IMG/VR virus record: IMGVR_UViG_3300004369_000127
Span: 1 to 26,011 of that record
Length of the DNA: 26,011 nt
Source of the DNA: a virus
Direction: 5' to 3' (one strand)
Below, one piece after another: positions 1 to 26,011 of this stretch (position 1 is the stretch's first letter; the number at the start of each line of letters is the position of its first letter). Under the pieces are notes generated by a model. The model had not been told where the DNA came from. It searched no databases and was given only the letters and a program-made list of their open reading frames with translations. The position numbers were made by a program, and so were the translations under genes.

Positions 1-65
1 AGCGCATCTGAGCCAGCAGACGCCAACTGCTTAATAGTTATCGGAGTTACAAATTTTTGTGCCAC
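1..65 (-). CDS. Second tail fibre / minor tail protein, N-terminus only (GTG start, runs off window)
   Basis: This is a partial gene whose first 21 codons lie in the window; the rest lies beyond base 1. It starts with GTG at 65-63 and reads MAQKFVTPITIKQLASAGSD. The first five residues, MAQKF, equal those of the full tail fibre just upstream. Both genes also have GAGGT exactly five bases before the start codon (71-75 here, 1435-1439 for the other). The QLASAGSD stretch resembles the N-termini of fibre or minor tail proteins of actinobacterial phages. No ATG in this frame gives a better start: the ATG at 89-87 meets a stop two codons later. The protein is inferred to be a second receptor-contacting or fibre-attachment protein built on the same N-terminal adapter as its neighbour. 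Only the N-terminus is visible, so the function beyond the tail-fibre module is not proven. Confidence 0.72.
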   Translation of the reverse strand, partial: MAQKFVTPITIKQLASAGSDA

Positions 66-70
66 TTGCG

Positions 71-75
71 ACCTC
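71..75 (-). promoter_or_regulatory. Ribosome binding site for the GTG-started fibre gene
   Basis: The minus strand reads GAGGT followed by five bases and then GTG. The neighbouring fibre gene has the same core and the same spacing before ATG. This site decides in favour of the GTG start. Confidence 0.6.
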
Positions 76-124
76 AATCGCTATTGCATGTAGTTCGCTA
101 ACCCCTCAAGGTTAACTATGTGTT

Positions 125-1429
125 TTAGCCTGTTACTACGATTCTGTAATCACCTGAAGCAATTGTTCCCAACAGGGTGACGGTTACAGTATCAGCATTC
201 GCTCGCACGACATCACCATACACCGTTGCACCGCCAGCAACTTCAACAATTTGCACACTGACGTCAAGTGTGTTGAAGTTGTGGGTAACCGTCGTCGTGG
301 AGGTTCCAGCAGCGGAAGCCGCACAACCTTGACTTGCTACACGGGCAAGAGTTGAGGTACTCGTTGTTACAGCACCAGCAGTTGTCTTGATACCAAGGTT
401 CGTTCGTGCTGAAGCGGCATCTGAAGCGTTGGTACCACCATGAGCGATGTCAACATCAGTTGCCTGCCAAACGCCTGTCGCAATCGTGCCGAGGGTGGTA
501 ATGCTCTCCTGACCAACATAGTTAGCCGAAATGTCAACCGCATCGCCAGTGATTGCTGTTCTATTGGAAACAACGTTGACATTGACTTGCGTACCATTCT
601 TTGAAAGACCGTCGCCAGCCTCAAACGAACCAGCACCAGAGAACTGCGTCCAGGTGATTGCTGTGCCACCAACAGTTATTGTTCCATCTGTGGAAACAAC
701 GAAACCCGAATCAAAGTTGACAGTTCCTTCTTCAACGAATGTAAATGTTCCCGATGTGAGTTCGCCAGTGTCGGCTGTTCCGTCCGCATCGGATGAACGA
801 GAAGCCGCGCCAGAAGCAACGGCAACATAAATACCGTTCTCTGACCCAGAAGTTTGGTCCTTAACAAGAACACGGTCACCAGCAACAAGTGTGACTCCAT
901 CAATTACCTGACCAGCAACAAGCGCTGTCGCGAGATTGATTGCCGCAGTTGTAGCAACCCTTACCGATGCTTTAACATCAAGACCTTGGCGAGCCGAGTC
1001 AACATAACCCTTAGTGGCAATGTGAGCAGAATCAGTAGGTGTCGCAACTTTTGCGTTACCTTGAGCATCGCGCTTGACAAGTTTGCTTGCTGTTGCATCT
1101 GGTGTCGCATCTTCAAGCATCTGCCAGAACGCCGCTGGCAAAAGACCAGCGCTGTCCGTATCGGCAACATTGAGGGTGAGGGTAATTGTGCCGTTTGATT
1201 CGGTAACCGTGAGGGCTTCGGCAATTCCTGCGCCGCCACCAGAGACAATGGTGTGTGGCAGTGAGCGCCATTCACCGTTGGCATAAACTTTAATCGTGTC
1301 CGTTGTGGACTGGTAAATTAGACGACCTTCAAAATTGCCCGATGATGGGTCTGTTGCCACAACCTCAAAAGAGGCGTTGACCAGTTGGTTCTGGTTAAGG
1401 TCAATGTTTGTTAGGAACTTCTGTGCCAT
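125..1429 (-). CDS. Tail fibre protein (434 aa)
   Basis: This is a structural fibre protein expected to be attached to the baseplate and to contact the host surface. The N-terminus (MAQKF) looks like an attachment adapter and recurs in the next gene downstream. Residues about 138-265 carry the module common in cyanophage and actinophage fibres: ATKGYVDS, QGLDVKASVR, then DGVTLVAGDRVLVKDQT, ENGIYV, FVEEGT and WTQFSGAG. Residues about 328-347 hold HGGTNASDAASARTNLGI, a common fibre shaft element. The last 54 residues form a beta-rich tip (HNFNTLDV...VYGDV) that is related to the C-terminus of the 92-aa protein just upstream. The start is ATG at 1429 with GAGGT five bases before it. No intramolecular chaperone or enzymatic domain is visible. 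The receptor cannot be predicted. Confidence 0.88.
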   Translation of the reverse strand: MAQKFLTNIDLNQNQLVNASFEVVATDPSSGNFEGRLIYQSTTDTIKVYANGEWRSLPHTIVSGGGAGIAEALTVTESNGTITLTLNVADTDSAGLLPAAFWQMLEDATPDATASKLVKRDAQGNAKVATPTDSAHIATKGYVDSARQGLDVKASVRVATTAAINLATALVAGQVIDGVTLVAGDRVLVKDQTSGSENGIYVAVASGAASRSSDADGTADTGELTSGTFTFVEEGTVNFDSGFVVSTDGTITVGGTAITWTQFSGAGSFEAGDGLSKNGTQVNVNVVSNRTAITGDAVDISANYVGQESITTLGTIATGVWQATDVDIAHGGTNASDAASARTNLGIKTTAGAVTTSTSTLARVASQGCAASAAGTSTTTVTHNFNTLDVSVQIVEVAGGATVYGDVVRANADTVTVTLLGTIASGDYRIVVTG

Positions 1430-1437
1430 CTTTTACC

Positions 1438-1716
1438 TCACGTTAGGAAAGCGAACCCAGAGAAGGGCGCCGAAAAGACCACGACCACCTGAGAGTTGCT
1501 TACATATTGTACTTCACCGTAAACCACTGTATTAGCAGAATCCACAACGGTCACTGAAGGCCTGCCACCCAAGGTGTGATTTATCGTCCAAGTGTTTGAT
1601 GCCTGCCCCTGAGTGTGTTCGTAGCGACGGGTATTCCCTGCTCCAGCACTTGCTCGAACAATAATCTGGTTCGGCGAATCCTGGTCGACAATTACTTGGT
1701 TGGCAATATTACTCAT
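1438..1716 (-). CDS. Small fibre-tip-like tail protein (92 aa)
   Basis: This is a short beta-rich protein of the fibre module. Residues 43-92 (WTINHTLGG, then SVTVVD, VVYGEV and SGFAFLT) match the pattern of the C-terminal tip of the 434-aa fibre encoded downstream. Similar tips end many phage fibres. The N-terminal 40 residues are polar and unremarkable. The start codon overlaps the stop of the 131-aa gene upstream by four bases (ATGA), so the two are probably translationally coupled. It may be a separate tip or accessory subunit of the fibre. I do not recognise a named family, so the role is inferred from the shared tip and position. Confidence 0.72.
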   Translation of the reverse strand: MSNIANQVIVDQDSPNQIIVRASAGAGNTRRYEHTQGQASNTWTINHTLGGRPSVTVVDSANTVVYGEVQYVSNSQVVVVFSAPFSGFAFLT

Positions 1717-2108
1717 GGTCTTGTCACCTCGGGTATTAAGACAATTTCCCCCCTAATCACCTTAGAGACGGCACCCCCTCCGCTAATTATTTCAAGGTCA
1801 TAAACACCGCCAGTAGTCAGCGCCGCGCTTTGTTCGGCAGTTATCGACAATGAAAGTTCGTTGTTTTTGTTGTTATTGTCGCTCAAATTGGGGTTCACGG
1901 TTATTCCACCATTTTCCGTAGTCAGGGAAAGCATGATGGTGGACGATTCAACAGTTCTACGAATATGCATTCGGGCAGTATGGCCCTCCAATGAATAATT
2001 CTCAAAAGTTTCACCAGTGGGGTCGGCCTCATCGGGTTGCTGAATGGCTATGAGACGCCCAAACGTAGAGCCTTGCTCTATCGTTATGTTGTAAATTCCA
2101 GCAAGCAT
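1713..2108 (-). CDS. Fibre-module structural protein, beta-sandwich type (131 aa)
   Basis: The protein begins MLAGIYNITIEQGSTFGRLI and continues with a GHTARMHIR segment, a LSLTTENGGITV segment and ITAEQSAAL...GVYDLEI. This layout is common in small proteins beside phage tail fibres, where it is usually left as hypothetical or likened to an upper-baseplate beta-sandwich domain. AGGAG lies about ten bases before the ATG. No catalytic residues, signal peptide or membrane segment are seen. It is coupled to the following 92-aa gene by a four-base overlap. I expect a structural role, perhaps connecting fibre and baseplate, but this is inference from position and pattern. Confidence 0.72.
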   Translation of the reverse strand: MLAGIYNITIEQGSTFGRLIAIQQPDEADPTGETFENYSLEGHTARMHIRRTVESSTIMLSLTTENGGITVNPNLSDNNNKNNELSLSITAEQSAALTTGGVYDLEIISGGGAVSKVIRGEIVLIPEVTRP

Positions 2109-2172
2109 CGACGCGCGCTCCTAACCACTGCGTCTAATTGTAGATTACTAGCCCAACAAGTGCGGGCAGCAA

Positions 2173-2385
2173 TTAAAGGACGCTGGCTGATTCTTTGTTC
2201 TTGCCGACCTTCTTGAGGCCCATCGACATCGCAATTGATAGAGCGACAGCGGTTACGCCAACCTTCAGATTGTCCGAAGCAACAAGGCCGTCAAAATCTG
2301 CCCCTGTGGCAATCCATGCGCCTAGGTAACCCTGCAAGAACGTGCGTGCCGCTCTTTCGAATGTATCTTTTACAAATGTAGTCAT
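2173..2385 (-). CDS. Holin, r1t-like (70 aa)
   Basis: This is a small membrane protein expected to permeabilise the cytoplasmic membrane at the end of infection so that the endolysin or downstream lysis steps can act. It begins with an amphipathic region (FVKDTFERAARTFLQGYLGA). A hydrophobic segment around residues 12-27 is followed by a second around residues 41-56 (VGVTAVALSIAMSMGL). It ends in a charged tail with SASVL. The order of these parts and the ERA-RTF-Q-GA start match the r1t-type holins frequent in actinobacterial phages. It has the strongest ribosome binding site seen in the window. No endolysin gene is adjacent; the neighbours are gpI-like and fibre genes, so the endolysin probably lies beyond the left edge. 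Confidence 0.78.
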   Translation of the reverse strand: MTTFVKDTFERAARTFLQGYLGAWIATGADFDGLVASDNLKVGVTAVALSIAMSMGLKKVGKNKESASVL

Positions 2386-2389
2386 TTGT

Positions 2390-2397
2390 TCCTCCTT
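2390..2397 (-). promoter_or_regulatory. Near-perfect Shine-Dalgarno of the holin gene
   Basis: The minus strand carries AAGGAGGA four bases before the holin ATG. Most other genes here have weaker cores such as GAGG or AGGA, so strong holin translation is likely. Confidence 0.7.
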
Positions 2398-2419
2398 GGG
2401 GAATAAACAATTTTACCAT

Positions 2420-3658
2420 TTATCCAAGTGGGGCGGTATTAAGGACCGCATATATATTGCTGTCCAAAACAAGTGCCAAGGCAGCCGTGGCGAAGGTTTC
2501 GTGATTCAATTGGAATCCCATTGGTTTTGTTAGTTCCAGCATCGCCACGACTTCTGGGGACGTTTCCCCAGGAGATGTAACTCCAGGGGTTTCGGAAACA
2601 ACTGTGTAAACATTTATCTGAAAGAAACTCCCACCAGGGAATACCAAGCAAACTTTATTCCCATCCAATACCTGCTTTGTACATTCCTGGATTGCTTCAA
2701 GCGTCCCAGCGTTGCGCCCAAAATAAGCATTTTTCAACTGCCACGTGATGGACTCGTCAACGGTCTCGCCTCCACTAACGAGTGCGTTGGTTGAGGTTGA
2801 CGTGGTCAATGTTTTGTAAATAGGCGTTCCATTGAACTGACTTAGCCAGTCGACATAATTTGGGTCAACGTATTCTGGGTTAATCAATGTGCTATATCTG
2901 TAAATATTGTTGACGCCGTTAAGTGGCAATTCGTTGTTTTTGAGTTCGTAAAATTTTGAATACAACTTTGACGAAAGCGAGCCGTAGTGAGTTAGGGCAT
3001 GAAAAAGTTTTGTAAATGCGTAATTTGGATACTCTCCAATTTGGTCTTTGTCCCATATAAAACCTGGGAGAAACTTTCTCATATTATAAACAAATGTATT
3101 TCTTGTAAATCCAAACTCATGCACCAGCATTGGAAGCGTCAAGTAAATGTCAAAACCACCAACATCGGTAAAGGTCATTTCAACCGAAAACTCGATGTTG
3201 TTATTTTCTGTGTCCACTAGCCCAACATCAACGACAGGACTAAATGTTGTCGTCCATTTTCCAATATTTAGTGAAGTCGTTTTTGTTGCATGAGCAGATG
3301 ATACGACATTTGTAAGTTTGCAAGAAACTTGTCCAGCATTGCCGCCAAGTTCTGATTCTTCAAGACTCGAGAAAACTCTGCAGTGAAACTGTGCTTGACT
3401 ATTGTTTATGTCATTATCGGGCGGGATGATTGAAGGGAGAGTCAAAACAACTGGTAGGGATGGATTGTCTGGTCTGAATTTTATGCTGTAATAAAGTGGA
3501 TTTATATATGCATCAGACGAAATAGATAATGTCGCATTTGTTATTGTCCACGAAGTGGAATAGGAATCTGGCGAAATAATTCTTTGTTGAGTAGTGTCAG
3601 CCGCATATAATGCGTCAGTTGCGCTCAGCACGTTTCTTGTGGGATTTTGAAGTATCAT
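2420..3658 (-). CDS. gpI-like baseplate/tail protein with N-terminal beta extension (412 aa)
   Basis: This gene follows baseplate J directly, the usual place for P2 gpI-like proteins that join the baseplate wedge to the fibres. The second half fits that family: FGFTRNTFVYNMRKFLPGF opens it, then YVDWLSQFNG, and a helical segment NAYFGRNAGTLEAIQECTKQ resembles the conserved region in which gpI proteins pack on the wedge. Residues 1 to about 180 are a beta-rich extension (TSWTITNATLSIS, FRPDNPSLPVVLTLPS, KWTTTFSPVVDVG) that looks like a jelly-roll or galactose-binding-type fold. Family members are usually about half this length. Three bases separate it from the J gene. The assignment rests on position and motifs; the fold of the N-terminal part is a guess. 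Confidence 0.68.
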   Translation of the reverse strand: MILQNPTRNVLSATDALYAADTTQQRIISPDSYSTSWTITNATLSISSDAYINPLYYSIKFRPDNPSLPVVLTLPSIIPPDNDINNSQAQFHCRVFSSLEESELGGNAGQVSCKLTNVVSSAHATKTTSLNIGKWTTTFSPVVDVGLVDTENNNIEFSVEMTFTDVGGFDIYLTLPMLVHEFGFTRNTFVYNMRKFLPGFIWDKDQIGEYPNYAFTKLFHALTHYGSLSSKLYSKFYELKNNELPLNGVNNIYRYSTLINPEYVDPNYVDWLSQFNGTPIYKTLTTSTSTNALVSGGETVDESITWQLKNAYFGRNAGTLEAIQECTKQVLDGNKVCLVFPGGSFFQINVYTVVSETPGVTSPGETSPEVVAMLELTKPMGFQLNHETFATAALALVLDSNIYAVLNTAPLG

Positions 3659-3661
3659 TAT

Positions 3662-5083
3662 TTAAACTGCCGTCAGCGTCAACACAATTTTTTGAGAAGA
3701 AATATTAATTAGGCTTCCTTTTTTGGCAAAGAGAAAATCGTTTCCGCTGGCTGAACCCCAGTATGGATAAGAAACAGAACAGGTACCGCCAGAAGTGTAT
3801 GTTCCAGATGCGGAACTGTTAGAAACGGTAAAACTTGTTGCGGTTCTCGCTGTTATCGCTCGCTGAGTGCTATTCAAAGTATTCGGTGTTATCCCTGTGA
3901 CCGTAACCAAATCCCCAACGGCAAATTTGTTGGCGCAAGTGTACGTTACGTTGTCGTCACTTTTTACAGCATTTGTGATGGTTCCAGTATCCGTAATGGC
4001 TATCACCAAGGAATCAACGTTTCTGACAAGCGGACTTGAAAGAAAAATCGACAATATGTCGTCATACCTAATACGTTCTTCGTCCCATGAGGAATTGTCC
4101 ACAGACAAATTATTTAAGATTTGATTTTCAAGAGCAGTTTTTAGGTCGACTGAAGTAACCGTTGAATAATGGGAAATACTCGCGGTTATTTTAAGGTCAA
4201 GGAGAACTGGGTCTTTTATTCCTACATCGAGACCAGCGACAGATTTTTCCGTAACTGTGGCCAAAATAGTAGTTTTTTCGCCTTCAGTCAAGAATCGTTT
4301 TGGTCCGTATGCATAAATTGTTACATGACCAGCGACATCGGCGTCACCTACGTTAAGTGAGCCGTCCTTGTCTGTCAGGTCGTAAACTTTTGCTCTACTC
4401 ACTAGATTGGGATTGGTGGCGATAATAAAATTTTTTGCTTGTGATGCCGTAACCAGAGCGGAGGACATAGCCGCAAGACTTGCTACACCCCTATCAAGAA
4501 ATCCACTTAGCGATTCGGCTTCGCTGCCTTGAACAAAACTTCCATTTGCAACTGCCGAATACAAACTTGGGTTGTATGACACTATTTGCAATTCTGTTCC
4601 ATTTTCTATTTCTGGAATCGTTCCAACAACTTGACACGTGCACGTAACCGAACCAGTTGGGAGAGGGTCATCCACGGCGTTGGCCGCAATGGTCAGCAAA
4701 GTGTTTGTTTCAAACACAAAAGACAACTCGTAATCATCATCGCTCAATGAGTATTGAACTATTGTGCCCGCTGGTATTGATGCTCCACTATTTGAATTGG
4801 CTGTAAAAGTTACACTCATTGTTGGTCTATCGCCATCTTTGAATTGAGTACCAATCATTTTTATAGCGCCCAAAAAAAGCGAATCTGGAAGCCTATTTAT
4901 TGCGCCAATATTTAGGGCTGACATATATGCAAATGCCTGGAACATGGCGTCTTCAATTGTTCCAATTCGCAAATCAAACTCTGGAAGAACTGTTCGTGCA
5001 ACCTCTATGGAGTCTAAGTAAATCTGAGCAGGAGAAACATCCATCGGTGTTAGGTCGATGTAGTAGTCAAAATCGCTAGGCAT
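3662..5083 (-). CDS. Baseplate J-like wedge protein (473 aa)
   Basis: This is a component of the contractile-tail baseplate wedge. The N-terminus (FDYYIDLTPMDVSPAQIYLDS) and the segment around residues 85-115 (VTFTANSNSGASIPAGTIVQ) are typical of the J family. So is the C-terminal core around residues 255-365: TIYAYGPKRFLTEGEK, VAGLDVGIKDPVLLDLKIT and SWDEERIRYDDILSIF. Residues about 367-437 carry an extra beta domain (VTVTGITPNTLN...SGTYTSGGT). It is closely related to a domain in the head-tail connector at 18259-18474. The gene is flanked by gp25-like and gpI-like genes, the normal wedge order. The identity is well supported; the added domain is an oddity for the family. Confidence 0.86.
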   Translation of the reverse strand: MPSDFDYYIDLTPMDVSPAQIYLDSIEVARTVLPEFDLRIGTIEDAMFQAFAYMSALNIGAINRLPDSLFLGAIKMIGTQFKDGDRPTMSVTFTANSNSGASIPAGTIVQYSLSDDDYELSFVFETNTLLTIAANAVDDPLPTGSVTCTCQVVGTIPEIENGTELQIVSYNPSLYSAVANGSFVQGSEAESLSGFLDRGVASLAAMSSALVTASQAKNFIIATNPNLVSRAKVYDLTDKDGSLNVGDADVAGHVTIYAYGPKRFLTEGEKTTILATVTEKSVAGLDVGIKDPVLLDLKITASISHYSTVTSVDLKTALENQILNNLSVDNSSWDEERIRYDDILSIFLSSPLVRNVDSLVIAITDTGTITNAVKSDDNVTYTCANKFAVGDLVTVTGITPNTLNSTQRAITARTATSFTVSNSSASGTYTSGGTCSVSYPYWGSASGNDFLFAKKGSLINISSQKIVLTLTAV

Positions 5084-5089
5084 GATGAA

Positions 5090-5386
5090 TCACCTGTTGT
5101 ATATGAACTGGACGTTTACTTCGCCAGTTTCAGCCTTATATGTTGGGGTTACGGAAACTATCGATACTTCAGGGATGAACTTTGCCGCCGCCAACATCAT
5201 TTGGTCTGGAGATACCGTTGAAAACGTTGGGTCAGCAAGGCCAAAGTCTGGGGTCAATCGAAGAACATAGGGTTCAGTTATCAGGGCAACACTTATTAAT
5301 TGCTTGATGTATTCGTCCGTTCCTTCACGTAGTTTTGCAAGTCCGCCAGAAGAATCGAAGTCTATTGGAAATCTTAATGTGTCCAT
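5090..5386 (-). CDS. gp25/gpW-like baseplate wedge protein (98 aa)
   Basis: This is a small wedge protein that initiates sheath assembly at the baseplate. It contains the features expected of the GPW/gp25 family: an N-terminal FPIDFDSSGGLAKLREGTDEY helix region, ITEPYVLRLTPDFGL in the middle, and a beta-hairpin end with EVSIVSVTPTY and GEVNVQFIYNR. The usual length of about 100-130 residues fits. It sits between the OB-fold spike-like gene and baseplate J, as in P2-like and other contractile systems. The gaps to its neighbours are two and six bases. Confidence is high from sequence pattern and context together. Confidence 0.84.
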   Translation of the reverse strand: MDTLRFPIDFDSSGGLAKLREGTDEYIKQLISVALITEPYVLRLTPDFGLADPTFSTVSPDQMMLAAAKFIPEVSIVSVTPTYKAETGEVNVQFIYNR

Positions 5387-5388
5387 AA

Positions 5389-5793
5389 TTACACAACCGC
5401 CTGTTTGAATGCCTGAAGACTAATTGACCCAAGTGGTGGGTCCTGGGCTTGCCTGATGGTGTTAATCTGTGTTTCCAATTGGTCAACCAACGCATTAAAT
5501 TTTACCACAGTTGAAAAAACGTCAACTTTTTTATTAATTGGCCCCAGAATAACCATTTCTTCTGTTTTTTGATTGACAAAGGTACACAAAACCCTGTCTC
5601 CTTTTTTCAATTGTGATGCGCCTGTACGTCCAACGTTATCGACGTTCAGGAATGGAGCAGTAAGACCTTCAACTGCAATATTGGCTTTTCCATTTACTGT
5701 TGACAAAACTGTTGCAGTAAAAACCCCAACACCGCTCGACGGATGATTGGAGGCTTTGCCCCTGTTGATTTCGTTCTTTACTCTGTCGGGCAT
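5389..5793 (-). CDS. Baseplate spike-type OB-fold protein (134 aa)
   Basis: A small OB-like beta barrel is suggested by GVGVFTATVLSTVNGKANIAV, then KKGDRVLCTFVNQKTEEMVILG, where the GDRVL strand is typical of gpV/gp5-type spike proteins. The C-terminal 40 residues are helical and likely trimerise (VVKFNALVDQLETQINTIRQ). There is no lysozyme domain. It lies between the hub protein (gp27/D-like) and the gp25-like gene, where the central spike is usually encoded. No beta-helix needle repeat follows the OB domain, so it may be only the spike base, or a hub-associated adapter with the needle tip encoded elsewhere. Confidence 0.66.
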   Translation of the reverse strand: MPDRVKNEINRGKASNHPSSGVGVFTATVLSTVNGKANIAVEGLTAPFLNVDNVGRTGASQLKKGDRVLCTFVNQKTEEMVILGPINKKVDVFSTVVKFNALVDQLETQINTIRQAQDPPLGSISLQAFKQAVV

Positions 5794-5804
5794 GTTTTCC
5801 TCTT

Positions 5805-6995
5805 TTATATTGCAAAATTGGAACCGCCGTTGGCGGTATTTGGAACCATTTTTGCTACTGCTTTTTCTGGAGAATTAAATGATGGTTGCTGTTGCGAGAT
5901 GCCAACAACGGTGGCCCACTCAACTGAACCTGGGTAAATTTGACCAACTTCAATTTGTTTGATTTTCTTCTCACTTCTTGGCGGAGTTGCAAAACTCACA
6001 TTTACTGGGTCAGGAACTAATTCAGAAAAATTGACTTCGGTTATCAGGAAGTCGTCATCAAACCACGGAACCCCCCTAACCCGAACGGTCATCCCAGGAC
6101 GAAGTCTTGTTCCATTTATTCTGTCAACAATACAAGACCCATTGCCCTCTTTGGGGTCATTTTCGGATTTGTGCATAGTTGGCATTTTCAATAATAAAAA
6201 CGGGTCGTTGCCGCTGGGGTAATTTAAATTTGTTACGTAGCGAGTTTCGGTAACATCTTTTTTCGTTTTTTTGTTGTATTTTGTGTGCTGATATGAAGTG
6301 TGGCCCCATTTATACATAATCCATTGCTGACTCCCAAAATACAAAGTTCCATCAGATTCAAACATGACGAAAGGATTTTTATTTTCGTCTTTGGATTCGC
6401 TGGCAAGGTTGCCCAAAACTGTCCATAATGAATCTGCAGCGTTATCACTGTCTGCTGTGGTTATTTGTCTACTCGCTGACGTCTTTTGAACCACTGAATT
6501 GAGACCGTATTTCTTGGCGGCTTTTTTGACAAATTCGCTTCCATTGCCTTTGATGTTCCCAGGCTGTCTATCTCTTTTCATCTGCTGTACCGCTTTTGTG
6601 TAACACTGAATGCGAACGATTGGCGAATTTCCTTGGCTTTGTTCAATGTTCACGTCTGCAATTTCCATAAAATAGCCCATGTATTCCGAAAAACCCAAAT
6701 ATGGAGAACCCGAAGAATTGGGCAAGAGAACGTTGCTATTGTGGCTTCTGTAGATTATTGTTTGCCCAGGTTGAAAATAATTTTGCCTTGTTAACTCAAA
6801 ACCTGGGTCAATAAGGGTGAATGTAAGTGCAGTTGCTTCACTAATCGAATAACTGACGGACATGTCGAGCAACTGTTGGTCTACCTTTGCTAACCACACT
6901 GGCGTTGTTTCCGTTTTTGGGTATACCCAGACAATGGGTACTTCCCTGTTTGTTCCCTGCACGCTGCGGACTGGGTAAAGTTTAGTTTCTGTCAT
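5805..6995 (-). CDS. Baseplate hub, late-control-D / gp27-like (about 396 aa)
   Basis: This is a beta-rich hub protein expected to sit between the tail tube and the spike. Seen features are VSYSISEATALTFTLIDPGF near the N-terminus, FQPGQTIIYR, and MGYFMEIADVNIEQS. These are followed by the FVKKAAKKYGLN helix and PFVMFESDGTLYFGSQQW, all in the order expected for gpD/gp27-like proteins. The C-terminal part (RPGMTVRVRGVPWFDDDFLITEV) resembles the last tube-like domain. An in-frame ATG at 7061 would overlap the upstream 635-aa gene by 62 bases. The ATG at 6995, four bases after that gene's stop, gives MTETKLYPVRSVQG and is preferred. Neither start has a clear Shine-Dalgarno, so termination-reinitiation is likely. 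The spike-like gene follows after an 11-base gap. Confidence 0.72.
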   Translation of the reverse strand: MTETKLYPVRSVQGTNREVPIVWVYPKTETTPVWLAKVDQQLLDMSVSYSISEATALTFTLIDPGFELTRQNYFQPGQTIIYRSHNSNVLLPNSSGSPYLGFSEYMGYFMEIADVNIEQSQGNSPIVRIQCYTKAVQQMKRDRQPGNIKGNGSEFVKKAAKKYGLNSVVQKTSASRQITTADSDNAADSLWTVLGNLASESKDENKNPFVMFESDGTLYFGSQQWIMYKWGHTSYQHTKYNKKTKKDVTETRYVTNLNYPSGNDPFLLLKMPTMHKSENDPKEGNGSCIVDRINGTRLRPGMTVRVRGVPWFDDDFLITEVNFSELVPDPVNVSFATPPRSEKKIKQIEVGQIYPGSVEWATVVGISQQQPSFNSPEKAVAKMVPNTANGGSNFAI

Positions 6996-6999
6996 AAGA

Positions 7000-8907
7000 C
7001 TAATCAATGAACGTGATGTTATTCGGTGCTTGAACGGCCAGGTTTTTTTCAAACAACGCATAATCGGGGTCAGTGGTGGGCACTGGGATTTTTGGGGGAG
7101 GCGGATTTTTGTGTTTAAGGCGAGGCATCCCGATGATATTGGTTGTTTCGATGGGTATTTCCTGAAGTGTGATAGTTGCTTGAGCGCGAGTTATTTCCAT
7201 TCTTTCATTTCTTCTCTGAGAGGTGATATTCAAATCCTGAATAACAAACTGAATTCCGCGTGGTTTTCCAGAAGAGTCATATCTAAATTGATTTGTTAGA
7301 AGTGTGTCAAACCCATAAAATACAATTGGGTATGGTTTTTGCGCCATCCTTTGAAGTTTTTCTATTTGCTTTGTTACTGGGGTGTCTAATCCGTCAGCGG
7401 TCAATTGACCTGGAGTTTTGTTTGCAATTAAAAACGAGAATGAAATTTGTAATAGTTTAAAACTCTTCCAATCAATGATTGGAAAAGAACCACTTCTCTC
7501 AATGCTTTGCCACTCTCCAGCAAGGCCACTGTAGTTGATATCATTCGGAGAAAAATCAAACGGATATTGCTCGACAATGTAATTTGGTGTGCCATCGTTT
7601 GAAATCGATTCAGCATAAACTTGATACATGACCTGCCTACTGGAGTCGTCGGCCACGATTGAACTAAGGTCCTCACTGGTAACAAAAGAGTTTCTGCTTC
7701 TTCCAACGGTTATTGATTGAACTACTCCTGGTTCGTATCCTTCTGGGCCAGCCCAAGCACTTCCATTTTGACCTCTTGCTCCGCCATTGACACCTCCATT
7801 ACCATTCGTGCTTCCGCCTCCTGGAGTAGGATTGTTGGGGTCGTTCGAGCCATTCAATGGGGCAAGCACAAGAGCACTTTCTGAAAAAGTGTTATAGGCA
7901 AATTGTCGAACATCAAACGTCGCTAGACCGCTGGCGGACCTCGTAGCGTTAACCTGTGCTTGCGTGTATCCCGATGCGAGCAACCGCTCTACGACTGCCT
8001 TCTCCGATAAACCCTCCGCAGCAAATTTTTGCCACAATCCAACATAAGACTCTGGGTAAAAGTTATTCGTAGAGTCTATTCTTACAAATCTGTTATTCCC
8101 GACTATCCTGCTTAATTTGGAACTGAGATTTTCTCCCGCAATAAGAAAGTTTTTTGGAAAAAGTCTTTGAAAATCGTCAAAACTGTCGATTAGTCCAGGT
8201 TGGCCAAACTTATCCCTAAACCGCAGTTGTTTCGTTTTTACAACATCAGAATCGCCATATTTGTTTTTCGCCTCAATATATTCGTTCCATTGTAGTATTA
8301 GTTTGTCGCTCGATAGATTGTAACTATATTCCGCATCAGTGCCTACGGAAATTCCAACACCTGAGCCAAACGAATCAAATGTATACCCGCCAGAACCTCC
8401 TGCGCCTGCTGAAAAACCGCTTCGCTGACGACCTTCGTAGGCCATGCTTATCTGACCAGCACGCCCAAGTAAGGGTGCGGCAGTTTCTGTTACATCTTCT
8501 TGTCTGTATCTAGTTACTGTAATCTGCTTGCTGTAATTTGTTTGTCCTGTGTATGGATTGACCTCCCATCCATAAGCAGGGTGGGCAACTTTTGTAGAAG
8601 TCGTCTTGCCGCATAATTGCGATTTTGAATTTTCAACTCCCAAAAAGTCAAATGTCATCGTGAAAGAAGCAGCACCGCGCAAAGTTGTTTTAAGAAAAAG
8701 TTGGCTTGGTTTTCTTTCGAAATTGTTTGAGCCAGGACTTTTTACGTATTTGTAATAAACAAAAGGGTCAACGCCATATATTCTTTCGTTATCAGGTAGT
8801 AAATTTAGTACCTTATAGTCGGTTTGAATGAAGTAGTACTTGCCGCCAGCATCTTCCGAGGCTGATTCGGGAATGTCTTTTGTCTCGCTTATGAATGGTG
8901 TTTTCAT
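7000..8907 (-). CDS. Large tail/baseplate hub-associated protein (635 aa), family not named
   Basis: The start codon overlaps the tape measure stop by four bases (ATGA). The position between tape measure and gpD-like hub is where many contractile phages encode a hub-to-tube adapter, sometimes with LysM. I see no clear LysM. Residues 1-290 are beta-rich with a Gly-rich patch near 163-190. Residues about 291-330 form a helical pair (KFAAEGLSEKAVVERLLASG) that recalls UBA-like mini-domains. Residues about 351-392 are a Gly/Asn/Pro linker (NPTPGGGSTNGNGGVNGG). Residues about 398-580 form a second beta domain ending ITRAQATITLQEIP, which resembles tail-tube-like or gpU-like folds. The tail is Pro-rich (KNPPPPKIPVPTTDPD). 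The structural role is inferred; the exact family is not recognised. Confidence 0.6.
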   Translation of the reverse strand: MKTPFISETKDIPESASEDAGGKYYFIQTDYKVLNLLPDNERIYGVDPFVYYKYVKSPGSNNFERKPSQLFLKTTLRGAASFTMTFDFLGVENSKSQLCGKTTSTKVAHPAYGWEVNPYTGQTNYSKQITVTRYRQEDVTETAAPLLGRAGQISMAYEGRQRSGFSAGAGGSGGYTFDSFGSGVGISVGTDAEYSYNLSSDKLILQWNEYIEAKNKYGDSDVVKTKQLRFRDKFGQPGLIDSFDDFQRLFPKNFLIAGENLSSKLSRIVGNNRFVRIDSTNNFYPESYVGLWQKFAAEGLSEKAVVERLLASGYTQAQVNATRSASGLATFDVRQFAYNTFSESALVLAPLNGSNDPNNPTPGGGSTNGNGGVNGGARGQNGSAWAGPEGYEPGVVQSITVGRSRNSFVTSEDLSSIVADDSSRQVMYQVYAESISNDGTPNYIVEQYPFDFSPNDINYSGLAGEWQSIERSGSFPIIDWKSFKLLQISFSFLIANKTPGQLTADGLDTPVTKQIEKLQRMAQKPYPIVFYGFDTLLTNQFRYDSSGKPRGIQFVIQDLNITSQRRNERMEITRAQATITLQEIPIETTNIIGMPRLKHKNPPPPKIPVPTTDPDYALFEKNLAVQAPNNITFID

Positions 8908-11900
8908 GACCTATTGTTGCTTTCGTACATTGCCCTTTGTATTGCGGCTTGAATTTGGGGTATTGCTTCTTTGATGCCCACCCCATTGACATTAACAGTC
9001 ACCGCTACTTCTTTTGTCATTACTTCGCCACCAGAACTTCTGCTTCCTCCGCTACCCCTACCGTAGGAGGGGACTGGGCTACTCATGTCACCCATTGGTC
9101 CAGGTCCAGGGACAACGTGCAGGTGCCTGTTTTGGGAACCGCCGTGGAATTCTGCAAAACCACCGTTTCTTTCTACTGTGGTTTTGTACATTCCAAGTTG
9201 ATTGCCGACCAAGTCGTACGCCCTGCCAGTTACGTGGTCAGAATTCATTGACCCCAGGTTGTTGGTTCTGAATGCAGATGTAATCATTCTTTTTCCAGAA
9301 ATTGCTGAGTCCATTGATGCGTGGCGTGACAGGGTCTGGGAAAGCCGAGATGAAGTGGTATCTCCGATTCCTTTTCCGCGAGGAGTTCTTGTGTCGTCGA
9401 TGAGACCAGCGTCGGTAAATAATTGCCTAAGAGAATCCGAACTCCACCATTCGGGCTTGTCTGCTCCCTCGCCAAAGTATTTGCCCATATCTTCAGTGAC
9501 TTTTAATTGTGCTTCAAGAAGAATGGCTTCTTTTGCGAGGTTGTCTGTCGCCTGTGCAAAGGCTTTTTCGTTGTCCGTTAAGGCTTTGAGGTTGCCTGTT
9601 GCCAAATCTCCCATGTCAAATTCGTTAAGCGCACCCTGAATTCCGCCAAATTGTTCCAAGTTTCCAGAAGACACCATATTGAAGAATCTCTCTTGTTCAC
9701 TCGGGCTCATTTCTGCCACCCTGTCCCTGATTGAGGACATGGTGTTTGCATTTGCAAAACCTTGACCACTCTTGGCCATTGCTGCACCGAGTTGCGGCAA
9801 TGCTATGTCCAGCATTCCCTGTTCCATTTTGTTCATTGCTCGTATGTTCGCTTCGCCAGTCTTGCCTTTGAAGAATTCTTCGCCGAGGCCGCCAAGTGGA
9901 TTAAGCCCACCTTCTGAGTTGTATTTTTGGAATGCCAGTCCGTCCGCAGAGCCAAATTGTCTCATTGTTTCAAAGTAGGCAAGACTTGCATCGCCGCCAT
10001 ACATATTTGTTAATTGCTCGGTAGCGGTTCCAATGAGCAGTTTGGAATCTTCAGCCGTAATCTTTTTGTCAGTTCTTTGGTCGTAGTCAACCCTAAAGTT
10101 CTTCATAATGTCATTAATGATTTGCGGTGCTTGCTGTTGTTTTATTGCTTGGTCGTACACGTTGTTAATTGTGTTTTGCATCATTGATGCCATTGCCTGG
10201 TCGAGTTGTTGGGCAGTCTTTACAACAGTCACTCCAAGTTCTATTAGTTGCTGATTGAAGTCTTCGGTTGCACTTGCAAGATTTACCTCCATCGTTTGAG
10301 CAAGCGACATAATTTCCATTTCGGACATGCCAGTAGCAGACCTGATTACATCGAGTCTTGATTGAATGACCTCTGCAGCATCCCTGGTCGCTGTTTCATA
10401 AGCCTTGGCTTTAGGTGCAAATTCGTCAAGAAGTGCTTGCTGGTATCTGCTATCAATTGGGTCATCTTTGGCAAGACGGTCCATTCCTAGGAACTTGTTT
10501 TTTTTCTTTCCAGTTGCTCTTTTGAATTCGGTATCACTCAACGCCCCCATGGCATAGAGTCTTTTTATTTCTTCACTTCGCGACCTGTCTCGGTCACTCA
10601 TGTCATCGCCAAATAAGCCTTGAATGGCTGTTATTGCTTTGCCACCAAAATAGGCAGCATTGCCTGACAGGAATCCAACTCCAGCGCCAATTCCAGCCCC
10701 AGGTGCGCTCAAGATTCCCGCACCGCTAACTGCACCAATTCCAGTTCCAATTGCCGTGGTACCCAAAACTGTTTCCATGTAGCCGCGATTCTTTGTCCCA
10801 AGTCCGCCCTTGGCTCCTCTTGATGCAATTTCACCTATTGCTCCATATCTGGCTGCAGCAGCGTTCAGTGAATTGACGACGGTGGTTTTCCCGTCAACTG
10901 GCCCACCATTTCTTTTTGCTTCCGCTTCAACAAGGGCCATGTTGACCATGATTTGGCCAGTGGTTCGAGCAAAGAATGAGTCAACAACCCCCTCTGCCTC
11001 TTTTCTTGCTTTTTTCATCGCCGTTATTGGGGCCATTATGAATCCAGCGATTGTGCCAATCACTGCACCAACAATCATGCCCGCTTTGCCAAATTCGCTA
11101 CCAATCGCAGCGCCTGCGCCAGCGCCACCAAGCATTGCAAGTCCGCCGTCCTCGCTGTTCATTGCAAGTGTTCCAGCGGCAAGACCAAGACCTATCTTTG
11201 GACTGAACATCGCTGCAGTAGCAGCAAGAGATAATCCAGCAGAAACGTTCTCGTCTTCTACTTTTTCTGAAAGTTTAGATAACCCCATTGCAAAAGCAAA
11301 TCCGCCCATACCGCCAAAAGGCTTGCGCTTTTGGTCTTTGTCTGCCTGCGTTTTGGCAAAATTTTGTTTTCCAAATCCGCCCAACCTTGCCATACCTCTG
11401 GAGAAGGGAGAGAATCCCTTACCACCACCACCACCACCACGAGGAGGTATCACTGGCTTTGGTGGCGTTGCTGGCCCTGCTGGACCTGCGGGTGCAACGG
11501 GTGTTGTGGGCATTACTGCGGGCATTGGTGTTGTTGGGGTCCTTCCGCCTGAGCGCAACGCCATCAATTGACCAGTTGCTTTACCAAGCGACCTACTAAA
11601 ATGCTTAAGACCAGTTGAAGATTTATCCGTTGCTGCCCCCATGCCCGCAACAGAAGTTGAAGCAGAGACTCCTGCCGACCTCAGGGCCAATAATGATGAC
11701 GCTGCAGTTCCAGCAGTTGGCGTGGCGACACCCGAGGGCATTGCTGCCGTCATCGCCTTTCCACCCAACAAACTCTTAATGCTTAGAACTCTGGCAGCCT
11801 TGCCAGCAGTGCCGTCCCATTTTTCCTTTACCCCTGCACCGAGCCATCCACCACCCATAACTCCCCCAGCAACTGCACCTGCCGCGGCTCCCTTTGGCCC

Positions 11901-13664
11901 AAGAGTTTTTCCAAGTTTGTAGCCGTCATATGCGCCCTTAACCGTGCCCATAATGCTTACTGAACTTGCTTTTACGTTCATGTTTTGAGTGTTTACGCTT
12001 TTCTCAACGAGTGTTCCACGAGTCGTTTTGAGGGCTCGCGCCATTCCCATCATGGCCATGAAAGCACCCCTGTCGCCGAATATTTTCGACAAGAATCCAA
12101 AGATGGACATGAATTGTTCAACCATTAATCCAAGTGCTTTTACAACTCTGCTAATAAACGGTAGGTTGTTTGTTATTACTTTTTGGAACATTTGAAGCAT
12201 CTTCAACATCTGGGCAATCGTGCCACCAAGGCTCGCTCCAAATTCTTCAAATGCTGGCCTATTTCTTTGAAGGTCCCTGTTGAACTCTTTGGTAGCGCTT
12301 TTTACTTGATTCCATATTGGTCTCCACGCTTTGCCAAAAGACGCTTCAATTACTTTTGCTCCGTCAATAAGAGGTCTTAGCGCTTCGGTTACATCTTTCC
12401 ATCCATTCTTGAACCTTTCCCACCATGCACCAAGCCGACTGAACATTCCTTGTGATTTTGGAAGATAATCTCGAATGAGTTTTACATAAAAATCTGAAAC
12501 CTTTTGAGTGGCGTTCACAAGGGCATCTAGCAGCCCACCCCTTCTTTCCCAGCCAGATAACGCTCCACTTGTTTCTGACATAGCGCTGGAAATAATTCTG
12601 TAGATTTTTTCAAATGCAACTTTTGCTTGCGGTAAAAACTGTTGACCAAAATCAGCAAACTTTGCTCTAATGAGATTGAAGTACTTTGTCAGTTGACCTA
12701 TGAGCGTTCCATTTACGGCATCCATTTGGCCAGTGACTCCACCCAGAGAAGACAGGGTCCCATCGTTAAGTGCTTTTAGAAATTCTTCTTTAGTATCGAT
12801 TCCCTTCTTTTTTGCCTCATCAAGAGCCTTGACCATTGCAGGTCCCATTTCTTTTGCCGCTGCGGTTACGGCACCGAAGCCCTTCTTCTTGTCCTGAAGG
12901 GCAACAACTACTGCCGCTGCCTTTTGTAGACCCTCTGCCAACGGTTGGCCAGCAGAAGCGAAGTCGGCAAAACCCTTAAGCATGGATTTGCTTCTATTAT
13001 CAAAACCGTTAGTTGACTTAGCAATTTCTCCGTAGGCTTTGTTTAGCGCCTCTGCTCCAGCGCCAGCAAGCGTTGTGTCTGATTGGAGACTTCTCATGTG
13101 GACCTGTGCTTGTCTTAGCCCAGAACCAAATTCACTATTTCCTTTGCCAGCATAAGCAAATTGCGCTGCTTGCTGCTCTCTCATCGCTGCTGCCACTAGG
13201 CCAATAGCGACTGCGGCGCCTGCAGCGCCAGCAGCAAGACCCTGAAGGGCAACGTTATAGGACTTAATTAAAAATCTTCCAGTAACAAAAAGGGCGTGGA
13301 CTCCAACAAGAGCAACGCTCATTGCCCCCAGCCCCAGGGTTGCAAGTTTTAGTGCGCCAGTTAAGAATTTTTGGAGCATGCCGCCAAGCGCTTGCATGCT
13401 TTTGTGAACCTTGAACAGTTTTCGTTCAAGTAGCCCGCCATTATCACCAACACTTTTGAGCGCCCTACCTGCGACGGTTGCAGCGCCAGCGGTAGAAAGC
13501 AATTTTCTGTTAAGACCGCCAAGGGATTTTTCGGCAACCTTGGAACGTACTGCTAATTTAGTTAAGTGGTCACCAAGTTCGTCAACGCGCTCGGAAGACT
13601 TCTTGGGCCCCTCGTCGCGAGTTGTCCTTACGTTAAGGGTTATTTCTCTTGCTGCGTCTGCCAT
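8904..13664 (-). CDS. Tape measure protein with M15-type peptidase motif near its C-terminus (1586 aa)
   Basis: This is the longest gene, just downstream of the tail chaperone, as expected for the tape measure that sets tail length and travels through the tube. The N-terminus is helical. Hydrophobic stretches occur at about 101-130 and 141-161 and in Gly/Ala-rich segments around 818-878. A Pro-rich segment followed by six glycines (about 709-753) looks like a flexible linker. Near the C-terminus, SAFRTNN, then SDHVTGRAYD (1475-1484), E1505 and H1507, and RHLHV (H1514, H1516) match the S-x-H-x2-G-x-A-x-D plus H-x-H layout of M15/VanY zinc peptidases, so a virion-borne cell-wall hydrolase domain is likely. 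Its activity is not proven. AGGA lies about seven bases before the ATG. With roughly 0.15 nm per residue, a tail of around 200 nm would be expected; that is a rule-of-thumb inference. Confidence 0.92.
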   Translation of the reverse strand: MADAAREITLNVRTTRDEGPKKSSERVDELGDHLTKLAVRSKVAEKSLGGLNRKLLSTAGAATVAGRALKSVGDNGGLLERKLFKVHKSMQALGGMLQKFLTGALKLATLGLGAMSVALVGVHALFVTGRFLIKSYNVALQGLAAGAAGAAVAIGLVAAAMREQQAAQFAYAGKGNSEFGSGLRQAQVHMRSLQSDTTLAGAGAEALNKAYGEIAKSTNGFDNRSKSMLKGFADFASAGQPLAEGLQKAAAVVVALQDKKKGFGAVTAAAKEMGPAMVKALDEAKKKGIDTKEEFLKALNDGTLSSLGGVTGQMDAVNGTLIGQLTKYFNLIRAKFADFGQQFLPQAKVAFEKIYRIISSAMSETSGALSGWERRGGLLDALVNATQKVSDFYVKLIRDYLPKSQGMFSRLGAWWERFKNGWKDVTEALRPLIDGAKVIEASFGKAWRPIWNQVKSATKEFNRDLQRNRPAFEEFGASLGGTIAQMLKMLQMFQKVITNNLPFISRVVKALGLMVEQFMSIFGFLSKIFGDRGAFMAMMGMARALKTTRGTLVEKSVNTQNMNVKASSVSIMGTVKGAYDGYKLGKTLGPKGAAAGAVAGGVMGGGWLGAGVKEKWDGTAGKAARVLSIKSLLGGKAMTAAMPSGVATPTAGTAASSLLALRSAGVSASTSVAGMGAATDKSSTGLKHFSRSLGKATGQLMALRSGGRTPTTPMPAVMPTTPVAPAGPAGPATPPKPVIPPRGGGGGGKGFSPFSRGMARLGGFGKQNFAKTQADKDQKRKPFGGMGGFAFAMGLSKLSEKVEDENVSAGLSLAATAAMFSPKIGLGLAAGTLAMNSEDGGLAMLGGAGAGAAIGSEFGKAGMIVGAVIGTIAGFIMAPITAMKKARKEAEGVVDSFFARTTGQIMVNMALVEAEAKRNGGPVDGKTTVVNSLNAAAARYGAIGEIASRGAKGGLGTKNRGYMETVLGTTAIGTGIGAVSGAGILSAPGAGIGAGVGFLSGNAAYFGGKAITAIQGLFGDDMSDRDRSRSEEIKRLYAMGALSDTEFKRATGKKKNKFLGMDRLAKDDPIDSRYQQALLDEFAPKAKAYETATRDAAEVIQSRLDVIRSATGMSEMEIMSLAQTMEVNLASATEDFNQQLIELGVTVVKTAQQLDQAMASMMQNTINNVYDQAIKQQQAPQIINDIMKNFRVDYDQRTDKKITAEDSKLLIGTATEQLTNMYGGDASLAYFETMRQFGSADGLAFQKYNSEGGLNPLGGLGEEFFKGKTGEANIRAMNKMEQGMLDIALPQLGAAMAKSGQGFANANTMSSIRDRVAEMSPSEQERFFNMVSSGNLEQFGGIQGALNEFDMGDLATGNLKALTDNEKAFAQATDNLAKEAILLEAQLKVTEDMGKYFGEGADKPEWWSSDSLRQLFTDAGLIDDTRTPRGKGIGDTTSSRLSQTLSRHASMDSAISGKRMITSAFRTNNLGSMNSDHVTGRAYDLVGNQLGMYKTTVERNGGFAEFHGGSQNRHLHVVPGPGPMGDMSSPVPSYGRGSGGSRSSGGEVMTKEVAVTVNVNGVGIKEAIPQIQAAIQRAMYESNNRS
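11421..11440 (+). repeat. Short ACC trinucleotide repeat in the tape measure gene
   Basis: About six and two-thirds copies of ACC (plus strand) encode the six-glycine run at the end of the Pro-rich linker of the tape measure. Such a run could vary in length by slippage without breaking the frame. Confidence 0.85.
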
Positions 13665-13680
13665 GTTTTTCCTAGCCGAA

Positions 13681-13699
13681 ATTAAAGATTGTCTTTAAT
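13681..13699 (-). other. Perfect 8-bp hairpin between chaperone extension and tape measure
   Basis: ATTAAAGA and its exact complement are separated by a three-base loop (CAA on the minus strand). It lies in the 55-base gap after the chaperone extension and about 15 bases before the tape measure ATG. The stem is AT-rich and no U-run follows it, so it is a poor terminator. It could be an mRNA-stability or translation-tuning element. Confidence 0.5.
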
Positions 13700-13719
13700 G
13701 ACTCGGGCTGAGGGGAGTG

Positions 13720-13917
13720 CTACCGATTTTTCTCGAGTTGGCGCCGTTCTCGCTCGCGGTCTTGCTCTACCACTTTAGCACAGGCCATCATTATGGTCCA
13801 CTCAATATCGTCGCAGCGCAGTAGGTCGAGGGGATTTGTGCCCCACAATTCGCCAAGCCTGGCGGCGTTTACAATTATGGAGTCTTCGACTAAATCGTCA
13901 AAGACTCCTTCATAGGG
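13720..13917 (-). CDS. -1 frame extension of the tail assembly chaperone (65 codons)
   Basis: This reading frame is minus one relative to the 176-aa chaperone gene. It is open from a TGA at 13923-13921 to a TAG at 13722-13720. It reads GVFDDLVEDSIIVNAARLGE, then LWGTNPLDLLRCDDIEW, TIMMACAKVV, and a charged tail EQDRERERRQLEKNR. Such C-terminal extensions, with an L-G-x-L-W-x-x-P-L-D pattern and a charged end, are typical of the longer product of phage tail chaperone pairs (the lambda G/GT arrangement). There is no good start codon of its own with a ribosome site, so it is most likely reached by programmed -1 frameshifting near the end of the first frame. That would give a fusion of about 233 residues. 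The longer form usually bridges tape measure and tube protein during tail assembly. Confidence 0.82.
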   Translation of the reverse strand, partial: PYEGVFDDLVEDSIIVNAARLGELWGTNPLDLLRCDDIEWTIMMACAKVVEQDRERERRQLEKNR

Positions 13918-14420
13918 TCTTCAGTGTCAACCGTGTCCGAATATCCAGCAGCCTCCAAAATGGCCACTGCGGCTGACTCGACATGGGGGTCAACTCCAAA
14001 GAAAGCGCGCACACAGTCTGGCTGTGGTCGAGTTGTTTCGGTCATTTCAAGAATGAGGTCTGATGCGAAGGTCAACTCATTGCCGTCGGCATCGCGAACC
14101 TCTTCGTCATTGAACATAATTCCGCGAGTTGTTGCACCAACCACCATGCACGCAAAGCGCAGTGCATCCATTCCTGATTTGGTGTCTTCGCCAGCAGACT
14201 TGCGCCACGAACGAATTTGATGCTGGGTGATATTTGGGCTAATAATCAATTTGACATTCGGACGTTCAGGAACGTTCATGTGAACGACTGCCCGTTCAAC
14301 CTTTTTGCGAATTGCAGAAGATAGTTGGTCAAGAATGGTTAATTCTTTTTTGTCCGACTTTTCTGTTTTGGTTGATTTCTTGGGTTCATCTGCTGATGTG
14401 TATAGTTCGTTGTTGCTCAT
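13890..14420 (-). CDS. Tail assembly chaperone, short form (176 aa)
   Basis: This gene sits between the tail tube and tape measure genes, the fixed place for the tail assembly chaperone. The N-terminus is charged (DEPKKSTKTEKSDKKEL). The helical core includes QLSSAIRKKVERAVVHMNVP, ITQHQIRSWRKSAGEDTKSG and FACMVVGATTRGIMF, followed by DCVRAFFGVDPHVESAAVAI. It ends near a -1 frame extension, as tail chaperones of many long-tailed phages do. No Shine-Dalgarno is seen before ATG 14420, so the start is less certain than the stop. The protein is expected to act transiently and not to be in the virion. The assignment rests mainly on position and the frameshift arrangement. Confidence 0.8.
   Translation of the reverse strand: MSNNELYTSADEPKKSTKTEKSDKKELTILDQLSSAIRKKVERAVVHMNVPERPNVKLIISPNITQHQIRSWRKSAGEDTKSGMDALRFACMVVGATTRGIMFNDEEVRDADGNELTFASDLILEMTETTRPQPDCVRAFFGVDPHVESAAVAILEAAGYSDTVDTEDPMKESLTI
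13893..13920 (-). promoter_or_regulatory. Programmed -1 frameshift window of the chaperone gene
   Basis: The switch must fall between the -1 frame TGA (13923-13921) and the zero-frame TAG (13892-13890). There is no classical XXXYYYZ heptamer. The best re-pairing is at GAC CCT, where the proline codon CCT (13916-13914) can slip to CCC (13917-13915). An AAGGAG, which resembles a Shine-Dalgarno stimulator, lies at 13910-13905, but downstream of that codon. Confidence 0.5.
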
Positions 14421-14473
14421 GCGACAAAAACTAGCACATGTATAAGCCCTCGGTTGTAAATTATTAAACTAAT

Positions 14474-14947
14474 TTACTTGCTGGCAACCGTCGATACAGA
14501 GAAGGTCAATGCAAAGGTTGATGGGGCGCCAGAAGATGAATCTCCATCTGGCTCAGTCAAACCAACGAGAAGGGCCTTGGAGTAAATACGGTCCAGGCCT
14601 GGCTTCTTAAGGTCGCAGTCGAATGTCTCCACCGAAATGTCGTAATAGGCCTTTCCAACGTATTCACGCAACTTGGCTACTTTCGCTGCCAAGCCAGTGG
14701 CTCCGTCGGAGGCGTTTCTGTCGTCGTCATAGTGAGCAGTCAGGGTAATGTCGCCGATGTCGAATGGAGCGCACAAAACGGTTGGCGATGCTTTTCCGCC
14801 TTCATAGATTTTTTCCACCGAAGCGGTAATTTCGCCGCCCGATACTTGTGCAAACAAGAAAGTCTCAAACTTTGGCAGGTCTGCAACTTGCTGGTCGCCA
14901 TGTGGCGCAACTTTTGCAAGAACTTGTCTCTGTGATACCTTTGCCAT
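14474..14947 (-). CDS. Tail tube protein (157 aa)
   Basis: This gene directly follows the sheath gene, the standard order for the inner tail tube of contractile phages. The protein is beta-rich, with FETFLFAQVSGGEITASVEK, DIGDITLTAHYDDDRNASDG, and a C-terminal hairpin SGAPSTFALTFSVSTVASK. The middle (YYDISVETFDCDLKKPGLDR) fits tube proteins that stack as hexameric rings. The length is normal for the family. The next gene is the tail chaperone, which in turn precedes the tape measure. No enzymatic motif is present. Confidence 0.83.
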   Translation of the reverse strand: MAKVSQRQVLAKVAPHGDQQVADLPKFETFLFAQVSGGEITASVEKIYEGGKASPTVLCAPFDIGDITLTAHYDDDRNASDGATGLAAKVAKLREYVGKAYYDISVETFDCDLKKPGLDRIYSKALLVGLTEPDGDSSSGAPSTFALTFSVSTVASK

Positions 14948-14975
14948 GATTTATCCTCCGTTTATTAGACGCTTA

Positions 14976-16454
14976 TTAGACGACCGACTTGGTCAAGTTG
15001 GACTTGACAATGTCGACTTCAATCTTGTCACCGACGCTCGACACGCGGAGACCGACCTTTGCTTTTACGAGGCCATCCGCCAACTGTGAAGTTGGGTTGA
15101 TTGAAGCATCGCATTTCACTGAGTAGCCAAAGTCAATTCGCTTGCCGTTTGCATCAAATGCCTCAAACAAGGCACCGTTGGCGCGCAATGGCTCAAGAAT
15201 TGCAAACAACTTTGATTCAACTGCTGCGAACACCGTGTTGCGGCCATCGATGACGCTGAAGATAAGGTCTTCGAGCGAACGATTTGCATCAACAACAACC
15301 TTGTTGACGACGTCCTGTGCCGTGATATATCTGAAGTTCGTGGTATCCGACGACAGTGAGCGCGCTCCGTAAACGCGAATCGTGTTGTTGATTACACGAA
15401 TTGCATTTACGAAAGCATCATCCAATGCGTCTCCATTTGACTTGTCGATGTCAATTGCTACGCCATTGACGAATTGGGCAACAGAAATCAATCCAGCGCC
15501 TGGCTTGTGTGGGCCAACCTGGGTATGAGCAACCGCTCTTTTTGCTGCGGCATAGCCCACTGGAGGGATTAGTCTATTAACTCCAGCAACAGACGATGGG
15601 GCGTACACCCAGGGATAGAAGTATGCAACGTGCTCGGCAGACGCATTTGCTGCTGAAAGTGTTTGGCCAGCAGTTTTTGCTTCTGCAATGGTGTCATCAA
15701 ATGCACCATTGAGGAAAGCAATTCTGTTGTAGGCGTTGGCATGTGTTGCGAGTGCAGTTTGAACAGTGTTGGCATGAGACTCAGGGCACGCAACAACGCC
15801 GCTACCAAAAGACTCAAGAAATAGTTCTAGGCCAGTTACGTAGTCTGCATCAACAACAGTTTCTTCGTTGTCGTCGCCAGCACCCAATGGGGTCGCAGCA
15901 GAGTCTTGTGGCAGTGTTACCGCAACACCAGAAATGTCTGCAGCAGTAACAACTTTAGAAGCATTGGCGCTTGAGTTGATGCGTCCAACAGCCTGAGCAA
16001 CAGATGAGCAGTTACCAGTGCTGAAGAGAAGTGTTCCACCATCGTAAATCTTGATGATGAAGGTTCCAGAGGCAGTTCCTGGATTTACCGTCTCAACAGT
16101 GATTCCAGTGCTCCATGCGCCAGGGCCATTTGCGGTGATTGTGATGAGGGTTGCACCGCCTTGACCTCCTGCCGAAAGGGTCAAGGTGCCAGTTGTGGCA
16201 TTGGCCCCAACAACGCGCGAAATCCACGCTCTTGTGCCACCCTCTTCAAAAAAACTTTGCACTGTCGGGTGCAAAATTGAGTACGATGCGTACCCGCCGT
16301 AAATTGCCTCGAATTCGGAGAGGCTCGTGACCAATTTTGATTGGTTGGCTGGGCCACGTGCGGCCTTGCCTACGAAGAATGCTTGCGATGTTTCAACTGC
16401 CGATGCGGCATTTGGTCCAACTCTAACTGCTGTTTGTATGCTTACGCCTGGCAT
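14976..16454 (-). CDS. Tail sheath protein (492 aa)
   Basis: This is the contractile sheath subunit and the key evidence for a myovirus-type tail. The N-terminus MPGVSIQTAVRVGPNAASAV followed by FFVGKAARGP and FEAIYGGYASYSILHPTVQS, then FFEEGGTRAWISRVVG, is the usual sheath opening. The C-terminal domain shows RYITAQDVVNKVVVDANRS and EPLRANGALFEAF, then GLRVSSVGDKIEVDIVKSN. Residues about 85-200 are a Gly/Thr-rich beta insertion, as in many long sheath proteins. An AAGG core lies a few bases before the ATG. The tail tube gene follows after 28 bases. Confidence 0.92.
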   Translation of the reverse strand: MPGVSIQTAVRVGPNAASAVETSQAFFVGKAARGPANQSKLVTSLSEFEAIYGGYASYSILHPTVQSFFEEGGTRAWISRVVGANATTGTLTLSAGGQGGATLITITANGPGAWSTGITVETVNPGTASGTFIIKIYDGGTLLFSTGNCSSVAQAVGRINSSANASKVVTAADISGVAVTLPQDSAATPLGAGDDNEETVVDADYVTGLELFLESFGSGVVACPESHANTVQTALATHANAYNRIAFLNGAFDDTIAEAKTAGQTLSAANASAEHVAYFYPWVYAPSSVAGVNRLIPPVGYAAAKRAVAHTQVGPHKPGAGLISVAQFVNGVAIDIDKSNGDALDDAFVNAIRVINNTIRVYGARSLSSDTTNFRYITAQDVVNKVVVDANRSLEDLIFSVIDGRNTVFAAVESKLFAILEPLRANGALFEAFDANGKRIDFGYSVKCDASINPTSQLADGLVKAKVGLRVSSVGDKIEVDIVKSNLTKSVV

Positions 16455-16487
16455 GACACCTTCCTCACTGCTCGAGAACTTCGCGCA

Positions 16488-16817
16488 TTAATTTGATTCC
16501 CATTGTACAGAATCATTGTCTTCTGAAGGTGCAACTGTTGCCACTACCTGTTCATCTGACGCTGAAACGCTTTTTGTTTTTGTTTTTTGGGGCTTAACGC
16601 CCGAAACTGTGTGAAGAACAACCAGTTTTCCTTTTTTGATTCCATCGGCACACAACTTGCACGATTCGTCTACCGCGGCAACGCCCATGGAGTGAAGTGT
16701 TCTGCCTTCTTCGTCGACGACAAATGGACCAGCAGAAACGTTTTTTACGACCAAGGCAGGGCCCTGAACTGATTCATAATTACTGGAATCTTTTAATTTT
16801 ACGAAAAGATGCGACAT
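16488..16817 (-). CDS. Hypothetical small protein before the sheath (109 aa)
   Basis: I do not recognise a family. The first 75 residues look like a compact beta domain (SHLFVKLKDSS, ALVVKNVSAGPFVVDEEGR, KGKLVVLHTVSG). Two cysteines (CKLC) sit in the middle. The last 35 residues are polar and probably disordered (KTKTKSVSASDEQ). The gene has AAGGAG before its ATG and lies between the probable tail terminator and the sheath, so a neck or tail-completion role is possible. No membrane segment or catalytic motif is visible. Confidence 0.6.
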   Translation of the reverse strand: MSHLFVKLKDSSNYESVQGPALVVKNVSAGPFVVDEEGRTLHSMGVAAVDESCKLCADGIKKGKLVVLHTVSGVKPQKTKTKSVSASDEQVVATVAPSEDNDSVQWESN

Positions 16818-16865
16818 CTAGAAACTCTCCTTGGCAGCGCGTTATAGATTGTACTCCATAAACAA

Positions 16866-17501
16866 CTACTCAATGGTCACCGTATTGGAATTAGAACTCA
16901 CAGTGAGGTCTGTGTCAGTTATTCCGTCTTGAGACACTGTCAATTCAATTTCTTGAATTTCACCAATATCTTGACGACTCACCACTTCATTTATGCCAAG
17001 GTCATACCCGACGTATGCGCCGCACAAAACCCTGTCACCCTTGAGAAGTGTTATTTCCGAAAATTCTTCCCTCATGCTGTTTTCGTCAACCATTACCTGA
17101 AATGACTGTCTTGGGTCGGTTGCTTGAAGGCACGGATAATCCAAAAGAGCAGAACGGACCACCGCGGTAAGCCTGTCGCGCGCGACAGTCGCCTCATCCG
17201 CCCCTACCGCCCTACACCAAACATAGGTTCTCATGTTGTAATTAACTCGATACAAAGGGTCTGGCCCGTCAAAACCCATTCTTTCAAATCGAGTAGTTGA
17301 TATTGCAACAGTGATTATTGTGGGCCACACATCGAGGGCCAATGGTTCATAAGAAAAGAACTTTTCTGGCATTGGCAATTCGGTACTTGAAATGTTCCAT
17401 CCATTTCTGTAGCGAACAACGCGCTTTGGAAGGTCGTTCTGAAGATAAGACGAAACATAGTCCTTTGCAAATTGAGGTCCGTGCATCAAGTATTCGGGCA
17501 T
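16866..17501 (-). CDS. Probable tail terminator / neck protein (211 aa)
   Basis: The gene sits between the gpG-like morphogenesis protein and the sheath, where tail terminator proteins are normally encoded. The core reads PLALDVWPTIITVAISTTRF, then YRVNYNMRTYVWCRAVGADE, ARDRLTAVVRSALLDYP, and ending strands that include EIQEIELTVSQDG. An alpha/beta fold with a long strand, a helix and a final beta sheet suits terminator proteins that cap the tube and sheath. The last 20 residues are Ser/Thr/Asn-rich. The family is inferred mainly from position and fold pattern; other neck roles are possible. Confidence 0.55.
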   Translation of the reverse strand: MPEYLMHGPQFAKDYVSSYLQNDLPKRVVRYRNGWNISSTELPMPEKFFSYEPLALDVWPTIITVAISTTRFERMGFDGPDPLYRVNYNMRTYVWCRAVGADEATVARDRLTAVVRSALLDYPCLQATDPRQSFQVMVDENSMREEFSEITLLKGDRVLCGAYVGYDLGINEVVSRQDIGEIQEIELTVSQDGITDTDLTVSSNSNTVTIE

Positions 17502-17503
17502 GA

Positions 17504-17974
17504 TTATTCATAACCTTCCACGATGTAGTCAATAACTTCTTCTGCTGCTTCATCAACCCATGTATCGGGGGCGAAGATAATTGGCCTTGCTGGCATCTTT
17601 GTTGTTCCGTATTGGTGAAACCTTGCTATTTTTCCAGTGAATTTAAATCTTGCTCCACGCATCATCCCTTCAAGTTTGGGACCTTTTGAAACCTTCCTAA
17701 AAAGCCCTCCATCTTGCACGAGCATGGGAGCACCTGGGAAATTATTCGCTTTCCATGAGGCATACTCAGCATCAAGTGGTTTCCAGCCACCAGATGGAAG
17801 TCCCTGAGCAGTGAAGTTTCCGATGATGTAACTCTTCAAACTGTCATGAAGCCTAGGCCAAACAGGACGCAAATCCTTCATCCTGGACCTAACGTCTTTG
17901 AGGTATTCGCTCGTTTCGTCCAGACCATCTACGTCTATTTTGATTTGAACGTCGATTTCTTTTGATGATGCCAT
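17504..17974 (-). CDS. Virion morphogenesis protein, gpG-like / HK97 gp10-like (156 aa)
   Basis: This is a head-tail joining or tail-completion protein. The visible pattern WPRLHDSLKSYIIGNFTAQG, then GWKPLDAEYASWK, PMLVQDGGLFRKV and FHQYGTTKMPARPI matches the phage virion morphogenesis family, in which the HQxG...MPARP end is the most diagnostic part. Length is usual. The start codon overlaps the stop of the connector gene upstream (TAATG), and the next gene begins after two bases, so these neck genes are probably translated as a coupled set. It should act at the neck between capsid and tail. Confidence 0.78.
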   Translation of the reverse strand: MASSKEIDVQIKIDVDGLDETSEYLKDVRSRMKDLRPVWPRLHDSLKSYIIGNFTAQGLPSGGWKPLDAEYASWKANNFPGAPMLVQDGGLFRKVSKGPKLEGMMRGARFKFTGKIARFHQYGTTKMPARPIIFAPDTWVDEAAEEVIDYIVEGYE

Positions 17975-18846
17975 TATGAGATTCTTCTACGTGAATATTT
18001 CTTCAACTGCATAAGTTCTGCTTCAAGAAAACCAGTTTCGGCAACTGAGACATTTCGTGGATTAAGGTCCTTAATACCGACAACATCGTCATGCATATTT
18101 TGCATTTCTCTTGTTGCCGCTCGAAGAATCATTAACTTAAACATTTTAATATTTTCGCCGTCCAGTCCGCCGCGATACGTTACGCGAATAATGTCGTTTG
18201 CAAAACCCGCGTAAACGTCAATGCCGTATCTTCTTACTGTGTACTCGTTTCCGTTTGCTTCTGCTTTGCCGCCAGATGCATAATTTCCAGTGACTCCAGA
18301 GTTGGCGACAGAAAAAGTATCAGTCGCAACGGCGGTGATTATTTTTGCACTGATGTTGAAGGTGCTTGGAGATACGTCAGTTACAGTGACATATTGTCCC
18401 AGGGTAAATCCGTGGTTATTGGCGGTGTATGTGGCTGTGCCAGACGAAACCGTAGCGGCAGTAATTGTCGCCGTTCTTTTTACAGCCTCTCCAAGAATTC
18501 TATTGTTCACCGAGGGTCCGTCCATTTCAACCTTGGAAACAGACACTATGGGGGTACGCCTTAAATAAATTGTGCTTGGCGGTGCAGCGTAAGTGATTAT
18601 GCCGTTCGCGCTGGAGTCGCCGAGTCCAAGACCCTGGTTGTAAAAATAAGAACCCATTGGCACGTTGACGTGATTTGCCTCAAGGGTGTGTGTTTCCTCC
18701 ACGAACTCCGTGACCTCAACTGGTCGCCCAAGGAAGGTTTCCATTTCGCTTTGAAGACCCTGCAGAATCATTTCTGCAGCATCCTGCTGACGCAAGGACA
18801 GACTTATGTCCATGTACGTAGTGAGATTGGCAAGCGTCACCAGCAT
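17974..18846 (-). CDS. Head-tail connector (gp6-like) with an inserted beta domain (290 aa)
   Basis: The N-terminus (MLVTLANLTTYMDISLSLRQ, then AAEMILQGLQSEMETFLGRP) is typical of adaptor proteins that bind beneath the portal. The C-terminal helix (FKLMILRAATREMQNMHDDV) also fits. Between them, residues about 125-196 hold an extra beta domain (YVTVTDVSPSTFN, then DTFSVANSGVTGNYASGG) that is clearly related to a domain in the baseplate J protein at 3773-3985. Without it, the protein would be nearer the normal connector length. GGAGG lies before the ATG. It is the first clear neck gene after the ParB/PP-loop cassette; no portal gene precedes it in the window. Confidence 0.72.
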   Translation of the reverse strand: MLVTLANLTTYMDISLSLRQQDAAEMILQGLQSEMETFLGRPVEVTEFVEETHTLEANHVNVPMGSYFYNQGLGLGDSSANGIITYAAPPSTIYLRRTPIVSVSKVEMDGPSVNNRILGEAVKRTATITAATVSSGTATYTANNHGFTLGQYVTVTDVSPSTFNISAKIITAVATDTFSVANSGVTGNYASGGKAEANGNEYTVRRYGIDVYAGFANDIIRVTYRGGLDGENIKMFKLMILRAATREMQNMHDDVVGIKDLNPRNVSVAETGFLEAELMQLKKYSRRRIS

Positions 18847-18879
18847 TTAACCAACCTCCAATCAAAAAGCAAAGGCAAA

Positions 18880-19104
18880 TTATCCCCTGCGGCGAAGTCG
18901 ACCGAGAATCCCTCTTGCAACTTCTGTCGCCCTTTCGGTTATGCGGGAAAGTCTTCGGCGGGCTCCGCCAGCACGACCTTCATCTTCATCTCCTTTTTGA
19001 ACAATGGTTTCAAAGCAAACACTCATGCCACGCATGTTGTCGATGTTTAAAGGTCTTTTTCCCCCACCAATACCAAATCTGCCATTTCGTCCGTCATAAT
19101 ACAT
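18880..19104 (-). CDS. Small Arg-rich hypothetical protein (74 aa)
   Basis: I do not recognise it. The N-terminal half is Gly-rich (MYYDGRNGRFGIGGGKRPLN). The C-terminal third is an Arg-rich, probably amphipathic helix (ARRRLSRITERATEVARGIL) ending in GRLRRRG. That end could bind nucleic acid or the inner capsid surface. GGAG lies nine bases before the ATG and just overlaps the stop of a possible 39-aa frame upstream. It is placed directly before the head-tail connector, so a virion role is more likely than an early function, but this is inference. Confidence 0.55.
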   Translation of the reverse strand: MYYDGRNGRFGIGGGKRPLNIDNMRGMSVCFETIVQKGDEDEGRAGGARRRLSRITERATEVARGILGRLRRRG

Positions 19105-19109
19105 GTGGG

Positions 19110-19229
19110 TTAACTCCTCGTGAAAATCGCATTCATTGATGAAGCGTTGTCCCCAAATTTTATCATTATTATGACGTTGGTGATGTCATCTATCTGGATT
19201 GGGGGGCCGTTCAGTCTTAAATGTCTCAA
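19110..19229 (-). CDS. Possible 39-aa protein overlapping the end of the second ParB gene
   Basis: This frame reads RHLRLNGPPIQIDDITNVII then MIKFGDNASSMNAIFTRS and ends with TAA at 19112-19110. The frame is open upstream to a TGA near 19306. The best start is TTG at 19229-19227 with AGGA four bases before it; an internal ATG at 19166 would leave 18 residues. It overlaps the ParB-like gene by 44 bases and fills the otherwise empty 81-base gap. Its stop lies inside the Shine-Dalgarno region of the next gene, as expected for coupled translation. Against it are the non-ATG start and short length. Confidence 0.4.
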   Translation of the reverse strand: MRHLRLNGPPIQIDDITNVIIMIKFGDNASSMNAIFTRS

Positions 19230-19740
19230 CAGTTCCTGCTGGCGCCTCAATTGGAACCCATGCTCTCGAGTACCTGTGTTCAGCAGTATTGAGTTTTTTA
19301 ATCATCGTTCCGTCAAGGAGAAGATGCAATTCGTCGTATTTCATTGACAACAATTTTTCCAAATCCTCCTCCGAGTATTTGTTGCTGTAAATCAAATCCC
19401 TAACAACTCGAGCGACCTTGTGAGCAACCAAACCGCCACGCCCTCGATTTAACTGAATATGCATTAAGGCCGCTTCAAGCGTGTCGCAATCATGGGCGAC
19501 GCAGGGAATGGTGTCACCGATGTGTTTCGACATCTTTTCGTTTTCTTTGACAAGCATCCACCTGTGGTAGCCGTCGATTATTGCATTGTCTGCCTTGCGG
19601 ATAAGGATGGGAAAAATAAATCCATACTGTTGAAGCGATGCTGAAAGTATTAGCAAATCTGGTCGCAGTACATGATTGGATTGCCAGTCGCCTTTCTTGA
19701 GCAAAGAAACTGGCAAATACTCTGTCTTAATCATTACCAT
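19186..19740 (-). CDS. ParB-like (IbrB-type) protein, second of the cassette (184 aa)
   Basis: This is a ParB/sulfiredoxin-fold protein. It opens with IKTEYLPVSLLKKGDW, then SASLQQYGFIFPILIRKADN, AIIDGYHRW (residues 53-61) and a later HIQLNRGRGGLVAHKVARVV. The DGYHRW motif in place of the GERR of chromosome-partitioning ParB, and the QLNRGRG motif, point to the IbrB-like branch, known from pairs with a PAPS-reductase-like partner (IbrA). The motif also recalls the DGQHR box of DndB. The start overlaps the stop of the PP-loop gene by one base (TAATG), so the two are translated together. The family includes regulators and nucleases; which applies here cannot be told from sequence. Confidence 0.78.
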   Translation of the reverse strand: MVMIKTEYLPVSLLKKGDWQSNHVLRPDLLILSASLQQYGFIFPILIRKADNAIIDGYHRWMLVKENEKMSKHIGDTIPCVAHDCDTLEAALMHIQLNRGRGGLVAHKVARVVRDLIYSNKYSEEDLEKLLSMKYDELHLLLDGTMIKKLNTAEHRYSRAWVPIEAPAGTVETFKTERPPNPDR

Positions 19741-20879
19741 TACTCCTCTACGTTGTCTTCGGATGATTCAGATTCCCTAACTGAATGAACTCGTGTTTTG
19801 GGACCAATCGGTGTTGCTGCCACAGAAGGCGCTATTGAGTGCATAAATAAAGAATTTATCAATGCGTAGATAGTGTATGACTTTGGGTCACGAATCTGCT
19901 TTCGTCTATATTCTGCGACAAACGACATTGCGCGTTGTTTTTTTGTGTCGCCAATCATGTATTCATCTATAAATTCCTTTACTCCGTCCCAGCCCATCTT
20001 TGAGTATTTGGAAACCAGTGCCTCGGTATCGAAAACAGACCAGTACCTTCGCTGGGCGTCGATGTACGGGAAACACTCAACGAGTTTGTCGTAGAACTCT
20101 GGCTCGGTTGCCACTACATCACCAAGCCTACGTATTGCGGTTGCGTGAAGCGGTATGCCAACCCTGCTGTTGCTCCCAGTAACTGCCGCTCTGTCGTAGT
20201 ACTCGCAGTAGCGTTCCCCGTGTTCTTCCACAATAAATTTGAATACGTCCGCTGCTTGCCAATCGTATATTACTTTGGCAAACTTCAACGGCATTTTGCG
20301 TTTCATTTTGTATGGAGTAACTATGTAATTTTCGTGAAGTTTTTGCACCAATGAGCGATAACGGACCATTGACTCATTTGCTCTAACGCCAGTTATAAAG
20401 GCAACATTTCCTATCTTGCCTTGCATCGTGTAGTAATCAGGATGCTCTGGCATGTAGGTCTGGCCGCTAATCCCAAAACTTGCGGCGGATATTGCGTATG
20501 GTGGCATCTCTCTGACTAATCTGCCTTCCGCACGGCGTTTTTCGCTCCACAAAATTACGGATTGGCGCCTACCTAAAACCCATACCTCGGAGCCGTGAGC
20601 GAGGCAGTACCACTCCATGTCAACCCACGGCTTTTCGCGTATGTATTCGACATATTCAATGACCGTAGGACTCACCATTTCTTCGTCTCTAAATATGACT
20701 TTCACTGGACCCAGTCCGCGTTCTTCGTGGACTTCTTTGGCCAAGAGCAATACAGCAGTTGAATCCTTACCACCAGAGAACTGAATGCAAACCGTATCGA
20801 ACGTGTCGTATACGTGCCTAATTCGTTGACGCGCTGCTTCTACGCAATCAATGTCGAGGAATAAACGTTGCCGTGTCAT
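19740..20879 (-). CDS. PAPS-reductase-like PP-loop protein, IbrA-type (379 aa)
   Basis: The ATP-pyrophosphatase PP-loop SGGKDST is at residues 35-41, after a helix and the strand TVCIQF. Further family signs are VIFRDEEMVSPTVIEYVEYI, FITGVRANES (161-170) with MVRYRS after it, and YDWQAADVFKFI (205-216), equivalent to the W-x3-DVW-x-YI of PAPS reductases. Members activate a substrate by adenylation, and some then transfer sulfur. Cysteines at 12, 31, 92, 225 and 269 are scattered, and I see no clustered Fe-S motif of the DndC kind. The last 60 residues are variable and end acidic (SESSEDNVEE). The gene overlaps the first ParB gene by four bases and the second by one. Substrate unknown. Confidence 0.84.
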   Translation of the reverse strand: MTRQRLFLDIDCVEAARQRIRHVYDTFDTVCIQFSGGKDSTAVLLLAKEVHEERGLGPVKVIFRDEEMVSPTVIEYVEYIREKPWVDMEWYCLAHGSEVWVLGRRQSVILWSEKRRAEGRLVREMPPYAISAASFGISGQTYMPEHPDYYTMQGKIGNVAFITGVRANESMVRYRSLVQKLHENYIVTPYKMKRKMPLKFAKVIYDWQAADVFKFIVEEHGERYCEYYDRAAVTGSNSRVGIPLHATAIRRLGDVVATEPEFYDKLVECFPYIDAQRRYWSVFDTEALVSKYSKMGWDGVKEFIDEYMIGDTKKQRAMSFVAEYRRKQIRDPKSYTIYALINSLFMHSIAPSVAATPIGPKTRVHSVRESESSEDNVEE

Positions 20880-21670
20880 GCGTCAGTATGCGCATCAATA
20901 AAATTTATAAGTCGTTCAGAAGTCGTTGTTCCATCAATTGACGGGTCATTGCGCAACCAACGGATAAAGTCGTACCAACGACGTTGTTGCTCTGGTGAAT
21001 CAAAAACAACCTGGACAGAGACAATCGCTTGAGGTGCTGAGCCTGGGACGGCAATAGACGAGCCTTGCAGAACTACATCTTTTTGGTCTACGTCTCTTGG
21101 AACAACAAGTTTTCTCTCGCCGTCCTCGTCTTCCTCGACCAACGACGATATTTGCCTACCAACTTCATCTGTTACTTGTGAGGGGTTTGGGACAATGGTT
21201 GGAGGAATGTAGGTCGAGGTAATTAGTTCTTCGTTTGATTTTATTGTGGCACGCTCATCCATCGCCGCCATTTCAAATTCATCCCAACCGAGACCACCCC
21301 AAAGGTCGCTGTAGTCAACCGAGACTTCCATGAGCATTTTTTGTAACATATCGTCGTCGGTGTACCCGAGTTCCATTGTTCGGTTGTCAGCGAGGGCAAA
21401 GGCGATGGCGTGCTTGTCGTCGCCCTCTATGAACACGACGGCAATCTTGTCCCAACCAAGTTGCTTGGCTGCCATTAATTGATGGTTGCCAGCAATCACT
21501 GTCGCCGTGCCGTCGTCATTCTTTTTGGCAACAATAGGCTTTACTTGTCCAAACTCTTCATATGAGGCGACGATGGCATCCACATTCCCCTTGCGTGGGT
21601 TGTTGTCTAGATGCATCAACTTCTCCACGGGAAAAGCCATCTGCTCCAAAGAGGAGTGAATATTGCTCAT
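20876..21670 (-). CDS. ParB-like nuclease-domain protein, first of the cassette (264 aa)
   Basis: Residues 12-100 form a ParB/sulfiredoxin domain: FPVEKLMHLDNNPRKGNVDA, SYEEFGQVKPIVAKKND, TVIAGNHQLMAAKQLGW (58-73) and ALADNRTMEL (92-101). The GNHQLMAA box is the variant found in phage ParB-like proteins, where it replaces GERRxRA. The middle is acidic and polar. The C-terminal 55 residues hold a second small domain (SVQVVFDSPEQQRRWYDFIR). The start overlaps the upstream coiled-coil gene by four bases and the stop overlaps the PP-loop gene by four. Two such ParB-like proteins flanking one PP-loop enzyme is unusual. Its domain differs clearly from that of the other ParB-like protein, so this is not a recent duplication. 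DNA binding, nicking or regulation are all possible. Confidence 0.8.
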   Translation of the reverse strand: MSNIHSSLEQMAFPVEKLMHLDNNPRKGNVDAIVASYEEFGQVKPIVAKKNDDGTATVIAGNHQLMAAKQLGWDKIAVVFIEGDDKHAIAFALADNRTMELGYTDDDMLQKMLMEVSVDYSDLWGGLGWDEFEMAAMDERATIKSNEELITSTYIPPTIVPNPSQVTDEVGRQISSLVEEDEDGERKLVVPRDVDQKDVVLQGSSIAVPGSAPQAIVSVQVVFDSPEQQRRWYDFIRWLRNDPSIDGTTTSERLINFIDAHTDA

Positions 21671-22005
21671 ACCTGAACCCTAACGTTTGCGTTTAGCGTT
21701 CTGAGGGAATCCATGGATGTGCGCACCGAAAGTAATTTTTCGCGTTTGGATTTTACTAATGCTTCTGCAATCCTGTAGTCATAATCAAAGTCTGCCATTT
21801 TGTAGTCCGCCCATGCCTCTCGTTCCTTGATGGAACCTTTGGCCGAAAGGTACTCCTTGGCCCAATTCGCCTTGAAGAGAGACTCTTTCTTCGCCGCATC
21901 GGTGGCCAATTTTTCAAATGCTTCTGTTTCTTCTTCCAGTATGTCCATCATCCGCAGTAATTCTTGTTCAATTTCCACTTGGCTTATTGGAGCATTTCTG
22001 GCCAT
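21667..22005 (-). CDS. Small coiled-coil protein of the recombination block (112 aa)
   Basis: The preferred start is ATG at 22005, because AAGGAG at 22020-22015 lies nine bases before it and the upstream resolvase gene stops at 22008. A longer frame from 22083 would overlap that gene by 76 bases. The protein is almost wholly helical and charged: QVEIEQELLRMMDILEEETE, FEKLATDAAKKESLFKANWA, then YDYRIAEALVKSKREKLLSV and SLRTLNANVRVQV at the end. Proteins with this ending are common and unassigned in actinobacterial phages. Its place beside the resolvase suggests a DNA-processing accessory role, which is only inference. Confidence 0.7.
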   Translation of the reverse strand: MARNAPISQVEIEQELLRMMDILEEETEAFEKLATDAAKKESLFKANWAKEYLSAKGSIKEREAWADYKMADFDYDYRIAEALVKSKREKLLSVRTSMDSLRTLNANVRVQV

Positions 22006-22007
22006 CG

Positions 22008-22562
22008 CTAATTTCTCCTTAGGGCGTTGAATAGTGGTGCCCAATCTACCTTCTCGAGAGCCGCTAATTGTGCTTTGGACCACTTATGTGGAGATTCATT
22101 CAGTTTGGCATACGCCATTTGCTCCAGCACCCAAGCATCGCATTCGTCGTTGCCACATTCAGTGTTGAAGCGTGTGGGGAACTGCTGCATAAGGGAATGT
22201 AGGACATCCTCTTTATTCGCATTGCCGTTGCCAGTGGCAAATTTGGCCCTGCATTTTGGTGGGATTTCCACCACTAAAAATCCAGCCTTGTATAAGGCGA
22301 CCTTTACGACTCCACCCAGTTCCCCAAGCGAGTGGGCTCTAGAGAATTTGGAACCGAATGAATAACCCTCAACCATTGCCGCCAAGCACCTGGAGTTGAT
22401 TGCGTGGTTGACTACCCTTTCGGATATTTCAACAAGCCTTTCCACCCCTCGCGTCTTGGGCTTTATGGAGAATGTCTCACCATTGACACTTACCCCAGTG
22501 GAGGTCAAGGACAGGTCAAGCCCAATAAATCTGGGGTGCTCAATCTGCGCCATGTCACTCAT
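22008..22562 (-). CDS. RuvC-like Holliday junction resolvase (about 184 aa)
   Basis: This is an RNase H-fold nuclease expected to cut branched DNA during recombination or before packaging. From the ATG at 22562, RFIGLDLSLTSTGVSV gives D16, AAMVEGYSFGSK gives E65, and TECGNDECDAWVLEQ gives D139 and D142. These four acidic residues have almost the same spacing as the catalytic set of E. coli RuvC. GNGNANKEDVLHSLMQQF is a further family feature. An in-frame ATG at 22622 would overlap the HNH gene by 50 bases; 22562 lies ten bases after its stop and is preferred, although no clear ribosome site is seen. Phage RuvC-like resolvases often sit with annealing proteins, as here. Confidence 0.82.
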   Translation of the reverse strand: MSDMAQIEHPRFIGLDLSLTSTGVSVNGETFSIKPKTRGVERLVEISERVVNHAINSRCLAAMVEGYSFGSKFSRAHSLGELGGVVKVALYKAGFLVVEIPPKCRAKFATGNGNANKEDVLHSLMQQFPTRFNTECGNDECDAWVLEQMAYAKLNESPHKWSKAQLAALEKVDWAPLFNALRRN

Positions 22563-22572
22563 GGCGACAAGA

Positions 22573-22887
22573 TTAGTCCATGTGTTTATCGTCCCAGTGA
22601 TGCTTGGATAATCCCAAATCAAATGCCAACTGTGGATATCTGCCTATTCGGTCATGACATTTTCGGCATACGGCCAAAAGATTTTCTTCATCCAGGATTG
22701 AACCGCCTTGTGAGCGTCTGACCAATTCGTGAATGTCTTGAGATGGATTTTGTTGATAGGTAACTTTTCCATCGTGTTTAGCAAAGGTCCCACAAGCCTG
22801 ACAATATGGGTATTTTTCAAGCAATTTAGCAACCAGGGGTCTTCTTAGTTTGTATTCTTCTTCTTTCTTTTTGCTTCTATGCCTCAT
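22573..22887 (-). CDS. HNH endonuclease (104 aa)
   Basis: This is a compact HNH nuclease with a structural zinc site. C29-x2-C32 (YCQACG) and C74-x2-C77 (CRKCHD) are the two zinc knuckles. DIHEL (H53) and the RRSQGGSILDEENLLAVC stretch with N69, then H78, provide the HNH catalytic set. The N-terminus is very basic (RHRSKKKEEEYKLRR), consistent with DNA contact. It overlaps the upstream gene by one base (TAATG). HNH proteins near terminase can assist cos cleavage; here the gene is separated from terminase by four recombination-type genes, so either a packaging or a recombination role is possible. It does not look like a free homing endonuclease, because it is integrated in the gene chain. Confidence 0.83.
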   Translation of the reverse strand: MRHRSKKKEEEYKLRRPLVAKLLEKYPYCQACGTFAKHDGKVTYQQNPSQDIHELVRRSQGGSILDEENLLAVCRKCHDRIGRYPQLAFDLGLSKHHWDDKHMD

Positions 22888-23411
22888 TAAATGTTGTTCT
22901 CGTTAATTTCATCAAAGACCCATTCATTGTCTAGCGCGCGCCACAGCGCCCTATCTATTTCGGTCGGCTCAAGGTCGTATTCATCCAGAAGCGACCGATG
23001 TTTGGCGATGGCTTTTCTGTAGAAATTTGCATCACTATTGGCTGTCAGCACATCTTTTTGAATGTGGTCAACCTTGCCTAGTTCAATCATGCTGGTTACA
23101 TCGTCAAGGCGCCGATTGACGTGAAACTTAAACCTTTCTATTTTTGTTTTCTTACCCTGGTAGGCGAATTCTGATTCTTTAAGCAGTATGGCGCCGTCCT
23201 CACCCATTGCGGAAAATCTGCGATTATCCGCTTCCTGGTCCGCCTCTATGTCCAAAATTTGATTTTCTAGATTTTCAATTAACAAAATCAAAGCCCGACT
23301 CCATCGGCTCCAGTTTTGGGGCTCAAGCAAAACTTGACGCTGCCGTGAGGAAACCTTATTCTTCACATCTTCAGAAACAAGGCGAGCAAACTCGTCATCC
23401 GATACATACAT
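22887..23411 (-). CDS. Helical hypothetical protein (174 aa)
   Basis: I do not recognise a named family. The protein is helical and charged, beginning MYVSDDEFARLVSEDVKNKV and containing LLEPQNWSRWSRALILLIEN, then DIEADQEADNRRFSAMGEDG and KTKIERFKFHVNRRLDDVTS. Similar proteins with the LLEPxNW and RFKFHVxRRLDDV elements are usual hypotheticals in actinobacterial phages. It lies between the Fe-S nuclease and the HNH gene, with a five-base gap on one side and a one-base overlap on the other. A role in DNA recombination or replication is suggested only by the neighbours. Confidence 0.7.
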   Translation of the reverse strand: MYVSDDEFARLVSEDVKNKVSSRQRQVLLEPQNWSRWSRALILLIENLENQILDIEADQEADNRRFSAMGEDGAILLKESEFAYQGKKTKIERFKFHVNRRLDDVTSMIELGKVDHIQKDVLTANSDANFYRKAIAKHRSLLDEYDLEPTEIDRALWRALDNEWVFDEINENNI

Positions 23412-23416
23412 AAAAA

Positions 23417-24211
23417 TTATTTACCCCATGCTGGACATATGGATTTATAGGAGCACCAGTCGCATAGTCTGGATTTTGTCGCCTCAAAAATTCCAGTTTC
23501 ACAACGCTCATCGACCATCGATTTGATTTTGGTTATACGCACAATTGTCGCTTCTTGAAGTTCATCTGTAACTTGCTCTGTAAATTTTACGCCATCTTTT
23601 AGATAAATCAGTTCAAGTGATTCAACTGGGAATAATTGTGTTTCCGCCATGAGTGCCGCATAGATACGCAACTGTTCGAATTTGTCAGAAATCCAAGCAG
23701 CACGAGGCGTTTTACCAGTCTTGTAATCTGAAATTGTCAAACCATTTTCCCCATGTCTGGAGTATCGGTCAATAAAACCCTTCAACATAACTCCACCCAG
23801 AGGATGATTCAGTTCGTGCTCCAATCCAATTGGAACGACTTTCGTCGGGTCTTCAACCTTCCACAGGTTGTCTATGCAAAACCATGCTTGCCAACGGAGT
23901 TTTCGTATTGCCTCTTCTCGATGAAGAATTTTTCCCACTGTTTCCGCGTACTTATTATAAAAAATATCACGGGCCAAACCACGGGCAGCATCTTTTGTTC
24001 TGGCCATCGGGTCAAGTCCGTAAAGTCCCTCAAGAACATCATGGACGTAGTTGCCCATGACGGCTTCTATCCCAGGCTTATCTGGGATTAGGTCTATTTT
24101 ATTGAACTTGAATTTAAGTGGGCATTGCTCAAAGGTCGACAACGACGATGGAGAAAGATGTGGGGGCGGTGTGAGCGCCTTATTCTGATGTTGCGACATT
24201 TGCGGCCCCAA
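23417..24211 (-). CDS. Cas4/RecB-like PD-(D/E)XK nuclease with Fe-S cysteines (264 aa)
   Basis: This is a probable DNA exonuclease acting with the annealing protein encoded just before it. The core is GNYVHDVLEGL (H57), LKGFIDRYS (D148), TISDYKTGK (D162, K164) and QLRIYAALM (Q180, Y184), the usual H / D / D-x-K / Q-x3-Y order. Four cysteines, C30 in STFEQCPLKF and C250, C253, C259 in RLCDWCSYKSICPAWGK, are placed as in Cas4, AddB and RecB-type proteins with a 4Fe-4S cluster. The frame from ATG 24211 overlaps the Rad52 gene by 32 bases; ATG 24199 is an alternative start that shortens it by four residues. There is no CRISPR context, so a phage exonuclease is the better reading. Confidence 0.86.
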   Translation of the reverse strand: MGPQMSQHQNKALTPPPHLSPSSLSTFEQCPLKFKFNKIDLIPDKPGIEAVMGNYVHDVLEGLYGLDPMARTKDAARGLARDIFYNKYAETVGKILHREEAIRKLRWQAWFCIDNLWKVEDPTKVVPIGLEHELNHPLGGVMLKGFIDRYSRHGENGLTISDYKTGKTPRAAWISDKFEQLRIYAALMAETQLFPVESLELIYLKDGVKFTEQVTDELQEATIVRITKIKSMVDERCETGIFEATKSRLCDWCSYKSICPAWGK

Positions 24212-24836
24212 ACTGAGCAGCGACTGCCTGTGAAGTTAGGAATTCCAGTGTTGGCGCATCAACGTCAGATGCCGATTGTGGCTTGGGTTTGTCACCATAT
24301 TGGGCCATCCATGCATTGGAAAGCGATTCACGTTGGGACTTAGAAAGAGCCTTGGATATGCCCTTAAAGTTTTCCCATTTTTGCTCGTGGTCGGAAAGTG
24401 GGGCATTTGATGCATCTATGGCTTGCTCAATCTCCATTGCATCCTCACTACGAGCGAGATATAGCCCAACACCAAATGTTTGTGCGGCCTTCTTCAGCGC
24501 ATCGGAAATAGCGCCCTTGAACTCATCGCCCAAGTCAAGAATTCCGCCAGCCTTGGTCCGCTTAATTTTTTGACCGCCAATGCCGTCTCGCGTGACTGAG
24601 AGAAACTCATTGATGAAATACTCAATGCGCACATGGGCGACCACGAAGTCTGGGTCACTCGCATCACGCTGGCAACTCACAACAGTCATTGACCATTTAT
24701 CAACACCGAGAACCTTATTTAAGCGAGTAATGACTTCGCTTACTGGAATGTAGATGAGGTTTACTCCACCCTTGTTTAGGGTTTTTTCCATTTCCTGTGG
24801 AAATGGTTCCGACAGGCGGGCGTAAATATCGCTCAT
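24180..24836 (-). CDS. Rad52/Rad22-family single-strand annealing protein (218 aa)
   Basis: This is a DNA-annealing recombinase. Family signs are IPVSEVITRLNKVLGVDKWS, then AHVRIEYFINEFLSVTRDGI (ending in the RDGIG of the family, residues 83-87), and DEFKGAISDALKKAAQTFGV followed by GLYL (104-127), the most typical Rad52 stretch. The N-terminal 128 residues hold the annealing domain. The rest is low-complexity and probably contacts partners. The start codon overlaps the upstream 169-aa gene by four bases. The next gene encodes a PD-(D/E)XK nuclease, forming the exonuclease-plus-annealer pair known from phage recombination systems such as lambda Red. Confidence 0.88.
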   Translation of the reverse strand: MSDIYARLSEPFPQEMEKTLNKGGVNLIYIPVSEVITRLNKVLGVDKWSMTVVSCQRDASDPDFVVAHVRIEYFINEFLSVTRDGIGGQKIKRTKAGGILDLGDEFKGAISDALKKAAQTFGVGLYLARSEDAMEIEQAIDASNAPLSDHEQKWENFKGISKALSKSQRESLSNAWMAQYGDKPKPQSASDVDAPTLEFLTSQAVAAQFGAANVATSE

Positions 24837-25342
24837 TTGTTTTTGTTTCCCAATCGCACGATGATGCTGGTTTTGTATTCACCTTGTTCGCAGTAACTGT
24901 CTGGGTTAATTCCGATTTCGCCCAACTTGCCGACACGCCAATATGAAACAGCGGCATAATCAAGGAGTTTCTGAATCATTTGCGTTGGTGTCATGGTGCG
25001 TTCGCCAGTATCCATGTCAACCGCCATGTCCGAAAGTCGTTCGGCAACCGCTGAAGCAAGTTCGGGGTGCATCCATTTCTTTCTCTCCGTGGCACCCTTT
25101 TTCTCAACCGTTGCGCCAGACTGGGTTTCCACCATGCCTCGGTTGCCCATGAGTTCGCCAACTTTTCCAGCATAGGAATCGTAGACAATTCCAAAATCGC
25201 GCTTAACCAAATTAAATTGGGTGAGCATTTCTGCTGCTTCCGCAATATCTGGGGTCGCCTTTATGTAGGTGTCCAAAAGCGCATCAATCTCCATGAGGTT
25301 CTTGCGCCATTGCTCAAATACGGATAGGTCAATAGTGGTCAC
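24833..25342 (-). CDS. Conserved-type hypothetical upstream of the Rad52 gene (169 aa, GTG start)
   Basis: I do not recognise a named function. The start is GTG at 25342 with AGGAG about eight bases before it. The N-terminal half is helical (FEQWRKNLMEIDALLDTYIK, MLTQFNLVKRDFGIVYDSY). A basic stretch follows (ATVEKKGATERKKWMHPELA). The end reads AAVSYWRVGKLGEIGINPDS, then YCEQGEYKTSIIV. A WR-x-GKL-x-x-x-GI-x-PD-x-Y end is often seen in unassigned actinobacterial phage proteins beside exonuclease genes. The four-base overlap with the Rad52 gene suggests stoichiometric expression and perhaps a partner role in recombination, which is inference. Confidence 0.7.
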   Translation of the reverse strand: MTTIDLSVFEQWRKNLMEIDALLDTYIKATPDIAEAAEMLTQFNLVKRDFGIVYDSYAGKVGELMGNRGMVETQSGATVEKKGATERKKWMHPELASAVAERLSDMAVDMDTGERTMTPTQMIQKLLDYAAVSYWRVGKLGEIGINPDSYCEQGEYKTSIIVRLGNKNK

Positions 25343-25373
25343 TCTGATTCTCCTAATAGTTAGATTTGATAAC

Positions 25374-26011
25374 TCACACCACGATACTTGCTCTTTTTCT
25401 TTGCGGCAACCCCAATCCAGTCAAATAGTTGAATGCGCCAGTTGCGGAGTCGACTTGGTCATCATGGGGGGCGGACTCGGGAAATGCCGACAGTTCGTCA
25501 AGCCAGTCGCTTAACCAGGCACCTCGCACAACTCGCACGTTGCCATTAGCCAAAGCAGCAGCAAATGGCCTTGCTCTTGTGATTTTGTCGCCAGTTGACC
25601 TGTTTGCTCCAAAATCAAATCCTGGAACGACGTATCGTGCGTATTGGTCCATCAAGGACTTGCCAGACGAACCAGGCTCTTGCTCCATCCTTATCGGTGT
25701 CGCTACGCCATCCTCATAGGCGGTTTGGGCAACAAATTGTTCTACCTTGTCAGACTTAACCCGTTTCTTCTTAACGTCAAGCACATAGGCGACTCCTTGG
25801 TCAAACAGCATCAGCGTACCCACCGTCCAGTCAGGGTCTGGGGTTGACTGATTGGGCTCAGTGGCCGCCAAGTCCCAAAACCTCACTATCCGTGCCGACG
25901 ACGTAAAAGTCGGGATTTCGTCAATATCAATGATTACCGCCGAAGTTCGGTCAAACATGGTGCCCAGAGTCGTCGACCACCAGTCACCCTCCTCGAGCCT
26001 CCTGCGCTCTA
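25374..26011 (-). CDS. terL: Terminase large subunit, C-terminal nuclease part (5' end outside window)
   Basis: This is the DNA-packaging motor's nuclease domain. The frame stays open from the first in-window ATG (25958) to the window edge, reading ERRRLEEGDWWSTTLGT, so the gene continues beyond base 26011 and the ATPase domain is not visible. Family signs are RIVRFWDLAATEP with the first metal-binding Asp (codon near 25872), DPDWTVGTLM, RMEQEPGSSGKSLMDQYAR, and APHDDQVDSATGAFNYL with the last acidic pair (near 25460). This is the RNase H-like fold of the terminase_6C type. The protein cleaves concatemeric DNA at the start and end of packaging. It is followed by recombination genes, not by portal and capsid genes. 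Confidence 0.86.
   Translation of the reverse strand, partial: ERRRLEEGDWWSTTLGTMFDRTSAVIIDIDEIPTFTSSARIVRFWDLAATEPNQSTPDPDWTVGTLMLFDQGVAYVLDVKKKRVKSDKVEQFVAQTAYEDGVATPIRMEQEPGSSGKSLMDQYARYVVPGFDFGANRSTGDKITRARPFAAALANGNVRVVRGAWLSDWLDELSAFPESAPHDDQVDSATGAFNYLTGLGLPQRKRASIVV

Follow-up and report, generated by a model that had tools for sequence, protein, structure and literature searches.

Three overlapping genes on the minus strand of the viral DNA analysed here (a stretch of 26,011 nucleotides, hereafter the window) form a unit that probably makes a DNA modification, because related phages carry known or predicted DNA-modification gene sets in the same genomic slot. The unit encodes a ParB-family protein (ParB-U), a PP-loop protein (PP) and a second ParB-type protein (ParB-D), and it is judged here with moderate confidence, on the basis of its associations, to be a module for the modification of phage DNA. 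The current work established by computation the genes with their conservation and folds, the exchange of cassettes and the specificity of the ParB-U tail. In the literature searched, which was mainly open-access, neither a description of the unit or its product nor a measurement of DNA from any phage carrying it was found, and an earlier prediction may exist elsewhere. Which host defences fail depends on the modifications of phage DNA, and these are also a source of new enzymes.

An earlier note, made from the letters of the window, had described the three open reading frames, their overlaps and their motifs, all of which were recovered (Table 1): SGGKDST in PP, AGNHQLMAA in ParB-U, and both DGYHRW and QLNRGRG in ParB-D. 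The ParB-U stop and the PP start share the junction ATGA (4-base overlap), and the PP stop and the ParB-D start share TAATG (1-base overlap); these junctions, together with the conserved linkage of the genes, support a single co-translated unit, as had been proposed. The upstream phrog_1389 gene is joined to ParB-U by another 4-base overlap and is a kept neighbour of the unit in the window's virus group only.

Table 1. Positions in the window of the three-gene unit, its main segments and the adjoining upstream gene.
Feature	Coordinates	Strand	Description
ParB-U	20876..21670	-	ParB_N-domain protein, 264 aa; GNHQLMAA box, LADNRT box
ParB-U C-terminal tail (~residues 212-258)	20897..21037	-	Specific to PP-associated ParB-U proteins
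PP-loop ATP-pyrophosphatase-fold protein (PP)	19740..20879	-	379 aa; PAPS-reductase family, IbrA-like
SGGKDST PP-loop motif, residues 35-41	20757..20777	-	In PP protein
ParB-D, IbrB-like ParB protein	19186..19740	-	184 aa; predicted nucleotide-binding fold and helix-turn-helix (AF2 model)
ParB-D DGYHR box, residues 56-60	19561..19575	-	G57 and R60 invariant in ParB-D alignment
ParB-D helix-turn-helix region, residues 106-142	19315..19425	-	Helices in AF2 model; KorB and ParB-parS matches
phrog_1389 gene, upstream, co-oriented	21667..22083	-	phrog_1389 match, 8.5e-09

PP is placed by motif and predicted fold in the PAPS-reductase branch of the PP-loop ATP pyrophosphatases. It matches PF01507 (8.2e-11; 42.7 bits against a cut-off of 22.5) and phrog_2302 (5.6e-76), and SGGKDS is invariant in all 42 aligned PP sequences as well as present in 9/9 distant named phage relatives. 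A sequence-only search of the PDB with the single protein gave no match, a profile and a model being needed for matches; the AF2 model (pLDDT 85.3) yielded matches at Z 13-16, the best being FAD synthase (Z 16), APS reductase (14.4) and CysD (14.1), with TilS and NcsA also among the nearest folds. Known members of this branch act on oxyanions, namely sulfate, FMN phosphate and, in the case of DndC, DNA phosphate. The five cysteines of PP (residues 12, 31, 92, 225 and 269) are scattered, with no CxxC pair or cluster among them, and only C225 is nearly invariant in the alignment of the PP branch, giving way to other residues in distant members, FCL-2 among them. Assignment as a true PAPS/APS reductase (CysH) was rejected: no CysH NCBIfam model matched the window protein and the C-terminal catalytic cysteine of CysH is lacking, the last cysteine of PP being the non-conserved residue 269 of 379. 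PADLOC defence families gave weak local matches only.

ParB-D matches phrog_2159 (5.7e-27), and PF02195 only below cut-off. Its AF2 model (pLDDT 84.9) aligns with KorB (Z 13.0 over 142 residues), ParB-CDP (12.7) and Noc (12.6), and the helix-turn-helix predicted in it with the KorB DNA-binding domain 1r71 (Z 5.3) and with ParB-parS 6s6h (Z 3.9), so that in this model the protein would combine the nucleotide-binding fold of the ParB CTPases with a helix-turn-helix. The DGYHR box takes the position of the ParB nucleotide-binding GxxR motif. Binding of CTP, ATP and GTP has been reported in the ParB superfamily, and a section heading of the same paper describes sequence and AlphaFold 3 as poor predictors of ParB nucleotide specificity (PMC12704722).

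ParB-U matches PF02195 (1.3e-07) and phrog_723 (1.1e-37), and its profile matches Noc/ParB structures (E 4e-18). The N-domain scores equally in PP-linked and other ParB-U proteins, whereas the C-terminal tail occurs in 7/7 of the former and 0/12 of the latter. Among 50,697 phage records the tail was detected in 70, from Mycobacterium, Arthrobacter and Bacillus only, all of which are PP-bearing genera and which match the main genera of the PP gene.

The earlier note had proposed that its reading be checked by asking whether the genes are conserved together in relatives, and they are. Of the 128 assessable loci (those with room), 127 have ParB-D no more than 2 kb from the PP gene, and this arrangement recurs in 18/18 of the clusters drawn at 60% PP identity; for ParB-U, a distance of at most 5 kb was seen in 109 of 117 loci. 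Considering that ParB-D directly follows the PP gene, or lies at most ~500 bases away, in 80/80 of the nearest virus loci, and that 127 of the 128 assessable loci have the two genes within 2 kb, the pairing is not due to chance. Single members were also seen apart: PP is the only one of the three on contig L091, and G001 and G002 have ParB-D but lack PP.

Phages or prophages from five genera (Mycobacterium, Arthrobacter, Nocardia, Bacillus and Rhizobium) carry the unit, as does a plasmid of Amycolatopsis that has phage genes. PP relatives are present in 538 plasmid and 213 phage records, and the Rhizobium PP protein, used as query of a viral scan, retrieved two loci. Many Gram-positive relatives have, next to the unit, a small gene that is SAM-methyltransferase-like and another that is HNH-like; both are absent from the window, which is a 26-kb virus fragment, and gene absences hold for that fragment and not for a whole genome. 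Eight of the 15 contigs lacking PP near phrog_1389 carry PP and ParB-D elsewhere, up to ~43 kb off; the pair is retained despite its separation from the phrog_1389 region. The idea that the ParB-U slot is a swap site in the window's virus group too was mostly withdrawn, these eight apparent absences being relocations. In that group a single contig (L207) has DNA methylases at the phrog_1389/ParB-U slot, and its genome also has PP, tens of kb from this slot; another (L188) has a CoA-transferase-like gene there, which is not a DNA-modification gene.

Exchange of gene sets was observed in Bclasvirinae and Gordonia phages, where a ParB-U homologue opens the slot just before the terminase and one of several interchangeable sets comes after it: PP and ParB-D, DpdA/preQ0, Tet/ADDT/kinase, or ABC-GNAT. 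The slot thus reads ParB-U/PP/ParB-D in Athena, ParB-U/DpdA/QueC/D/E/FolE in LizLemon and ParB-U/Tet_JBP/ADDT/kinase in Lolalove; it holds the preQ0 set in Typha, the preQ0 set plus a kinase in Funsized, Tet/ADDT/kinase in MossRose and the ABC-GNAT set in NHagos and Shatter. The ParB-U model matches the first gene in seven phages with other sets, as well as the ParB part of a fusion to an N6_N4 methylase (phi1_186018, Coopervirus) and the gene before Mom (1.6e-46) in Microbacterium phage Appa, so that a ParB-U homologue comes first and modification enzymes come next. No PP gene was found anywhere in the genomes of LizLemon, Lolalove, Funsized and NHagos, and in Suffolk, which is without any such set, ParB-U was not found either. 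The exchanged sets in Bclasvirinae occupy one locus and are therefore not independent samples, and because phages commonly carry ParB proteins, a degree of co-location is to be expected.

This cassette exchange behind ParB-U, before the terminase, supports the DNA modification that the earlier note had put forward as one possibility. Its proposal of an enzyme guided or regulated by two ParB-like partners needs refinement: both partners are of ParB type, but ParB-U is not merely one of two similar guides, being the common first gene of several modification sets, of which PP and ParB-D are the exchangeable part. ParB-U would be a general adaptor or switch common to several unrelated phage DNA-modification gene sets, and its C-terminal tail, whose association with PP was observed, probably docks it onto the PP-loop set. 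Judging from its fold and motif, PP would split ATP at the alpha phosphate and put AMP on a target group, which might then be replaced or decorated to give a non-sulfur DNA modification. In both FAD synthase and CysD the acceptor of AMP is an oxyanion, and the presence of these AMP-transferring enzymes among the folds nearest to the PP model counts for an adenylating enzyme in a modification cassette. ParB-D, given its predicted fold, could hold or scan DNA on behalf of PP and switch according to the NTP it binds, and the phage would probably benefit by having its DNA shielded from host nucleases. A bolder and improbable version is that PP adenylates backbone phosphates of phage DNA to give a sulfur-free backbone modification, methylated where the methyltransferase-like gene is linked, with ParB-U as an adaptor whose exchangeable tail suits different modification enzymes.

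A widespread gene pair annotated only as PAPS reductase/IbrA and ParB thereby receives a testable prediction of function: a new DNA modification would be expected in laboratory phages, Mycobacterium phage Athena being one example. One class of phage ParB proteins may likewise gain a role, as a common front-end for many DNA-modification enzymes, with the ParB-U tail telling which enzyme it serves.

The relation to IbrA/IbrB named in the earlier note was borne out, since the PP and ParB-D models built here give 249 bits for E. coli IbrA and 112 bits for IbrB, and the unit has a PAPS-reductase-type protein beside an IbrB-like ParB. In E. coli the IbrA/IbrB pair reportedly acts as co-activator of prophage genes, a label found in annotations and papers, and the cassette might instead control phage or host transcription, with ParB-D and its predicted helix-turn-helix as the DNA-binding part. 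This is rather unlikely, for it leaves unaccounted for both the conservation of an intact PP-loop site across all relatives and the sharing of ParB-U with DpdA, Tet/ADDT, Mom and methylase sets, and the co-activator effect could itself be indirect. A packaging or takeover factor, acting at DNA ends, the terminase or nucleotide pools without a chemical mark on DNA, is a little less credible still. The unit stands immediately before the terminase in Laroye, Athena and prophi79-1, and in the window between a replication/recombination block and the structural genes, and DNA nicking and NTP hydrolysis are among the activities that proteins of the ParB family can have (PMC5512222); but in Bacillus and Rhizobium phages no terminase adjoins it, and the pre-terminase slot also holds the preQ0 set, which modifies DNA in Rosebush, a phage of the same genus as LizLemon whose virion DNA has dPreQ0 at ~28% of G (PMC6884629).

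Modification of RNA, tRNA or a small molecule, with PP adenylating a substrate other than DNA as FAD synthase or TilS does, agrees with the presence of FAD synthase, TilS and NcsA among its nearest folds. However, DNA is favoured as the target because there are two ParB partners, one with a predicted helix-turn-helix, and because the unit exchanges with DNA-modification sets, which makes this reading very unlikely. The least probable alternative is phosphorothioation with host help, in which PP would act like DndC on sulfur from host IscS, a protein that can substitute for DndA (PMC10853773). DndB is also ParB-like, and DndC and BrxP match PP weakly over the PP-loop segment, but the DndC model TIGR03183 gives PP 21.6 bits against a cut-off of 290.4, the cysteine ligands and dyad of DndC are missing, and a cysteine desulfurase gene was not found in eight complete phage genomes, where supply by the host is possible. 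On these grounds phosphorothioation was rejected as the simple reading, in line with the earlier note, which had called it unsupported for want of a cysteine desulfurase and of clustered cysteines.

When compared with known systems, PP and ParB-D constitute the same gene pair as IbrA/IbrB of E. coli and phages. Distant IbrA-type proteins, the most remote of them 20-25% identical to the window PP, share with it SGGKDS, D65, E67, R123, G164, R166, E169, R173, D206, W207, R239 and P260, yet the IbrA-type loci examined have neither a ParB-U partner nor its tail, the more distant relatives having SNF2 helicases as neighbours or being located on E. coli plasmids. The Pfam DUF3440 model gives 176 bits for Streptococcus phage IbrA but no match for the window PP at E up to 1. 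DndB/DndC likewise join a PAPS-reductase-type PP-loop protein to a ParB-family partner, and the DG-HR box of ParB-D resembles the DGQHR box of DndB, but PP falls far below the DndC cut-off and lacks the DndC cysteines, and the eight complete phage genomes gave no cysteine desulfurase partner. FAD synthase (PAPS domain) and the ATP sulfurylase CysD are among the closest folds, and FAD synthase has DW..D and YC..YD segments in common with PP; identity to PP is only ~17-19%, operon context differs, and the helical C-terminal part of PP past residue 258 lies outside most such matches. ParB-D appears to share the nucleotide-binding fold and helix-turn-helix of the ParB, Noc and KorB CTP switches, its C-terminal 35-40 residues being modelled with low confidence where ParB has a dimerisation domain. 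The CmoX-associated ParBc proteins may offer a further parallel to ParB-led modification sets, judging from their description in the literature (PMC12783734). The DpdA/preQ0, Tet/ADDT/kinase, Mom and methylase-fusion sets share the ParB-U core domain with the PP unit and, in actinophages, the same genomic slot; the enzymes differ, and the PP-linked ParB-U has a tail of its own.

The cassette lies on the minus strand of this 26-kb virus record, where the terminase is followed by genes for an Erf-like annealing protein, an exonuclease, an HNH protein, a RuvC-like resolvase, phrog_1389 (a co-oriented gene), ParB-U (the upstream, ParB_N-domain protein), the PP-loop protein (PP, of the PAPS-reductase fold), ParB-D (the downstream, IbrB-like ParB) and structural proteins. 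The phrog_1389 and ParB-U genes overlap by four bases, the cassette junctions read ATGA (ParB-U/PP) and TAATG (PP/ParB-D), and the coordinates, motifs and overlaps which the earlier note had assigned to the three genes are correct. Downstream of ParB-D, a small, very basic protein is encoded in the window, and in other relatives (L029-L081) a protein of 150-295 aa, in many cases with a lysine-rich tail (KKAAKKA) resembling that of histone H1.

Features of the window and of compared loci
Source	Feature	Coordinates	Strand or place
Window	Terminase large subunit, end part	25374-25958	minus
Window	ParB-U	20876-21670	minus
Window	PP-loop protein	19740-20879	minus
Window	ParB-D	19186-19740	minus
Window	Small, very basic protein	18880-19104	minus
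Window	Tail sheath, among structural genes beyond ParB-D	14976-16454	minus-strand reading
L133 (also L134, L135)	PP-loop gene with in-frame intein-like insert	3759-5861	
L083, Athena	Terminase (846 aa)	2696-5236	
L188	CoA-transferase-like gene	7381-8634	after ParB-U
L090, Mycobacterium phage Gaia	IbrB-like ParB fused to ectoine-synthase-like cupin	5317-6216	adjoining PP-loop gene
L228, Gordonia phage UBSmoodge	ParB-U domain fused to DUF4417	3926-5506	directly after RuvC-like gene
Gordonia phages NHagos and Shatter	ABC-ATPase/GNAT (acetyltransferase) protein, formyltransferase-like protein	L212:630-1829, L223:603-1808	
Athena	ParB-U, PP, ParB-D		pre-terminase
LizLemon	ParB-U, DpdA-like, QueC, QueD, QueE, FolE		pre-terminase
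Lolalove	ParB-U, Tet_JBP, ADDT (amino acid:DNA transferase), kinase		pre-terminase
Funsized	preQ0 set, kinase		pre-terminase
MossRose	Tet_JBP, ADDT, kinase		pre-terminase
Mycobacterium phage Typha	preQ0 set		pre-terminase
L082, L084, L085, L096-L101, L103, L105, L107, L108, L111-L113	SAM-methyltransferase-like gene		

ParB-D adjoins or lies very near PP in eighty virus loci (PP genes 66-92% identical), in which ParB-U is located upstream of PP wherever the contig extends far enough, mostly overlapping it and at times separated from it by as much as 2.4 kb of inserted sequence. In a wider sample of 133 loci from bacterial genomes, other viruses and named phages, ParB-D was found within 2 kb of PP at 127 of the 128 loci with room, and ParB-U within 5 kb at 109 of 117; for clusters at 60% PP identity the corresponding counts are 18/18 and 13/18. 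Exceptions are a contig (L091) carrying PP with neither ParB and, for ParB-U, the four IbrA-type phages at the greatest distance and a set of three near-identical contigs. One contig of this set, under the handle L208, does carry ParB-U, at a position several kb upstream. Complete units are present in Arthrobacter Laroye, Mycobacterium Athena and prophi79-1, Bacillus 031MP004 and Rhizobium L338C, as well as in Nocardia contigs and an Amycolatopsis plasmid with phage genes. When phrog_1389 was used as the anchor in place of PP, the unit was in place at 42 of 57 assessable loci. PP and ParB-D occur elsewhere in eight of the other 15 contigs (about 43 kb off in one), ParB-D always directly after PP; ParB-U and this pair are retained together in these genomes despite the broken order. 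PP was not found in the available sequence of the remaining seven contigs, several of which are short, and two of these carry ParB-D alone.

In three relatives the intein-like PP insert, about 325 aa in length, follows DMEWYC and precedes LPTG; the insertion point corresponds to residue 92 of the window PP. The Athena terminase aligns to its relatives in two pieces that cover only about 66-71% of it, which an insert, for example an intein, could explain. The CoA-transferase-like gene (CaiB/BaiF type by eye) occurs in one virus of the window's group. In many actinobacterial and Firmicutes relatives, ParB-D is followed by a small methyltransferase-like protein and an HNH-like protein, which are treated as accessories because the window lacks both. 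The former family (DLGSxTGLL ... VARRVxPE ... EGR), of Gram-positive phages, has weak Pfam matches only, and the HNH-like protein that often comes after it is Cys-rich.

The genes preceding the terminase vary in Bclasvirinae mycobacteriophages and Gordonia phages, but the first is a ParB-U homologue, the first five of these homologues scoring 117-208 bits with the ParB-U model. PP is absent genome-wide from LizLemon, Lolalove, Funsized and NHagos; Suffolk, with only a kinase before the terminase, is without ParB-U. In phi1_186018 an N6_N4 DNA methylase is fused to a ParB-U domain 89% identical to that of Lolalove, and outside the pre-terminase locus Microbacterium phage Appa encodes ParB-U followed by Mom. 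For Rosebush, which has a preQ0-type set, dPreQ0 was measured to replace about 28% of guanines (PMC6884629). The NHagos and Shatter genes in this slot are possibly another, uncharacterised DNA-modification set. This exchange of gene sets behind ParB-U is the chief evidence on function, and from it we infer that PP and ParB-D constitute one more interchangeable DNA-modification chemistry. A further fusion of the ParB-U domain occurs in UBSmoodge.

The ParB-U profile has matches among Noc and ParB structures, and the predicted ParB-D model is of the ParB/KorB type, comprising a helix-turn-helix and a tail of low confidence. Both retain boxes at the positions that ParB proteins use for nucleotide binding, and may themselves bind NTPs. 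CTP, ATP or GTP is bound by ParB-type folds (PMC12704722). A model of the ParB-U tail (the last 50 or so residues), built from the window's virus group only, detected it in 7/7 ParB-U proteins linked to PP, which come from named phages and one plasmid, and in 0 of 12 from other sets. As the proteins are related, this plain count overstates independence, yet Bacillus and Rhizobium are distant from the actinophages. The N-terminal-domain model scored both groups alike. The Athena tail occurs in 70 of 50,697 phage records, all Mycobacterium, Arthrobacter or Bacillus, which, compared by genera and counts, are those with most full-length PP genes. Given its association with PP-linked proteins, the tail may dock the PP enzyme set.

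Structural matches to the predicted PP model (pLDDT 85.3, pTM 0.81) include FAD synthase (Z 16), APS reductase (Z 14.4) and CysD (Z 14.1), with alignments that span approximately residues 6-258. SGGKDS, D65, E67, W111, R123, G164, R166, E169, R173, D206, W207, D211, Y228, R239 and P260 are invariant across 42 sequences, and are kept in all nine named phages compared, down to Gaia and Streptococcus CHPC1148 (20-21% identity). Both FAD synthase and CysD are AMP-transferring enzymes with an oxyanion as acceptor, and PP is therefore probably an adenylating enzyme.

This functional reading of the cassette draws on association, fold and motif. Expression control, a role in packaging or takeover, phosphorothioation using sulfur supplied by the host, and an RNA or small-molecule substrate jointly retain a substantial chance of being correct, somewhat short of even. 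PP lacks the functional cysteines of DndC and falls below the curated cut-offs for DndC and CysH, and PADLOC models gave weak local matches only. No published DNA analysis of any PP-carrying phage was found in the accessible literature. ParBc proteins have been seen near phage CmoX/CmoY modification genes, where their role is unassigned (PMC12783734). A literature search, with most subscription journals outside its scope, found neither the three-gene unit described, nor its exchange with known sets, nor the ParB-U tail. Among known systems, the PP and ParB-D pair resembles IbrA/IbrB; however, DUF3440 does not match the window PP, and this branch is distinguished by its ParB-U partner.
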